Shown: positions 1-64,000 of the stretch, one piece after another
Layout: each line of letters opens with the position of its first letter
Position numbering within the stretch: the stretch's first letter is position 1
Source of the DNA: Arachidicoccus terrestris
Lineage (GTDB): Bacteria > Bacteroidota > Bacteroidia > Chitinophagales > Chitinophagaceae
Assembly: GCF_020042345.1 (NCBI RefSeq)
Contig: NZ_CP083387.1
Location: forward strand, 806,001 to 870,000
Reading direction: 5' to 3'
DNA: 64,000 nucleotides
Notes under the pieces: generated by a model
What the model saw: only the letters and a program-made list of their open reading frames with translations
What the model was told of the DNA's origin: nothing
Databases searched by the model: none
Position numbers and translations under genes: made by a program

Positions 1-1437
1 GTCATTTAGCATCAGCCGCCCGATGCCATAGATACCTATCGAGTTCGCGCTATAATTAGGGATAACCGGATTAGACAGCGTAACCGTGTCATTATAGTTG
101 CTCTGCGCCCTTAGATGAATCCCTGCGGTTGTATGCCATTTACCATTATAGACCTTCTGCCAGCTTCCTTCCAGTGTATTTGTCGTCAGCACCAAATCTG
201 TAATGGGGATCGTCGCCCGTGTAGATCTTCTTTTATCAAACTCTTTGCGGAAGTCTTTTTGCAGGTTATATTTGATTTCCAGATGACTGCCATCATTTAA
301 ATCATACGCCAGGTTGGTTTTCAGAAGCTGGTGTGTGACCCTTTGATAGGGTGCCTTATAATCATAACTGAACATCCCCGGATCGAAAGGCCCCGTTGCA
401 TGTATCCGAGTATATAAATCTGCAGCACTGCCGATATCCGATCCGATAAAAATCCCGAGTGCAGTCTGGTATTGGCTAAAAAACACCTCCCCTTCTCCCC
501 TTTTTATCTTATAACCCAATGCGGCAGAAAAATTCTTTTCCTCCAGGCCCGTGTTCTCCAGATAATAATCGGGCGCTTTAAAATTACCCAGCCGCTTATA
601 AGAGCCTTGCAGCCGCCAGGCCAGTTGCGGGATCTGCTTAAAACTGCTGCCCACCCACAGGGAGCCTGACCCGCCTCTTCCATTGGCAACACCATTCACA
701 TTTACTTCCCCATGCAAGGCCGGATCTCCGAAAGGCAATGCCGGCGGATCTAACAGGATAACGCCTCCTAATGCTTCGGCTCCATAACGGACCGCATCTG
801 CCCCTTTAATAACGGTAATGGAAGAAGCAATAGAAGGGTCTATCTCCGGAGCATGCTCTACGCCCCAGGCCTGCCCTTCTAACTTTACGCCGTTATTAAT
901 GACCAGTACCCGGTTGCCATAGAGCCCGTCCACGACGGGTTTCCCGATCGTAGCGCCTGTCTGTAATATATTTAGCCCCGGTATGGCCGTCAGGATTGTA
1001 GCCAGGCTGCCACCTCTGGACCGATCCAGCGCTTTATCCTTAAGGGATATTGCCGGCGCGATTTCATTATATGATTTTGTGAGGCGGTATCCCTGAACGG
1101 TAACAGCTTCCAGATCTGTTACCGACGGCAGCAGATAAACCGTGTCACTGAGCTGCCCGTTTTGAGGATATAAATGGATTTCCAGCGGCTCATATCCTGC
1201 ACATGCAATATGTGCGTGGAATGACTTTAACGAGCTTCGAAAAATGGTAACCTTCCCTAAACTGTCCGCTCTCCATATTCTTTCATTAATCTTAACGGTG
1301 GCATTTGGCAAGGGCAAATGCGTGTGTTGATCTTTGATCAATATCGAAAATCGACTGGCATTGCTCTCAGCCTTCCCTGTTAATATATTTATCCATAAAA
1401 TGCTTAACAAGCATAAAATCCGAACCGGGTACCTCAT
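1..1437 (-). CDS. TonB-dependent outer-membrane receptor, ZnuD-like (3' end beyond window)
   Basis: The open frame runs 479 codons from ATG at 1437 to the window edge without a stop, so the C-terminal part of the barrel is missing. Residues 1-24 look like a signal peptide (MRYPVRILCLLSILWINIL...). A carboxypeptidase-D-regulatory-like beta domain follows, and then a plug domain with the pattern LATILTAIPGLNI, VLVINNGVKLEGQAWGVEHA and ITVIKGADAVRYGAEALGGV. That 'NNGV..EGQ.WG..HAPEID' signature is typical of ZnuD-like and related metal or metal-complex receptors. It should sit in the outer membrane and import a TonB-energised substrate, perhaps zinc or another metal; the substrate is inferred only. 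A -7 promoter box and a palindrome lie just upstream (1461-1489). Confidence 0.85.
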   Translation of the reverse strand, partial: MRYPVRILCLLSILWINILTGKAESNASRFSILIKDQHTHLPLPNATVKINERIWRADSLGKVTIFRSSLKSFHAHIACAGYEPLEIHLYPQNGQLSDTVYLLPSVTDLEAVTVQGYRLTKSYNEIAPAISLKDKALDRSRGGSLATILTAIPGLNILQTGATIGKPVVDGLYGNRVLVINNGVKLEGQAWGVEHAPEIDPSIASSITVIKGADAVRYGAEALGGVILLDPPALPFGDPALHGEVNVNGVANGRGGSGSLWVGSSFKQIPQLAWRLQGSYKRLGNFKAPDYYLENTGLEEKNFSAALGYKIKRGEGEVFFSQYQTALGIFIGSDIGSAADLYTRIHATGPFDPGMFSYDYKAPYQRVTHQLLKTNLAYDLNDGSHLEIKYNLQKDFRKEFDKRRSTRATIPITDLVLTTNTLEGSWQKVYNGKWHTTAGIHLRAQSNYNDTVTLSNPVIPNYSANSIGIYGIGRLMLND

Positions 1438-1460
1438 GATTTATATCTAAAATCTATTTT

Positions 1461-1475
1461 TGCAATAACGTTGCA
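1461..1475. promoter_or_regulatory. 15-bp palindrome, candidate operator
   Basis: TGCAA-N5-TTGCA is a perfect inverted repeat lying between the predicted -7 box and the start codon of the receptor gene, at the expected transcription start. A second pair, GCAAAT at 1481-1486 and ATTTGC at 1497-1502, flanks the -7 box. The position suits a repressor such as a Fur/Zur-family metal sensor; the regulator's identity is inference. Confidence 0.4.
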
Positions 1476-1477
1476 TT

Positions 1478-1918
1478 TTGGCAAATGTATCATATAATTT
1501 GCAACAATGTGTCATTTTTATAAAATTAATTTTCCGGACATTGTTGTCAGCAAGCCATTCGCGTTTCAAGATTTCTTTCATTTTGATTCCGGCAACATCG
1601 CTGCAACTCACGTACAAAGGGGTATATATACAGGATATGCTTTCCAGGGCCGGCGTAACCATGGGCAGCCTGCTACGTGGCGGGAACCTTTCAAAATATG
1701 TGCTGGCTGTCTGTGCCGACGGCTATCGGGTCGTCTATTCATTGGCAGAGCTGGACAGCTCTTTTGTCAGGGATCTACCCATTATAGCCTGTCTGATAGA
1801 CGGCCAGGCGCTCAACAGTGCCAAAGGCCCTTTACGCGTCATTATGCCGGGCGATAAGAAACCGGCCCGTAATTGCTTTCAATTAAAAGAATTGATCGTC
1901 CGGTCTGCCTCAAATTAA
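1478..1918 (+). pseudogene. Molybdopterin-dependent oxidoreductase-like protein, probably 5'-truncated
   Basis: From about residue 28 the frame resembles the small sulfite-oxidase-like molybdopterin-binding domain: LTYKGVYIQDMLSRAG, then LLRGGNLSKYVLAVCADGYRVVYSLAELD, and a C-terminal PGDKKPAR motif that is characteristic of the family. Full-length relatives carry a signal peptide and an additional first beta segment of roughly 50-60 residues. Here the first 27 residues show neither, and the ATG at 1478 overlaps the promoter palindromes of the divergent receptor gene. The gene therefore looks eroded at its 5' end, although a short functional form starting elsewhere cannot be excluded. It converges on the DUF1593 gene. 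Confidence 0.5.
1482..1489 (-). promoter_or_regulatory. Bacteroidota-type -7 box of the ZnuD-like receptor
   Basis: Read on the minus strand the sequence is TACATTTG, an exact match to TAnnTTTG, 44 bp upstream of the receptor ATG. Transcription would start near 1475. No strong -33 TTTG at the ideal spacing was seen. Confidence 0.5.
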
Positions 1919-2021
1919 AATGCGTCAGCAAAGATTCTTTGAAGGTTCGAACTTTAGTGTAAACGCAGGACACCAAGGTACAGTACGGTTGCCAGGTATC
2001 AATATAGCAGGCAAGGAATCT

Positions 2022-3314
2022 TTACTTCAACCAGGACCAGCGTTTGGCCCAGTCTTTTAAAAAGGCGTTTCTCCATTTTTGAACCGTCCTGGCGCCCTGG
2101 CTGTAGCCGCAAAAAAGATCCGGATCCGGCCGGTCTGTGAACCAGTGGTTTCCCAGCGCATAATTTTGCGGATCCCGCTTGCCGGGCCACTTATTACGGA
2201 CAACAAAAGACCCTTTTCTATTCTGAAAGCCCGGTAGATCCGAGCGGATCTCATAGGCCAGTTTTTCAGCCTTTTTAGGTGAATACCTGATACCGTAAAG
2301 ACCGGCTCCCAGATAATATCCAGGCCAGCTTTGCAGCCCGATTCCCGCATGGACATCCATTTTGAAGCAGGGTGAATCTTTGGCCAGATCGAGCACAGGC
2401 CCCTTCAATATTAATTCAATCACTGAATAGACAGGAACCGTATCCTGAACGGTCAGATCTCTGTCAAAGACACGGCGCGGACTCCGGGAAAAAGGAATAT
2501 AGCTTCCACCCCAGCTTTCTTTTTCAGGATGATTCGGGTCACCGTCCATCATATATAACAAAGAGGGCGTATCGCCCATTTTAGGCTCCCCCTTATAATA
2601 GTTTTTAAAATCAGTTCCCAGAAACCCGTGGCCTTTAATCCAGTTATCATAATAACTGGCTTTCTTTAATTCAGCCGGCGCCTGGTCATCTGTAAACATA
2701 CCGGTAAAAGTCGCATTACTCTCAATCAGCCAGAGATCCGGAAAGTTTCGTGCGATATACGCATAACTGTTCACGCACCATTTTTTATTAGGCCCACCGA
2801 TAAAATACACCCGGATCCTGTCTTGAATCTCAGGTGCGTCATGCAAGGCCTGCGCCAGATCGTCCAGCCCACCCCATACGAGTATCCATAAAGGCTGCGG
2901 ACTGGCTTTCTTTGCACAGTGTATGATCCATCTGGATCCTTCTGTGGGCGCAGCAAATCCCGCGTAAGGAGCTGCGCGCCGAACGCCTTGCTTACAGATG
3001 GATCTCAGATAACCGGGCGTAGGAAACCCTTTTGCATGGGCCCACAGCGCCGGCAGATCTTTGGCATACAGATCGATCATCCGAAGGATCTCTTCTTTGC
3101 TGCCATTTCCATAAGAGGGTGAGGACACCAGCCCTTCAAGGGCAAACTCGTTGCTGTACATCAACAGATGCGCCATGGACTGATTATCATCCGGATCTGT
3201 CCCACCGATATCTGTACTGATTAAAACCCTGGGGTTTACGGGAACCTTATTTTGCGCAACAGTTGCTTTGCGGGCAGTAAAACAAATCACAATAAGTACG
3301 ATGCTCTTTTTCAT
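2022..3314 (-). CDS. DUF1593 / nucleoside-hydrolase-like secreted protein
   Basis: 430 aa from the ATG at 3314. The longer frame to 3386 is not used because MKKSIVLIVICFTARKATVAQ is a signal peptide. The mature protein opens with RVLISTDIGGTDPDDNQSMAHLLMYS, the Asp-rich calcium-site pattern of the nucleoside-hydrolase fold. LWILVWGGLDDLAQAL and VYFIGGPNKKW follow, as in the DUF1593 family, often annotated as nucleoside hydrolase-like or cellulose-binding. It should be periplasmic or secreted and probably cleaves a glycosidic or ribosyl bond, but the substrate is unknown. It lies downstream of the multicopper oxidase on the same strand, separated by a strong terminator hairpin, so it is probably transcribed independently. 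Confidence 0.8.
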   Translation of the reverse strand: MKKSIVLIVICFTARKATVAQNKVPVNPRVLISTDIGGTDPDDNQSMAHLLMYSNEFALEGLVSSPSYGNGSKEEILRMIDLYAKDLPALWAHAKGFPTPGYLRSICKQGVRRAAPYAGFAAPTEGSRWIIHCAKKASPQPLWILVWGGLDDLAQALHDAPEIQDRIRVYFIGGPNKKWCVNSYAYIARNFPDLWLIESNATFTGMFTDDQAPAELKKASYYDNWIKGHGFLGTDFKNYYKGEPKMGDTPSLLYMMDGDPNHPEKESWGGSYIPFSRSPRRVFDRDLTVQDTVPVYSVIELILKGPVLDLAKDSPCFKMDVHAGIGLQSWPGYYLGAGLYGIRYSPKKAEKLAYEIRSDLPGFQNRKGSFVVRNKWPGKRDPQNYALGNHWFTDRPDPDLFCGYSQGARTVQKWRNAFLKDWAKRWSWLK

Positions 3315-3459
3315 TTTCCGGCTTTTGGAGATCCTGTATTGGTAAAAGTAGAAGTCTCTAAAGATACATGCGGCAGCCAGAAACAAAAAGAAAAGGGACA
3401 GGGGAAATCCGACCGGCGGCTATTTTGGATAATAAAGCAGTCAATTCAGGACAAAATAT

Positions 3460-3504
3460 ACAAAGCTACCCGGATAATGCATCACATCAGCCGGGTAGCT
3501 TTGT
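3460..3504 (-). terminator. Rho-independent terminator downstream of the multicopper oxidase
   Basis: Perfect 14-bp arms (ACAAAGCTACCCGG and CCGGGTAGCTTTGT) enclose a 17-nt loop. On the minus strand a T-rich stretch follows. It lies 47 bp past the oxidase stop codon. Confidence 0.75.
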
Positions 3505-3550
3505 ATTGATCGTATGGATGGTATTGCCCGCCCAGCTATGGGCTGCCCCG

Positions 3551-6175
3551 TTAATAGGTCAGCGTGATGCCTGCTCCCCAGCCCATATCACTGTCATAAT
3601 GCGTAGACAGAGAGAAGAGCTTGGTCAATATATACTTACCTCCAAAGGAATATTCCCGATCGGAATTCACCATAAACATGGCCCTTAAACGCGGTGTGAG
3701 CGGAATATCCTCCCTGCTTAACTGTAACCTGAAATAACCATTATGGTCCACACTGCCGTCCAGTACCATCAGCCAGGGAAGTGTGTATTGCAGCCCCACG
3801 TGTAAGACCTTACGGTCATCCTTCGTATTTTTCTGACCAAACAGACTTTTTTCTTCCTTACTATGCTTCCTGTATCGCCAGTCGACGCCTATGTAGGGAA
3901 ACAGCCATTGCATTTGATCCACATAGCGGCCAAAATGCGTTTCCACTTCATAACCGTCACTGCTGTTATACCCCAGCCGCCATTCTCCCTCAAATGACCA
4001 TCTGGTATTGGCATACACCAGGCTTCCGTCGTTACCGTTAGTGGCAAAATCATTTTCCGCCTTCAGATGAAACATTCTGTCATCCATCTTCAGCATTTTA
4101 TAGCCCATATCAGGATGCGGCATTTCCGGATTTTTCTCACTGTCCTGATAGGTAAAAATCCTGCCCATGCCACTCATCATGTGATAGAGAATATGGCAGT
4201 GGAAGAACCAGTCTCCGCTTTCCGATGCGCTGAATTCCAGGGTATCGGTTTCCATGGGCATGATGTCCACGACATTTTTCATGGGCGATCTGCTGCCATA
4301 CTGGTTGAGCAGCCTGAAGTCATGTCCGTGCAAATGCATGGGATGGCGCATCATAGAGTTATTTTTCAGGATAATACGAATATTTTCTCCTTTTTTGATC
4401 CGTATCTTATCCGTCTCGGAAACCGTTTTATTGTTAATCGTCCAGACATAACGGTTCATATTTCCTGTCAGCTCAAAATTAAGCGTACGCCAGGGCCCTT
4501 CCGCGAGTGTGGTCTCATGAGTGGCTTCCAGCATATTATAATTCAATGTAACAGGAGCAGATGGAGACATCCCGGCTGCGTCAGACCCCGTATGGGCCGC
4601 TGCCTGTTCGTGTTTGGAGGTGTGACGTATGGGCGCTGCTTTTTTGACCAGCTCCATACCACACTTGGGACATTTCCCTTTACCGGCTGACTGCACCTCA
4701 GGATGCATGGGGCAGGTATAGACCTCACCGGTTGCTGCATGCCCGTGACCAGAAGGCATATCCATACTTTTTTCTATGGATTTCCCGCTGTCCGTTTTCA
4801 TACCGCCGTGCATATGCATCTCCGGCGCAGCATTTCCTGGGCCTGCCCCACCTGTCAACTCCGGATACATCACCCGGTTCATGTCCATGGTCTGTAAAGA
4901 CATGGCCATTCCCATATCATTCATCTGGCCGCTGGTCTTCATCATGTCATTCATCATCTTCATCCCGTTAAAATAACTGAGCCTGGCCAGCGCTCTGGCG
5001 GGACGGCGCCGCCCCTCTCCCAGCCAGAGGGACGCTGCCCCTGTCCGGTCTTCAGCTGTTGCCAGAAACTGATAGGCACCAGCGTCCGGAACCGTCACGA
5101 CAACATCATAGGTCTCGGAAGGCCCGATGATCATATTATCCACCAACACCGGCATGACGTCATTGCCATCGCTGGCAACGACCATTAATTTACCGCCACT
5201 GAATGTCAGCCAGAAATAAGTGGAAGCCGAACCATTGACGACACGCAACCGGACCTTTTCTCCCGCTTTTAAGCCTTTCACCTGACTGGAGTCTGATCCA
5301 TTTGCCAGAAACTTTTCATAATACACATCACTGACATCCATGGCCTTCATTCTTTTCCATTCATTCACCAGTTTGACGCCCAGTTTACCGGCGGCAATCG
5401 CTTCGCTGTAACTCTGTACCGCATGCTTTTTCACCGAAAACCAATCCGAGCCGGTATGCAGCCTGCGGTCAATCTCCTCTGGTTTCATATCGCTCCAGTC
5501 ACTCAACACCACAGGAATGGTCGGTATCTCAGGCTCTGTTCTTTTGTTAAAGATCAAGGCGCCATATAAGCCTACCTGTTCCTGCAGCGCATAATGACTG
5601 TGGTACCAGTAAGTACCGGCCTGTACGACCGGAAACTTGTAGATATAGGTTGTATGTGGCGGAATCGGGTGCTGGGTCAGATAAGCGACCCCATCCATTC
5701 TGTTAGCGAGCTGAACACCGTGCCAATGCACGGCTGTCGGTTCGTCCGACTGGTTATGTACATAAATCAGGGCGGTATCGCCGATCGTAAAGACCAGGGT
5801 GGGCGCAGGAAGCTGGCCGTTTACGGCAATGGCAGGTCTTGTTTTTCCGGAATAGTTCACCATGGAATCTGACACGTAAAGATCATACCGGACCGTTTTG
5901 GCATCGATCGTTCCGGGTGCAAAATGGATACCGGCCCCGGCAGCCTTGACAGGTTTTGTGGCGATATCCTTTTCCATATTGGAGAGTTTCCCTACCGGAG
6001 GTTCCTGACCGGGGACGGTCGGCTGCGCTACCGGAACAGCGAAAGCGTTAAACGGTGTATAGACCTTATTGTTGCCATGGTCAAAACGGGGGTGCGTCTG
6101 GGCATCGGTTTTTCCACTGCCAAAAGTCAGCAGCAGTGCCAGGCACAGCGCGCCCCCTTTAAAATATATTTTCAT
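3551..6175 (-). CDS. Multicopper oxidase (CopA-like) with heavy-metal-binding insert and CopB-like C-terminus
   Basis: 874 aa with a signal peptide (cleavage near TDAQ, residue 26). The cupredoxin copper ligands are all visible: HWHG near residue 150, HSHY near 191, HPMHLHGHD near 608-618 and HCHILYHMMSGM near 657. Between the second and third cupredoxin domains is a Met-rich stretch (MNDMMKTSGQMNDMGMAM), then a heavy-metal-binding motif YTCPMHPEV...GKCPKCGMEL at about 486-508. After residue ~710 a further ~160 residues resemble the CopB-type small barrel (LGYNSSDGYEVETHFGRYVD). The protein is expected to oxidise Cu(I) in the periplasm and to bind copper. It follows the DUF3347 gene on the same strand. 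Typical CopA proteins are about 600 aa, so the length reflects the insert and tail. Confidence 0.92.
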   Translation of the reverse strand: MKIYFKGGALCLALLLTFGSGKTDAQTHPRFDHGNNKVYTPFNAFAVPVAQPTVPGQEPPVGKLSNMEKDIATKPVKAAGAGIHFAPGTIDAKTVRYDLYVSDSMVNYSGKTRPAIAVNGQLPAPTLVFTIGDTALIYVHNQSDEPTAVHWHGVQLANRMDGVAYLTQHPIPPHTTYIYKFPVVQAGTYWYHSHYALQEQVGLYGALIFNKRTEPEIPTIPVVLSDWSDMKPEEIDRRLHTGSDWFSVKKHAVQSYSEAIAAGKLGVKLVNEWKRMKAMDVSDVYYEKFLANGSDSSQVKGLKAGEKVRLRVVNGSASTYFWLTFSGGKLMVVASDGNDVMPVLVDNMIIGPSETYDVVVTVPDAGAYQFLATAEDRTGAASLWLGEGRRRPARALARLSYFNGMKMMNDMMKTSGQMNDMGMAMSLQTMDMNRVMYPELTGGAGPGNAAPEMHMHGGMKTDSGKSIEKSMDMPSGHGHAATGEVYTCPMHPEVQSAGKGKCPKCGMELVKKAAPIRHTSKHEQAAAHTGSDAAGMSPSAPVTLNYNMLEATHETTLAEGPWRTLNFELTGNMNRYVWTINNKTVSETDKIRIKKGENIRIILKNNSMMRHPMHLHGHDFRLLNQYGSRSPMKNVVDIMPMETDTLEFSASESGDWFFHCHILYHMMSGMGRIFTYQDSEKNPEMPHPDMGYKMLKMDDRMFHLKAENDFATNGNDGSLVYANTRWSFEGEWRLGYNSSDGYEVETHFGRYVDQMQWLFPYIGVDWRYRKHSKEEKSLFGQKNTKDDRKVLHVGLQYTLPWLMVLDGSVDHNGYFRLQLSREDIPLTPRLRAMFMVNSDREYSFGGKYILTKLFSLSTHYDSDMGWGAGITLTY

Positions 6176-6391
6176 TTGTATTTTTTAATAGTTGTACCCG
6201 GCAGGAAGTCGGATCTTCATCGCCAGCCAGGCTGCAGGCATAATTATCCTATTGACAGGCCATGCATCACAGGTACAGTTATCTGTCCCTTACATGGTGC
6301 GCTGCTCAATATGACACTTACCCCGCCGGCTGTCGTACCATCCGACCTGCTTTCTATAATGGGTTCGTCTAAATTTCCTGAGTTATATTAG

Positions 6392-6937
6392 CTAGGGCTC
6401 TATGGTCTCTTTCACAGAACCACAGGTCAACATGGACGACCCGTAATAGGGATTCACAATAGGCTTCTTATCACTGAGCCAGCTGGCCTTCGCCATGGGG
6501 CAGTAATCCAGGTACAGCGTTTCAGAGGTCCCAACGACTTTGATCAGGCTGTACAAATGTTCACTCAAATCCTTAAAGGCTTTTCGTTGTGCTTTAATAT
6601 CACCGGACTTCCCAATGGCCTGTGCGCTTTTTAGCGCGGCCTGGCCATCCTTATCGAAAGCCTCTTTGGCTTTGGCGGCCGTTGCTTCTTTCTCCAGCTG
6701 TCCTAGTGCCGCCAAAAGTGCATTTCCCGATTGGGCAGCGGCTGCAGCATTATCTGAAGCGAGGGCATCCTTTACCGATAAATAAGCCTTTATAACCGGT
6801 CCGGCATCTGCAGTACCGTTGACTATATGCAGCGTCGTATGTATGTACGTTGTTGATTGATTAACTGTGGCGCCAGTAGCTACTGCCAGAAAAGCTGTAG
6901 ACAACAGGGCGATCGTGAAAAATATCTTTTTCATCAT
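6392..6937 (-). CDS. DUF3347 periplasmic protein, copper-associated
   Basis: 181 aa with a signal peptide (MMKKIFFTIALLSTAFLAVATG). The DUF3347 domain fills the rest: an alpha-helical segment with YLSVKDALASDN and KAFKDLSEHLYSLIK, then the hallmark end LYLDYCPMAKASWLSDK and NPYYGSSMLTCGSVKETI. The two cysteines, the Met/His-containing CPMA motif and the MLTCG motif are likely metal ligands. In Bacteroidota this family is usually found next to copper or heavy-metal efflux and oxidase genes, and here the next gene downstream is the multicopper oxidase. The 216-bp gap between them shows no gene. A copper chaperone or sensor role is inferred. Confidence 0.85.
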   Translation of the reverse strand: MMKKIFFTIALLSTAFLAVATGATVNQSTTYIHTTLHIVNGTADAGPVIKAYLSVKDALASDNAAAAAQSGNALLAALGQLEKEATAAKAKEAFDKDGQAALKSAQAIGKSGDIKAQRKAFKDLSEHLYSLIKVVGTSETLYLDYCPMAKASWLSDKKPIVNPYYGSSMLTCGSVKETIEP

Positions 6938-7007
6938 TATGATTTTAAATTTTACAAAATAGGATCTACCAGATTACACCAGGTACCGGGAAAGGCACCT
7001 TTGAGGT

Positions 7008-7451
7008 TTATCCTATTTTGGGCGGCCGCCAGATAAAATCAAATCCGGCAGGAAGCCTGAGCGGCAGCGCGACTAGTGTGGGTGTATGGCTGTAGAAAGC
7101 AGGAAAATGCACCACCGGTCTTTTAGCCAGAAAAAGCGGTGCTATTCCTGTGACCGTACAATGACATCCATGACTACAGCTGTCAGAACAGGGCGCCTGA
7201 GAATGCCCGCGCTCCGCCTCAGCTGCCGGTCCACAGCCATGCTCCGCATCTGATAAAGGCTTCCAGTTGTTTTTTGCGCTCTTTTCAGACCGGGCCGCTG
7301 CTTTACCTGCTTCATCATTATGGTGCATATGCCGGCAACATGCATGCGTATTGTGACCGGTCATCTCCTTCTCCGCACATGCCTTCGTTAAGCCCGGCGT
7401 ATACACCAGGCCTAAAAGCAATAAGAAAAATATGTATACGCTGCGTTTCAA
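7008..7451 (-). CDS. Small Cys/His-rich exported protein, probable metal-binding
   Basis: 147 aa with an N-terminal signal peptide (MKRSVYIFFLLLLGLVYTPG). The mature part is unusually rich in Cys and His: HNTHACCRHMHHND, then APCSDSCSHGCHCTV. It ends in an aromatic/Pro segment, FIWRPPKIG, reminiscent of short exported Bacteroidota proteins encoded beside metal receptors and efflux systems. It is the first gene on the minus strand before DUF3347 and the multicopper oxidase, which suggests a periplasmic copper-buffering role. No catalytic domain is visible and the family assignment is tentative. Confidence 0.6.
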   Translation of the reverse strand: MKRSVYIFFLLLLGLVYTPGLTKACAEKEMTGHNTHACCRHMHHNDEAGKAAARSEKSAKNNWKPLSDAEHGCGPAAEAERGHSQAPCSDSCSHGCHCTVTGIAPLFLAKRPVVHFPAFYSHTPTLVALPLRLPAGFDFIWRPPKIG

Positions 7452-7553
7452 AAGCTGTCTTTAAATAGCAACCCAAAGGTAATTTATTTGCCTGAGGCAC
7501 TATTATAAAATTTCCCGGAAAGGTTATAAGATTTTCATGCAACTGCCCGAAAG

Positions 7554-7565
7554 GCAAACGTTTGC
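7554..7565. promoter_or_regulatory. 12-bp perfect palindrome between divergent genes
   Basis: GCAAACGTTTGC is a perfect palindrome in the interval between the Cys/His-rich gene (starting at 7451, leftward) and the receptor gene (starting at 7661, rightward). It is a candidate operator; the regulator is unknown. Confidence 0.3.
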
Positions 7566-7660
7566 GTATTATTTAAATGTTAAAGATATTTTATCAGTCT
7601 AATCCATTCAAAGGTTTTAGATTTGAAGTTTTATCATCATATTCGAATTTATTCATATTC

Positions 7661-10072
7661 ATGACTGTTTTTACACGTTCCTTTTTTACCGTTTTAAGCC
7701 TTTTATTCATACAGCATCTTTCAACAGCACAGGTCTCTCTTAGCGGCCACATACTTGACAACCATCAACAGGAGGTCTCAGATGCCAGTATAAGGATTCA
7801 ATACATGGCGGATACGACAGTCAAAAAAGGCCAGAATAGTCATCAGGGATCATTTCATTTTACAGCACTCCAAAAAGGGTTGTACGAACTGAAGATTTCA
7901 AAGACAGGATATGTCCCCACAGCAATATACATTCAATTAAGCGGCGATTCCACACTGACGGTAGCGTTACAGCCCTACACAGAAGAATTAAGTGCGGTAA
8001 CTGTTACCGGCAGGAAAAAAGCCATCGAGCAAAAACCGGACAGAATCATCTTCAATGTTTCCGGCAGTGTTACAGCGCAGGGCGGCAATGCGCTCACAGC
8101 GCTTTCCAAGATACCTGGCGTAAAGATCAGTGGCAGCGACATTGGCCTGGCCGGCAAAGGATCGGTAAAGATCATGGTGGATAATAAAATGATGGACATC
8201 AGTGATAAGAACCTGACCAACTATCTGGCATCTTATGCAGCCAGAGACATCGAAAAAATTGAAGTGATCACCAGCCCGGGGGCCAATTATGACGCGGCGG
8301 GCAGCGCCGGCATCATTCACATCATCACCAAAACGGGAAAGCAGGATGGCTGGAGCGGGGCTGTCCAGGGAACGTATGGCCGGCAAAACACCTACAATAA
8401 TGTCAACCTGAACGGCTCTGTCAATTATAAAAAAGATAAATGGAACGCTTTTGCCAATTTCAATTTAAAGCGCTCCAAGGAACTCATGGGCTGGATCATC
8501 GGCGTACAGTATCCGGATCACCACTGGTCACTTAATGACACGGGGATATACCGCATAGATGATTATACAGCGACCACCGGTCTGGGCTATCAGATCAGTA
8601 AAAACAGTCAGCTGCAGCTCAGCTACCATTTTGGATATAGAGAAGAGGGCCGTAACTTAAACGGTCATGATGACGTCAAAAATTATATTACCGACAATGC
8701 CTCCGGCCGGACGGACTCCGTGATCAGAAGCTACGCCGTCTATAACCCGATCGCCAAAACAAACGCCTTAAACCTGCATTACAATACTAAACTGGACAGC
8801 AAGGGAACAACGCTGAGTGCGGATGCAGACTACTTTAATTTTTTTCGGACAGACTATTCTAATTTTAAAGGATATACGCAGATTCCGGATCTGCAGTCTC
8901 CTGAGTCTAACATTTCACTTTTCTACAATACCGCCAAGCAAAATATCCTGATCTATACTGCCAAAGCAGACCTGACCCTGCCAACAGGCTTCGCTACCTG
9001 GATGATCGGGGCCAAACTCAGTAATATCAATATTTATAGTGATGCACTGTATTATAACGTCCTTACAGGAAACAAGGTCTATGACAGCAGTAAAAGCAAT
9101 ATCTACGAATACACAGAGAATACGCAGGCCGCCTATATACAGGGGTCTAAAAAATGGTCGGCCTTTACCCTAAACGCAGGCGTTCGCGCGGAATATACCA
9201 CTGTTAAGGGCCATTCTATTTCTCTGGGCAAAACCGATAAAAGCAGCTATATAAAATTCTATCCTTCCGTCTCCTTCTCCTATGCGCCGGACGGTAAAAA
9301 TAATCTGTGGCTGGAGTACAACAAGCGGATCAACCGCCCAACTTTCTGGACACTGAACCCCTACCGCTCTCTACTCACGGCTTTTGCCTATTATGACGGC
9401 AACCCGGCCCTCAAACCGGAATATACCAGCCAGCTCGAAGTCGGTCACAGTTATAAGCAACTACTCTATTCTTCTTTGTACTACCGGCATACCAATAATG
9501 GGTTCGACAACCTGACCATCGGGTCAATGGATACGACTTTGGTTTACCGTACGCCCCTGAACTTTCTAACGACCTCCACCTGGGGCATCCAGGAAAGAGT
9601 CAACCTGCAACCCGCTCATTGGTGGGAGGCTGCACTGCAGTTTAACCTCTATTATACCAATAGTAAGTCTGATCTGGATTATGTAGAAGATCTGGAAGGC
9701 GGGGGACAATACTTATCTATGGGCAATACGTTTTATTTAAATAAACAAAAGACCTTTAGCGGCGCCGTTAACTTCTGGTGTCAGTTCCCGGAAGTAGATC
9801 ATATCGGTACCACCAATACGTATAACGCTTTAGATCTGGGCCTGCTCTATACCACACCTGATAAAAAATGGACCCTGGGACTTAACGCAACGGATATCTT
9901 CAAGAACAGTGCCCCTACTTACTACACCAAAGTCAATGGGCTTCAGCAGAGCTACGAACATTTTCAGCTGAACAGATCAGTGGTGTTCTCGGTGACCTAT
10001 CAGTTCGGCAGCCGTCCTAAAGCAGGAACAGACCGCCAGACCGGCAATGAAGAAGAACGAAGCAGACTATAA
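7661..10072 (+). CDS. Outer-membrane beta-barrel receptor (TonB-dependent receptor-like)
   Basis: 803 aa from the ATG at 7661. Upstream in-frame ATGs exist from 7577, but the signal peptide (MTVFTRSFFTVLSLLFIQHLSTAQ) begins here. Residues ~25-115 form a carboxypeptidase-regulatory-like domain (VSLSGHILDNHQQEV). A plug domain follows (TALSKIPGVKISG, IMVDNKMMDISD, IEKIEVITSPGANYDAAGSAGIIHI), then a large barrel of the outer-membrane beta-barrel family ending in VVFSVTYQFG. Such proteins are usually TonB-linked importers or surface receptors, but no substrate can be read from the sequence. It is followed 87 bp later by a second receptor of the same broad class, so the two may be co-transcribed. 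Confidence 0.88.
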   Translation: MTVFTRSFFTVLSLLFIQHLSTAQVSLSGHILDNHQQEVSDASIRIQYMADTTVKKGQNSHQGSFHFTALQKGLYELKISKTGYVPTAIYIQLSGDSTLTVALQPYTEELSAVTVTGRKKAIEQKPDRIIFNVSGSVTAQGGNALTALSKIPGVKISGSDIGLAGKGSVKIMVDNKMMDISDKNLTNYLASYAARDIEKIEVITSPGANYDAAGSAGIIHIITKTGKQDGWSGAVQGTYGRQNTYNNVNLNGSVNYKKDKWNAFANFNLKRSKELMGWIIGVQYPDHHWSLNDTGIYRIDDYTATTGLGYQISKNSQLQLSYHFGYREEGRNLNGHDDVKNYITDNASGRTDSVIRSYAVYNPIAKTNALNLHYNTKLDSKGTTLSADADYFNFFRTDYSNFKGYTQIPDLQSPESNISLFYNTAKQNILIYTAKADLTLPTGFATWMIGAKLSNINIYSDALYYNVLTGNKVYDSSKSNIYEYTENTQAAYIQGSKKWSAFTLNAGVRAEYTTVKGHSISLGKTDKSSYIKFYPSVSFSYAPDGKNNLWLEYNKRINRPTFWTLNPYRSLLTAFAYYDGNPALKPEYTSQLEVGHSYKQLLYSSLYYRHTNNGFDNLTIGSMDTTLVYRTPLNFLTTSTWGIQERVNLQPAHWWEAALQFNLYYTNSKSDLDYVEDLEGGGQYLSMGNTFYLNKQKTFSGAVNFWCQFPEVDHIGTTNTYNALDLGLLYTTPDKKWTLGLNATDIFKNSAPTYYTKVNGLQQSYEHFQLNRSVVFSVTYQFGSRPKAGTDRQTGNEEERSRL

Positions 10073-10159
10073 TAACTGATGTTCTCCGTAACAGCTATAA
10101 CATATATTTATCATTTACAGCCTGTTATAAGGTAAAATGGTTCGCACAATTTTCTTAAA

Positions 10160-12919
10160 TTGTGGAATCGTTATACCAATACCCGTCAGCAGTTGAGAAA
10201 AAAACTATTTTACTTATGTTGTAGCGCCGTATTTGTCTTTTGTGGTTTAACGGCAGCACATGCCCAGAAAACCGATGTCGCATTTAAAGTCGTTAATAAA
10301 GTAGATAACAAACCCCTTGAGAAAGCCTCTGTTATCCTGATCCGGGACCGGGACTCTTCCTTTCTTGGATTCGGGATCACGGACACCGCGGGAAAGTACC
10401 GGTTCGACAACTTAAAACTAAAGAGCGGCACCAGCTTTGTCGTGTCATCACTGGGCTTTATCCCGGTAAATATACCTGTCAGACATACGGACTCCAGCCT
10501 CATCCATAGGTTTGTCGCGCTCACGCCGGACACGAATCTGCTCTCCGAAGTCATCGTTCAGTCTGCCGCGGCTGTCCGCATGAAAGGTGATACACTGGAA
10601 TACAATACGGAATTTTTCAAGACCATGCCCAACGCGGTTGTTGAAGAATTGCTCAAAAAGCTGCCGGGCATTGAATTCAGGGATAAAGATGAAATATATG
10701 CAGACGGCCAGCGGGTCAGTAAGATCACGGTAGATGGTAAAGAGTTTTTCAGCAGCAACCCTAAAGTGCTGCTCAAGAATCTACCCGCTGACCTGATCAA
10801 AAAAGTGCAGATCGTTGATGAGAAAAATACAGTTGCCACCGAAACCAGGGAGAAGCAGGATATTCCGAAAGTCATCAACCTGAAGCTGAAAAAAGCCGTC
10901 CGCCAGGGTATCCTGGGAAAGGTCTTCGGCGGGTATGGAACCGATAAAAGATATGAAACGGGTGGCCTCGTCAATCTTTTCAGGGACACGCTGCAGGTAA
11001 GCCTGATCGGCACCTCCAATAACCAAAGCAGTGAAGGTTTTACCATGCAGGACCTCAATGAGATCGGCGGCTTCGGGCGGTCAGGAGGCATGGGGGGCCA
11101 AAGTGGCTATAACCTGGGAGGATACGGATCTTCAGGAATCCCTAAAAAATCACTGGCCGGTACGAACATCAACTATAATTTCACCAAGGATATTCAGCTA
11201 AATGTTCAATATTTTTACAAGAACGATCATATCCGCAATGAATTTAGCCGCGTAATAGATCAGATACTGGGGGACACGGCAAGGCACATTGTCTCAAACG
11301 GCAGAACCGAACATCTTTCAAAGTCCCACCAGATCCATGCGGGATTTACCTGGAAGCAAGACAGCACTGGATATCTGAGATATAATTTTGACTGGAACCG
11401 AAACATCGATAACAATTTTAACAGCAATATCTCCAGTACAAGTACAACAAATATTGACCTCCTGAATACGGCTTCAGGCTTAGACAACAGTCATTCGACG
11501 CAAAACAATCTCAATACTAATATCAGTTATAACAAAACCTTTACCAAGTCAAAGATTGACATTAACCTGGATGGAAGTTACGCACACGGACTCAACGCCG
11601 CCGACAATTATGTCGACAACATTACCACCCAATACGTAAAGGGATATATACCTGATTCTATCCTACGGCATGAATTAAGCCACCTGCCCACTACCAATTA
11701 CCATTTCGGGGCCTCGATACATAAAACGATCAACAAAAAACATATGGTCATGATGGGAGCCAGTTACAATAATGACCTGGGCCATAGTGGCAATGATGTC
11801 TATCAGCGTCTATCGCTACTGGACGATTACACCTATACGCCTGGGCAGTCCATAAAATTCAGCAATGAGAACGGGCACTTCAATTCAGATATTGCCTACC
11901 GGTTCCAGGATGCCAAATCTAGGTTCAACTTTAAAGCGGGCGCTAAATACGAGCGGTACAACCTAACCAACACATACTCTGATGCGAGCATCGGTGTACA
12001 AAAGAAAAACTATAATTTCTTTTCTCCTGATCTCAGCATCAATTATAAAACTGTCGGCATCTCCTTTTCAAGATCCATGCAGCCTCCTTCCAGCTATTTC
12101 CTGTCTCCCGTAACGGACAGTTCCAGCAATTTGTATTTTCAGACAGGCAATCCGGATTTATCACCGGCAACCACGAGTAATTTATCTTTCCATTTTAATA
12201 AATACTGGACAAAAAAGCAGTTTTCCGTTTACAGCAACATCTCCCAGCGTTGGAGTAATAACAATATCATCGGTAAAAGCGATATCGATGAACAGGGCAT
12301 CACCAGATCCACCTTCGTTAATTTTGGTCATGGCTCCAATACTTCTGTCAATCTGGGCATCAATAAGGGCTATCACAAAAAAGACTATAATCTCGGCACG
12401 GGACTGAATGTATTTGCCATGCAAAACAAAACGCCGCTCTATCTCAACGCAAAGGCGACACAAACCACTAACCAGAATATTTTCATCAATATCCATGCGA
12501 ATGGTTCCTATAAGGAAATCATCCAGCTAAATGGCGGATGGAACATTAACTTCAACAACAGTTCCAGCGAGGATAAAACATATAAGGCTAACAAAAACCA
12601 TAGTTTCACCACCTATTTCAATATTAAATGGAAACCCACGCACCGCCTGATATTCCAATGGAATAACCGGCTGAACTCCCAGTCAAATCCCAATCCGGGT
12701 CAGAGAACAAAATGGTATTTCAGTGATGCTTCTCTGGCCTATAGCTTTTTCAAGAAAGAAAATGTGGAGTTCAGGCTAAGCGCTTACGATATTTTCAATC
12801 AAAACAAGGGCAGCTATCAATACATCTTTCAAAACTACATATACAACACGCAGGATCTTGTTCAGAAAAGATATTTCATGCTGACGGTCTCCTATAAATT
12901 CAAAAAGATCGGCAATTAG
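10160..12919 (+). CDS. Outer-membrane beta-barrel family protein with carboxypeptidase-regulatory-like domain
   Basis: 919 aa with a signal peptide ending at AAHAQ (about residue 36). A Cna-B/carboxypeptidase-regulatory-like domain (VVNKVDNKPLEKASVILIRD) is followed by a plug-like region with AVVEELLKKLPGIEF, ITVDGKEFFSSNPKVLLKNLPADLIKKVQIVD and NLKLKK. The rest is an outer-membrane barrel ending in FMLTVSYKFKK. A Gly-rich stretch (GGFGRSGGMGGQSGYNLGGYG) near residue 310 probably forms a flexible surface loop. This architecture is common in Bacteroidota as an outer-membrane protein related to TonB receptors. Transport cargo is unknown. Confidence 0.85.
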   Translation: MWNRYTNTRQQLRKKLFYLCCSAVFVFCGLTAAHAQKTDVAFKVVNKVDNKPLEKASVILIRDRDSSFLGFGITDTAGKYRFDNLKLKSGTSFVVSSLGFIPVNIPVRHTDSSLIHRFVALTPDTNLLSEVIVQSAAAVRMKGDTLEYNTEFFKTMPNAVVEELLKKLPGIEFRDKDEIYADGQRVSKITVDGKEFFSSNPKVLLKNLPADLIKKVQIVDEKNTVATETREKQDIPKVINLKLKKAVRQGILGKVFGGYGTDKRYETGGLVNLFRDTLQVSLIGTSNNQSSEGFTMQDLNEIGGFGRSGGMGGQSGYNLGGYGSSGIPKKSLAGTNINYNFTKDIQLNVQYFYKNDHIRNEFSRVIDQILGDTARHIVSNGRTEHLSKSHQIHAGFTWKQDSTGYLRYNFDWNRNIDNNFNSNISSTSTTNIDLLNTASGLDNSHSTQNNLNTNISYNKTFTKSKIDINLDGSYAHGLNAADNYVDNITTQYVKGYIPDSILRHELSHLPTTNYHFGASIHKTINKKHMVMMGASYNNDLGHSGNDVYQRLSLLDDYTYTPGQSIKFSNENGHFNSDIAYRFQDAKSRFNFKAGAKYERYNLTNTYSDASIGVQKKNYNFFSPDLSINYKTVGISFSRSMQPPSSYFLSPVTDSSSNLYFQTGNPDLSPATTSNLSFHFNKYWTKKQFSVYSNISQRWSNNNIIGKSDIDEQGITRSTFVNFGHGSNTSVNLGINKGYHKKDYNLGTGLNVFAMQNKTPLYLNAKATQTTNQNIFINIHANGSYKEIIQLNGGWNINFNNSSSEDKTYKANKNHSFTTYFNIKWKPTHRLIFQWNNRLNSQSNPNPGQRTKWYFSDASLAYSFFKKENVEFRLSAYDIFNQNKGSYQYIFQNYIYNTQDLVQKRYFMLTVSYKFKKIGN

Positions 12920-13019
12920 CCCATCAGAGCGTTTCCTATAACCTCAGACTAGCCTAAGTGACAAACAGCAGTTTATTCTGACAAAACAGACGCTGATCTG
13001 CGAGCTAATGAGCCGTGTT

Positions 13020-13042
13020 ATAGGATAAATATCCTATCTTTA
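13020..13042 (+). promoter_or_regulatory. Promoter -7-like box overlapped by a palindrome, upstream of the TlpA-like gene
   Basis: TATCTTTA (13035-13042) is one base off TAnnTTTG. ATAGGAT-N4-ATCCTAT (13020-13037) overlaps it. This would suit a repressor site. The gene start chosen is at 13131. Confidence 0.35.
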
Positions 13043-13130
13043 GTGATGAAGACCTATGCAGCGCCCTTCACCTATGGTCATAAAATGCAGCAATTTCTTA
13101 GGGTTTTATCAGGAAAACAAAAATCAACCC

Positions 13131-14363
13131 ATGTATTACTCCGTAATAAAAAAGCAAAACAGCTTCATCCGGTTAGTTTTACCGGCCGCTTTTTCTTTAC
13201 TCCTTGTCACTAGCGGCAAAACAGCGGCCGGCCAGTCCGGTAAACGGCACAGCTACCGGATTGAAGGCAGCACCAACGCCCTGGACAGCGGTAAGATTAC
13301 ACTTTATACCGTCAATCTATCTGACAATATCAAAACGGCAATTGATAGTACAGGCATTGAAGATGGCCGCTTTACCTTTACAGGTTCCATCGATTCTGTC
13401 CGCATGGCACTGGCCATCATGCAGCCCGGGAACATTCAGTTTGAATTTCTGCTTGAAAATAACCGGCTCAGAGTAGAGGCTGATTCAACCGAAATGCAGT
13501 ATTTTAAATCCGCTAAGACAGGATCGGTTACGGCCCGTTATATCCACAACGTCAGTGAAACGGGGTCACCCGATTTTCAGGATATTCATCGTTTCAGGAA
13601 GGCCGTGCTCAGCATGCGCAGTAAGGCGATGGCGATTTTTAAATTAATGAATGGCGCTAAGGATGATGCCGGTCTGCAAAAGGTGTACCAGGCCCGGTTA
13701 GATTCACTCAGAGAAGTATCCCTTACGCAAATGCGCCAGAGGTTGAGCGAATATATTACGGCCCATCCAAGTACCGTAGCAGGCCCCTATATGCTATGGT
13801 TTTATAAAAATGGAACGAACGATATGAGCTATGAGACGTTACAAAAATATCTGGTCCAGTTTACAGGCGAAGCGACAATGACACCATATTACGCGGATCT
13901 CACAAAGGAGATCAGCTTTCATAAAAAACTGCAGCAAGGTGTAATGGCGCCTGATTTTACACTGTTAAAGCCCGACAGCGCCAGCTTTACCCTATCTAAG
14001 ATGCAGGGGAAATATATCTTGCTGGATTTTTGGGCCAGCTGGTGCGGCCCTTGCAGGGCCGCGATTCCGCATTGGAAAAGCATATATAAAAAATATAAAG
14101 ATAGAGGCTTTGAAATCATAAGTATCGCCTCTGATCGCGAGCGGAGCGACTGGATGAAGGCTTTAAGCGCTGAAGGGATGCCCTGGATACAGGTATGTGA
14201 TGAGTTCCCGTCGCAGGACTCCCCTTCCAGTATCAGTTCACTTTATCTTGTCAGCCTGATTCCCAGATATTTTTTATTGGATAAAGAAAGAAAGATCCTT
14301 GTGACCGGAACGGAAAGCACGGCCCAAATTGATCAAAAATTAAAAGAGATATTCGGTGAATAA
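13131..14363 (+). CDS. TlpA-like thioredoxin with DUF4369-type N-terminal domain
   Basis: 410 aa from the ATG at 13131, chosen because MYYSVIKKQNSFIRLVLPAA starts a signal/anchor segment; the frame is open further upstream to 13056. Residues ~50-140 resemble DUF4369 (YRIEGSTNALDSGKITLY...FTFTGSIDS). A helical linker follows, then an AhpC/TSA-thioredoxin domain with GKYILLDFWASWCGPC near residue 305; CGPC is the redox-active CXXC. Such proteins are periplasmic or outer-membrane-attached thiol:disulfide reductases. It lies 211 bp after the second receptor gene on the same strand and has its own promoter-like box. Confidence 0.87.
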   Translation: MYYSVIKKQNSFIRLVLPAAFSLLLVTSGKTAAGQSGKRHSYRIEGSTNALDSGKITLYTVNLSDNIKTAIDSTGIEDGRFTFTGSIDSVRMALAIMQPGNIQFEFLLENNRLRVEADSTEMQYFKSAKTGSVTARYIHNVSETGSPDFQDIHRFRKAVLSMRSKAMAIFKLMNGAKDDAGLQKVYQARLDSLREVSLTQMRQRLSEYITAHPSTVAGPYMLWFYKNGTNDMSYETLQKYLVQFTGEATMTPYYADLTKEISFHKKLQQGVMAPDFTLLKPDSASFTLSKMQGKYILLDFWASWCGPCRAAIPHWKSIYKKYKDRGFEIISIASDRERSDWMKALSAEGMPWIQVCDEFPSQDSPSSISSLYLVSLIPRYFLLDKERKILVTGTESTAQIDQKLKEIFGE

Positions 14364-14481
14364 AATGATCTGAAACCCCGCATTACCTGCCTGCAAAAGC
14401 ATCACCACCACTTAATCCGGACAGCAGAATTCCATGCCGATCTCTAGAAACCGGTTTGTTGTTATCTGTTACGATCAGTAA

Positions 14482-16653
14482 TTAATCCAAATCAGATGTT
14501 TTCCATCCATTTTTATCTTCTGTAAAGGGCTGCCCCAGCAATCTTTCAAAACGCGTCACCACAGTCCGCACGCCACCATCCTCGTCTTTGATTCGCAGGG
14601 AAATAAAACGGGAAGCCTGCAGCCCAGCCGGCTGCCAGGACTGTTTTTCATACAAAGCAGGCTTTTCCGCTACCTGCCTGGTATCCGTTGGCGCGCCATA
14701 CTCGTCGGATAAATAATTACTTTCAGCCTCGAGTTCCTCATATACGATACGCAGTAAGGCAATGGGCGTTTCCGACAACTTTTCTTGCGTGCGCACCTGA
14801 CAGGCGATCAAAGAGGCTGCGTCTGCAGCCATAGATGCGCCGTCCATATCTATTTCCGATCTGGCCACCTCTACTAACGCATCACTTTCGAGACTCAATT
14901 GAATCAATGGAACCTTTACATTATATTTACCCTTATAATTGGCATCATATCTGTCAATATAACGGGCAAAATACGCCCTTAACGCCGGGTCAGCTACATA
15001 TATGAAAGCCCCTTCGATACCCCGCAGGATAAGCGTACTATAAATATGCTGAATATACTTATGCAATTCCTTTGGATCTTTGATACCAGTCTTACCGGTT
15101 CTGTCATGGTACTTGCCTTTTATTACTTCAATAAGTCCCGTATGGGTATTATAAGTAATCTCAGGACCGAAGATAACGCCTGTGTAATTAAGGTCATACC
15201 CCTGCACCGTGTGAATACAGCCTACTTCTTTTTCGCAGCCCTGACGGTATATCCAGTTACTGCTGGAGCTGTTCCATCTTAACAGAACACCGTCCAGATC
15301 AATATCAAATGCAGCCTTATCCTTTTTGGACACCCAGTGCCAGGCGTAACCGGCGACTATCCTGCTAAGGCCAAAGGCAGTTTCCCTTTTATCCAATTCC
15401 CTGATCAGATCCTCCAGCCGGTCGAACAGCAAGAATTCGTATTCTTTAAACCTGATGGGTTTCAGCTTCTGGGTCTCAGTAAGATCAATCTGCAATAATC
15501 CATTCAAAAAACGAACCAGTTTTTCCCCTCCTTTAGAACGGAGCTGCGATTTAAGCTTAAGTCGCAGGGTCGAATCAGCGGCAAAAATCTGATCAAATTC
15601 TGATGCCCGGACATCCGAGGGCCTGACGCTCTGCCTGGCGTCATAAAACAAAATAGCCTTGTCAGATTGTTTCGTAATCCACTGCAGTTCGGAGGTTGTA
15701 TATGGATCCAGCCCTAACCGCCTACTGTTATCATCAAAGTTTTTATATAGTGCGCCTAAAGCAACTCTACGCCTGAGCCGGTGTGCTTCGTCAACCAGTA
15801 AGATATCATAATGTTGTTTGGCTACATCACTTGGGCTTAAGACCATAGACTTTTTCAGTCCTTTCACCTGAGCAAATATGTTCTTCACAGTTTCTCTAAA
15901 TGAGGCCATGGGAACAACAAGCCCCATTTTTAAGTCAGGGAATCGTAGTTTGGCCGCCTTTACCAATTCAATAATTTCATTATCTTCTGCTCCTAATTCT
16001 GCAAACCTAAAGGTCTCCAGATCTGTATTAAGCAGTTTAAAAAGAAATATGGCTAGTACGCTTTTTCCGGTTCCTGCACCTCCACTGACCATAATAAGTT
16101 TCTTGTCTGCCATAACCAGAGCGGACAGGATCTCCTTTAAAGACATCACCTGATCAGCACTGAGTGCCTTGTATGGAGAATACTTGAAAAGGTCGGAATT
16201 ATCAATTTCCCGCAGTGTACGCTGCACAATCTTCATTTTCCTCAGCTCATCCCAGATCCCTTCGAATAATCCTTCATAAAGTTCTTTTTGCTGAAAATAA
16301 CGATGATTGGCGATACCGACATTCCCATTGATCAATTTATAACTTTCATCTGCCGACATGTAGCGGATCAGGCTGGATTCAATATCCAGCGTCGCCGATT
16401 TATTGAACTTATCACTGGAGATCAGAAGCGCGTCAGATAACAGCTGTTTGCGTTCATTCTTCAGATGCGCTTTCATCCGCTCCGGAGCATCTGTCGTCTC
16501 TCCTATATATGCCTGCTTTGACGCGTCATCTTTCAGAATATATACAAGCGGCCATAGGCTGTTTTCATAGAACTCCTGGGAACGGCTGATCGCATCAACC
16601 ACAGCGCCGTCAAATGCATATTTATTGATGGTGAAAGGTGCTTTTGCACTCAT
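14482..16653 (-). CDS. GIY-YIG nuclease-like domain fused to DUF2075 ATPase/helicase
   Basis: 723 aa, cytoplasmic. Residues ~35-110 carry a GIY-YIG-like nuclease signature (LVYILKDD...AYIGETTDAPERMKAHL). A superfamily-1-like P-loop domain of the DUF2075 type follows: Walker A GGAGTGKSVLA near 190, Walker B ILLVDEAHRLRRR near 286, and later helicase-type motifs (FYDARQSV, SQLRSKGG, CIHTVQGYDLNYTGVIFG, LLTR-type arginine region ILRGIEGAF). The start overlaps the stop of the upstream MazG-like gene by 4 bp (ATGA), so the two are translationally coupled. The combination points to nucleic-acid processing or phage defence, but no activity is established. Its flanks are housekeeping repair genes (sbcD/sbcC) and a TlpA-like gene. 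Confidence 0.88.
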   Translation of the reverse strand: MSAKAPFTINKYAFDGAVVDAISRSQEFYENSLWPLVYILKDDASKQAYIGETTDAPERMKAHLKNERKQLLSDALLISSDKFNKSATLDIESSLIRYMSADESYKLINGNVGIANHRYFQQKELYEGLFEGIWDELRKMKIVQRTLREIDNSDLFKYSPYKALSADQVMSLKEILSALVMADKKLIMVSGGAGTGKSVLAIFLFKLLNTDLETFRFAELGAEDNEIIELVKAAKLRFPDLKMGLVVPMASFRETVKNIFAQVKGLKKSMVLSPSDVAKQHYDILLVDEAHRLRRRVALGALYKNFDDNSRRLGLDPYTTSELQWITKQSDKAILFYDARQSVRPSDVRASEFDQIFAADSTLRLKLKSQLRSKGGEKLVRFLNGLLQIDLTETQKLKPIRFKEYEFLLFDRLEDLIRELDKRETAFGLSRIVAGYAWHWVSKKDKAAFDIDLDGVLLRWNSSSSNWIYRQGCEKEVGCIHTVQGYDLNYTGVIFGPEITYNTHTGLIEVIKGKYHDRTGKTGIKDPKELHKYIQHIYSTLILRGIEGAFIYVADPALRAYFARYIDRYDANYKGKYNVKVPLIQLSLESDALVEVARSEIDMDGASMAADAASLIACQVRTQEKLSETPIALLRIVYEELEAESNYLSDEYGAPTDTRQVAEKPALYEKQSWQPAGLQASRFISLRIKDEDGGVRTVVTRFERLLGQPFTEDKNGWKTSDLD

Positions 16654-16979
16654 AATTCGTTATATTTTTTGGCAGATCCTTTAGCCTTCTCCACAGGATA
16701 CTTCTCATTATTGAGCCGTAGTTTATCTTCTACGATCTGCGTAATATCCAGGCCCTGCTTATCGGCTAACAGCAAGGCATACATCAGCACATCCGCCAAT
16801 TCTTCACGAACTTTTTGGGGATCGGCACTTTCTGCATCTTTCCAGAGAAATACCTCGAGCAGCTCAGCGGCCTCAATAGAAAGAGCAAGCGCGAGATCCT
16901 TGGCGTTATGGAACTGCGCCCAGTCTCTGTCGTCTCTGAACTGCCTGATCTTTGCTTTAAGCGCCTCCGTTTCTTTCAT
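16650..16979 (-). CDS. MazG-like nucleotide pyrophosphohydrolase
   Basis: 109 aa, a compact single-domain all-alpha NTP pyrophosphatase. The metal-binding acidic motif is present as EAAELLEVFLW, followed by REELADVLMYALLLAD, i.e. the E-x2-E...E-x2-D pattern of the MazG/iMazG family. The C-terminus has the NNEKYPVEKAKGSAKKY motif typical of this subgroup. The enzyme should hydrolyse (d)NTPs to NMP and pyrophosphate using Mg2+. Its stop overlaps the start of the GIY-YIG/DUF2075 gene, so they form a two-gene operon. It may sanitise nucleotides or deplete them as part of a defence response; that is inference. Confidence 0.9.
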   Translation of the reverse strand: MKETEALKAKIRQFRDDRDWAQFHNAKDLALALSIEAAELLEVFLWKDAESADPQKVREELADVLMYALLLADKQGLDITQIVEDKLRLNNEKYPVEKAKGSAKKYNEL

Positions 16980-17234
16980 GTGTTAACGTTTAATTCTTAT
17001 GCAGTCTGCTTTAACTCATTGCAATTTAGGCAATTTTCCTAAAAAACCGGGGAATAAGGCGCTCAAACCAATAGCTTGCTTCCTTTTTGTAAGATAGCAG
17101 AAAGGCCTGCGGTCTGTGTGTAATTATCTTACGGCTTCAGAACAAATTTGCGGGATTCTTTCTACATTTACCGGGCGGCAAAATAGCCTTTCCGGTAACC
17201 GCGAAGCGTTAAAATTTATCCATTCAGAGCCGTT

Positions 17235-18509
17235 ATGAAGGTATTACATACAGCAGACTGGCATATTGGCCAACTTTTCTATGAGTATGACAGAACTTAT
17301 GAACATGAGCAGTTCCTGGCCTGGCTCACAGAAATTCTATGTGCGGAAAAGATCGACTTACTGTTAATTTCCGGGGATGTCTTTGATATCTCCAACCCTT
17401 CCGCGCAGTCCATACGGCTGTTCTATACTTTTCTGAACAATGCCACCAGAAAATGCCCTGACCTGCAGGTGATTATTACGGCGGGCAACCATGATTCTGC
17501 CTCCCGCCTGGAAGCGCCGCGGCCCTTACTGGAATCATCCCGGATTCATATAGTAGGCACCATCGAAAAAGATTCTTCGGGCCGGATCAATTACGATAAG
17601 ATCTCCATTCCCATCACCGCAGCCGATGGAACGATCACCGGCTGGTGCCTTGCAGCGCCTTATCTTAGGGTAGGCGATTACCCCGCAGTGGACAGAACCG
17701 ACAAAGAACTGCTACAAAACTATACATACGCAGCGGGCGTAACTGCATTTTATAAAGAGGCTTATCAGCATCTGTCGCAGAAAAAAACAGCCGATCAGTT
17801 TATAATTGCCCTGGGGCACCTGCATGCCGCCCAGGCAGAGATCACCGATATGGACAGCGCAGAACGGGCCATTATGGGCGGCATAGAATGTGTCCCGGCC
17901 GACGCCTTTCACCGGGATCTGCTGTATGTGGCATTGGGCCATATCCATAAGGCACAGCGAATAGGCGGAAAAGAGCATATCCGGTATTCAGGCAGTCCTC
18001 TGCCGCTGTCCTTCTCTGAACTCCAGTATAAACACCAGGTACTTTGTTTTGAACTGGATCAGACGGGCATCCACGACCTCCGGTCCATTGAAGTGCCCGT
18101 CAGTGTTCCGCTGCTCAGGATACCGAAAAAGCATGCGCCTTTGCCCGAAGTACTCAGAGCGCTGGAAGCGCTGCCGGAGGGACCGGAACCATCCGATAGC
18201 CCTTATGCTCCTTTTCTGGAAATCAGAATATTAATGGATGAACCCAGGCCGGGCTTGCGATTTCAGGTAGAAAAAGCGTTGGAAGGCAAGCATGTCCGGC
18301 TGGCTAAAATAGATGTCCGCTATCCCTCAAAACAGGGCAATGGAAAGGGCAACCCGGGCGATATTGAAAATAATCTCGGTGAATTAACACCGCAGGCCGT
18401 CTTTAACCGGCTCTATGAAGAGCAGTTTCAGACGGCCCCACCGGCCAATCTGATCAGATTATTTAACCGGGCAGCCCGGGAAGTCGCGCATAAAGAAGAC
18501 CCATCATGA
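17235..18509 (+). CDS. sbcD: Exonuclease subunit SbcD
   Basis: 424 aa. All Mre11-type phosphoesterase motifs are present: HTADWHIGQ at residue 5, ISGDVFD near 45, GNHDS near 80, GHLHAA near 195 and GHIHKAQR near 235. The C-terminal capping region matches SbcD. It is the nuclease subunit of the SbcCD complex, which opens DNA hairpins and processes double-strand ends. Its stop overlaps the sbcC start by 4 bp. Its partner sbcC is interrupted by an insertion sequence, so this SbcD may lack a functional ATPase partner. Confidence 0.95.
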   Translation: MKVLHTADWHIGQLFYEYDRTYEHEQFLAWLTEILCAEKIDLLLISGDVFDISNPSAQSIRLFYTFLNNATRKCPDLQVIITAGNHDSASRLEAPRPLLESSRIHIVGTIEKDSSGRINYDKISIPITAADGTITGWCLAAPYLRVGDYPAVDRTDKELLQNYTYAAGVTAFYKEAYQHLSQKKTADQFIIALGHLHAAQAEITDMDSAERAIMGGIECVPADAFHRDLLYVALGHIHKAQRIGGKEHIRYSGSPLPLSFSELQYKHQVLCFELDQTGIHDLRSIEVPVSVPLLRIPKKHAPLPEVLRALEALPEGPEPSDSPYAPFLEIRILMDEPRPGLRFQVEKALEGKHVRLAKIDVRYPSKQGNGKGNPGDIENNLGELTPQAVFNRLYEEQFQTAPPANLIRLFNRAAREVAHKEDPS

Positions 18510-21500
18510 AGATCCTACAAATTAAGATAAATAACCTGGCCTCCCTTGAGGGGGAGACGACTATAGACTTTACCAGTGAACCGCTGGCCTCCGCTGGTAT
18601 ATTTGCAATTACCGGCCCGACCGGTGCCGGTAAGTCCACCATACTGGATGCACTATGCCTGGCGCTGTATGCCCGCACGCCCCGTTATGTCCAGGCAGGC
18701 GCCAGCAGGGGAATTGAACTGCAGGACAGCTCCGGCGACACAATCCATCAGGGAGACCCCCGGGCGATTCTCAGAGACGGAACTGCCGAGGGAAGTGCCT
18801 CCGTCATATTTATGGGCATTGATGGGGATCATTACGAAGCGACCTGGAGTGTCAGAAGAGCCCGTCTTAAAATAACCGGGAAACTGGGCGCCTACAACCA
18901 TTCATTATTTAATATTACCCGGCAAAAGGATATTCCCGGCACCAAAACAGTTATCCAGAAAGAAATAGAAAGACTGGTCGGTCTCAATTTTGATCAATTC
19001 ACCCGAAGTGTACTGTTGGCGCAGGGTGATTTTACAGCTTTCATGAAAGCAAATAAAGAGGAAAAATCTGCTCTGCTGGAAAAACTGACCGGTTCTCAGA
19101 TCTATTCAGAGATATCCAAGAATATATATGAACATTACAAAGTCGAAGAAGAGGCGTTAAAAGCCCTTCGCGCTAAAGCGGAAAATATTGATATACTGAC
19201 AGAAGAACAAAGAACGCTTATAGAAGAAGAGATCGTTCTCTATCAAAATCAGATCCATGACCAGTCGGAAGAAAAAACGCTAACCGATAAGGCCGTCAGC
19301 TGGCACCGGCAAAAAGCGGATCTTGAAGCAAAAAAGCAAGAAGCGCTTCAACTCTATGATACAGCAACTTCAGCAGCAGCCGCTCTTTCTGACACCAAAA
19401 CTCAGCTCGACCAGGCATTAGAGGTTAGGCCTTTAAAGGCGGTTCAGGAAGGCCTGTTGGAAGAGCAGGCTTTGTTAAAGGAAATTTCTCAGACCAGGGA
19501 AGAACTTGATAAAAAACTACAGACGTTAACGGACCAGAAAACAAAAGCCACGACTACGTATCAGACGCTGGCAGTCCAAAAAAATGAACATGAAAAAGCA
19601 TTAAAGGAAGCTAAACCTTCACTTTTGCAGGCCAGCCTCCTGGACTCCAGGATATACGCGGCGAAGGAACAAATGACATCGTTCCAGAGAGTACTTGCAG
19701 CGTCCTTGCAAGCAAAGGAAGAGCTAGCAAAGCAACAGAAAGCCGTACAGGCAAAATTAGAGACGCATGAAACCTCCTTACAATCTGCCGTGGAATGGAT
19801 CCGGCAGCGTCAGGACCGCAGCAAAATTGCAGAACATACAGAACTCATCACAGGCAGACTGGAAGAAGCAAAGGAACTCGGCAGACGTTGTAGTGAACAT
19901 AAAGAAGCTATTACCAGTGGCACCCGGGAAATAGAACGGCAGGGCCAGCAACTTATAGCCTTAAATAACCAACTCACTGAGACAGAGAAAGAGTATGAGG
20001 AAAACATAAGGTTACTCCGGGAGGTACAACAACAGTTAATGCAGGCAAATGGCGATGCCTTGGAAGAAGAACTGTCAATGGTGCAAAATAAAGAAAGAGC
20101 ACTGGACAGAGCCCAGGGTCAATTTGAACTATTTGACAGGTCCCTTAAAGACCACGAAGAAGCCCAACAAAAGGTATCCGGCAATCGCCAGTTGATACAA
20201 ACCTTAACCGCACAGGCAGCAGAGATCCAACCCAAGGTCGCAGCGCTGGAGATCCAGGTAAAAACGACCCGTGATCTGATTGCCAAAGCCTCTTTACGCC
20301 ATGCTGAAAATATTCAACAGCTAAGAGCCAGTCTTCATCCGGGAGATCCGTGTCCTGTGTGCGGCAGCACAGCACATCCCTACAGCACAGATGCGCATAC
20401 GGATCTGGGGGACCAACTCGTTGATGCCCTCAAAGATGAGCTTGATGCCGCAGAAAAAGCATTTGCCGCTACCCACTTACAATATACACAAATAGAAGCC
20501 GAAAACAGCCTGAGGCAGAAACAGCAGCAGCTACTCGAAGAAACCGCAGAAAATAAACAGGCCGCTTACCAAAATGCAGAAAAACAGTGGAGCGCTACGA
20601 CCTTCTCTTCCCAGTTAAAGGAAAAGTCAGCTGCAGAAATCAATCAGTGGCTGAGCCGTTCGTTGGCAACACACAGAGAGGCCTTAGAAAGCCTGCAAGC
20701 TAGAAAGGCCTCAGTCCGAAAACTTTTGCAAGAGCAGGAAAGACTGCAACAAACAACAGATAAGCAACGAGTCGGATTGCAAAAACTTAAAGACACGCAA
20801 AAAGACCTTCAATCCGGCATACATTTAAAAACACAGCTTTTGTCTGCTGGTAAGACTGCATTACAGGAGGCACTAGATCAACTGCAGGCTATACAAAGCA
20901 GCTTAAACCCCTATTTTTCCTCCACAGACTGGTTCAGCAACTGGGAGGCAGCACCAGATACATTCATGGATGCCATCCAAAAATTTGCGGCTGACTGGAA
21001 AACGAAACAACAAGCGTCAGAAAATCTCAGCCGGCAGGTGGATCAGTTCAAAATAGAAAGCCAGGGCTTTGACCGTCAATTAGAAGCCCTGACCAAGCAG
21101 CTGCGACAGCAAGAGCAGACCGTCACCCAACAGGAGCATTTACTGGAAGGACTGCTGGAGGAACGTAAAAAGCTCTTTGACGGACAGTCTGTTGCGGAGG
21201 CAGAAAAGCAGCTACAGGACGCGGTTGAAACGGCCGCGCAGCAGGCAGAGACTGCCAGATCACAGGCAGAAAATCTGGAAAAAGAGTGGACGAAGTGCCA
21301 TTTTGAAAAAGGGGTTTTGGAAAACAATTATCAACAGGCAGCCGCAAAACACCAACAGCTGGATCAGAAAATAACAGACTGGATCAGTCACTATAATATC
21401 AAAAAGAAAAATGCGCCGTTAAAAAGAGCGCAGGTAGAAACGCTGCTTGGTTTCTCCGACCAGTGGATCCAGCAATGTCAGGAGAAAATAAAACAGTCAG

Positions 21501-21995
21501 ACAGCGAGGTGCAGGACGTCAAAGCCAGGCTGGAAGAGCGGGAACGAGATTTAAAAAAGCATTTATCGACCGCTGGCGATCTTAAAACATTAGAAGAACT
21601 TCTAGCCTTACAGGCAGCGCAGGCGAGCTCCCTGGAACAGCTACAAAAGGACCTCCTGGAGCGTCAGTTCAGACTGGAAAACAATCAAAAAAATATACAA
21701 AAACTCGGCGGCTTTCAAAAAGAGATCGACGGCCAGCAAAAAATATTTGACGAGTGGGCTGCGCTAAACAGCCTCATCGGCTCCAAGGAAGGCCGTAAGT
21801 TCAGAGAGATTGCCCAGCAATATACACTAGACCTGCTACTGCAATATGCCAACCAGCATCTGTATGTACTCAGCAAAAGATATATGCTTTCCAGGATACA
21901 GGATTCACTGGGCATACAGGTGATCGATCAGGATATGGCCGATGAAATTAGATCCGTATATTCCCTTTCCGGTGGCGAATCCTTTCTGGTATCTC
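18506..21995 (+). pseudogene. sbcC: SbcC ATPase, N-terminal 93% (split by an insertion sequence)
   Basis: The reading frame holds an N-terminal Walker A (TGPTGAGKSTILDALCLALYAR, around residue 38), an ALLAQGDFTAFM Q-loop region, a very long coiled coil and a CPVCGSTAHP zinc-hook motif (CxxC) near residue 617. Late in the frame is the ABC signature SLSGGESFLVS. At 21995 the sequence runs into an insertion sequence; the frame continues four sense codons into the element and stops at 22007-22009. The missing Walker B/D-loop end lies intact on the other side (23637-23896). Joined at one copy of the target duplication the protein would be 1249 aa, normal for SbcC. As it stands the product lacks Walker B and should not hydrolyse ATP. 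Confidence 0.95.
21990..21995. repeat. 6-bp target-site duplication, left copy
   Basis: TATCTC immediately precedes the left terminal inverted repeat of the insertion sequence, and the same six bases follow its right end at 23631-23636. Removing one copy and the element restores the sbcC frame exactly. Confidence 0.93.
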
Positions 21996-22053
21996 GGGTG
22001 TTCCTGTAAACACCCAAAGGAGTTGTTACATATTAAATATTAAACTAATAAAT

Positions 22054-22096
22054 CCTCTCTTTTTTCTGTAAAAAGGAATTAAAGAGAGGCTTTTTT
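22054..22096 (+). terminator. Rho-independent terminator inside the insertion sequence
   Basis: CCTCTCTTT (22054-22062) pairs with AAAGAGAGG (22081-22089), followed by C and six T. It reads on the plus strand and would stop transcripts entering from sbcC, adding a polar effect to the insertion. Confidence 0.7.
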
Positions 22097-22165
22097 GTGG
22101 ATGGGACATAGCAAGGCCATTAGACCTGTTATTTAGTCCGGTTGGATAAGGTAAGCGTGCCAATT

Positions 22166-23509
22166 CTAGGCCGCTGTGCTTTTAATCTGTGCGGCCGCCT
22201 GTTGCATTCTTTTGCTGATAATGGATGCGTTTGCTGTAAGGATGCCAAAGAAGATCCAGCAGGTCTCGGTAGACTGGTTCCTGGCTTTGATTTTATTTAA
22301 ATGATAGTGGTTTTTCTCATTGCCAAAACTTCCTTCCAGGACCGTGCCCCTTTGACGGTTCAGCGCTGCCCGCATCGTTTTAGATTGTTCAACCAAAGCA
22401 GGCTTCTGCCTTCCTTTAGGAATAAAATTAGTGGTGATATTGTTTTGACGGCAATACTTTCTGTTGGTATTAGTGGCATAAATAGCATCGGCACTATGAT
22501 GCGTGCACTTCCCAAAAAGTTTACGGTGCAGATAAATCGTATCCACCAGCTGTGTGCCTTCATTGAAGGCATCATAACTCAGCCGTTGGATAAAACTGAT
22601 GCCGTCTACCTGTAACTTGTTGACCTTGGCTCCGAACTCTACAGCTTTTATTTCTTTGCCCCGGATAATGGGACGGATGTAGGGCTTGCTGATCGATACG
22701 ATCCGGTCTTTGATCTGTGGGTTCCTATCCCCAAAAGCTTTGTTATGCTGTTGCTCGTATAGGGTACGTATCGTCTTCAGGCGGGTGGCTTTCCGCTTGC
22801 TGATATGAGTTCCGGGGCGGGCCTGCAATTCATCGTTAAGCTGCAGCAGGCGGTACAAAAAACCTAAGAGCTGCTTACGCAGTTTACGTTCCTTACGCCT
22901 GCTCTTTTTCCTGCAGCGCTGGTAGTTCAGGAACAGGGTTTTATGTTTCTCGTAGTTACTGCGGCTCTTACGTAATTTCAACTGTTTTCTAAAGAGTTGA
23001 TTCAACGCATATACTTCCTTACAGGCACCCCACAGCAATTTGCAGTCAGTGGGATGGGATATATAGGATTCATAACACGTGGCGTCCTCAAAGCTGAAGG
23101 CTGTATCTTTTATCCAGGGCTTCCAGTAACCCGCCAGGCACTGCTGCATGGCATCCATATCCAGGTATTGCCCAATATAACTGCGCCACCAGCTGGGAAG
23201 ATTGGAATCCTTAATTCTCTCACCGGGCCTGAGCCGGATGCCACAAAATAGCTGCATGCACCAGTCAGTATTAATACGATCGATCAGCATCCGGTCACTG
23301 ACGCCCATAACGTGCTTAAGGATCATCAGTCCAATACCTCCGCTGACATCAAACCAGCTCTTGCGTCCCTGGCCGGTAATAAGACCCCGGGGACTCGGAA
23401 TTGTAGCGGATAACTGCTCAAAAGGGATGGCTTTATAAAGAATTCCTAAATCTGTTTGGCTAAAATGCTTATCCAGAAGATTCTCGTGAAAAAAAAGTAG
23501 ATTTGTCAT
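22166..23509 (-). CDS. DDE transposase of the sbcC insertion sequence (IS5/IS1182-like)
   Basis: 447 aa. Features seen: an N-terminal region with GRKSWFDVSGGIGLMILKHVMGVSD; a first Asp candidate in FSFEDATCYESYISHPTD; a basic region rich in Lys/Arg (RCRKKSRRKERKLRKQLL); then IVSISKPYIRPIIRGKEIKAVEFGAKVNK and HSADAIYATNTNRKYC, which supplies a second Asp; and a C-terminal ...RGTVLEGSFGNEKNHYHLNKIKAR... with the last Glu. It has the full length usual for this group and no internal stop, so it may still be active. The gene begins 121 bp inside the right inverted repeat. Confidence 0.85.
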   Translation of the reverse strand: MTNLLFFHENLLDKHFSQTDLGILYKAIPFEQLSATIPSPRGLITGQGRKSWFDVSGGIGLMILKHVMGVSDRMLIDRINTDWCMQLFCGIRLRPGERIKDSNLPSWWRSYIGQYLDMDAMQQCLAGYWKPWIKDTAFSFEDATCYESYISHPTDCKLLWGACKEVYALNQLFRKQLKLRKSRSNYEKHKTLFLNYQRCRKKSRRKERKLRKQLLGFLYRLLQLNDELQARPGTHISKRKATRLKTIRTLYEQQHNKAFGDRNPQIKDRIVSISKPYIRPIIRGKEIKAVEFGAKVNKLQVDGISFIQRLSYDAFNEGTQLVDTIYLHRKLFGKCTHHSADAIYATNTNRKYCRQNNITTNFIPKGRQKPALVEQSKTMRAALNRQRGTVLEGSFGNEKNHYHLNKIKARNQSTETCWIFFGILTANASIISKRMQQAAAQIKSTAA

Positions 23510-23630
23510 GGATTATAAAAAAAGTTATGCCCTACTTTGAACACTTTTTGTGCCAAAGCAGGGCAATTTTGTTATAATCCACACCCTGAAACTCAATGGG
23601 GATAACTATTACAGCTTTTCAGGAACACCC

Positions 23631-23636
23631 TATCTC
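23631..23636. repeat. 6-bp target-site duplication, right copy
   Basis: TATCTC follows the right inverted repeat directly and matches 21990-21995. The sbcC sequence resumes after it. Confidence 0.93.
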
Positions 23637-23896
23637 TGGCACTGGCACTTGGCCTGGCCTCCTTATCTTCTCACCGGTTAAAAGTAGAATCTTTATTTAT
23701 CGATGAAGGTTTTGGATCCCTGGACCCCGCTACCCTGTCAGTTGCGATGGATGCCTTGGAAAGACTGCAGGATCAGGGCCGAAAAGTCGGTGTCATTTCC
23801 CACGTCCAGGAGATGACAGAAAGGATTGCCGTACAGATCAATGTACATAAAAGTTCCAGCGGCAAAAGCTCAATCTCTGTGCTGTCTTTATCGTAA
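23637..23896 (+). pseudogene. sbcC: SbcC ATPase, C-terminal fragment
   Basis: The sequence continues sbcC in the same codon phase (CTG is split across the insertion). It encodes ALALGLASLSSHRLK, then the Walker B and D-loop ESLFIDEGFGSLDPATL, then the switch His in VGVISHVQEM, ending at TAA 23894-23896. It has no start codon or promoter of its own. The preserved frame and motifs mean that the insertion is recent compared with the decay rate of the gene. Confidence 0.95.
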
Positions 23897-23998
23897 TACA
23901 AAAACAGGCGCTAAAAATCAAGGCAGGAAGTGTCCATACCTATCTCACCCTGATGATCCTCTACAGCCTGCTGTTCTTATTTGTATTATGTTATTCGT

Positions 23999-25687
23999 TT
24001 ACGGTTTGGGAAATACCTGGGCTCTATGGGCCCAGGCATCCCACATTTTCCTAAGCCTTTCTACCATATCAGGATGTAGCGTTGCCAGGTCTTTTGTTTC
24101 TGTTTCATCATTTTTCATGTCGTACAGATGCCATTGTTTTTCACTGGCCTTTTTTACGAGTTTCCAATTCTCGGAGCGGACATACCGGTTTCCAAAGTGT
24201 TCATTAAACAAGGGTTTCTGTCTGTCGGTAGCCTGTCCTTTAAAAACAGGCAGCAGGCTCTCCCCTTCCATGGGTGTTATGGCATGTCCATTAAACTGTC
24301 TGGGATAGTCAGCCTTTGCAATATCCACAAAGGTGGCCATAAAATCCATGACATGGCTTAAATGATGATTAAAGCTACCTTTTTTCGCCTTGATACCTTT
24401 CGGCCAATATACCACCATAGGTGTTCTTATTCCGCCTTCATACGACATGGCTTTCCAATATTGATAAGGCGTATTGGCAACATTTGCCCAGTGTGGTCCA
24501 ATGGACGAATAAGTCGTTTCGGGCCCGGGCAGGGTCTGCTTATTTTTAGCATAGATAATCTTGCGGCCATCTCTTGTTTCGGAAGGCCTGTCAAAGCCAG
24601 GCCCCATGTTGGCACAATACTCAGGGCTGGCGCCATTATCACTCAAAAATATGATGATCGTATTATCCAGTTCGCCCGTTTGCCTGAGGGTACGAATAAT
24701 TCTGCCGATCCCCTGATCCATACAATCAATCATCGCCGCATGTACCGCCATCGCTCTGGCATCCCATGAGGAATCCGCATTATTTACCCATTGCAAAGAG
24801 TCCTGCCACCTGGTTGGCAAAGGCGTATTTTTAGGATCAACGATACCCATTGCTACCATTCTCCTATATCTGGCGTTTCTGATGCTGTCCCAACCGACCT
24901 TATAGGTGTCTTTATACTTAGCGATGTCCTCCGGTTTAGCCATCAGCGGCCAGTGTGCTGCATTTTCGGCAACATAGAGAAAAAAAGGCTGACCTGTCTG
25001 GCTCATTTGGCGGATAAAGGCCGCCGCCGTATCGTTAATCGCGTCAGTATGATAATACCCTTTGGGGACTTCTTTTATTGCGGTACTGTCATGTACCAGG
25101 CTGAACGGGTCGAAATGGTCCACGACGCCCCATATCGTTCCAAAAAACCTTTCAAAGCCACGCCGGATCGGATATTGTGCTAAAGGAGAAAATAGTGGAT
25201 GAAAGGCCTGATGATTCAGCCACGCCAGTTGCTGTTCTCTGGTGGACTGCGTATTTGTATTGGACACATGCCATTTACCGGACATCGCCGTCTGATAGCC
25301 GGCGCTTTTAAGTACTTCGGCAATTGTCACCGTGTTTTCTGTCAGGTAACCTCTATAGCCGGGCTGATGCTGATCAGTGGTCATCTCTCCTATACCTGCC
25401 TGTTCATTGTATAGTCCGGTCAGTAATGACGCTCTTGTCGGGCAACAACGGGAGGTATTGTAAAAATCAGTGAACCGGACACCGTTTTGAGCCAGCCAGT
25501 CTATATTCGGCGTGTGAATTTCTCCACCAAAACAACCCGGGTCCGAATAACCCATATCATCGGCCAGGATAATGATAATATTGGGGCGTTTATCTTTATC
25601 ATTACCAGCCACAGCTCTGAAGCTGCTAAGCATTGTCCCTAATAATAATGCGGAAGCCGCAACAGCCAGCATCTTATTTTTCATCAT
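23999..25687 (-). CDS. Sulfatase (arylsulfatase A-like, type I)
   Basis: 562 aa from the ATG at 25687, where a signal peptide starts (MMKNKMLAVAASALLLGTMLSS). The frame is open upstream to 25789, but that part has no export signal. The metal-binding N-terminus RPNIIIILADDMGYSDPGCFGG is followed by the formylglycine motif CCPTRASLLTG near residue 88 (C-x-P-x-R), then GKWHVSN and a C-terminal metal site FLSDNGASPEY. The enzyme hydrolyses sulfate esters after its Cys has been converted to formylglycine. No maturase (anSME) gene is in the window. The substrate cannot be named. Neighbours (sbcC fragment, DinB-like gene) give no pathway clue. Confidence 0.92.
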   Translation of the reverse strand: MMKNKMLAVAASALLLGTMLSSFRAVAGNDKDKRPNIIIILADDMGYSDPGCFGGEIHTPNIDWLAQNGVRFTDFYNTSRCCPTRASLLTGLYNEQAGIGEMTTDQHQPGYRGYLTENTVTIAEVLKSAGYQTAMSGKWHVSNTNTQSTREQQLAWLNHQAFHPLFSPLAQYPIRRGFERFFGTIWGVVDHFDPFSLVHDSTAIKEVPKGYYHTDAINDTAAAFIRQMSQTGQPFFLYVAENAAHWPLMAKPEDIAKYKDTYKVGWDSIRNARYRRMVAMGIVDPKNTPLPTRWQDSLQWVNNADSSWDARAMAVHAAMIDCMDQGIGRIIRTLRQTGELDNTIIIFLSDNGASPEYCANMGPGFDRPSETRDGRKIIYAKNKQTLPGPETTYSSIGPHWANVANTPYQYWKAMSYEGGIRTPMVVYWPKGIKAKKGSFNHHLSHVMDFMATFVDIAKADYPRQFNGHAITPMEGESLLPVFKGQATDRQKPLFNEHFGNRYVRSENWKLVKKASEKQWHLYDMKNDETETKDLATLHPDMVERLRKMWDAWAHRAQVFPKP

Positions 25688-25975
25688 TTTTCTAATATTG
25701 AAAATCGAACAATCTTGAAATAGAAGCTCCTCAACATTCATCATCCGCGCAACAAACATCCCCTGCAATCGCCTTCTCCAACGGATCAAAAAAGAACAGC
25801 TCTGTAAATATAAGTCTTTGTCGCAGGAAGGAAAAAGCAGTAACGGTTCGTTAACAAGCTAAGGTATATTCAGTAAGCCTGTGAGTGAATCTCTCCGATA
25901 AAAAATCGGAGCCAGCAAACCTAAGCACTTTTTTTGTACTTTAGAGTGTCTAAACGAACTTTAAAAACGATCGCC

Positions 25976-26458
25976 ATGAAAGAAGCTGCCACCTGTTTAC
26001 AACGCCAGTATGATCTGATAAGGGGCTCAAGAGCGAGGCTATTGAATTATTGCCAGACGATTTCAAATGAAGACTTTCTCAACGAAAATAGTTCGTTCGG
26101 ACTGGGCGGCAGCATTCGCAATTTACTCGTACATATTGTCAATACTTACCAGTCCTGGATCATAAAGCGTGCACTCCAAAAGAACATTGATTTTACTGAG
26201 TATTCGGCTGTAAAGACAAACGAAGAAGCTGAGACCCTGTTTCGTTTTATAGACGAGGAAGTGATGACATTTATAGAAAAATACGAGATGACACTGTTTG
26301 AAAAAATCCGGCTGGATGTCAGGGGAACGATAAAACCGCTGTCCCCCTTTGAGCTTTTTACACACGTGACAACACATGAATTTCATCACAAGGGACAAAT
26401 CCTATCCCTGAGCAGACATTTAGGTTATACACCGGTAGATACCGACATCATTCAATAG
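25976..26458 (+). CDS. DinB-fold family protein
   Basis: 160 aa from the ATG at 25976 (MKEAATCLQRQYDLI); the upstream ATG at 25934 is not favoured because the extra residues are not part of the fold. It has the four-helix DinB arrangement, with the three metal ligands apparent: His in LLVHIVNTYQSW near residue 58, and the HExxH-like pair in THEFHHKGQILSLSRHLGY near 138-142. Family members bind a divalent metal and include thiol-dependent transferases. The specific reaction is unknown. The upstream 288 bp to the divergent sulfatase gene holds both promoters. Confidence 0.83.
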   Translation: MKEAATCLQRQYDLIRGSRARLLNYCQTISNEDFLNENSSFGLGGSIRNLLVHIVNTYQSWIIKRALQKNIDFTEYSAVKTNEEAETLFRFIDEEVMTFIEKYEMTLFEKIRLDVRGTIKPLSPFELFTHVTTHEFHHKGQILSLSRHLGYTPVDTDIIQ

Positions 26459-26793
26459 TCTGTTCAAAAAAGCATTTCCGGTAAACACGTAACAGATAGG
26501 TAAAATTGAATTATCATCCTTCTGATAAACGGACATACCTGTTGAAGATTGCTTCGGGTTTGAGAATATCGCCGAAAAACCAGTCCTTCCAGATTGGTGC
26601 CTTTTTCAAAAACAGGTAATTCTCGCTGTTGCGTTTTACTTTAAAGCTACGTTATGATTTATATAATGCCTGCTGGGCGGAGAGATACCCAAAAATTTGT
26701 GAGGTTGATTACATTACGGTGTACCCTATTTTAAAATAATAAAAGCGCATTTTACTTTAAAATAATTATTTGACCTCTAACTACTTACGTCTT
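26459..26793. other. Intergenic region without a recognised gene
   Basis: A 335-bp AT-rich interval with no convincing gene or hairpin. The sequence TTTTACTTTAAA occurs twice, near 26636 and 26750, the second 33 bp before the lipoprotein start. The meaning of this repeat is unknown. Confidence 0.5.
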
Positions 26794-27249
26794 ATGAAAC
26801 GATCTTACCTTTCTCATGTATGTTTTACTTTTGGGTCATTTTTGGCTTTAGTGTTCTTTTTTTCTGTTGGTGGATGTAAAAAAGAAGCCCGGAAGGATTG
26901 TGGATGCGGAAGCACCGTTATTACCAGTGTCTCGAATAAAAGTGGATCACTTTTCAGGACAATTTTGAATAATAAGACCACTTGGAAAATCCATGTTAGT
27001 CAGCCTGAAGAAGTAATTCCTTATTATACAGGCATAATCTGCAATACCAAAGCCGTAGAGGAGCTGATCACAAAAGAGGGATTGGAGGACAAAGTAGCAT
27101 CCCCAGATATGGAGCCGATTGCGATTGTCTTTTCCGGAGATTTATTCAAGCGCTGTTCTGTTAAAGATGACCACATCTTTACACTTCTTGCCACCTATAG
27201 TTTTGACGTGCGTTTGGATACCCTGTCGCTGGCTCCCGCCACTCAATAG
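26794..27249 (+). CDS. Small lipoprotein of unknown function
   Basis: 151 aa from the ATG at 26794 (MKRSYLSHVCFTFGSFLALVF). A lipobox SVGGC ends the signal peptide near residue 30, and Lys residues follow, so a membrane-anchored lipoprotein is likely. The mature start KKEARKDCGCGSTV contains a C-x-C motif. The remainder is a compact mixed alpha/beta domain with two further Cys (IICNTKAVEE, KRCSVKDD) and no recognised family motif. It stands alone between an empty interval and a terminator. It may be a cell-envelope protein; nothing more can be said. Confidence 0.65.
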   Translation: MKRSYLSHVCFTFGSFLALVFFFSVGGCKKEARKDCGCGSTVITSVSNKSGSLFRTILNNKTTWKIHVSQPEEVIPYYTGIICNTKAVEELITKEGLEDKVASPDMEPIAIVFSGDLFKRCSVKDDHIFTLLATYSFDVRLDTLSLAPATQ

Positions 27250-27315
27250 CTAAAATTCTTCAGGTTTTGATTGCTAAATCAGGCTATGCCGTTTCCAGAC
27301 TGAGAGGCATTCTTT

Positions 27316-27374
27316 TAAAATAAAACACCCCGTTAGACTGAAATATTATTCAGTTGCTGGGTGTTTTATTTTTA
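27316..27374 (+). terminator. Terminator of the lipoprotein gene
   Basis: ATAAAACACCC pairs with GGGTGTTTTAT across a ~28-nt loop and is followed by TTTTT. Confidence 0.7.
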
Positions 27375-27438
27375 ATTCTGTTTTCCGGCTGGACTTTGCG
27401 TTGATCCTGGACTATCTTTCTCCGGCGCTCAATGGCAT

Positions 27439-27467
27439 AAAAAAAGAGACTTCAAGTCTCTTTTTTT
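27439..27467 (-). terminator. Symmetric hairpin terminator downstream of tRNA-Gln
   Basis: AGAGACT and AGTCTCT form a short stem flanked by A-runs on the left and seven T on the right, so it can stop transcription in both directions. It lies directly beyond the 3' end of the leftward tRNA gene. Confidence 0.65.
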
Positions 27468-27468
27468 G

Positions 27469-27539
27469 TTGCCCGACCAGGATTCGAACCTAGACAAACG
27501 GCACCAAAAACCGTCGTACTACCATTATACTATCGGGCA
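27469..27539 (-). tRNA. tRNA-Gln (anticodon UUG)
   Basis: 71 nt. On the minus strand the acceptor arm is TGCCCGA/TCGGGCA with discriminator A. The D-arm contains AATGGTAG. The anticodon arm is ACGGT-TTTTGGT-GCCGT with TTG at positions 34-36. The T-arm is CTAGG-TTCGAAT-CCTGG. The 3' CCA is not encoded. Confidence 0.93.
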
Positions 27540-27558
27540 ATTGCCCCTTTTGGGAGTG

Positions 27559-27590
27559 CAAATATAAACGGCATTTTTTGTACCGCCAAA
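27559..27590 (-). promoter_or_regulatory. Promoter of tRNA-Gln (TTTG-N20-TATATTTG)
   Basis: On the minus strand TTTG (27590-27587) is separated by 20 bp from TATATTTG (27566-27559), an exact Bacteroidota sigma-A-type promoter. The tRNA 5' end is 20 bp downstream of the -7 box. Confidence 0.7.
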
Positions 27591-27677
27591 TTATTTACAA
27601 TAGAAATATTTTCATCAAAAAAGGCCATGTTTACTGCGTCTGACAGCGAACATGGCCTTTGTCGACAGGATTAAATC

Positions 27678-29903
27678 CTAGTCGTTTCTATGATTTCTGT
27701 CACCGTTTCTTGAGTGCTGTCCATCTCTTCTGTCGGGACGGTCCCTTCTTTCCGGACGGTCAGAACGCTCAGGGCGTTCGGACATGCCTTCAGGTCGGGG
27801 CTGAAGCGCCTTGTGACTTAATTTATATTTACCGGTCTTCGGGTCTACAGCGATCAGTTTTACCTGGACTTTTTCGCCATCCTGGAAGACACCTTCCATA
27901 GATTCAAGGCGTTTCCAGCTGATTTCACTGATATGCAGCAAACCTTCTTTCTTAGGCAGGAATTCAACAAACGCACCGAACTCTTTTACACCTTTGACAG
28001 TACCTTCGTAAACTGTTCCTACTTCAGGTACAGCAATGATACCTTTGATCACTTCCAGTGCTCTGTTCACACCATCCTTATCATTAGAGAAGATGCTAAC
28101 CTCACCTTTATCATTTACTTCTTCAATATTGATCGTGGTACCCGTTTCTTTCTGTAATTCCTGAATGACTTTACCGCCTGGTCCGATCACCGCACCGATA
28201 AATTCCTTATCGATGATAATCTTCACCATTCTCGGTGCATGAGGCTTCACATCGTCATGGGCTTTCTCAATACAGTTATACATCGCATCCAGAATATGCA
28301 GTCTGCCGGCTTTTGCCTGCAGTAACGCTTCACGCATAACGTCCATGCTCAGGCCGTCTACTTTGATATCCATCTGAACACCGCAAATGCCGTCTCTTGT
28401 ACCTGTTACTTTGAAATCCATATCTCCCAGATGATCTTCATCACCTAAGATATCGGAAAGAATGGCGTATTTTCCATCTTCTCTTGTGATCAGTCCCATC
28501 GCGATACCGCCCACATGTTTGGGAACAGGAACACCTGCATCCATCAGTGCCAGAGAACCCGCACAAACTGTAGCCATGGAAGAAGAACCGTTAGATTCCA
28601 GAATATCACTGATAATACGGATTGTATAAGGATAATCACCCGTTGGGATCATCTGTTTCAGGCTACGCATCGCCAGGTTACCATGACCCACTTCTCTTCT
28701 GCCCGGACCACGCATAGGCCTGGTTTCGCCGGTAGAGAATGGAGGGAAATTATAATGTAAATAAAATTTAGAGTAATTTGAGGTAGCAGCTGTTTCAATC
28801 AGCAACTCATCCAGCGGTGTACCCAGCGTAACGGTAGAAAGAGACTGGGTTTCTCCTCTGGTGAACAGGGCAGAACCGTGTGGGGTTGGCAATGGGTCAA
28901 TTTCCATAGCCAGGGGGCGGACTTCATCCAGCTGACGGCCATCCAGACGGATACGCTCATCAAGCATCATATTACGCACCAGCTCCCATTGCAGGTCTTC
29001 ATAGTATTTTTTTGCCAGTTTGACGGTCAGCTCTTCAGCGTCTTCTCCCAGGCTTTCCACCAGTGCATCTTTTAATGCTTTGAAAGCTTCACTTCTTTCA
29101 TGCTTGGCCGTTTTACCACGGGAGATTTCATTGATCTTATCGGTCGCAAATGCGGCAACTTTTGCTTTCAGTGCTTCGTCCTGTTCCGGCTTGGTGTATT
29201 CTCTTTTACCAGTAATGCCTTTCAGTTCACGCAGTTTTTCCTGCGCTTTGATCTGAACGCGGATCGCTTCATGTGCAACGCCTAATGCCTCAATCAGATC
29301 TTCTTCGCTGCATTCTTTGCTTTCCCCTTCCACCATCATCAGGTTTTTCTCCGTAGCGGCGATAATCAGGTTTACATCTGCGTTCTCAACGGCAGAGCGG
29401 CTTGGGTTTACGACGAATTTACCATCGATACGTGCCACACGTACTTCAGAGATAATTTCTTTTACCGGAATATCAGAAACGGCCAGCGCCGCAGAGGCAG
29501 CCAGACAGGCCAGCGCGTCCGGCATGATTTGCTCATCGCTGGACACCAGTGTGATCAAAACCTGCACATCACAGAAATAGTCTTCCGGAAACAAAGGTCT
29601 CAATGCACGGTCAACCAGGCGGCTGATCAGGATCTCATAATCGTTCAGGCGCCCTTCTCTTTTGAAAAAAGAGCCTGGAATACGACCAGCAGATGCAAAT
29701 TTTTCTTGGTAATCAACGCTTAATGGAAAAAAGGACTGCCCTTCTCTGGGCTCTTGGCTAGCAACGACGGTAGCCAGAATGATATTGTTTCCCTGGCGGA
29801 TTGTAACGGCGCCATCGGCCTGTCTGGCCAGTTTGCCTGTTTCAATGAACACCTCGCGGCCTTCTCCCAGGTCAAATGAAACACTTAGTGGTTGTGTTAA
29901 CAT
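27678..29903 (-). CDS. pnp: Polyribonucleotide nucleotidyltransferase (PNPase)
   Basis: 741 aa. Two RNase PH-like domains (FDLGEGREVFIETGKLARQA at the start; FTRGETQSLSTVTLGT near 350) flank the helical linker. A KH domain follows near 558-615 with GAVIGPGGKVIQELQKET, then an S1 domain at about 622-695 (GTVKGVKEFGAFVEF, GLLHISEISW). The protein ends in a charged tail rich in Arg, Asp and Pro (ERSDRPERRDRPDRRDG). It is a phosphorolytic 3'-5' exoribonuclease of the cytoplasmic RNA degradation machinery. It lies downstream of rpsO, the classical arrangement, with a terminator hairpin between the two. Confidence 0.97.
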   Translation of the reverse strand: MLTQPLSVSFDLGEGREVFIETGKLARQADGAVTIRQGNNIILATVVASQEPREGQSFFPLSVDYQEKFASAGRIPGSFFKREGRLNDYEILISRLVDRALRPLFPEDYFCDVQVLITLVSSDEQIMPDALACLAASAALAVSDIPVKEIISEVRVARIDGKFVVNPSRSAVENADVNLIIAATEKNLMMVEGESKECSEEDLIEALGVAHEAIRVQIKAQEKLRELKGITGKREYTKPEQDEALKAKVAAFATDKINEISRGKTAKHERSEAFKALKDALVESLGEDAEELTVKLAKKYYEDLQWELVRNMMLDERIRLDGRQLDEVRPLAMEIDPLPTPHGSALFTRGETQSLSTVTLGTPLDELLIETAATSNYSKFYLHYNFPPFSTGETRPMRGPGRREVGHGNLAMRSLKQMIPTGDYPYTIRIISDILESNGSSSMATVCAGSLALMDAGVPVPKHVGGIAMGLITREDGKYAILSDILGDEDHLGDMDFKVTGTRDGICGVQMDIKVDGLSMDVMREALLQAKAGRLHILDAMYNCIEKAHDDVKPHAPRMVKIIIDKEFIGAVIGPGGKVIQELQKETGTTINIEEVNDKGEVSIFSNDKDGVNRALEVIKGIIAVPEVGTVYEGTVKGVKEFGAFVEFLPKKEGLLHISEISWKRLESMEGVFQDGEKVQVKLIAVDPKTGKYKLSHKALQPRPEGMSERPERSDRPERRDRPDRRDGQHSRNGDRNHRND

Positions 29904-30011
29904 AAATATTTTTTTGAATTTGTAAGGGAGTCGTGCCTGTAATATAAAGGTGGGAACTCGAATTTAGCACGTAGAATCTCCTATACGGGTTGACTGAATA
30001 ACAGTGCGCTA

Positions 30012-30056
30012 CAAAAAACTATTCCCAACTAACATGAAACTGTACGTTGGGAATAG
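30012..30056 (-). terminator. Hairpin between rpsO and pnp
   Basis: On the minus strand CTATTCCCAAC pairs with GTTGGGAATAG and is followed by six T. It is a rho-independent terminator or attenuator after rpsO. In other bacteria this interval is a site of RNase III and PNPase autoregulation; that role is not shown here. Confidence 0.7.
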
Positions 30057-30078
30057 CCAGTGTAGATCACTATATAAA

Positions 30079-30351
30079 TTATTTTCTCAATCCTAACTGC
30101 TCAATGAGCGTACGGTAACCTTGTAAATTGTGTTTCTGCATGTAAGCAAGCAGACGTTTACGCTGGCCAACCATTTTCATTAAACCACGCTGAGAGGAGA
30201 AATCTTTTTTGTTTTCTTTCAGGTGAGCGGAAATTCCCAGAATGCGCTCAGTTAAAAGGGCTACCTGGCCTTCGATAGAGCCGGAGTTAGCGGCGTTTCC
30301 ACCGTATTTAGCAAAGATTGCTGCTGTTTTTTCTTTTGTTAAATAAGACAT
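30079..30351 (-). CDS. rpsO: 30S ribosomal protein S15
   Basis: 90 aa, the usual length. The family motifs are clear: [32 protein letters not shown] (here ISAHLK) and [16 protein letters not shown]. It binds 16S rRNA in the platform of the small subunit. The start at 30351 has a TAnnTTTG box 54-61 bp upstream, and pnp follows downstream. Confidence 0.97.
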
Positions 30352-30404
30352 TAAAATCTGTTTTTAAACCTCTTTTTAAAATTTTCTTCTTTATTATTCG
30401 AACG

Positions 30405-30412
30405 CAAAAGTA
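30405..30412 (-). promoter_or_regulatory. -7 box of rpsO
   Basis: TACTTTTG on the minus strand, an exact TAnnTTTG match, 54 bp before the rpsO start codon. Confidence 0.55.
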
Positions 30413-30552
30413 CAGCTAATTATTTATATTGTAAAATAATTTTAGCGAGACCAGCCGCGTTAATTGATTATTTTTTGTATTATAGGCCAAAAATAAGCGA
30501 TTTACTAACAAAATTGCCTTCGTTACAGGGCAGGTTTTGCCCGATCATCCAT

Positions 30553-30560
30553 TATCTTTG
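30553..30560 (+). promoter_or_regulatory. -7 box of rlmD, immediately before a GTG
   Basis: TATCTTTG exactly fits TAnnTTTG. Transcription would start about 30566-30568, which coincides with the in-frame GTG at 30565-30567. No -33 TTTG at ideal spacing is seen (TTTG at 30536-30539 is only 13 bp away). Confidence 0.45.
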
Positions 30561-30564
30561 CAAC

Positions 30565-31998
30565 GTGAGAAAAAAACGCCCAAAAATCGTTCTGGAAGAC
30601 ATCCTCGCCCTTGATTATGCCGCTGGCGGCAAAGCCATTGGCAAAAATGAGGGTAAGGTCATTTTCATTGAAAACTGCATCCCCGGTGACCGGCTGGATG
30701 TACAGCTGACTAAAAACAAGAAGGACTGGGCCGAAGGCTTCCCGGTCAGGTTCAAAAGCTACTCTACGGACAGGATCCAGCCTTTTTGTGACCATTTTGG
30801 GATCTGCGGCGGTTGTGCCTGGCAATCACTTCCTTATGAGAAGCAACTCTTTTACAAGAGAAAGCAGGTACAAGACAATTTCGAGCGGATCGGCAAACTG
30901 GTCTTCCCGGAAATTGCGCCTATTATCGGCTGTGACCAGACCACTTCTTACCGCAATAAGATGGAATATACCTATTCCACAAAAAAATATATCTCGACTG
31001 AGGACATGCTGGCCATTAAAGAAGCCGGTCAGTCTTTTGACCCTACCGCCGATAAAGGTGTGGCCGGATTTCATGCGAAAGGATTTTTTGACCGGGTGGT
31101 AGAGATCGACACCTGTCATCTGCAGGCGGAGCCTACCAATAAGATTCGTAAATTTATTGCCCAGTTCGCCAGGCTCCGGCAACTGCCGTTTTACGACATA
31201 GCGGCACACACTGGCTGGATCAGGACCGTGCAGGTCAGAAACACCCGGGGCGGAGACTGGATGGTTAATGTGGTAATGGGCTATGACGCACCGGAACACC
31301 GGGAGCAGTTAATGGCTCTTTTACAGGAGAAGTTTCCGGAAATTACCTGTCTGCTCTATACGATCAATGAAAAGAAAAACGACAGCCTCTATGATCTGGA
31401 ACCCGTTGTCGTTAAAGGAGATGGTTATATCATAGAACAGTTAGAGCGTTTTAGGTACAAGATCAGCCCTAAATCATTTTTCCAGACCAATTCCAGACAG
31501 GCAGAAACCCTGTACCGGGTGACCCGGGAATTTGCGGAACTCAGTGGCGGACAGACTTTATATGATCTGTACTGCGGTACAGGCAGTATTGGCATATTCT
31601 GCAGTGAAGGGGCTGACTCTATTATCGGGGTCGAAGTCATTGAAGATGCCATCACAGATGCCAGGGCAAACGCGGCGCTCAATCACCTGGATAACTGTCA
31701 TTTTTATGCAGGGGATGTGATTAAGATCTGCGACGATGATTTTTTCGCGACACATGGGCGTCCGGATGTCATCATCACCGATCCGCCCAGGGCAGGCATG
31801 CATGAGAAACTGGTACAAAAGCTTCTGGAGATCGAGGCGCCGCTGATCGTCTATGTCAGTTGTAATCCCGCCACGCAGGCCCGGGACCTGGCCTTACTCA
31901 GTGAAAAATACGAGATCACCCGGGTACAGCCTGTGGACATGTTTCCGCACACACTACATATTGAAAATGTAGTGCAATTAAAATTAAAAACGATTTAA
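30565..31998 (+). CDS. rlmD: 23S rRNA (uracil-5-)-methyltransferase RlmD/RumA family
   Basis: 477 aa from a GTG at 30565. The in-frame ATG at 30475 would add 30 residues that do not look like the family and would span the promoter box. An N-terminal TRAM-like domain (GKVIFIENCIPGDRLDVQL) is followed by iron-sulfur cysteines CDHFGICGGCAWQ near residue 74, the SAM motif DLYCGTGSIGIFC near 334, DPPRAGMH near 407 and the catalytic Cys in YVSCNPATQARDL near 431. It methylates U to m5U in 23S rRNA. It begins a run of plus-strand genes including two rhomboids and pdxH. Confidence 0.92.
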   Translation: MRKKRPKIVLEDILALDYAAGGKAIGKNEGKVIFIENCIPGDRLDVQLTKNKKDWAEGFPVRFKSYSTDRIQPFCDHFGICGGCAWQSLPYEKQLFYKRKQVQDNFERIGKLVFPEIAPIIGCDQTTSYRNKMEYTYSTKKYISTEDMLAIKEAGQSFDPTADKGVAGFHAKGFFDRVVEIDTCHLQAEPTNKIRKFIAQFARLRQLPFYDIAAHTGWIRTVQVRNTRGGDWMVNVVMGYDAPEHREQLMALLQEKFPEITCLLYTINEKKNDSLYDLEPVVVKGDGYIIEQLERFRYKISPKSFFQTNSRQAETLYRVTREFAELSGGQTLYDLYCGTGSIGIFCSEGADSIIGVEVIEDAITDARANAALNHLDNCHFYAGDVIKICDDDFFATHGRPDVIITDPPRAGMHEKLVQKLLEIEAPLIVYVSCNPATQARDLALLSEKYEITRVQPVDMFPHTLHIENVVQLKLKTI

Positions 31999-32013
31999 AC
32001 ACATTTATATATT

Positions 32014-32733
32014 ATGCAAAACGGCAGGCAACTCGGACTACCCCCTTTCCCACCGGTCATTAAAAACCTGATTATAATTAACTTTCTGGTTTGGATGGCC
32101 CAGAGTTTTCTGGGCGACCATGTGACGGTGTGGATGGAAAATACTTTTGCCCTGCACTCTTTTCTGAGCCCGCTGTTTAAACCCTGGCAGATCGTCACGC
32201 ATATGTTCATGCACAGTCCCTTTGGCGGACCGCTGGGCATTATGCATATCCTGCTCAACATGTTCGGTCTCTGGATGTTTGGTTCTGCGCTGGAAATCAA
32301 CTTTGGCGGCAAGCGCTTCCTCAGCTTTTATCTGCTATCCGGTATCGGAGCAGCACTCATCTATCTGGGCTATCTTCAGTATGAGCTCTCCCCGGTGGTG
32401 AACCAGTATCATGCACTCTTAGCTTCCGGCGCACCGGATCTGTATCTGCAAAAATACGTGGAGGTCATTAACTCTGCGATGCTGGGCGCCAGCGGTGCAG
32501 TATTTGGTGTACTGGCTGCCTTTGGCTTCCTGTTCCCGAATACACAGTTATATCTGTATTTCTTTTTACCGATCCCGACGAAATGGGCTATTATAGGTAT
32601 TCTGGCTTATGAATTATACGGCACTTTCGCCGGTTCGGATGATGTCGCTCATGTAGCGCATTTGGGAGGCGCATTAACCGGGTTCTTAATAATATACTTT
32701 TGGAACAGATATAACAGAAGGCATTTTTATTAA
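32014..32733 (+). CDS. Rhomboid-family intramembrane serine protease
   Basis: 239 aa with about six hydrophobic segments. The catalytic Ser is in LGASGAVFGVLAAFG near residue 160, and the catalytic His is in VAHVAHLGGALTGF near 215. The loop-1 region WQIVTHMFMHSPFGGPLGIMHILLNMFGLWMFG is typical of the family (H near residue 86, N near 92). It cleaves transmembrane substrates in the inner membrane. It lies 15 bp after rlmD and 67 bp before a second, degenerate rhomboid, so the three genes are likely co-transcribed. Confidence 0.93.
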   Translation: MQNGRQLGLPPFPPVIKNLIIINFLVWMAQSFLGDHVTVWMENTFALHSFLSPLFKPWQIVTHMFMHSPFGGPLGIMHILLNMFGLWMFGSALEINFGGKRFLSFYLLSGIGAALIYLGYLQYELSPVVNQYHALLASGAPDLYLQKYVEVINSAMLGASGAVFGVLAAFGFLFPNTQLYLYFFLPIPTKWAIIGILAYELYGTFAGSDDVAHVAHLGGALTGFLIIYFWNRYNRRHFY

Positions 32734-32800
32734 CCATACCCTCTGTCTCTCTGTGCCGGGCAATTGAATACAAAGCGTTTAATTATAATTAAAAAAGGAA

Positions 32801-33727
32801 ATGAACTATACCGTCTCTCCTAAAAACAGGATTTCTCTAGGCAGCACAGGTAACGCCCTGGTCTTGCTGCTGATGGCCAATGCAGTGCTTTTTGTGCTGC
32901 TGATCTTCTTTAAGGTCTTTTATTTTATGACAGCGACCAGCAATGTTGCCAGTGTGAATGTGGCTTTATTTCATAAGGAGATCTTTGATTATTTTGTATT
33001 GTCCGCTCAGGGATCTGTAACACTGCACCGGCCCTGGACGCTGCTCAGTTATATGTTCTCTCATGAATCTTTACTGGCACTATTATCCAATCTGCTCTGG
33101 CTGGCGGCCTTTGGATTTATCCTGCAGAGCCTGGCAGCTAACCGTAAGATGATCCCACTGTATCTTTATGGTGGCCTGTTCGGCGGTTTAATATTTGTAC
33201 TCTGCAGCACATTTATACCGCATTCAGCCCATATGGCCCAGCTGGTCGGAGCAACCCCCGCTCTTATTGCCGTAGCGGCGGGAACCACTACGCTCGGCCC
33301 TAAATACAGGATATTCCCAATGCTGGGTGGCGGGATTCCACTCTGGGTTTTATTTGTGATTTTTATGGCTATTAATCTAAGTGCCGGTGCTACCGCCGGA
33401 CTGCCTTTAATACTGGCATATGCCGGCTGTGCGCTGCTGGGATTTTTTGTCATCTGGAGCTGGGATAAAAAAGGAAGAGACTATTGTGAATGGATGTATA
33501 ACCTGGTCTACCGCATTGACGATATCTTCAATCCTGATAAGAAAACGATTAAAAAAGGCGGCAGGCGACAGCAGCTCTTTTACAAGACCAGCGGTCAGCC
33601 CTATAAGAGAACCGAACTGATCACTCAGGAGCGTGTGGACGAATTACTGGACAAAATCAAACTCAAAGGCTATAAATCGCTGTCCAAGGAAGAGAAAGCC
33701 TATCTGGAAAGAGCCAGTAAAAAATAG
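32801..33727 (+). CDS. Rhomboid-like membrane protein lacking catalytic residues (pseudoprotease)
   Basis: 308 aa. The rhomboid fold is recognisable from WTLLSYMFSHESLLALLSNLLWLAAFGFIL and the following TM segments. At the active-site position the GxSx motif reads LVGATPALIAVAAG near residue 148, with Thr-Pro instead of Ser-Gly/Ala. The last TM segment (GLPLILAYAGCALLGFFV) has no His where AHxxG is expected. Related Bacteroidota proteins at this place usually keep GAS and HxxHLGG. The C-terminal soluble tail (ITQERVDELLDKIKLKGYKSLSKEEKAYLERASKK) is the short helical domain seen in these proteins. It is probably an inactive rhomboid that may bind or chaperone membrane proteins. Confidence 0.85.
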   Translation: MNYTVSPKNRISLGSTGNALVLLLMANAVLFVLLIFFKVFYFMTATSNVASVNVALFHKEIFDYFVLSAQGSVTLHRPWTLLSYMFSHESLLALLSNLLWLAAFGFILQSLAANRKMIPLYLYGGLFGGLIFVLCSTFIPHSAHMAQLVGATPALIAVAAGTTTLGPKYRIFPMLGGGIPLWVLFVIFMAINLSAGATAGLPLILAYAGCALLGFFVIWSWDKKGRDYCEWMYNLVYRIDDIFNPDKKTIKKGGRRQQLFYKTSGQPYKRTELITQERVDELLDKIKLKGYKSLSKEEKAYLERASKK

Positions 33728-33787
33728 CTTTAAGATCCTTTTAATCGCTTTTTTCAAGATCACACAGCCCATTAATAATAATGCGTC

Positions 33788-34456
33788 ATGAGTCAATCAA
33801 CAGATAATCCCGCCTCCCCGCATAACGATATAGCAGCTATCAGAACTGAATACAGACATTTGACGCTGAATGAATCGGATGTGGATGCTGATCCGTTTAA
33901 GCAATTTGACCGTTGGTGGCAGCAGGCCATCAGTGCTTCAGTAGTAGAAGTAAATGCCATGACCCTGGCCACGGCTTCCCGGGATGGTATTCCGGACGCC
34001 AGAATAGTATTACTTAAAGATATTACGGAAGAGGGCTTCGTTTTTTTTACCAATTATGAGAGTAGCAAGGGCAAACAGTTAACCGGGAACCCCAATGCTG
34101 CCCTGGTCTTTTTCTGGAAGGAACTGGAAAGACAGGTGCGGATTAAAGGTAAAGTCATAAAGGCCAGCGCTGCGCTCAGTGACCGGTATTTTGCCTCCCG
34201 TCCGGCCGGCAGCCGGATCGGCGCCTGGAGCTCTCCCCAGAGCCAGGTCATCGCCTCCAGAGAGATACTGGAGCAAAATGAGCATGATTTTAAGCTAAAG
34301 TTCGGAGAAGACATCCCAAGGCCCGATCACTGGGGCGGCTTTGTCGTCTTACCCGAGAGTCTGGAATTCTGGCAGGGGCGTCCCAGCAGGCTCCATGACC
34401 GGATATACTATTCTAAAAATGAGGATGGCTGGCAAATATCCAGGTTAGCCCCTTAA
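33788..34456 (+). CDS. pdxH: Pyridoxamine 5'-phosphate oxidase
   Basis: 222 aa. FMN-binding and substrate motifs are present: MTLATASRDGIPDARIVLLKDI near residue 58, FFTNYESSKGKQL near 84, RIGAWSSPQSQVI near 140 and the C-terminal WQGRPSRLHDR. The enzyme oxidises PNP/PMP to pyridoxal 5'-phosphate. It follows the two rhomboid genes on the same strand and converges on rpe, with only 22 bp between stops and no hairpin seen. Confidence 0.96.
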   Translation: MSQSTDNPASPHNDIAAIRTEYRHLTLNESDVDADPFKQFDRWWQQAISASVVEVNAMTLATASRDGIPDARIVLLKDITEEGFVFFTNYESSKGKQLTGNPNAALVFFWKELERQVRIKGKVIKASAALSDRYFASRPAGSRIGAWSSPQSQVIASREILEQNEHDFKLKFGEDIPRPDHWGGFVVLPESLEFWQGRPSRLHDRIYYSKNEDGWQISRLAP

Positions 34457-34478
34457 TACGTACCGATACATCCGCTCA

Positions 34479-35129
34479 TCAGGCGTCCAGCAAATCTGCG
34501 ATCGCTTTTTGGGGATCGGGAGCCTTAAATACGGAACTACCGGCTACCAGCACATTAACGCCACTGTCAAATAAGGCCCGTGCATTCTCCTGGGTTACGC
34601 CTCCATCAATCTGAATCAAGGTCTTCAGCCCTTTTTCCAGTATAAGCTGGCTTAACTCTTTTATTTTGACATAGGTATGTTCAATAAATTTTTGTCCGCC
34701 AAATCCCGGATTAACGCTCATCAGATTCACCACATCGGCATGCTGAATGATGTCCTTTAGAAAATCAATAGGCGTATGAGGATTAACGGCAATACCGGCT
34801 TTCATATCCATATCATGGATTTGTTCCAGCACACGGTGTAAATGCGGACAGGCTTCAATGTGAACGCTGAGCTGGTCAGCACCTGCTTTTTTAAAATCAG
34901 CAATATATTTTTCCGGTTCGACAATCATCAGGTGTACGTCACAGAATTTATCCGTGGCACCGGCAATATGCTCCACTACCGGCAGCCCGAAACTGATATT
35001 GGGTACAAACCGGCCATCCATGATATCCAGATGGAGCCACTCGGCAGCACTGTCGTTGACCATGGCCACTTCCGAAGCGAGTTGCAGAAAATTAGAGGCC
35101 AGGAAAGAGGGAGCGATAATGCGCTTCAT
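34479..35129 (-). CDS. rpe: Ribulose-phosphate 3-epimerase
   Basis: 216 aa TIM-barrel. Motifs: IAPSFLASNFLQL at the start, WLHLDIMDGRFVPNISFG (metal-binding His and Asp) near residue 32, LMSVNPGFGGQKF near 137 and LIQIDGGV near 172. It interconverts ribulose 5-phosphate and xylulose 5-phosphate in the pentose phosphate pathway. The start is 11 bp after the stop of the upstream TPR lipoprotein gene, so the two are likely co-transcribed. Confidence 0.97.
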   Translation of the reverse strand: MKRIIAPSFLASNFLQLASEVAMVNDSAAEWLHLDIMDGRFVPNISFGLPVVEHIAGATDKFCDVHLMIVEPEKYIADFKKAGADQLSVHIEACPHLHRVLEQIHDMDMKAGIAVNPHTPIDFLKDIIQHADVVNLMSVNPGFGGQKFIEHTYVKIKELSQLILEKGLKTLIQIDGGVTQENARALFDSGVNVLVAGSSVFKAPDPQKAIADLLDA

Positions 35130-35140
35130 ATAATATGTTT

Positions 35141-35932
35141 TTACGTAGCTGATACTTTTTGTTGAATGGCAGGTTGATAAGGTTTGATCAACAGGCTTTT
35201 TTGATAATAGGCTCTGGCACTGTCTTTTTGTTGCATTGCCCCAAAAACATCGCCGGTTATATTGAGCAGGTCTATAGACGCCTGATTGTGCTTTAAGCCC
35301 TCCAGGACTGCTTCTTTCGCAGAAGCCGCCTGTCCCGTCTTTAAAAAGAACCTGGCTTTTGCCACATAAGCTTCGGCAAAAGCCGGATCTAACTGAATAC
35401 TTTTATCCAGATAACTCAATGCATTTACCGAGTCCATTTTCCCGGCAGCGAAAAGCCCCTTGATATAATTACTGTATATGGGACTGGTGGTCAACTCATC
35501 TGCTATTTTAAGGCAGGTGTCCTGATTGTGCAAAGCATAGATCACGGCCTGGGCCAACAAGGCCTCTTCGCCTTTATACTTTGTCAGAGCCCTGTTAAAG
35601 GAAGCCTGTGCACCTGTTGTATCCGTACTGTCCAGTAATATCTTCGCTTTTACGACCCAAAGACCATATTTCGAGCTGTCTGTACTGAGCAGCGTATCCA
35701 TTTGCGTGAGCGCTTCTTTATATCTGCCTACGCTATCCAGTTTCTGAGCTGTCAATAATCTAAGTCCGGCGCTGTCCGGATGGGCTGCCAGGAACGTCAG
35801 ATAAGCATCCGCTTCTTTTTGTTTAAATGCCAAAGAATGGGGATCCTCTGTTCCCTGCTGGCAGCTGCTAACAGCTGCGACTGTCACCACTATCCCTAAT
35901 AGGCCTTTTAGCAGGCCGGTTATTTTCATCAT
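35141..35932 (-). CDS. TPR-repeat lipoprotein
   Basis: 263 aa. The signal peptide ends in a lipobox (VAAVSSCQQ, Cys near residue 24). The mature part is a chain of about five tetratricopeptide repeats (e.g. GRYKEALTQMDTLLSTDSSKYGLWVVKAKILLD; the PAFAEAYVAKARFFLKTGQ repeat). It is expected to be an envelope scaffold for protein interactions; no partner is identified. The gene precedes rpe with an 11-bp gap and its start is close to the divergent marC gene. Confidence 0.85.
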   Translation of the reverse strand: MMKITGLLKGLLGIVVTVAAVSSCQQGTEDPHSLAFKQKEADAYLTFLAAHPDSAGLRLLTAQKLDSVGRYKEALTQMDTLLSTDSSKYGLWVVKAKILLDSTDTTGAQASFNRALTKYKGEEALLAQAVIYALHNQDTCLKIADELTTSPIYSNYIKGLFAAGKMDSVNALSYLDKSIQLDPAFAEAYVAKARFFLKTGQAASAKEAVLEGLKHNQASIDLLNITGDVFGAMQQKDSARAYYQKSLLIKPYQPAIQQKVSAT

Positions 35933-36008
35933 CCCACAAATTTAGTGAAGGTTCACCGCTTGTACAAGGCATTTTCAAGGCAATTCCCTAAAAACTATCA
36001 ATTATTTG

Positions 36009-36016
36009 TATTTTTG
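36009..36016 (+). promoter_or_regulatory. -7 box of marC
   Basis: TATTTTTG matches TAnnTTTG and lies 18 bp before the chosen ATG at 36035, giving a very short leader. Confidence 0.5.
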
Positions 36017-36034
36017 CAGCAAAGTCAATTCTAT

Positions 36035-36616
36035 ATGCGCTTTCAGTTTGATCATTTACTCACTGTTACTTTTACTTTGTTTGCGGTCATTGATGCGCTG
36101 GGCTCCATTCCCCTGTTTATTTCTATAAAAGAAAAAAGCAAGGGACAATTCAATGCCAAGAAAATATCCATTATCTCAGGCATTATCATGATTGTCTTTT
36201 TATTTGCCGGGCAACAGTTCCTGGATCTGCTGGGGCTGGATATTAAATCCTTTGCCGTAGCCGGTTCCATCGTGCTGTTTCTTTTAGGCCTGGAAATGAT
36301 CCTGGGGCACGAGATCTTTAAAGGGGACAATAACCCCGAACTCGGCGTTATTGTCCCCGTGGCGTTCCCCCTTATCGCCGGCAGTGCAACGCTGACCACG
36401 ATCATCTCCCTGAAGGCTATTTACAGCCAGCTGGAGATCATTGGCGGCATCTTGCTGAATCTCTTCTTTGTCTATATTGTCATAACATCACTGCGCTGGT
36501 TTGAGAAAATGCTGGGCCCGGGAGGTATCATCGCTGTCAGAAAGATATTTGGTGTGATCCTGCTGGCCATCGCCGTAAAGATTTTCTCGTCCAATATGGG
36601 TGCATTCGGCTCTTAA
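36035..36616 (+). CDS. MarC family integral membrane protein
   Basis: 193 aa from the ATG at 36035 (MRFQFDHLLTVTFTLFAVIDALGSIPLFI). The longer frame from 35945 is rejected because the promoter box lies inside it. Six hydrophobic segments are visible, with the family's P-x-G/D pattern in the first segment and VPVAFPLIAGSATLTTII near 115. MarC proteins sit in the inner membrane; their transport role is uncertain despite the name. The gene is divergent from the TPR lipoprotein gene. Confidence 0.87.
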   Translation: MRFQFDHLLTVTFTLFAVIDALGSIPLFISIKEKSKGQFNAKKISIISGIIMIVFLFAGQQFLDLLGLDIKSFAVAGSIVLFLLGLEMILGHEIFKGDNNPELGVIVPVAFPLIAGSATLTTIISLKAIYSQLEIIGGILLNLFFVYIVITSLRWFEKMLGPGGIIAVRKIFGVILLAIAVKIFSSNMGAFGS

Positions 36617-36694
36617 ATCTGCCTTTCTGTTTACTTACTGTATGGATATACTGAATGGCCCTTTCCAGGAGTTCATCTTTCCCTTCACGAATAC

Positions 36695-37147
36695 CTACTG
36701 CTCCATATGTGGAGGCGTGAGCAAAACCGGTACTGTTGCATGACGGACCACATACTCAGCTTTGGAGCCGCTCAGCATTCGTCCGATGGCGCTACGGCCA
36801 TGTGTGCCCATTACAATCATATCAGCTTTCCACTGCCTGGCGATCTTCAGTATCTCTTCTTCCGGAATGCCATGTGGTGTAAACCTTGATATATCCTGAG
36901 CTCCATTATACATCTTAATAAAGTTATCAATAGTTCTTTCAGCCTCCGCTACAAGAACCGTCTGACTTTCCTGAGGTGTAATCCCCAGGTCTGCATTCAC
37001 CACTTCTTTAGTAGGATCCACGGCGTAGACTAAAGCGACAAAAGCGTGTATCATATGTGCCAACTCAAATCCGGCCCTGGCAGCCTTGGCAGACAAAGCA
37101 CTGTCATCAATAGCGATTAATATTCTTTTGAACTCCTGCTGCATCAT
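36695..37147 (-). CDS. Universal stress protein (UspA family)
   Basis: 150 aa, one Usp domain: KRILIAIDDSALSAKAARAGFELA at the start, the ATP-binding region MIVMGTHGRSAIGRMLSGSKAEYVVRHATVPVLL (G-x2-G-x9-G(S/T) pattern). It probably binds ATP and responds to starvation or stress. The start lies 7 bp after the crcB stop (TAA at 37155), so they form a two-gene unit. Confidence 0.93.
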   Translation of the reverse strand: MMQQEFKRILIAIDDSALSAKAARAGFELAHMIHAFVALVYAVDPTKEVVNADLGITPQESQTVLVAEAERTIDNFIKMYNGAQDISRFTPHGIPEEEILKIARQWKADMIVMGTHGRSAIGRMLSGSKAEYVVRHATVPVLLTPPHMEQ

Positions 37148-37154
37148 CTGTCAA

Positions 37155-37526
37155 CTATTTTATAAGTAATATGCCGATCCAGGTTGCCAGTAATCCTAAG
37201 ATCACGCTACAGCCCAGATACATGAAGAAATAAAGAAAATTCCGTTCCGCAATCAGGCTCACACCTTCATAGGAGAAACTGGAAAAAGTGGTAAACCCGC
37301 CGCAGATCCCGGTAATTAAAAACAGTCGCCACTGAATATTAAACGCCGGCAACCGGGCCGTTAGTCCATATAGTAAACCAATAGCAAAACAACCGATAAT
37401 ATTTACCGCTAAGGTGCCCGTGGGAAAGCTCAGGGGTGCAATCCTGCTCACCCCGACCTGCAGTAAATACCGGCATACACTACCGATCCCTCCGCCCAAC
37501 GCCACCAATAAAACTGATTTAACCAT
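37155..37526 (-). CDS. crcB: Fluoride efflux channel CrcB/FluC
   Basis: 123 aa from the ATG at 37526 (MVKSVLLVALGGGIGSVCRYLL). The frame is open to 37574, but the family starts at this Met. Four hydrophobic helices are present, with the GGGIGSVCRY start, PTGTLAVNIIGCFAIG (conserved Asn) and GGFTTFSSFSYE, the fluoride-pore motif. It forms dual-topology dimeric channels in the inner membrane. No convincing fluoride riboswitch was recognised upstream. It is co-directional with the universal stress gene. Confidence 0.95.
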   Translation of the reverse strand: MVKSVLLVALGGGIGSVCRYLLQVGVSRIAPLSFPTGTLAVNIIGCFAIGLLYGLTARLPAFNIQWRLFLITGICGGFTTFSSFSYEGVSLIAERNFLYFFMYLGCSVILGLLATWIGILLIK

Positions 37527-37906
37527 ATTCTTTAGATATTTATCGTTTTCTTTCTGTATCCCGAACCACTCCACCTGTCTTCCGATACGCTACTTATAGA
37601 TAATCACGGCACCCCGGAGCCCCTCCTTATGCTTCATCAAAAAAGCTCCGGCTGACGAAAAAAAATTCTAAACAGCCTCCGGTCACTGCACCTGATTGAT
37701 GATAGGGTGACTGGTAAATTGAGGCGCCCTGACACGTGATTTTTTATGGCCGGACTGGCCATTATCATTTTATTCGTGGGAAAATACATCGGTTCACTTA
37801 TCAGAACCTTCGGCTTCTGCCCAAATACAGAAGCCTTTTGTATGTATCTTGAAAAAAGTCGTTTGATTGTATTCATGGCCACCTACAAATTTTCAATACA
37901 ATTTAA

Positions 37907-37927
37907 ATTGGTCATTCATTGACCAAT
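37907..37927. repeat. Inverted repeat, possible operator
   Basis: Perfect 8-bp arms (ATTGGTCA/TGACCAAT) with a 5-nt spacer, of a size seen in operators of homodimeric regulators. No gene start lies immediately beside it. Confidence 0.3.
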
Positions 37928-38116
37928 GATTGTTCTTTGCAGGCGCCATCAGCTTTCTCAGCGGTTTAGTTGGAAGGCACCATTTCCACTTTGATCTTAA
38001 AGATCCTCCTAAAGATAAATCAAATGTGTGACAACTTGATCAGGCTTCAACGTATTTACGCAATTTTGCAGGACCTGCTGTTCCTGCCTGGCCATATATA
38101 ACAGTTATTTTACAGC

Positions 38117-38152
38117 AGAAGCCCCTTTGTGAATCGTCACAAAGGGGCTTCT
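38117..38152 (-). terminator. Hairpin downstream of the OmpA-like gene
   Basis: AGAAGCCCCTTTGTGA and TCACAAAGGGGCTTCT are perfect 16-bp arms around a 4-nt loop. No T-run follows on either strand, so termination efficiency is uncertain. It lies 38 bp past the stop of the leftward OmpA gene. Confidence 0.55.
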
Positions 38153-38189
38153 ATACCTTCCGGTATCTTTGCTGATCAAAAACCGCTTC

Positions 38190-38999
38190 TTATTGATTGA
38201 TCAGATTATACAGTTCATCCAATTTCGGAGATAAAATAATATCTGTACGACGGTTTTTGGCCCTGCCTTCAGGCGTCGAATTAGTGGCCACGGGATCGTA
38301 CTGGCTATGTCCTGACGCGACCAGATTCAGTGGGCTTACACGGTAGCGGCCTACCAGTATCCTTACAATAGAATTTGCCCTGGCGGTACTTAATTCCCAG
38401 TTATCCTGGAATCTGCCGCGAATCGGCACCGAGTCCGTGTGCCCCTCAATATCAATCTGGATATCAGGATTGGTATTCAGAACAGCTGCCAGCTTGGCCA
38501 AAGCGTCTACCCCTTTTGTACTCACTACCGCACTTCCGGACGGAAAGAGCAGGTTTTCCTGCATACTGACATATACCTTGCCGTTTTTCTGAGTAACGGT
38601 CAGTTCGTTGGAACTAAATCCGGATAGGGCATCAGCCATTTTCTTTCTCAACGCTTCAGATTTTTCCTTCTGCGAGTCTAACAGGGATTGCAACTGCTGT
38701 AATTTCTGTTGCTGCTTTTTAAGCGCTTCTTTACTCATAGCCAGCTGATTCTCCTGTGTATTATTATTATGGGACAAAGAAGCCACCTGGTCGTTCAGAT
38801 TAGAGATATCATTCTTAAGGCCTGTGATCCGGTCCTGCAAATCACTGATATTATTGGCCATACGGGCACTATCACTTTGCAGTTGTCTGGTTCTTAGCTG
38901 AGAAGCGACCAAATCTCTTTTGGGTACGCAACTGCTAAAAATAAATATAAAACAAACGAGTGCTAACCCGTAGATTTTCAATGCATTGCTTTTCATCAT
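38190..38999 (-). CDS. OmpA-family lipoprotein with coiled-coil
   Basis: 269 aa from the ATG at 38999 (MMKSNALKIYGLALVCFIFIFSSC). The longer frame starting at 39044 would bury the signal. The lipobox Cys is at about residue 24. Residues ~35-135 form a coiled coil rich in Gln, Leu, Lys and Ser (IEDLQDRITGLKNDISNLNDQV-like heptads). The C-terminal OmpA domain carries NPDIQIDIEGHTDSVPI, DNWELSTARANSIVRIL and GRAKNRRTDIIL, the peptidoglycan-binding pattern (D-x10-L-x2-R). It likely tethers the outer membrane to peptidoglycan. It stands alone between intergenic stretches. Confidence 0.9.
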   Translation of the reverse strand: MMKSNALKIYGLALVCFIFIFSSCVPKRDLVASQLRTRQLQSDSARMANNISDLQDRITGLKNDISNLNDQVASLSHNNNTQENQLAMSKEALKKQQQKLQQLQSLLDSQKEKSEALRKKMADALSGFSSNELTVTQKNGKVYVSMQENLLFPSGSAVVSTKGVDALAKLAAVLNTNPDIQIDIEGHTDSVPIRGRFQDNWELSTARANSIVRILVGRYRVSPLNLVASGHSQYDPVATNSTPEGRAKNRRTDIILSPKLDELYNLINQ

Positions 39000-39184
39000 G
39001 TTTATTTTTTTATTTAACTGTTTTTTCAGAGTTTCTGTTACCACACAAGTAATTCACTACATAGTATACTATTAATCAACAGATTAAATGATTAAATCTA
39101 TCACACATCTGTATTATTACCAACACCATGCCTAAAACCGGATGTACAATCATTTTGTGAAAATAACAGTTAGTGCCGAGGCGC

Positions 39185-40441
39185 TTATTTATTGGGGGCA
39201 TCCTCTGCCTCTTCACCTGCATCATCAGGATTCAGTTCAACGAACATCTGACCCTGTGTGGCTTTTAAACTGACGTTTTTAGCGCCCTTATCAAAATCAC
39301 CCTGCATGAGAATCTGGCCTGATTCAACAAGTGATTTAATCCGCCAGACAATATAGTACTCAGGTAGTCCCAGCTTAGCTTTGGTCGTTAACAAGGTTTG
39401 CAGCCTGGAAAACTTCATCGTTGCTGATCCCAGCTGGTCTAATATTATTTTATCATAATAGTCGTCCTCCTTAACAGACAGTTTTTTACCACCCTCCAGC
39501 AACCTAACCGATCCGGATTGTCTGGATAGCTTATCCCACTCTTCGGGGTCCAATTCAAATTCACTAAGGGTGACTACTCTTGCCAGCCTGGAGGCTTTTA
39601 CAAATTCTTTGGGCAGGATTTCTGCGAGTTGTCTGGGATAGAAAATGTGTCCTTTCTCATCAATAAACGGGAGGTTATTCAGGTATAACACCTGTATCCG
39701 TCCCTGGAACTGCATCACTTGACTGATAACATGAAAATACCCCGCTACATCCCTTTCGTTTTGTCCCATCCAGATCCATAGGACTGTGTCTTCATCCTGT
39801 TCCAATTGTTGGAAGAGCTGATGCAGCTTCATTTTATCTGAAGACATGACTGCAGGCTGCTCTTCCTCCGGGAGTCCCAATACAGATTGCCACCATTGCT
39901 TCCTGGCCTGCCAGCCTTCAGCCTGCTGTAAATCAGCTATCGGACCTAAACTATAATTATCTTCTATATAGACCACTTCCCCGGTCATTTCCGGTTCCAG
40001 TTCAAAACTCTGTTTTATCTGTTCCCCTCCCGGCTGATCGAAAACCATATGTATAATCCTCGCTGGCTTTTGCGGCTCCGACGCCCCGGCTGGTTCTTTC
40101 TTTTTCTTTTTCTTTGTTCTGGGTTTCGGCTTATCCTCCTGCTGCACATCCTCTGCGTCCGTCAAATTCTCTTCCCCATCAGTTTCACTGCCGGCCACCT
40201 CCGGGCCGTCCGCAGGCCCTGCCGCTTCATCCTCTTCCATTTCCGATACTTCTTCTCCCGCTTCACCGGTTTGTTCTATATCCTCTTTTTGCCTGTTAAT
40301 GTCCTCCACAGTTTCCGGCTGCAGATCTACCAGGTCAGAAGCAGCACCTTCATCAGTGACTGCATCCTGCTCCTCTATATTATTTTCCAACTGCTCGTCG
40401 TTTTCCTTATTTATATCCTTTTTTCCCTGCTCAATGCTCAT
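39185..40441 (-). CDS. DUF1835/DUF3658-like protein with acidic N-terminal extension
   Basis: 418 aa. Residues 1 to ~125 are highly acidic and low complexity (many Glu/Asp, e.g. EEVSEMEEDEAAGPADG) ending in a Lys run (RTKKKKKK). The folded part follows: RIIHMVFDQPGGEQIKQSF and VVYIEDNYSLGPIAD, WKWIWMGQNERDVAGYFHVIS-like (LWIWMGQNERD), then a C-terminal VWRIKSLVESGQILMQGDFD, which fits DUF1835 and DUF3658. No catalytic residue is identifiable. It lies 26 bp downstream of porX on the same strand, so it may be co-expressed with type IX secretion regulation, which is inference. Confidence 0.7.
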   Translation of the reverse strand: MSIEQGKKDINKENDEQLENNIEEQDAVTDEGAASDLVDLQPETVEDINRQKEDIEQTGEAGEEVSEMEEDEAAGPADGPEVAGSETDGEENLTDAEDVQQEDKPKPRTKKKKKKEPAGASEPQKPARIIHMVFDQPGGEQIKQSFELEPEMTGEVVYIEDNYSLGPIADLQQAEGWQARKQWWQSVLGLPEEEQPAVMSSDKMKLHQLFQQLEQDEDTVLWIWMGQNERDVAGYFHVISQVMQFQGRIQVLYLNNLPFIDEKGHIFYPRQLAEILPKEFVKASRLARVVTLSEFELDPEEWDKLSRQSGSVRLLEGGKKLSVKEDDYYDKIILDQLGSATMKFSRLQTLLTTKAKLGLPEYYIVWRIKSLVESGQILMQGDFDKGAKNVSLKATQGQMFVELNPDDAGEEAEDAPNK

Positions 40442-40467
40442 ATTTAAATATTTCTACCTTTAGACGC

Positions 40468-42024
40468 TTACTTACTTTCCATCTGGATAATGGGAATAAT
40501 CATTTCTTCCATGCTGACCCCACCGTGCTGGAAAGTGTTTTTGTAATAATTGACATAATAGTTGTAATTATTCGGATAGCACAAAAAGCCATCCTCCTTG
40601 GCAAAAATAAATGAACTATTGACATGAGGCAAGGGAAGTCCGCCTTCTTTTGGATTTTTAAAGGCTAAAACATCTTTCGCGTTGTAATTCAGGTTTTTAC
40701 CATGCTTATAGCGCAGATTACTGGTTGTCTGCTTGTCCCCAATCACTTTAAAGGGCGTTTTTACCTGGACGCTGCCATGATCTGTGGAGATCACCAGCTT
40801 TATTTTTCGGTCAGCGATCTTCTTTAGCGCCTGCCTGAGCGGACTGTGCTCAAACCAGCTTTTGGTGATACTGCGGTAGCCCTGCTCATCCCCTGCCAGT
40901 TCTTTCAACACTTCCATTTCAGTACGGGCATGACTGAGCATATCCACAAAGTTATAAACGATGACATTCAGGTCATTGATCAGCAGATTATGGATTCCAC
41001 TGACCAATTGTTGCGCATCCTGATTACCAACAACCTTTGTATAACTGTAGCGGATATCCTTTTTCTGCATTTTTTTGATAAAGGAGGCCAGGAATGCTTC
41101 CTCATGGAGGTTCTTTCCCCCTTCTTCTTCATCATTTTTCCATTGTTGCGGGAATTTATCCGCGATTTCAAGGGGCATCATCCCGGCAAAAACCGCGTTA
41201 CGGCAATACTGTGTCGCTGTGGGCAGAATACTGTAATATGTATCTTCCCTGATCATGTTAAAATCCTCCTCGAATAAAGGCTGGATCATTTTCCACTGAT
41301 CGAAACGAAGATTGTCGATTAAAATAAAAAAAACAGGTATCTCAGGCTCTAAGAGTGGCACCACTCTTTCTTTCATCAGGTCCGGGCTGAGAATGGGGCG
41401 GCGGCCGCTACCTGCCTGAATCCACCCGGTATAGTTCTTAGAAATAAATTTAAAGAAAGCTGTATTCGCCTCTTGTTTCTGGGACTGTAATATTTCCATC
41501 ATTTCCGGGCTTCTGCTTTTTTCCATTTCCAGTTCCCAGTAAACAAGCTTTTTATAGATCTCCTGCCAGCCGGACGCGTCCTGATTGTCGCTCAGCGCCA
41601 TAAACAGTGACCGGAACTCCATTTGATAGGCTGATGTGGTTTTCTCGGCCACCAGTCTTTTATTGTCCAGTATTTTTTTGAGACTCAGTAAGACCTGATT
41701 GGGATTGACCGGCTTGATCAGATAATCGGCAATCTGGGAGCCGATGGCTTCCTCCATCAGGTTTTCGGTTTCATTTTTGGTAACCAGAACAGCCGGCAGG
41801 CTTTGATGGACCGCTTTAATAGCAGCCAGGGTTTCCAGACCACTGATGCCCGGCATCGACTCATCGAGCAGCACAACATCCGGTTTGTTTTCTTTTATGT
41901 ATTCTATTGCGTCGAAGCCATTGGTGAAAGTGATGACCTCATAGCCTTTTTGTTCTAAAAACAGTTTTTGTGACTTGAGGCTTTCCATTTCATCGTCCAC
42001 CCATACAATACGCGCATTTGCCAT
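40468..42024 (-). CDS. porX: PorX-type response regulator with PglZ domain
   Basis: 518 aa. An N-terminal receiver domain holds the phospho-acceptor Asp in VVLLDESMPG near residue 54, the acidic pocket WVDDE near 9, and LIKPVNP for the switch Lys. A helical linker follows to ~200, then a PglZ (alkaline-phosphatase-like) domain with FFILIDNLRFDQWK, PTATQYCRNAVFAG, and VISTDHGSVQVKTPFK. This is the architecture of PorX, the regulator of type IX secretion genes and an oligonucleotide phosphodiesterase in related bacteria. It supports a gliding or T9SS-equipped Bacteroidota host. Its sensor kinase PorY is not in the window. Confidence 0.92.
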   Translation of the reverse strand: MANARIVWVDDEMESLKSQKLFLEQKGYEVITFTNGFDAIEYIKENKPDVVLLDESMPGISGLETLAAIKAVHQSLPAVLVTKNETENLMEEAIGSQIADYLIKPVNPNQVLLSLKKILDNKRLVAEKTTSAYQMEFRSLFMALSDNQDASGWQEIYKKLVYWELEMEKSRSPEMMEILQSQKQEANTAFFKFISKNYTGWIQAGSGRRPILSPDLMKERVVPLLEPEIPVFFILIDNLRFDQWKMIQPLFEEDFNMIREDTYYSILPTATQYCRNAVFAGMMPLEIADKFPQQWKNDEEEGGKNLHEEAFLASFIKKMQKKDIRYSYTKVVGNQDAQQLVSGIHNLLINDLNVIVYNFVDMLSHARTEMEVLKELAGDEQGYRSITKSWFEHSPLRQALKKIADRKIKLVISTDHGSVQVKTPFKVIGDKQTTSNLRYKHGKNLNYNAKDVLAFKNPKEGGLPLPHVNSSFIFAKEDGFLCYPNNYNYYVNYYKNTFQHGGVSMEEMIIPIIQMESK

Positions 42025-42356
42025 TTACTAGTTGGTTTTCTTGATATGTTCTAATAATCGTCTCTATAAGCTTCTAAAGGTACGTCAATGGATGTAAAAA
42101 AGGCCTAATATCAACAGAAAATTAATATAAAATTCAGAAAATCAAATATTTATGTGAAAGCGCATTCAAAAAACAAAACGCCGGGCGAGTAACCGTCCTC
42201 TTTGCCATCAGCCACTACATTATCTGCCTGAAGCATGGTTGTTCATGTATAAATGTGTTTGTAAAATTCAGAAGGCAAAAAATTAAATTGTAGCCTTGTA
42301 AAAATTAAAATGCCGTCAACCCATATTTCTACAGGACCCTGTTTCAATAAACCGGC
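42025..42356. other. Intergenic region upstream of porX
   Basis: 332 AT-rich bases between porX and the TolC-like gene. A weak -7-like box (TACCTTTA, minus strand, near 42075-42082) may serve porX. No gene is seen. The promoter of the efflux operon is not here because that operon reads from the far side. Confidence 0.4.
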
Positions 42357-43754
42357 TTACTGCCAGCCGCCCCCCATCGCCGCATATAGATTAACGATCG
42401 CCTCATTGCGCTGCAGATAATCCGTCACCTGGCTGATTTCGGCAGCGAGCAGGCTCTGCATGGCAATCAGCACCTCGCTATAATCTGCAAAATCATTACG
42501 GACCAGCTCCTGGGTATAATCGACCGCCTTATTCAGGCTATTGAGCTGCATGGTACGGGGACCGATCTTATCCGTGGCAGACCGGTAACTGTATAAGGCA
42601 TTCGACACCTCCTGTCCGGCATTCAACAGCTTCTGCTTAAAGTTATAGAAAGCCTGCAACTGGTCTTCCTTGGCAACAGCTAAACGCGTCTTGTTGGCCC
42701 GCCTGTTGAAAATGTGCTGGGTCAGTCCACCCAGCACACCGCCTACCAGGGGCCCGCCGTTAAAAAATGAGGACAGCGCATTACTGGAAAGACCGCCATT
42801 AGCGGTTATCCTGAGCGAGGGATAAAAATACGTTCTGGCGACATTTGTCATCTCGAAAGCCCGCCTGAAATTAAACTCTGCTTCCCTGACATCCGGCCGG
42901 TTGGACAGTATCTGGGCAGGAACGCCGGTCTTGAATAATGGAATAAATTCTTTTACGGTCAGACTGTCCCTTTTAATTTTTCCCGGATCTCTCCCCAACA
43001 AATAACAAATGGCATTCTCTGTCTCCCTGATATTTCTTTTAAGATCCGGAATCGACACCTCAGTCGCATATAATCCTGCTTCACTTTGCACGACAGCTGC
43101 CTGTGTCACCTTCGCTCCTTTTTTCAGATCTTTCATCACATCCACCGTTTTCTTCCACGTCTCAACGGTTTTAAGCGTAACGCTCAGTTCCTTGTCATAG
43201 GCCATCAACGTGTAGTAATTTCTGGCAATAGATGCCACCAGATCTGTCTTGACCGCCTGTGCATAGGCTTCCGACTGCAACAGCGCCGCCATATCGGCTC
43301 TCTGTGCGCTTTTCAGTTTACCCCAAATGTCCGCTTCCCAGGTGGCTTCCACGCCCGCCTGATATTGATGTACATGACTCAGGTTCCCGGACGTATTGGC
43401 TCTTCTGGCATATTCAATACTGGCATTGGCATTCAACTCCGGATAGTTATTCATCCGGCTCTGCATCAAGTAAGCATCTGCCTGATGGATTCTGGAATAG
43501 GCTGTTTTTAAATCCAGGTTATTATCTATCCCCTCCTGAATCAGCGCCTGCAGCAAGGAGTCTTTGAACAGATCCTGCCAATGCAAGGTTCCGATCCGGG
43601 CGGTATCATCAGATATTAAGTGACTGCTCCTGAAAAGACTGTCTACCTGGACATCGGGAGCATGATAGGTCTGGAGTACAGACTTACAGCCGCTGATGGC
43701 CATTAACGATACCAGTAAAAAAAGAATAACAGATGAATAGCTATGTTTACGCAT
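42357..43754 (-). CDS. RND efflux outer-membrane factor (NodT/OprM family)
   Basis: 465 aa. A lipobox in LMAISGCKSV marks a lipoprotein. The family repeats are seen in the two outer-membrane-efflux halves: WQDLFKDSLLQALIQEGIDNNLDLKTAYSRI near residue 60 and ANTSGNLSHVHQYQAGVEATWEADIWGKLK, which is the classic WExDxWG motif, then GVPAQILSNRPDVREAE and AEISQVTDYLQRNEAIVNLYAAMGGGW. It forms the outer-membrane channel of the tripartite pump. It is the last gene of a three-gene operon. Confidence 0.95.
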   Translation of the reverse strand: MRKHSYSSVILFLLVSLMAISGCKSVLQTYHAPDVQVDSLFRSSHLISDDTARIGTLHWQDLFKDSLLQALIQEGIDNNLDLKTAYSRIHQADAYLMQSRMNNYPELNANASIEYARRANTSGNLSHVHQYQAGVEATWEADIWGKLKSAQRADMAALLQSEAYAQAVKTDLVASIARNYYTLMAYDKELSVTLKTVETWKKTVDVMKDLKKGAKVTQAAVVQSEAGLYATEVSIPDLKRNIRETENAICYLLGRDPGKIKRDSLTVKEFIPLFKTGVPAQILSNRPDVREAEFNFRRAFEMTNVARTYFYPSLRITANGGLSSNALSSFFNGGPLVGGVLGGLTQHIFNRRANKTRLAVAKEDQLQAFYNFKQKLLNAGQEVSNALYSYRSATDKIGPRTMQLNSLNKAVDYTQELVRNDFADYSEVLIAMQSLLAAEISQVTDYLQRNEAIVNLYAAMGGGWQ

Positions 43755-43783
43755 TTTTTAAACGATTCTTTATTCAGCCCTTC

Positions 43784-46700
43784 TTACACTTCCGGTTGCC
43801 TGGCAGAAATGAAAGTAGCAGGTTGAGTTTCTAATATGTCGCCCGGCTCATTTCTGCCTTTTCTCAGCCGTTCCTGAAAGGATTGAAAAATAATAAATAA
43901 CACAGGCGTAATAAATACCCCGAATATAGTTCCGATCAACATCCCACCTACGGCACTGGTTCCGATGGAATGATTCGCGTTTGCCCCCGCTCCGACAGTG
44001 AGCATTAGCGGCAATAAGCCAAAAATAAATGCGAAGGAAGTCATCAAAATGGGCCGCAACCGCATTTTGGCACCAGAGATGGCTGCTTCTGTTATGGCCA
44101 TGCCCGCCCTTCTTCTCTTGACCGCATATTCTACGATCAGAATAGAATTTTTGGCCAGCAGGCCGATCAACATGATCAGTGTGATCTGAACATAGATATT
44201 ATTGCTGACGCCCAGAAGCTTCACAAATAAGAAGGCCCCAAACATACCGATGGGAATCGTCAGGATAACGGACAACGGTAACACATAACTTTCATATTGC
44301 GCACTTAATAACAGATATACGAAGATCAGGCAAAGCAAAAACACGTATATCGTCTGACTTCCTGAATGCTGTTCCTCTCTGGACAATCCGGAATATTCAT
44401 AACTAAACCCTGGCGGAAGCGTCTCCCGGGCCACCTGCTCGATTGCGGCAATGGCCTGACCGGAACTATACCCGGCATTGGGCGATCCGTTCACACTGAT
44501 AGAATTAAACAGGTTAAACCGGGTGATACTTTGCGAACTGTAAACGGTGGACAGACTGACAAACTCTGTAATCGGCACCATCTGTCCGCTCTTGGTCCGG
44601 ACAAAGATAGAATTAAGGCTCTCAGGCGTCATTCTATATTCGGGCGACGCCTGCACCACGACACGGAACTGCTGGCCGAACTTATTAAAGTTAGAGGCAT
44701 AGACACCGCCAAAATAACCTTGCATGGTACTGGTGATATCCGTTACGGCCAGTCCCGCATTTTTCACTTTGGGCACATTCACATTCATCAGGTATTCCGG
44801 AAAGTTCGGGTTAAAGGAGGTGGTCGCATACTGGATCTCCGGCCGCTGGCTCAGATCACTTAAAAAATCTTTACTGATCTTATAAAACCGCGCAATATCT
44901 CCACCGGTTTTATCCTGCAACTGAAAGGAGAAACCGCTGGTTGTTCCAAAGCCCTGAATCGTTGCCGGCGCATAAAACTTAACCTCCGCTTCCTTAATAC
45001 CGGCTGTCTTATCAAAGAGTTCCTGAATGATCGCCTCTACATCCCGGTGCCTTTGATTCCAGGGCACCAGCGACATCACCAGCATACCGTAGTTATTGCC
45101 TGAACCGGACAGGCGCCCTCTGCCTGTCTCCTGCATGATATCACGGATCTCCGGAATGGTGGCGGCGATCGCTGCGATCTTGCGGGTCACAATACCTGTC
45201 CGCTCAAGGGAGGCGGCAGGCGGCAACGCAATATTACAACTGATTGAGCCTAAATCTTCTTTAGGCACAAAACCGGTGGGTGTGGACCGGCCTATAAAAT
45301 AAAGGGCAGCTGTAAACACCACCAGTATCCCAATGGGGATCCATTTTTTCTTATTGAAAAATGAAATAGCCTCCACATACCGGTTGGTAACTTTTTCAAA
45401 AGAAGTATTAAAAGCCACATAGAACCGCTGTAAAAAGCTTCGTTTGGGCCGCTTCTCGTGATGGCTTTTTAAAAAGAGGGCACAGAGTGCCGGGCTCAGC
45501 GTCAGGGCATTGATGGCGGACAGCACAATGGCAATAGCAAGCGTTAACCCAAACTGTTTATAGAACATGCCGGCAGAACCTCCGATAAAACTGACCGGTA
45601 TAAATACGGCGGCCATAATCAACGTAATAGAAATAATCGCCCCCGAGATTTCTCCAAGCGCATCTATACTTGCCTGCCTGCCCGAAACGTACCCCTCATC
45701 GAGTTTCGCATGGACAGCTTCCACGACGACAATCGCATCATCCACCACGATACCGATGGCCAGGATCAGCGCAAACAGCGTCAGCAGGTTGATCGTAAAC
45801 CCGAAGAGCTGCAGAAAGAAAAAAGTACCGATAATAGCCACGGGCACTGAAATAGCAGGGATCAGCGTGGACCTGAAATCCTGCAGGAACAGGAAGACCA
45901 CCAGAAACACCAATATAAAGGCTTCGACAAAAGTATGTATGACTTTATCGATCGAGGCCGTCAGAAAGGCATCCACGTTTTTCAGAACGGCAAAATGGAC
46001 ACCTTTAGGAAACGCCTTTTCCGCGTCCTTCATCACCTCCAGCGTATGGCGGATCACCTCCCTGGCATTCGATCCGGCCACCTGGCTCACATATATGGAT
46101 ACGCTCGGATGACCATTGGTAGAAGAGGTTGTCAGATAACTATAGGCACCCAGTTCTATTTTGGCCACATCGCTGAGGCGCAACAGCCGCCCCCGCAGAT
46201 CACTTCTGATAACGATGTCTCCAAACTGGCTGGTATCGGTCAGCGTACCGGGATATTTGATCACATACTGAAAAGGCTGGTTGCTGCTTTCTCCAAACTG
46301 ACCGGGTGCTGCCTGAATATTTTGTTCTTTGAGTGCGGCCGTAATATCGGAAGGCACCAGCCCGTAGGAAGCCATCTTAGGTGCATTCAGCCAGATGCGC
46401 ATGGAATAGTCCATCTGACCGGACGCGGACGCGTCCCCCACCCCTTGAATACGTTTAATGACCGGTACAATATTGATATCGGCATAGTTCTGTAAAAAGG
46501 TCTGATCAAAGGAAGGATTCTCGCTATAGACGGAGAAGGCCAGCAAAGTACTGGTTTGCCTTTTCTTGACTGTTACACCCGCCAGTGTTACTTCCTGTGG
46601 CAACTGTGGTGTCGCCCGGGCGACGGCATTCTGCACATTCACGGCCGCAATATTGGGATCACTGCCAATCTTAAAAATCACCTGGATCGTTGCCGAGCCG

Positions 46701-46954
46701 TCATTGCCTGCCGTAGAAGTAATGTAATCCATGTTCTCAACACCATTGATCTGCTGTTCCAGCGGAACGATCACACTTTTAAGTACCACATCTGCATTAG
46801 CGCCGGCGTATTTGGCACGTACCTGAATGGTAGGCGGCGCGATATCCGGATATTGGGAAATGGGTAAGTTAAGAATCCCGATTATGCCCAGTATCACAAT
46901 CAATACGGAAATAACAGTAGCAAGAACAGGTCTTTTAACGAATAACTTTAACAT
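43784..46954 (-). CDS. RND efflux inner-membrane transporter (HAE1 family, AcrB-like)
   Basis: 1056 aa, twelve TM helices with two large periplasmic loops. Diagnostic features: the start KLFVKRPVLATVISVLIVILGI, YPDIAPPTIQVRAKYAGANADVV near residue 35, the proton-relay Asp pair in GIVVDDAIVVVEAV near 400, GAFLFVKLLGVSNNIYVQITLIMLIGLLAKNSILIVEYA near 925 and GTSAVGGMLIGTIFGVFITPVLF near 1010. It is a proton-driven exporter of drugs or other amphipathic compounds. It lies 43 bp after the membrane-fusion gene and 29 bp before the outer-membrane factor. Confidence 0.97.
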   Translation of the reverse strand: MLKLFVKRPVLATVISVLIVILGIIGILNLPISQYPDIAPPTIQVRAKYAGANADVVLKSVIVPLEQQINGVENMDYITSTAGNDGSATIQVIFKIGSDPNIAAVNVQNAVARATPQLPQEVTLAGVTVKKRQTSTLLAFSVYSENPSFDQTFLQNYADINIVPVIKRIQGVGDASASGQMDYSMRIWLNAPKMASYGLVPSDITAALKEQNIQAAPGQFGESSNQPFQYVIKYPGTLTDTSQFGDIVIRSDLRGRLLRLSDVAKIELGAYSYLTTSSTNGHPSVSIYVSQVAGSNAREVIRHTLEVMKDAEKAFPKGVHFAVLKNVDAFLTASIDKVIHTFVEAFILVFLVVFLFLQDFRSTLIPAISVPVAIIGTFFFLQLFGFTINLLTLFALILAIGIVVDDAIVVVEAVHAKLDEGYVSGRQASIDALGEISGAIISITLIMAAVFIPVSFIGGSAGMFYKQFGLTLAIAIVLSAINALTLSPALCALFLKSHHEKRPKRSFLQRFYVAFNTSFEKVTNRYVEAISFFNKKKWIPIGILVVFTAALYFIGRSTPTGFVPKEDLGSISCNIALPPAASLERTGIVTRKIAAIAATIPEIRDIMQETGRGRLSGSGNNYGMLVMSLVPWNQRHRDVEAIIQELFDKTAGIKEAEVKFYAPATIQGFGTTSGFSFQLQDKTGGDIARFYKISKDFLSDLSQRPEIQYATTSFNPNFPEYLMNVNVPKVKNAGLAVTDITSTMQGYFGGVYASNFNKFGQQFRVVVQASPEYRMTPESLNSIFVRTKSGQMVPITEFVSLSTVYSSQSITRFNLFNSISVNGSPNAGYSSGQAIAAIEQVARETLPPGFSYEYSGLSREEQHSGSQTIYVFLLCLIFVYLLLSAQYESYVLPLSVILTIPIGMFGAFLFVKLLGVSNNIYVQITLIMLIGLLAKNSILIVEYAVKRRRAGMAITEAAISGAKMRLRPILMTSFAFIFGLLPLMLTVGAGANANHSIGTSAVGGMLIGTIFGVFITPVLFIIFQSFQERLRKGRNEPGDILETQPATFISARQPEV

Positions 46955-46997
46955 AATGCTGAGAATAACGTCCCCGACTTAATTATGGACGGATGGT

Positions 46998-48149
46998 TTA
47001 TTTGTCTGTTGCGCTGATGGATTGCTGTAAAGAGATCATCCTGGGTTCAATCACCAGATTTTCTCTCAGGTTATCGATCCCGTCAGTCACGATACGGTCT
47101 CCCGGCTTCAGACCACTTTTGACGACATAAAACTTGCCGTTATTGGCCCTGTTGACACTGATGCTTACGGAAGAAACTTTATTATCCTCGTCCACCTTAT
47201 ACGCAAACAAGGCACCCTGAATCTGATAGGTCGCTTTTTGCGGGATCAGGATCGCATCCGGTATGGTGGTCGGCAGCCGTATAATCGCGCTGCTGCCATT
47301 GCGGATGATGCCGTTGGGGTTGGGGAATACGGCCCGCAGGTTAACGGCGCCCGTCTGGGCATTAATAAAGCCGCTGGCGGACTCAACCTTGCCTTTGTGG
47401 GAGAATATGCTCCCATTAGATAGAACCAGCATCGCCGGTGGCAGGGTGGCGAGCTTTTCCTGGATTGTCTTTCCCTTTGCTGAGGCAAAGAAATCCAGTT
47501 CCTGTTTTTCGTTGATAGAAAAATAACAGTAGATCTGTGAGATATTAGAGACGGTTGTCAGTGCGGTAGCGGTAGAACTCCCCACCAGACTGCCCACTTT
47601 AAAGGGAAGAATACCGATCACGCCACTCACAGGGCTATAAATAGACGTATAGCTTAAATTGATTTTTGCATTCTCGAGTGTCGCTTCTGCCTGCGAGAGT
47701 GCCGCCTTCTTTGCTTCGAGCGTAAACTTGGCGGATTTTAACTCATAGTCGCTGATAATGCCTTTTTCTACCAGCGGCTTTACCTTATTCACGTTCATAA
47801 CGGCCGCATCTACATCTGCCTTGGCAATATTTATATTGGCTTTGGCCGTTCTGACATCCTGCTCATATTGCGGCGCATCAATCTTAAACAGGAGTTGCCC
47901 TTTACGGACAGAAGCCCCTTCTTCCACATAGATCCCCGAAATGAATCCATCGATTTTAGGCCGGATCTCTACATTCTCTATACCCTGAATGGTGCCGGGA
48001 TAGTCGGCATATAATGTGGCCGTGTCGGACCGGATCTGAATAACAGAGTAGGTATTGGCAGTTATCTGGTGGCTTTTCTTAGCCTTGCTTTTACAGGAAA
48101 CGACACCGAGCAATGTAGAAACACATAAAAGCAATATGAATGGACGCAT
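46998..48149 (-). CDS. RND efflux periplasmic adaptor (membrane fusion protein)
   Basis: 383 aa. Lipobox LLGVVSCKSK. The lipoyl-type halves are seen as YPGTIQGIENVEIRPKIDGFISGIYVEEGASVRKGQLLFKID and INLSYTSIYSPVSGVIG, flanking an alpha-helical hairpin of ~80 residues. The C-terminus contains VKSGLKPGDRIVTDGIDNLREN. It bridges the inner-membrane pump and the outer-membrane channel. It is the first gene of the efflux operon, and a palindrome sits in its leader. Confidence 0.95.
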   Translation of the reverse strand: MRPFILLLCVSTLLGVVSCKSKAKKSHQITANTYSVIQIRSDTATLYADYPGTIQGIENVEIRPKIDGFISGIYVEEGASVRKGQLLFKIDAPQYEQDVRTAKANINIAKADVDAAVMNVNKVKPLVEKGIISDYELKSAKFTLEAKKAALSQAEATLENAKINLSYTSIYSPVSGVIGILPFKVGSLVGSSTATALTTVSNISQIYCYFSINEKQELDFFASAKGKTIQEKLATLPPAMLVLSNGSIFSHKGKVESASGFINAQTGAVNLRAVFPNPNGIIRNGSSAIIRLPTTIPDAILIPQKATYQIQGALFAYKVDEDNKVSSVSISVNRANNGKFYVVKSGLKPGDRIVTDGIDNLRENLVIEPRMISLQQSISATDK

Positions 48150-48173
48150 AAGAAAATAAATATATTATATAAA

Positions 48174-48185
48174 TTTACATGTAAA
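48174..48185. promoter_or_regulatory. 12-bp palindrome, candidate operator of the efflux operon
   Basis: TTTACATGTAAA is a perfect palindrome 24 bp upstream of the adaptor start codon. A TA-rich -7-like box (TATTTTTA, minus strand, 48182-48189) overlaps it. TetR/AcrR-type repressors often sit at such sites. No regulator gene is adjacent in this window. Confidence 0.4.
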
Positions 48186-48540
48186 AATACAAAGGAGAAA
48201 TCCTGCAGTAAAAACCGAACTTTGATAGGATTTAACTGTTCAGGTTTAATGTGTCTTTCTGCTCCTGAAGGTTTTCTTTGAAAGATCCATAACGGTCTCA
48301 ATGGAGCCTGCTGATGCGGTAAACTTTATTGATAATAAGATATAATCTTTAAGACAGAATTGCATAAAAACAACAGCATTTCTGACGTTAAGACAGTCTG
48401 CATCAATAATTTATGCCAATATTGCACATTTTCCATATTTGTATATTTATTGTTGTTGGAGTAAAAGTCACCTTAAAAAAGCGTAAGCATCTGACTGAGT
48501 CTGTGAACAAACCTTAAAACAGGTTTAGCATTAGAGTCTT

Positions 48541-48548
48541 TAACTTTG
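48541..48548 (+). promoter_or_regulatory. -7 box of clpB
   Basis: TAACTTTG is an exact TAnnTTTG match, 40 bp before the ATG at 48589. No heat-shock-type CIRCE element was seen. Confidence 0.5.
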
Positions 48549-48588
48549 ATAGGCGGCTCAAAAAAAAATCAAAAAGAATTAAATAAGC

Positions 48589-51198
48589 ATGAATCCAAAT
48601 AATTATACGATTAAGGCACAGGAGCTGATTCAGGCAGCTCAACAGATTGCCTACAACAACAATGACCTGAATATTGAGACCAATCACCTTTTACTGGCCC
48701 TGCTCAATGAAAAGGAAAGTACGATCGAATTTCTGCTAAAGAAAAATGACATCAATATTCCCTATGCAGAAACCAAGGCCACGGAATCTTTGACCAGGCT
48801 GCCTAAGGCCGCCAGCGGTGAGCCTGCCCAGCAGGTCGGCCGGGAAATGAACAATACGCTCTTGCGTGCGGCTAAGGATATCAGTCAATTCGGAGACGAA
48901 TTCATCAATCCGGAGCATTTATTATTGGCACTTGTACAGGGCAACGATGATACAGCCAAATTGCTCAAAGATGCAGGCCTTACCGAAAAGGGGCTGATCG
49001 CCGCCATTAAAGACCTGCGTAAGGGAGGTACCGTGAATTCACAGACGGCTTCCCAGGAAGTCGGCTCTCTGAAAAAATATGCCAAGAACCTCAATGAACT
49101 GGCGCAGGCCGGCAAATTGGATCCGGTCATCGGCCGTGACGAAGAGATCCGCCGGACGCTGCATATCCTTTCCAGGAGGTCCAAAAACAATCCGATCCTG
49201 GTGGGGGAACCGGGGGTCGGTAAGACGGCTATCGTGGAAGGACTGGCACACCGTATTATTAACGGGGATGTGCCCGAGAACCTGAAAACGAAGATTATTT
49301 ACGGGTTGGACATGGGGCTACTGATTGCCGGCGCAAAATATAAAGGTGAATTTGAAGAGCGCCTGAAGGGTGTTATCAAAGATGTCGCTACCAGCGATGG
49401 GGAAATCATTCTTTTTATCGACGAGATCCATACGCTGGTCGGTGCGGGCGGTGGAGAAGGCGCGATGGATGCCGCCAATATCCTGAAACCTGCCCTGGCC
49501 AGAGGCGAACTCAGAGCCATTGGTGCGACTACGCTGAATGAATACCAGAAATTCTTTGAAAAAGACAAAGCCCTCGAGCGCCGTTTCCAGAAAGTCATGG
49601 TGGATGAACCTTCCATCGAAGACGCAGTATCCATCCTCAGAGGATTGAAAGAGCGTTATGAGACCCATCATCATGTGCTGATCAAGGATGAAGCCATTAT
49701 CGCCGCTGTAGAGCTATCTAACAGATATATCACCGACCGTTTTTTGCCGGATAAGGCCATTGACTTAATTGATGAGAGTGCCGCCAAGCTGCGCCTGGAA
49801 ATGAACTCCATGCCAGAGGAGCTGGATGAATTGGAAAGAAGGATCCGTCAACTGGAGATTGAAAGAGAGGCCATCAAAAGAGAGAACGATAAGGCGAAGC
49901 TCGGTGAGCTCAACACCAATATCGGGAACCTGATGGTGGAGCGGGATACCTATAAGGCCAAATGGCAACAGGAGAAGGAAGTCGTTGAGAAAATGCAGAA
50001 TGCCAAGGCAGCTATTGACACGCTCAAGGTGGAAGCCGAAAAAGCCGAAAGAGAAGGGGACTATGGTAAAGTCGCTGAGATCCGCTATGGCAAGATCAAG
50101 GAACAACAGGAAATCATTGACCAGACGGCCCATCTCCTGTCTGATATCTCCGAAAAAAGACTGCTGAAAGAAGAAGTAGACGCAGAGGATATCGCTGAAA
50201 ATGTGGCAAAAGCCACCGGCATTCCGGTCAGCAGAATGCTCCAGAGCGAAAAGGATAAGTTATTGCAGCTGGAAGATCACCTCCATCAAAGAGTTGTTGG
50301 CCAGGAAGAGGCCATTACTGCCGTGTCCGATGCGATCCGCAGGAGCAGGGCGGGGCTGGGTGATCCCAAAAAGCCGATCGGTTCTTTTATTTTTCTGGGG
50401 ACAACCGGTGTGGGTAAAACCGAGCTGGCCAAAGCACTGGCAGAATTCCTGTTCGATGATGAATCGATGATGACCCGGATCGACATGAGTGAATACCAGG
50501 AGAAACACAGTGTTTCCAGGCTGGTAGGGGCGCCTCCCGGCTACGTAGGATATGAAGAAGGCGGTCAGCTGACAGAAGCCGTACGCCGTAAACCTTATAG
50601 TGTCGTATTATTCGATGAGATTGAAAAAGCGCATCCCGATGTCTTTAATATCCTTTTACAGGTACTGGACGACGGGCACTTAACCGATAACAAGGGCCGG
50701 GTGGTCAATTTTAAAAATACCATCATTATCATGACCAGTAATATGGGCAGCCATTTAATCCAGGAGGCGTTTGAAAATCACAGCGATGATATTGATAAAG
50801 CAGAAGAGATCGCCAAAGATGAGGTCATGAATCTGCTAAAGGAAAATATCCGGCCTGAGTTTCTGAACCGTATTGATGAAATCGTGATGTTCCATCCACT
50901 ACTTAAAAAGGAGATCCGCAATATCATACACATCCAGCTTAAACAGCTGAAAAAACAGATCGCGGCAGGTGGTATCCATATCGATTTCAGCGATTACGTG
51001 ATCGATTATCTGGCAGAAAACGGTTATGACGTGCAATTTGGCGCCAGGCCGTTGAAAAGGTTTATCCAGAAGGCCATTGTCAACCCGCTCAGCAAGAAAA
51101 TACTGGCCGGTGAGATCGACAAAGACCACCCTGTACTGGTAGACGTCTTTGACGGTATCGTTGTCTTCAGAAATGAGGAGACGGTGAAGGAAAAATAA
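48589..51198 (+). CDS. clpB: ATP-dependent chaperone ClpB
   Basis: 869 aa, full length. Two Clp N repeats (residues 1-150), NBD1 with Walker A GEPGVGKT near 206 and Walker [11 protein letters not shown] near 278, a coiled-coil middle domain (~410-525) and NBD2 with Walker [15 protein letters not shown] near 603 and Walker [13 protein letters not shown] near 672. The C-terminal end [28 protein letters not shown] is typical. It disaggregates proteins together with DnaK. It has its own promoter and terminator. The terminator T-run is interrupted by an insertion sequence. Confidence 0.97.
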
Positions 51199-51237
51199 AT
51201 ATATGGTGAAAGACCGTAAGAAATAATGATGCTGCAA

Positions 51238-51262
51238 GCGCCTGATGGAAATCATCAGGCGT
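51238..51262 (+). terminator. clpB terminator hairpin, left copy (T-run interrupted)
   Basis: ACGCCTGAT-type hairpin: arms CGCCTGAT and ATCAGGCG around GGAA-type loop. It lies 39 bp after the clpB stop. Only CTT follows before the insertion sequence begins at 51266, so its U-tract has been broken. An identical 25-bp copy is at 53012-53036. Confidence 0.7.
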
Positions 51263-51273
51263 CTTTAGTTTGG

Positions 51274-52623
51274 CTAATTTCTGGCATAAAAGAAGGAGGA
51301 AAATGAGGGATTTGCCATTTTTTCGCACTTCGATAATTTTTTTTCAATGTTCACGAAGTCGGAAAAATTAATATTTACACTTTGCGCCCAATTTTCAACT
51401 CTACATCTATTTATAATATCACCAGTAGTAACCCTTTGCTTTTTAATATTTACGTACCATTTAGGCCCAGGGAGTTGTTTTTTTGATTTGGACTGCTGCT
51501 GTTTGTGCGATGCCAGTATCATCATAGCATAACATGCGGATACAAATGCCGGAACTTTTGCTACCGCAGTTTTTTCCCGGATTTGTGCCTGACCACATCC
51601 CATTAATGTTTTCTGATCTCTAAAGCCGACTTCTATCTCCCATCTTCTAATATAAGCCTGGACCTGCAGGAAAATATCTATCTCTTGATTGGTTGATATT
51701 AAATAGGCGGGAGCACGATACAGTAATTTTGATTTTTTGGTGAGCCTATAGGAAACTGGCCTGATAATGATCAGCATTAAGTCTCTCTTACCTGATTTTC
51801 GCCAGCGTATATCTTTTACAACTTTCACATTGAATGTACGCATCTTTCCTGCAGCCCATGCTTCAACCTGCTGATAAGGATAGTCATCGCTTTGTCGGAT
51901 TTGTTCTGGTGTGGGGAGCTCTTCTCCATAATATCGTTTACGTCCCTTTCCTGATTGTTGCTCTTCTGGTAGAGCATAAATTTTTGAATCCTTCCTTATG
52001 CGGCCAATGAGTTCTACATTTTCTGGAAGTTGCCTTAAAACAGTTCCATTCGTGTAACTGCCGTCCACGCTCAGGATAAGTTTTTTATTTTTATAGCCAT
52101 CGTCATCTAAGCACTTTCTCAAGGCTATGACACGCTGGACGCCTACTTCGCTCATTTTTTCTTTCTTCTGTCTTTCCCGGTATAGTGCTACTTCCTGGTC
52201 GGTCGCATTTTTTGACGGCTTCTTGGTGGGAGGACAATGTTTGAAGTCTACCGGGATGGCCCTTGATGGACCGCAGAGGTCTTTTTCAATGAGCGATAAA
52301 GAGAGTTGAACAAATCGTTGGCCCCAAATGAAATTATTACAAAACGGGGGGCCAAGTGGATCCCTTAGCCATCCGGTCCCTGATATTTTCTTCCCTCTCT
52401 TCCTTAACAGGGTATCGTCCATGTGTGCATAAATAAAATCGCCTTTCTTTCTATTTTGATACACGACCTCCTTTCTAACTTCAGAAAAAATTGCATTCAT
52501 ATCCATTCTTTCACCCTTAAATATTCGATAGGCCGCACTCCAGTCCTTAAACTGATTCCCACTTGCTGTTAACATCCCTGTTATCGTACAACGTCCAATA
52601 CATGAAATAACTCCGTGAGACAA
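51274..52623 (-). CDS. Transposase, IS4-superfamily (YREK motif)
   Basis: 449 aa, DDE transposase. First Asp candidate in GDFIYAHMDDTLLRKRG near 65; the second in LILSVDGSYTNGTVL near 195; the third region is YIRRWEIEVGFRDQK near 350, which fits the Y-(2)-R-(3)-E-(6)-K signature of the IS4 superfamily exactly. No internal stop is present, so the enzyme may be active. The gene reads against clpB. An AbrB-like gene precedes it by 77 bp. Confidence 0.85.
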   Translation of the reverse strand: MSHGVISCIGRCTITGMLTASGNQFKDWSAAYRIFKGERMDMNAIFSEVRKEVVYQNRKKGDFIYAHMDDTLLRKRGKKISGTGWLRDPLGPPFCNNFIWGQRFVQLSLSLIEKDLCGPSRAIPVDFKHCPPTKKPSKNATDQEVALYRERQKKEKMSEVGVQRVIALRKCLDDDGYKNKKLILSVDGSYTNGTVLRQLPENVELIGRIRKDSKIYALPEEQQSGKGRKRYYGEELPTPEQIRQSDDYPYQQVEAWAAGKMRTFNVKVVKDIRWRKSGKRDLMLIIIRPVSYRLTKKSKLLYRAPAYLISTNQEIDIFLQVQAYIRRWEIEVGFRDQKTLMGCGQAQIREKTAVAKVPAFVSACYAMMILASHKQQQSKSKKQLPGPKWYVNIKKQRVTTGDIINRCRVENWAQSVNINFSDFVNIEKKLSKCEKMANPSFSSFFYARN

Positions 52624-52700
52624 ATCGCGAGCTCTCTGAAAAGTTCTGGATTGCTTGAAAGCTGTTATACATCTATCGAATAATTCATTAAAGCAAGCAA

Positions 52701-52910
52701 CTACTCCTTCTTTTTGGGGAGTTTTTTTTTAAGATCTTTTACGGATTCATCACTACGCTGAAGTACTAGGCGCTGGTGATCATCTATCACCCACTCAACA
52801 ATCTCTCCTTGCTTAAATTCTATTGCCTGAGCCACGGCAGCTGGAAAATTTACATACCATTGCTCACTCTTTGCTCTTTTTATTATCTGAATTTTAGTTG
52901 GATATCCCAT
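52701..52910 (-). CDS. AbrB/MazE-like small protein within the insertion sequence
   Basis: 69 aa. The segment IQIIKRAKSEQWYVNFPAAVAQAIEFKQGEIVEW fits a SpoVT/AbrB swapped-hairpin DNA-binding fold (the typical v..P..v...l.l..Gd.v.w pattern). A Lys-rich tail follows (KDLKKKLPKKKE). It lies inside the inverted repeats, directly upstream of the transposase on the same strand, so it is a passenger or regulatory gene of the element and not an independent antitoxin. No toxin partner is present. Confidence 0.65.
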   Translation of the reverse strand: MGYPTKIQIIKRAKSEQWYVNFPAAVAQAIEFKQGEIVEWVIDDHQRLVLQRSDESVKDLKKKLPKKKE

Positions 52911-53011
52911 ATCTAGTCGTTTAACTAGATATAAAGATCACAAAAAATAGCAATATAACCAACTAAATTGCTATTTTTTTTTGCCTTATCTAGAAAAAGG
53001 CCAAACTAGAG

Positions 53012-53036
53012 GCGCCTGATGGAAATCATCAGGCGT
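53012..53036 (+). terminator. clpB terminator hairpin, right copy (intact T-run)
   Basis: Identical over 25 bp to 51238-51262 (arms CGCCTGAT/ATCAGGCG) and followed by TTTTTATTTT, a proper U-tract. It probably represents the original end of the clpB terminator, now separated from clpB by the insertion sequence. Confidence 0.75.
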
Positions 53037-53061
53037 TTTTATTTTGGAATAGTCGCATCCT

Positions 53062-53116
53062 TTGTTCACGTTTTTTCCTTGTTCACGTAACGTGAACAAG
53101 GAAAAAACGTGAACAA
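53062..53116. repeat. Perfect 55-bp palindrome (27-bp arms, 1-bp centre)
   Basis: The arms 53062-53088 and 53090-53116 are exact reverse complements around A53089. Each arm holds two copies of TTGTTCACGT joined by TTTTTTCC. It lies in the gap between the duplicated clpB terminator and the phosphoesterase gene. As RNA it would form a very long stem; as DNA it could extrude a cruciform. It is unlike the terminators elsewhere in the window. Confidence 0.85.
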
Positions 53117-53346
53117 GAAAGAAAGCAGGGGTAATAAACTGTGCCTCTGAAATGCGAAAGGAACAATAGGAAGATCGGTAAACGGGAACCCATTCCTACG
53201 GGCGGGACAGATGAAATAATCGCACCCGGGATAAATAATTTTCCCAATTGAATCAACCTTTTTAATTTTGAAAGAGTTCTTACCCGATTCAAGGTCACTC
53301 TTCTCTTCAAAATACAAAAACCGACGTACAATTAAAAAAATAAGCT
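53117..53346. other. Intergenic region before the phosphoesterase gene
   Basis: 230 bp without a recognised gene or strong promoter box. A short minus frame that overlaps the palindrome (53066-53317) is treated as a by-product of it. Confidence 0.4.
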
Positions 53347-54249
53347 ATGATGAAAGTAAATCACCTGATATATCTCTGCATACTTGCGCTGTTCGCATCA
53401 ACAGTCAATGCGCAGCTTAACGCCCCGGTCATCCGGTTCGGGCTTATTGCAGATCCGCAGTATGCCAATGTCGATCCACAGGGAAGCAGGTTTTACCGCA
53501 ACTCTCTACCTAAGCTGGACACCGCTGTTGCCGCGTTCAATCAACAAAAGCTGCCCTTTATCATCAATTTAGGCGATATCACTGACCGGAATCCTAAGGA
53601 TCTGGATACGGTTCTATTTACGATCAGCAAGTATAGGGGTAAAGTATATACCACCACCGGGAACCACGACTATACACATATAACAGACAACCAGTCCTTA
53701 TATAAAAAACTGCAAATGCCGGCTGCCTATTACGCCTTTAACAAGGGCAATTGGCGCTTTATCATGCTCAACACAAATGAAGTCGCTTCTTATTCAAACA
53801 TCTCCGGCACACCTAAGGAAAAAGAGCTGCAGCAAATGTTGCAGCAAATAAAAGAAAACAACGGCAAAAATGGTTATCCGTACAATGGAGGTATCAGCAA
53901 AAAGCAATTGCAGTGGCTGGAGCAGCAACTGAGAAATGCCGAGAGAAAAAAAGAAAATGTACTGGTGTTTTCTCACCATCCCCTGGGATGCGCTGTCGGC
54001 TTAACCGCCCTCAATGATCAGGAAATCACTTCCGTGATCCGGCAATACAGCTGCGTAAAGGCCCTCATTTCCGGTCATCATCATGCGGGTGCATTTTGCC
54101 ATATAGGTTCAATTCCCTGTATCGTTGTGGAAGGCATGGTGGAAACGGCGGACCAGAATTCCTACGGTACTGTTACATTATACCCGGACCGGATCGTTCT
54201 GGATGGCCAGGGAAGAATGACTTCCCGAACAATTAAGCTGACAGATTAG
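53347..54249 (+). CDS. Calcineurin-like metallophosphoesterase, exported
   Basis: 300 aa with a signal peptide (MMKVNHLIYLCILALFASTVNAQ). The metallophosphoesterase motifs are in order: FGLIADPQYAN near 32 (D-x-[HQ]), INLGDITDRN near 77, TTTGNHDYTH near 103, VFSHHPLG near 218 and ISGHHHAGAF near 244. The form resembles Mn-dependent ADP-ribose/CDP-alcohol diphosphatase-like enzymes. It is periplasmic or secreted, with an unknown substrate. It converges on the ROK kinase gene of the sialic-acid cluster. Confidence 0.9.
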   Translation: MMKVNHLIYLCILALFASTVNAQLNAPVIRFGLIADPQYANVDPQGSRFYRNSLPKLDTAVAAFNQQKLPFIINLGDITDRNPKDLDTVLFTISKYRGKVYTTTGNHDYTHITDNQSLYKKLQMPAAYYAFNKGNWRFIMLNTNEVASYSNISGTPKEKELQQMLQQIKENNGKNGYPYNGGISKKQLQWLEQQLRNAERKKENVLVFSHHPLGCAVGLTALNDQEITSVIRQYSCVKALISGHHHAGAFCHIGSIPCIVVEGMVETADQNSYGTVTLYPDRIVLDGQGRMTSRTIKLTD

Positions 54250-54304
54250 TAGCAGATTCGGGGAAAGAGGCAATCCCCTCCTTCCCTCACTGATGCAAAT
54301 CGAC

Positions 54305-55210
54305 TCAGGCCGGTTTTTTCTGCCAAAGGCTGGCCGCCCCCAGTAATGCAGCTGATTCTCCGAGAGCCGCTACTTTAAAATTGAGTTCAATTTGCATTTC
54401 CTTCAGTTTAGCTATCAGCGGCTCAAGAAAATAAACATGCGCCTGCGCGATATTGCCTCCGATGACGACCAGATCGGGAGCTGTATATTTTTGAAGATAG
54501 CATTGAAAAAATAAAGCGAGGTTGCCTGCAAACATATCGAAGATCATTTTAGCGATTTTTTCCCTGCCCGGTTGCCGCAAATCCATAACGCCATTTATGT
54601 CTATATCTCCCACAGCTTTCGCCGTCTCAATAAACCATCTGGTAGAAAAATAATCCTCTGCCCGGCCGTCCAGAAAAGCCTCCGCAGACAGTGCGGCGTC
54701 TGTCGCAATGCCACAGCGCCCGAAAGCCGTCCCGAACCCCGTTCCCAACGTAATGCCCAGCACCTCACCGGCATCTTTAGCCGCACCGGCAAAGAGCTCT
54801 CCGTCCAGGAAACAGGCCGCATCATTTTTTAAGCGTATCGAATCCGGGTTGATCCCAATTCTGTCTGCTAACAGTGCTTTAATATTCAATCCGTATAAAC
54901 TATCATACTTATCAAATCCCTTTATCCTGGAAATACCCTTTTCATAGTCAAAGGGGCCTGGCATGGCAATCCCTATATTCAATTGCCCATATGCATCAGA
55001 GATCCTTGTGTCCGGATCAAAGACGCCGCCCTTTTCCAGACAGCGCTTTACGGCTCCGGCCCAGGCGTTCAAAATGGCTTCGGCCGTTCCGAACCGGTCT
55101 ACTTTCTCTCTGACCATCGATGTCGAAACGACTTCCCTGACGTCCATAGCTACCAATGCCGCCGTAATATGTGACCCCCCGATATCAATACCTACAACAT
55201 GATCTTTCAT
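54305..55210 (-). CDS. ROK-family sugar kinase (amino-sugar kinase of the sialic-acid cluster)
   Basis: 301 aa. The ATP-binding motif GIDIGGSHITAALV is at residue 6, the catalytic region is RLKNDAACFLDGELFAGAAKDAG near 122, and EVLGITLGTGFGTAFG is near 148. The zinc motif C-x-C-G-x2-G-C-x-E of many ROK proteins is absent; only one Cys (FGRCGIATD) is present. It is the last gene of the operon, 43 bp after the sialate esterase. Its place suggests phosphorylation of ManNAc or GlcNAc released from sialic acid, as inferred from context. Glucokinase activity cannot be excluded. Confidence 0.85.
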   Translation of the reverse strand: MKDHVVGIDIGGSHITAALVAMDVREVVSTSMVREKVDRFGTAEAILNAWAGAVKRCLEKGGVFDPDTRISDAYGQLNIGIAMPGPFDYEKGISRIKGFDKYDSLYGLNIKALLADRIGINPDSIRLKNDAACFLDGELFAGAAKDAGEVLGITLGTGFGTAFGRCGIATDAALSAEAFLDGRAEDYFSTRWFIETAKAVGDIDINGVMDLRQPGREKIAKMIFDMFAGNLALFFQCYLQKYTAPDLVVIGGNIAQAHVYFLEPLIAKLKEMQIELNFKVAALGESAALLGAASLWQKKPA

Positions 55211-55252
55211 ACCCCTGACTTTTTTAAAGTAAAATAGTTTTGCCTTATCTGT

Positions 55253-56725
55253 CTACAGCGCCCAGTTATCTGTCCTGAAAGGCGCCACAGGCAACCCTTC
55301 CACGTTGAATAAGTGGCATTCCGCGTAATCCTTAAACCCGTACCGCACGGCCACAGGCGCCTTGACCTGATCACTTTCCAGCTCAATAAACTTTCCCTTT
55401 ATCCTGGCCTGTGCAGGATAAAATCTGCGATCGGCGCCCGCGATCTCAAATGCATTTAACGGGCTGCCATCGGTCATTAAACCGCGACTTGCATGGGTAA
55501 AAGAGACGCGGACTTTTGCGCCTTCAATCTGCACCGGTGACTGGAATGCGTCATATTCCGGACTCTGATAAGCCAGTCCTTTGTATCCGTAATCGTTAGC
55601 CAGTGCCCAGTATAATAACCGCTTACTGATAACAGTTTTCCGCCTGGGATGTATCGCATTAGGTTCACCGGCGTCCATACTCACCACCATTCCGGATTTA
55701 GGGATTCTATGACTGGCCCTGGCCTGCGCCTCCCGGAGCGGGGCTGCCGGCCCGATCGTGTCCCGATACTGATAGGGCGCAATCTGTACGTAATAGAACG
55801 GCCAGTCTCCCGCTGCCCATTTCTTCCGCCAGTCGGCTACCATGCTCTCCATCAGCTGATCATAGATATTGGGATTACACCTGTTTTGTTCGCCCTGATA
55901 CCAGATCATCCCCTTGATACCAAAACCGGCAAAGGGATGTATCATCGCGTTATACAGCAAAGTAGGTTCGTTCTTATTCATTTTTCCTGCAACAGGCTTA
56001 ACGGTTTTATCGTCAGAAGGAAAGCGCTTCATGCTGCTTTCTGACATCCAGCCTTCAATCATCGTTCCACCCCAGGTCGACATGATAATACCGACCGGAA
56101 TATTCAGTTTCTGCTGTAGCCGGAGCGCGAACTGAAACCCCACGGCGCTGAATTTGCCCGCCACCTCAGCATCAGAGACCTGCCAGCCCGTAGAAGGGCA
56201 GTCAAATTCCGGTGTCCGGGACAGCGCCCTTTCATAACGGATCAGCCGCAATGAAGGATTGTTTGCCTGCGCCAGCACATCATTAGCACCTAAAACCGGC
56301 TGATTGTAGAAGCCCCACATAGGCATCTCCATATTAGACTGCCCTGAACAGACCCAGACCTCGCCGATCAGTATATCACTTAGCAGGATACGCTGCTGAC
56401 CATCGCCTATACGAATCTGATAAGGCCCGCCCGCAACGGGGGTCTGAACCTTCAGCCTCCAGCTACTGTCTGAACCAACCCTGGCCTGATAACGCCGCTG
56501 ATTCCAGGAAGTTGTAACATCAACCGTCGCCCCTGGGGATGCCTTCCCCCAGATGGCCACCCTGTCCTTTTGTTGCAGCACCATATGGTTACCGATCACC
56601 GAGGGCAGCGTAATTTCCGCGGTACTATCCAGCACTGAAAAACAAATGATGATCATCATCAGCATCAGCCCTCTGGCTTTTTTGACACCGGGAAAATACA
56701 TCCCGTATAACAGTTTACTTATCAC
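55253..56725 (-). CDS. Sialate O-acetylesterase (SASA/SGNH family)
   Basis: 490 aa with a signal peptide near residues 15-36 (GLMLMMIIICFSVLDSTA). An N-terminal beta-rich region with LPSVIGNHMVLQQKDRVAIWGKASPGATV is followed by the nucleophile motif VWVCSGQSNMEMPMWGF near 130, KGMIWYQGEQN near 275, and IHPRRKTVISKRL near 375, which supplies the catalytic Asp/His region. It removes O-acetyl groups from sialic acids so that the sialidase and lyase can act. It is exported. It starts 8 bp after the transporter stop. Confidence 0.93.
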   Translation of the reverse strand: MISKLLYGMYFPGVKKARGLMLMMIIICFSVLDSTAEITLPSVIGNHMVLQQKDRVAIWGKASPGATVDVTTSWNQRRYQARVGSDSSWRLKVQTPVAGGPYQIRIGDGQQRILLSDILIGEVWVCSGQSNMEMPMWGFYNQPVLGANDVLAQANNPSLRLIRYERALSRTPEFDCPSTGWQVSDAEVAGKFSAVGFQFALRLQQKLNIPVGIIMSTWGGTMIEGWMSESSMKRFPSDDKTVKPVAGKMNKNEPTLLYNAMIHPFAGFGIKGMIWYQGEQNRCNPNIYDQLMESMVADWRKKWAAGDWPFYYVQIAPYQYRDTIGPAAPLREAQARASHRIPKSGMVVSMDAGEPNAIHPRRKTVISKRLLYWALANDYGYKGLAYQSPEYDAFQSPVQIEGAKVRVSFTHASRGLMTDGSPLNAFEIAGADRRFYPAQARIKGKFIELESDQVKAPVAVRYGFKDYAECHLFNVEGLPVAPFRTDNWAL

Positions 56726-56733
56726 TTCAGGTT

Positions 56734-58002
56734 TTATTTTTTTATTTTTAAAGAAACCAGCAGCCAGGCCGCTATCAATATTAAGATGGCAGACGCCTGG
56801 TAGATCAAAGACAGACTGATCTCGGCGTCTTTCAGGGCGCCGCCGATATACACCATGAGGCCGCCGATCACCGTTCCCAGAAAATTCAGTACACCATATC
56901 CGGTAGCGATGTATCGGGCATCAGCGATCTGTCTTAAAACAGGCATTAAATTAGCATCGGTAAACCCGCGGGCGAGGCCAAATATCAGCATGGCAATAAT
57001 GGCCAGATAAAATACACTGGTCGAGGCCATTAAAAATAAAAATGGCGCTCCTACCGTAAAACCTAACACTATAACATTGATTCTCCCGCGAGGCGTTTTT
57101 CGGGCCCATCTGTCGGCCAGAATACCTCCCAGGACGACACCGATAAAGGAGCCCACCTGAATATAACCGGTCGCAGAGATACCTGCCAGTCCGAGATCCA
57201 GTTGAAAATGGGTTTTAAGAAAAGTGGGCAGCCAGCCATACACCAGCCAGTTCACAACGCCAAAAGCCCCAAAAAATAACATGAGTATATAAAACGACCG
57301 CATGGCCAGTAAAGATTTAAATGCATCCAATAGCTGCACCTTGCCCGTGCTTTGTGGTGTAGCATCCACGGCGATCGGCTGTTCCCGGGCCTGAGACGGC
57401 TTCTCCCGGGGCGCATCCTTTAAGAGCCATAATAAAAATAAAGAATAGACAATACCGAAAATGCCAAACACGTGAAAGCCAAAACGCCAACCGTAACTCA
57501 CCGCAATATATCCTCCGATACCACCTACAGCAAGGCCGGCATAGAGGCCACTCATATGCAGTCCTGTCGCAAGAGACCTGGTCTTACCACGATGGTAATC
57601 CGTAATCATGGCAAGTGCAGCAGGGATATAACAGGCTTCACTGATGCCCATCACCATCCGGCTGATCAGTAACTCCTGATAAGTAGCGGCAGCACCGGTC
57701 CATAACGTAACAGCCGACCAGACCAATACACTAAATACAATCACTTTCTTACGACTATACCGGTCGGCAAAATAACCGCCAAAAGGGCTTAGTACGCCAT
57801 AGGCCCATAAAAATACAGAAGTAAGCAATCCGTACTCCGCATCACTGATGGTGAACTCACGGACGATCGGATCCCGCATAGAAGTAATCAGAATCCGGTC
57901 CAGGTAGTTCAGAAAGGCAACCACCCAGAGTAAAGCCACCACCAGCCATGGATAACGGTCATTTGAGAAGGTGCCGGAGCGTAATTTTGCTGTTCTAGCC
58001 AT
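56734..58002 (-). CDS. MFS transporter, probable sialic acid importer
   Basis: 422 aa, twelve TM helices. The start WLVVALLWVVAFLNYLDRILITSM is typical of the anion:cation symporter branch, the loop GYFADRYSRKKVIVFS gives the MFS signature between TM2 and TM3, and a long cytoplasmic loop follows TM6. Members of this branch carry hexuronates, sialate and related acid sugars, and the operon context makes sialic acid the likely substrate. The transporter sits between the mutarotase (58-bp gap) and the esterase genes. Confidence 0.9.
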   Translation of the reverse strand: MARTAKLRSGTFSNDRYPWLVVALLWVVAFLNYLDRILITSMRDPIVREFTISDAEYGLLTSVFLWAYGVLSPFGGYFADRYSRKKVIVFSVLVWSAVTLWTGAAATYQELLISRMVMGISEACYIPAALAMITDYHRGKTRSLATGLHMSGLYAGLAVGGIGGYIAVSYGWRFGFHVFGIFGIVYSLFLLWLLKDAPREKPSQAREQPIAVDATPQSTGKVQLLDAFKSLLAMRSFYILMLFFGAFGVVNWLVYGWLPTFLKTHFQLDLGLAGISATGYIQVGSFIGVVLGGILADRWARKTPRGRINVIVLGFTVGAPFLFLMASTSVFYLAIIAMLIFGLARGFTDANLMPVLRQIADARYIATGYGVLNFLGTVIGGLMVYIGGALKDAEISLSLIYQASAILILIAAWLLVSLKIKK

Positions 58003-58060
58003 ATGATCGAGTTATTAGTTGATGCGTGTTTGTTTTGACTCAATAATAAATACCTTCCAT

Positions 58061-59350
58061 TTATTTGTCTTGTAAGGTCCCCATTATCACACGAGGCGTG
58101 CGTGTACCGGGACGAACTTCGCCGCCGACCAGCACAATATCGCCATGCCACAAAACGGCGCCGGTAGTGACCGGTGCCCAAATGCTGCCGTTCGGGTTGA
58201 CTGCCGCATCCGGTTTCTTGTCCACCCAACACTGACCGGCAACCTGCCACCTATTTCTTTGCGGATCATAGGCGAATATCCGGTCGGAAAATCCGGGATG
58301 ACGCTCTTTCAATACCGCTGTCTCATCCGCCAACGCCCCGTCGTCTCCCCCGAGTATGAAAAGCTGTCCCTTTATAGCCACAGCGGGGCCCGGCGCCGCT
58401 ACTGTAGGACTGGGCAGATCCGCCAGACGCCGCCATCCTTTTTCTTTTCCCGATACGACATGTGGATCATAACAGTAGGCATCTTTTAAATAAGTTCTTT
58501 TTCCTTCATGAAGTGCAGTACCGCTGAATAGATAAAACTTGCCGTCTAATGCGCCGCCAACGCTTAACATCCGGCTTTCTCCCGGCCAGCCGGGCAACAC
58601 CTCCCAAACGGGACGGTCTGCACTGAGATTAAGCCGCCAGCAGACATTCGTGGCAGTCGCATCTGATGGTTGTGCCTGACCGCCTGCCAGGTAAATGCAA
58701 TCGCCGACCAAGGCGCCGCTTGTAAGCGCAATGGCTGAAGGCAGTGAAGGCAAGGTATCTATGCTGACCATTCCCTCATCAGCATTTTTATGGTAGCTTA
58801 TGCGCTGAACGGTTCTGTAATGCCCTTCACTGTTACTTCCGCCGATTAAAATCATCTGACTTTTCCAGCTGACCGTCAGTCCGTATCCCAGCGGACGGGG
58901 GAGCCGGCCGGCAACCTTCCAGGTGGCAGAAGAAGTTTCTAAGACATAAACCGTATCGTACCAGGTCTTCACCCCGCCGTTCCAGGGCGTGCCGCCATCC
59001 GGGAAATTAGCGCCTCCGGCGCAAATCAACGCGTCACCGGCAAGCCCGATAAATGCCCCGGCAAGCCCTGTCCGATTGGGAAGTGGCGCCAGCTGGGACC
59101 AGTGAAAGGTGTGAGATACGCCTGTATCCGCCTGCAGTCCCGGATGAGTCTCTGCTATGCCCGTGACCGAATATTTATTCTCTGGTATTTTTGTCATGAT
59201 GTGGTCATTTGAATGTAGCCCTATACGCCGGTGATGACCAGTAGCCATCGCCGGAAGATACAGGGCGCAGATAAGCGCTGCGGTCCCTGCACCGCCTCTA
59301 ATGGTAAGATGCGGTGGCCGCCTGCGACCCGGTTGGTTAAAAATGCTCAT
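58061..59350 (-). CDS. nanM: Kelch-repeat N-acetylneuraminate epimerase/mutarotase
   Basis: 429 aa. A hydrophobic export segment (GTAALICALYLPAMATG) lies near residues 20-36. The rest is a six-bladed beta-propeller with kelch repeats, visible as GGANFPDG near 114, LIGGSNSEGHY near 170, YLAGGQAQPSD near 217, LFSGTALHEG near 275, FILGGDDGA near 335 and LVGGEVRPG near 413. It should interconvert alpha and beta anomers of N-acetylneuraminate in the periplasm. Its start overlaps the lyase stop by 4 bp (ATGA). Confidence 0.88.
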   Translation of the reverse strand: MSIFNQPGRRRPPHLTIRGGAGTAALICALYLPAMATGHHRRIGLHSNDHIMTKIPENKYSVTGIAETHPGLQADTGVSHTFHWSQLAPLPNRTGLAGAFIGLAGDALICAGGANFPDGGTPWNGGVKTWYDTVYVLETSSATWKVAGRLPRPLGYGLTVSWKSQMILIGGSNSEGHYRTVQRISYHKNADEGMVSIDTLPSLPSAIALTSGALVGDCIYLAGGQAQPSDATATNVCWRLNLSADRPVWEVLPGWPGESRMLSVGGALDGKFYLFSGTALHEGKRTYLKDAYCYDPHVVSGKEKGWRRLADLPSPTVAAPGPAVAIKGQLFILGGDDGALADETAVLKERHPGFSDRIFAYDPQRNRWQVAGQCWVDKKPDAAVNPNGSIWAPVTTGAVLWHGDIVLVGGEVRPGTRTPRVIMGTLQDK

Positions 59351-60297
59351 GAGCGTCCTCCCGTGGTCCCCTGTAACTCCAAAGTGCGGCCGGCATCTTC
59401 CAGTGCTTTAAAAAAACCGGCATTTTCCAATTTCTGCTTCAGCTCCTGATACTCATTTTCCGTCAGTTCACGAAGGGGTAGTCTGCAGGGGCCCAGCGGG
59501 ATGCCCAGCATATGCATGATGGCTCTCTGTGCGGCAATGGAATGATAGCCACTCAGGCAACGCACCATATTCACCGACTCCAGCTGCCTGCGGCGCGCGC
59601 CCTCGAGGTCACCTCGGCGAAACTTGTGCAGCAGATCAACATAAATAGGTGCGGCAAAAGCATAGGTACTCCCAATGGCAGCGCCGGCCCCTACGCTCAG
59701 CGCTTCCAGCAACAACTCATCATATCCAAAGAGTATATTGTACTGACCATTCTTATAATTAAGACAGGCCTGATACTCATGTAATGTGGAAGCTGTATAC
59801 TTAATGCCCGCCAGATTCTGTATGGCCTGCTCTGCCTGCTCTAGAAATGCCACCATGTCAAGTCCCACACCCGTAAGCGTAGGTATATGATAATAATAAA
59901 ACGGCGTGTTCGGCGCCGCAGCGGCAATGGCCGCCATGCTGTCTACCAATACGTCAACCTGGCCTGGTTTATAATAAAAAGCAGAAACCGATGAGATGGC
60001 GTCCGCGCCATGTTTCTCAGCGTGTGCAGCCAACTTGCGGGCTTCCCGGATAGAGGCATGGCCGACATGCACAAATACCAGCATCTTACCTTTAGCCGCC
60101 TTGAGATAGGTTTCTGCTACTGCCATTCTTTCCTCGATGGTCAGATTGGGGCCTTCCCCATTCGTGCCGCAGATAAATACCCCGCTCACCCCCTGAGCAG
60201 CTAAACGATCGACCATGGCCCCGATGGGTTCAAGATCAATATCTCCTTCAGGTGTATAGAATCCGAAAGTGGCTGCAATTAATCCGTCTGTTTTCAT
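59347..60297 (-). CDS. nanA: N-acetylneuraminate lyase (DHDPS superfamily)
   Basis: 316 aa TIM barrel. GVFICGTNGEGPNLTIEER near residue 37 supplies the GxxGE motif, FYYYHIPTLTGV near 131 supplies the Tyr of the reaction, and LAGIKYTASTLHEY near 165 supplies the Schiff-base Lys. This matches the lyase subfamily better than dihydrodipicolinate synthase. The enzyme cleaves sialic acid to ManNAc and pyruvate in the cytoplasm. It is coupled to the mutarotase gene by a 4-bp overlap. Confidence 0.9.
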   Translation of the reverse strand: MKTDGLIAATFGFYTPEGDIDLEPIGAMVDRLAAQGVSGVFICGTNGEGPNLTIEERMAVAETYLKAAKGKMLVFVHVGHASIREARKLAAHAEKHGADAISSVSAFYYKPGQVDVLVDSMAAIAAAAPNTPFYYYHIPTLTGVGLDMVAFLEQAEQAIQNLAGIKYTASTLHEYQACLNYKNGQYNILFGYDELLLEALSVGAGAAIGSTYAFAAPIYVDLLHKFRRGDLEGARRRQLESVNMVRCLSGYHSIAAQRAIMHMLGIPLGPCRLPLRELTENEYQELKQKLENAGFFKALEDAGRTLELQGTTGGRS

Positions 60298-60466
60298 AAG
60301 TTTTGTTTAAAGCCGGGTATCATTTTTTATCAACCACCTGTGAATCAAAATGCCCCGGCAACATTAATTTTATTGTTTGTCGAAAGAGTTTTTATGGCCA
60401 GTGTCCTGTAAAATGAAATCCATTTTCACGGCATATTCATCCAACTCTGCCGGCCGCATTGATTAT
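60298..60466. other. Interval between sialidase and lyase genes
   Basis: 169 bp, the largest gap in the sialic-acid run. It could hold an internal promoter or processing site, but no clear box or hairpin is seen. Confidence 0.3.
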
Positions 60467-61786
60467 TTATTTTTTTGCGGGCCGGATGCTGATTTTTTTC
60501 AGCACCAGACTGTAATTCCATCCCTTCGCCTTTGTATTGGTTTCATAGAGGCAATAAATGTTGCCACGACCATCCGTTGCCAGGTCAGAATATCCAGCGG
60601 GACCGTTTTGTAATAATTGAGTGACAGGCCAGTGCTGACCATTATCCAGACTGAGTTTAAGGGTCAGCTGGCGGCGGGGATATCCTTTGATATTTCTGCT
60701 GTCCGGATTGGAAAACAAAAGCCAGCTTTTCCCGGGGGAAAATTTTCCTGCCACACGGCGCAGGCGTTTAGGTGGGAGCATCTTGATGAACCCGGCCATA
60801 CAAATCGGATCAAAGAGCTCAGCCGCAAAAACCGGATGGCTCCAATCCGAGATCCCGTCAGGGCTATAAGCCACCGCCCGCTGATGCTTATCTGATCCGG
60901 TTCTCATATTAATCATCACCCTTCCATCCGCCAGCTCCACCAGCATGGACTCATTAGGGTTTTTAATGGCATTGGAATTATCTGCCACGATCTTACCCAT
61001 TTTCCAGCTCTTCCCAAGATCATCACTGTAAATCGTTGCCACGCAGCTCGGCCCGTGTTTGCGTTTAGGTTTCACAATGGGTGAAGCCGCCAGCCAGATC
61101 GCCGCTATCAGGCGGCCATTTTTTAGTTGAATACCATGGCCCGGACCCGGAGCCAGTACGTTCCACGCGTAGACGTTTTTTATCTTATCGACAGTAGCCG
61201 TAATATCCACGGCAGCTGACCAAGTCTTGCCCTCATCTGTTGACTTTGTATAAAACAGGTGGGCATAATCACGCTGATACAGCAAATGAATGGTGCCGTC
61301 TTTACTGACAATCGGCGTCGCATTGCTGGTAGGTCCCTGTCCTCTCGGCGCCACAATCTGCGCCGGCTGCCAGCTTTTTCCCCCATCCAGGCTTCTGCGC
61401 AGCAGCAAGTCCATTTCCGCCCAGTCGCTGGAAGTCCCGACCCTGCCTTCACAAAAAGCCAGCAGGTTCCCTTTGTTTGTCCTTACAAGAGCAGGGATGC
61501 GCATAGAGGCATATCCTGTCTTAGCGGCAACGCCGGTATCCGGTTCAAAGACAATACTGCTGTCCAGGGTAGCCAGCTTAATTGGCGGTACAGACGACTG
61601 AATAGCGTTGTCATCTGTCATGCCGCTCTTCAACTGTCCAAAGGAAGGTGTCATCATGGCTGTCACTAAAAGGACAGTAGCAGCCAATACGCCTTTTTGC
61701 CATCCGGTTCTAACAGACACAGCAGGACGGTTTCTTTTCTGGGTTCTTACCGAACCATCTTCTACAGTATATCTTTTATGAATCAT
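60467..61786 (-). CDS. Exo-alpha-sialidase (GH33-type, BNR repeats)
   Basis: 439 aa with an export segment near residue 40 (GVLAATVLLVTAMMTPSFGQ). The arginine-triad start motif appears as GYASMRIPALVR near 98 (F/Y-R-I-P in the family), followed by LLAFCEGRVG. Asp-box repeats S-x-D-x-G-x-[TS]-W are visible in RSLDGGKSW, KSTDEGKTW, YSDDLGKSW and LSLDNGQHW. It releases terminal sialic acid from glycans, in the periplasm or at the surface. Its start overlaps the upstream DHDPS-family gene by 11 bp. Confidence 0.93.
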   Translation of the reverse strand: MIHKRYTVEDGSVRTQKRNRPAVSVRTGWQKGVLAATVLLVTAMMTPSFGQLKSGMTDDNAIQSSVPPIKLATLDSSIVFEPDTGVAAKTGYASMRIPALVRTNKGNLLAFCEGRVGTSSDWAEMDLLLRRSLDGGKSWQPAQIVAPRGQGPTSNATPIVSKDGTIHLLYQRDYAHLFYTKSTDEGKTWSAAVDITATVDKIKNVYAWNVLAPGPGHGIQLKNGRLIAAIWLAASPIVKPKRKHGPSCVATIYSDDLGKSWKMGKIVADNSNAIKNPNESMLVELADGRVMINMRTGSDKHQRAVAYSPDGISDWSHPVFAAELFDPICMAGFIKMLPPKRLRRVAGKFSPGKSWLLFSNPDSRNIKGYPRRQLTLKLSLDNGQHWPVTQLLQNGPAGYSDLATDGRGNIYCLYETNTKAKGWNYSLVLKKISIRPAKK

Positions 61787-62777
61787 GCGTTGTTTCTTTA
61801 GCTTTTATACTTTTGTTTTTCCATTTTCCTGCCCTTAAATGCGCGTCAAAGAATTCCGGTATTATAGCCTCTGCCGTCTCCCTTAAGCGGCAGGCCATCG
61901 CCCGGTCAAATCCGATATAAGGCCAGCGGAGCGCTGTACCGGTATCAGACCAGCCGCCAATCGCCGCCAGCATTTTATCGGCAGCCATATTGGAAAACCG
62001 GTTAGCTTTCAGCAAGGGCTCGATATAGGTTCCTATCCAGTTGCGGATCCGCCCTTCGAGTTCCAGCGCCCCTGTCATATCCGTCCGGGTCATTTCGTAC
62101 CAGTACTGCGCCACGGCGGGGTGCAGACAAGCCATATTAGAATAAGCGCCTGATGCACCTTTCTGGATACCGGAGGCCAGATGATGCCCGGGGATAAATA
62201 TGGAAAGCATAGGATCCAGTTGTCTTATTTTATCAAACCATGCAGCGTCTCCTCCTATCACCTTCAGGCCGGCCAGCCGGTTTAATAAGCCAGCGGCATG
62301 AAGTGCACCATAATCTTCTATTGTCAGGCATTTTTTTGCATGTGGCGGATTATAGAGCACGACCGGCAACTTTCCTGCCAGGTCCAATACCCTTTCCAGA
62401 TACAACTGCACTTCTGCCATGGATGGTGGCGCCCAGTCAGGTAGGATAACCTGAATGGCTCCGGGCTCCAGGGTAAGCGCCCTTTGTATACGCCTACAGG
62501 TTTCCATTGGATCGGGATGGCTGCATCCGATCTGAAAAGGCATCCCTGCTTTCTGACATTTTGAAGCCAGCATGGCATTGATGCGGTCGAACTCTTCCGG
62601 TGTCTGATTAAAAAATTCGCCGGCAGTACCGTTTGAATAAATCCCGTTCACATCTGTTTCAACCAGAAAGTCCAGCTGCTCTTCCAGCTTTGAAAAATCG
62701 ATCACATCGTTTTCTGTAACAGGCAATAACAAAGTGGCCCAATTGCCCCGGATATCGGTCTTTTGTAAAGGTTGCAT
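61776..62777 (-). CDS. DHDPS-family aldolase/lyase (second paralogue in the cluster)
   Basis: 333 aa TIM barrel of the dihydrodipicolinate synthase/NAL superfamily. The motifs YSNGTAGEFFNQT near residue 41, VVLYNPPHAKKCLT near 137 and GLKVIGGDAAWFDK near 172 (Schiff-base Lys) are present. It differs strongly from the neighbouring lyase, for example having NPP rather than YYYH at the Tyr loop, so it is likely a separate activity on a related keto acid. It overlaps the sialidase gene by 11 bp. Confidence 0.85.
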   Translation of the reverse strand: MQPLQKTDIRGNWATLLLPVTENDVIDFSKLEEQLDFLVETDVNGIYSNGTAGEFFNQTPEEFDRINAMLASKCQKAGMPFQIGCSHPDPMETCRRIQRALTLEPGAIQVILPDWAPPSMAEVQLYLERVLDLAGKLPVVLYNPPHAKKCLTIEDYGALHAAGLLNRLAGLKVIGGDAAWFDKIRQLDPMLSIFIPGHHLASGIQKGASGAYSNMACLHPAVAQYWYEMTRTDMTGALELEGRIRNWIGTYIEPLLKANRFSNMAADKMLAAIGGWSDTGTALRWPYIGFDRAMACRLRETAEAIIPEFFDAHLRAGKWKNKSIKAKETTHDS

Positions 62778-62815
62778 AGTCTATCTTTCTCTCTTTCTGT
62801 GTTTTTATATACCGG

Positions 62816-64000
62816 TTAATTAGCCGGACCGGCGTTTTCCACCAGGCAAGTCTGCAAGTGGAGGTCAAAGGTGATAATGATCCAGTAGCGCTTATCAGGA
62901 TCAGGTAACGTATAGGATAGATTTTTACCGCTGCTTCCCTGGATCAGCTGCCCGTCAAGCGTTCTGTCATAGCGCCAGAAAGGCGACAGCCACTTGTCAT
63001 TTACAGGATCCCTGGGTGTAAGCGTAAAGCTCACCAGCTGATGCATCTTAACCTTTGTGACATACCTGAAAGGATTGCCCGGTTCCGGCGTGCATTCCAC
63101 GGCCCCCTTTGGCCGGGAAGCACCCGGATAATCATCGAAAAAAGCACCGGCCATGGCCAGGGGATTATCAGGCAGCGCCCAGGCCTCTGACGGATCCGGC
63201 GTTACCTTTTTTACCTGATACGACTCTGTTTTCGTGTCCACATCTATAACGTAATAGCCCTTATCCGGCAGCGTAATCGGCAGGGAATGCTGATCACTGG
63301 AGGTCAGATCACCTGGTTTGCCCATGGGATCCTGTCCAAAGCGATAACCGTTAAATGATTTCTGTCCAAGCAAGAATATCTCTGTACCTGCCTCGGGTGC
63401 GTAATAGCCGACCTGATAAACATAATCTCCTGTCCTTGTCACTTTTCCGGGCATCCCGGAAAGGTATCTCGAAAAATCACCGCCAGTGGCTGCAGGAGCG
63501 ACATATAATGGGAGGTCTCCTGCGTAAGGCACTTTTCTTGAAACGCGTATCATCACCGTTTTCTGCGTCATAAGGCCGGACACGTCATATACGAAAACGG
63601 TCAGCGGAAAACTGCCTTTTTTCAATGGCAACGCCAGTGTCTTTTTAAAATCAAATTCGTTTCCGCTGATGGTCACTGAATCATCAACGGACAGGTCCGG
63701 TGCTTTCAATACCACCGCTCCCAGTCCGCTGTTGTCCTGCAGGGCTATATCGAGATTGAGTACCGCTTTATCGTTTTCAATTTCTACGATATAATCTTCA
63801 AGCGGCGTCTTAAAAGAGGGCTTTTCTATATCGGAGAGTTTAATTTCAGTGGTGGCCTGTCCGCCATACACATTGGTTGCTGTAATGAAGATCACACTGC
63901 TGTCCTTTTGCCGGCTAAGCGGTGCCTTCAGCACTCTGTCCAGTGTATATTCTTTAATCAGGCTGTCTTGCGCGATCTTAATGGTTTGGTCAACGTAAAA
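62816..64000 (-). CDS. Sialic-acid locus surface/envelope protein (N-terminus outside window)
   Basis: At least 394 residues; the frame runs off the right edge without a stop, and the GTG at 63934 is not taken as a start because coding continues to 64000 (KIAQDSLIKEYTLDRV). The protein is built of beta-rich segments: Ig-like stretches with GGQATTEIKLSDI and FVYDVSGLMTQKTVMIRVS, then a C-terminal region with aromatic-rich strands (RYWIIITFDL). It lacks enzyme motifs. Its place at the start of the cluster suits a SusE/F-like or glycan-binding lipoprotein, probably after SusC/SusD genes that lie outside the window. The family assignment is not certain. Confidence 0.6.
   Translation of the reverse strand, partial: FYVDQTIKIAQDSLIKEYTLDRVLKAPLSRQKDSSVIFITATNVYGGQATTEIKLSDIEKPSFKTPLEDYIVEIENDKAVLNLDIALQDNSGLGAVVLKAPDLSVDDSVTISGNEFDFKKTLALPLKKGSFPLTVFVYDVSGLMTQKTVMIRVSRKVPYAGDLPLYVAPAATGGDFSRYLSGMPGKVTRTGDYVYQVGYYAPEAGTEIFLLGQKSFNGYRFGQDPMGKPGDLTSSDQHSLPITLPDKGYYVIDVDTKTESYQVKKVTPDPSEAWALPDNPLAMAGAFFDDYPGASRPKGAVECTPEPGNPFRYVTKVKMHQLVSFTLTPRDPVNDKWLSPFWRYDRTLDGQLIQGSSGKNLSYTLPDPDKRYWIIITFDLHLQTCLVENAGPAN

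Follow-up and report, generated by a model that had tools for sequence, protein, structure and literature searches.

An insertion sequence splits the sole sbcC gene found in Arachidicoccus terrestris, with probable loss of the SbcCD nuclease

Introduction

The ATPase subunit of the SbcCD nuclease, SbcC, is recognized by its Walker A, CPVC hook, ABC signature, and Walker B motifs, names that we take here as standard knowledge. In E. coli, the partner subunit SbcD is idle without SbcC. For hairpins cut by SbcCD in vitro, the excerpt of PMC4245961 used here gives a lower limit of palindromes of 20–36 bp, and it lists palindromes of 246, 460, and 480 bp as those studied in vivo. An SbcC homologue located on an island, without an insertion, is described in an excerpt of PMC3161016. 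Among the literature matches listed in our search on SbcCD distribution, the word SbcCD does not occur.

Insertion sequences (ISs) commonly knock out dispensable genes. Of the described groups considered in this report, the IS1202 family is characterized in the excerpted text of PMC10132070 by duplications of 3–5, >15, or 0 bp, its Acinetobacter members having inverted repeats of 24–26 bp with TGT/ACA ends; the ISDol1 group is named in the excerpted text of PMC8147514.

Here, we analyze an sbcDC locus within a 64,000-nucleotide stretch of the A. terrestris chromosome (the window). As in the SbcCD nuclease, sbcD lies upstream of sbcC, with a 4-bp overlap between the two genes; SbcD contains Metallophos and SbcD_C domains; and Walker A, the CPVC hook, the signature, and Walker B are all encoded in the DNA. 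The locus differs in that SbcC is split by an IS and is not encoded as a single polypeptide.

Results and discussion

The insertion sequence and its copies

The features of the locus and its neighborhood, in window coordinates, are as follows.

14482–16653, minus strand: Schlafen group 3 helicase gene, divergent neighbor of sbcDC (N-terminal GIY-YIG, 23.3 bits, cut-off 22.6)
16650–16979, minus strand: MazG-like gene, divergent neighbor of sbcDC
17235–18509, plus strand: sbcD, intact, 424 aa (TIGR00619, 188.5 bits, cut-off 77.65)
18506–21995, plus strand: 5' part of sbcC, 1163 codons plus one base, with Walker A, CPVC hook, and ABC signature
21990–21995: TATCTC target duplication, left copy
21996–23630, minus strand: IS, 1635 bp, four full-length copies genome-wide
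21996–22006 and 23620–23630: terminal inverted repeats of the IS, 11 bp, perfect
22166–23509, minus strand: transposase ORF, uninterrupted, 447 aa (DDE_Tnp_1_2)
23631–23636: TATCTC target duplication, right copy
23637–23896, plus strand: 3' part of sbcC, with Walker B and the stretch that follows it (stop codon at 23894–23896)
27678–29903: polynucleotide-phosphorylase-like gene, named by reading its sequence

The initial annotation described an IS in sbcC with perfect 11-bp inverted ends and 6-bp TATCTC duplications, and a sequence check bears this out; the outer 11 bp are perfectly inverted (GGGTGTTCCTG and CAGGAACACCC). The element has the properties of a simple IS, namely terminal inverted repeats, one transposase, a target duplication, and several copies. 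Its transposase scores above the Pfam cut-off for DDE_Tnp_1_2 and slightly below that for DUF772.

The genome (G000), a single contig of 4,901,925 bases, contains the four full-length copies together with one 53-base piece. Matching duplications flank all four full-length copies, 6 bp long in three cases and 7 bp in one (TAAGGG, TATCTC, TACCGGT, and TATTTA on the plus strand of the chromosome, the last reading TAAATA in the orientation of the element). With duplications at every copy, a chance match can be dismissed as an explanation of the insertion. Between the copy in sbcC and that at chromosome position 2636510 there are no differences over 1635 positions, while the copy at 4818191 differs at 11 of 1635; copy L004 lies in the opposite orientation and has 98% identity. 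Because another chromosomal copy matches the element at all 1635 bases, insertion into sbcC appears to be recent.

The nearest NCBIfam models to the transposase are IS5_1 (175.2 bits, cut-off 275) and ISNCY_1 (102 bits, cut-off 325), and both scores fall below cut-off, which places the element outside the IS5 family and ISNCY as these models define them. Compared with IS5- or ISNCY-type DDE insertion sequences, the element is distinguished by duplications of 6–7 bp that start with TA. Our assumption is that it might be ISDol1-like. We also considered the IS1202 family and set it aside, as the 6–7-bp duplications, perfect 11-bp repeats, and GGG/CCC ends found here depart from the features excerpted above. 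In a check for an IS circle, the sole inverted pair in Phocaeicola record OY726060.1 (1531 bp), whose transposase is 40% identical, was one of 13 nt with a 17-nt spacer.

Another genome of the same genus, G002, contains three pieces of the IS at contig ends, with DNA identities of 94.6%–97.6%. Identity between our genome and G002 is 84.5% for the polynucleotide-phosphorylase-like gene and 68.9% for sbcD. The IS seems to have moved between species. Among 294 family genomes, with two candidates scored per genome, matches to the IS (E 0.001 or better) were obtained in 14, and those outside G000 and G002 are partial and 65%–91% identical.

Consequences for SbcCD

The annotation of sbcD as intact stands: the 424-aa ORF exceeds the Pfam cut-offs for both Metallophos and SbcD_C, and its product belongs to SbcD by the TIGR00619 score listed above. 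Compared with its counterpart in G002, sbcD has a dN/dS of 0.28/2.62, which is near saturation. Within sbcC, the starts of Walker A, the CPVC hook, and SGGE are at codons 37, 616, and 1155, respectively, and the open frame extends into the IS up to 22009, stopping four residues on (RVFL). The right part, in the frame from 23633, carries SLFIDEGFGSLD and ISHV. The ABC signature thus lies to the left of the IS and Walker B to its right, as first proposed, and when the flanks were joined in a script after removal of the IS and one duplication, 1249 codons were read to the first stop, which reproduces the originally reported restoration of the frame. Comparison with the sister genome is in agreement, as G002 carries an uninterrupted sbcC through the site, with a frame of 1254 codons and identical residues across the point of insertion.

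As interrupted, the 1167-aa SbcC ORF scores below cut-off with both PRK10246 (287 bits, cut-off 750) and TIGR00618 (137 bits, cut-off 478.5). We read this sbcC as a family member whose allele is disabled. PADLOC returned Lamassu LmuB as its best match for SbcC (97 bits), an assignment that we set aside because sbcD lies next to the gene and the match to SbcC reaches 287 bits.

No other sbcC was found in the 4.9-Mb genome, with 12 of 17 SbcC candidates and all 33 candidates for the Walker-B end scored. The SbcC search gave one match and no second, as did the SbcD search (6 of 6 candidates scored), and the sole match in the genome to the Walker-B end, PF13558, is the 3' fragment itself. Its score of 23.2 bits lies below the Pfam cut-off of 27, which is expected because the domain is cut.

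We hold with high confidence that a resident IS recently transposed into the sole sbcC found, that the ATPase is thereby cut and the SbcCD nuclease absent, and that this loss is tolerated. In the sequence of events that we propose, the IS would have entered the 3' end of sbcC, duplicating 6 bp and severing the ATPase between the signature motif and Walker B. The truncated product would then lack the portion of the nucleotide site that Walker B contributes. Separate production of the downstream part with Walker B included is unlikely, since the first ATG, GTG, or TTG of the 3' open frame, at 23747, lies beyond that motif. SbcD would be idle for want of its partner, and the absence of the nuclease may be tolerated since SbcCD appears to be an accessory function in the family. 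Judged from sequence, sbcC is very probably switched off and SbcCD activity lost. The interruption has the appearance of an ordinary mutation at the level of the strain; the allele is of little importance in itself.

The identity of the IS copy in sbcC to another copy is also consistent with an insertion that arose in the laboratory, or that is carried by only part of the population, in a species that normally has a working SbcCD. The same can be said of the intact sbcD and of an sbcC that is otherwise open over 1249 codons, which suggest that decay has not begun. With one genome per species compared, we regard such an origin as a serious possibility, if somewhat short of an even chance. It is compatible with recent transposition of the resident IS as the account of the sequenced chromosome, and the likelihoods that we attach to the two are not exclusive.

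SbcCD among relatives

Of 195 genomes sampled from the family, 26 have an SbcD above the curated cut-off, as do 13 of 59 relatives. Some SbcD match (E 0.001 or better) is present in 93 of the 195, those below cut-off being mostly short and scoring 20–32 bits. Among control genomes, 13 of 14 have a match and 8 of 14 pass the cut-off; because the cut-off is this strict, absence of SbcD may be overstated for some relatives, and some of those scoring below it could have a diverged SbcD. SbcCD appears patchy in the lineage, and many relatives seem to do without sbcD, the partner of sbcC.

Within the genus, SbcD is found in three of six genomes, with sbcD open in our genome and G002 and frameshifted in G001; there is no SbcD match in G003, G004, or G005. 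In G001, whose completeness is 94, sbcC is frameshifted as well, as are the neighboring outer-membrane gene, the helicase gene, and the polynucleotide-phosphorylase-like gene. Because the frameshifts are common to nearby genes and completeness is 94, they are likely assembly errors, and we set aside independent decay of sbcCD in G001 and do not count it as a second loss. The sbcDC genes lie 3–5 kb from the polynucleotide-phosphorylase-like gene in G000, G001, and G002. No match to sbcD, sbcC, or the helicase was obtained in the 36 kb (G003) and 35 kb (G005) around this gene; the neighborhood differs in both genomes, and loss is for that reason not distinguishable there from never having gained the genes. 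In G004, the corresponding neighborhood was looked for and not located.

The MazG-like gene and the Schlafen-type helicase gene form a pair divergent from sbcDC in G000, G001, and G002, and no helicase match was obtained in G003, G004, or G005. Helicase matches occur in 10 of 147 family genomes, five of them strong by a threshold of at least 467 bits that was drawn after the fact (G000, G002, G020, G063, and G093). A MazG-like gene adjoins the helicase in G020, G063, and G093 also. In G020 the pair lies approximately 9 kb from sbcD and is again divergent, in G063 it is on a different contig from sbcDC, and G093 has only a weak match to the SbcD model. SbcD is above cut-off in four of the five strong-helicase genomes, as against 26 of the 195 sampled from the family, a comparison that is uncorrected for kinship. 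Most of the 26 SbcD-positive family genomes are not among the strong-helicase genomes, and G010, covered by both searches, is SbcD-positive with no helicase match.

In a tree of 18 SbcD proteins, the family members G000, G002, G010, and G020 group together (99/95) inside a group of 11 that includes Pseudomonadota and one myxobacterium (92/98, drawn open). A separate group of five comprises four order-mates and Glaciecola (91/97, open), and G035, from the same family, is placed far off on a very long branch. A scan of contigs for SbcD had yielded 55 loci, 49 of them from Acinetobacter; the tree leaves out 46 of these 49, along with G001, G037, G045, and G050. The topology suggests, at most, lateral gain of SbcD, because the root is a midpoint set for drawing and the outside sequences were picked by likeness to this SbcD.

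It is conceivable, if doubtful, that SbcCD in this family is not housekeeping repair but a laterally acquired and easily lost module working with the MazG-like/Schlafen-helicase pair, and that the IS shows such a loss as it happens. The role proposed for a module of this kind is nucleic-acid processing or phage defence. A naturally SbcC-broken strain and a sister species (G002) with an unbroken gene in the same neighborhood can serve together for studying the role of SbcCD beyond the usual model species.

Palindromes and hairpins

A further feature lies elsewhere in the window.

53062–53116: 55-bp palindrome, 27-nt arms (53062–53088 and 53090–53116) around a 1-nt center, no tie to sbcC found

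The palindrome is real, its arms being 100% complementary. The accompanying suggestion, a link between the loss of SbcCD and palindromes of this kind, which SbcCD would otherwise cut, is unsupported, and we consider it very improbable. The length of the palindrome does not exclude cleavage by SbcCD, because the limit in vitro, from the excerpt of PMC4245961, is 20–36 bp and hairpins of palindromes from that size upward are cut. In addition, a search for its 27-nt arm that tolerated up to 3 mismatches gave no match in the five other genomes of the genus, and the arm is thus unique to our genome among the six. However, the insertion seems to have happened too late to influence the genome at large, as a recent IS would have left little time for palindromes to gather.

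Inverted repeats were counted in five 400-kb samples, from our genome, from SbcCD-positive G002 and G020, and from G003 and G004, which are without SbcD. With up to 10% mismatch and a spacer of up to 12, arms of at least 25 nt numbered 1 per 400 kb in our genome versus 6 in SbcCD-positive G002 (0 in G003, 3 in G004, and 0 in G020), and arms of at least 30 nt occurred in G002 only, three times, in samples that span a G+C of 0.363 to 0.452, for which the counts are uncorrected, and that, for G002, come from three contigs only. The longest perfect arms with a spacer of up to 8 measured 25 nt in G000, 33 nt in G002, 21 nt in G003, 24 nt in G004, and 20 nt in G020; the 33-nt pair, which has a 3-nt spacer, is thus a longer hairpin than the one at 53062 in a genome that has SbcCD.

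When the center is restricted to at most 1 nt, the palindrome at 53062 does stand out, its 27-nt perfect arms exceeding all those in the samples (17 nt in G000, 13 in G002, 21 in G003, 14 in G004, and 20 in G020), none of which reach 25 nt. The G000 sample excluded this palindrome, and the window, scanned apart, gave a near-perfect arm of 31 nt and a perfect one of 27 nt. The palindrome is therefore unusual as a perfect one, but the sample from its own genome, with perfect arms of at most 17 nt around such centers, is overall not rich in them, and we see no enrichment that would connect it to the loss of SbcCD.

Improbable alternatives: reversibility and split translation

A clean target duplication leaves the flanks in register, as would be needed if precise excision of the IS toggled SbcCD on and off, but simple IS insertions leave duplications as a rule, as do all four copies here, and we give a reversible switch almost no credence. 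The 3' part of sbcC retains a 96-aa open frame that could in principle be translated separately to give an SbcC functional as two polypeptides, a reading made scarcely credible by the position of the first ATG, GTG, or TTG of that frame, past Walker B.

Copies of the interrupting element in a sister species

The insertion sequence that splits sbcC is also carried at three contig ends (C31, C48 and C35; loci L112, L125 and L111) of G002, the sister species with an unbroken sbcC. These pieces are 94.6–97.6% identical in DNA to the copy in sbcC, whereas a polynucleotide-phosphorylase-like host gene is only 84.5% identical between the two genomes; because the element is more alike than its hosts, the sequences suggest that it was transferred between the species. 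A more distant transposase, 40% identical to that of the element, matches 1272 of the 1531 bases of OY726060.1 (locus L142), a circular Phocaeicola record labelled "plasmid" that may instead be an insertion sequence circle.

Apparent pseudogenes in G001, another member of the genus, are to be read cautiously, since several adjacent genes of this single-contig genome are frameshifted (e.g., C1:590644-611388) and the assembly is likely error-rich.

Neighborhood of sbcDC

14482-16979: MazG-like gene and Schlafen-group-3 helicase gene with a GIY-YIG match, adjoining sbcDC (17235)

This pair is oriented divergently relative to sbcDC in three members of the genus, and lies about 9 kb from sbcD in G020, a genome from another genus. 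SbcD scored over the cut-off in four of the five genomes with a strong match to the helicase (at least 467 bits, a threshold set after the fact).

The 55-bp palindrome and a riboswitch

51274-52623: DDE_5 transposase gene
53062-53116: perfect 55-bp palindrome
53347-54249: metallophosphoesterase gene

Flanked by these two genes, the palindrome contains four copies of TTGTTCACGT, two direct and two inverted. It exceeds every perfect palindrome found across five samples of 400 kb when the center is limited to 1 nt, and a search allowing up to 3 mismatches turned up its arm in none of the five other genomes of the genus.

37933-37996, minus strand: fluoride riboswitch (RF01734; 47 bits against a gathering score of 34)

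The riboswitch sits upstream of small minus-strand open reading frames.
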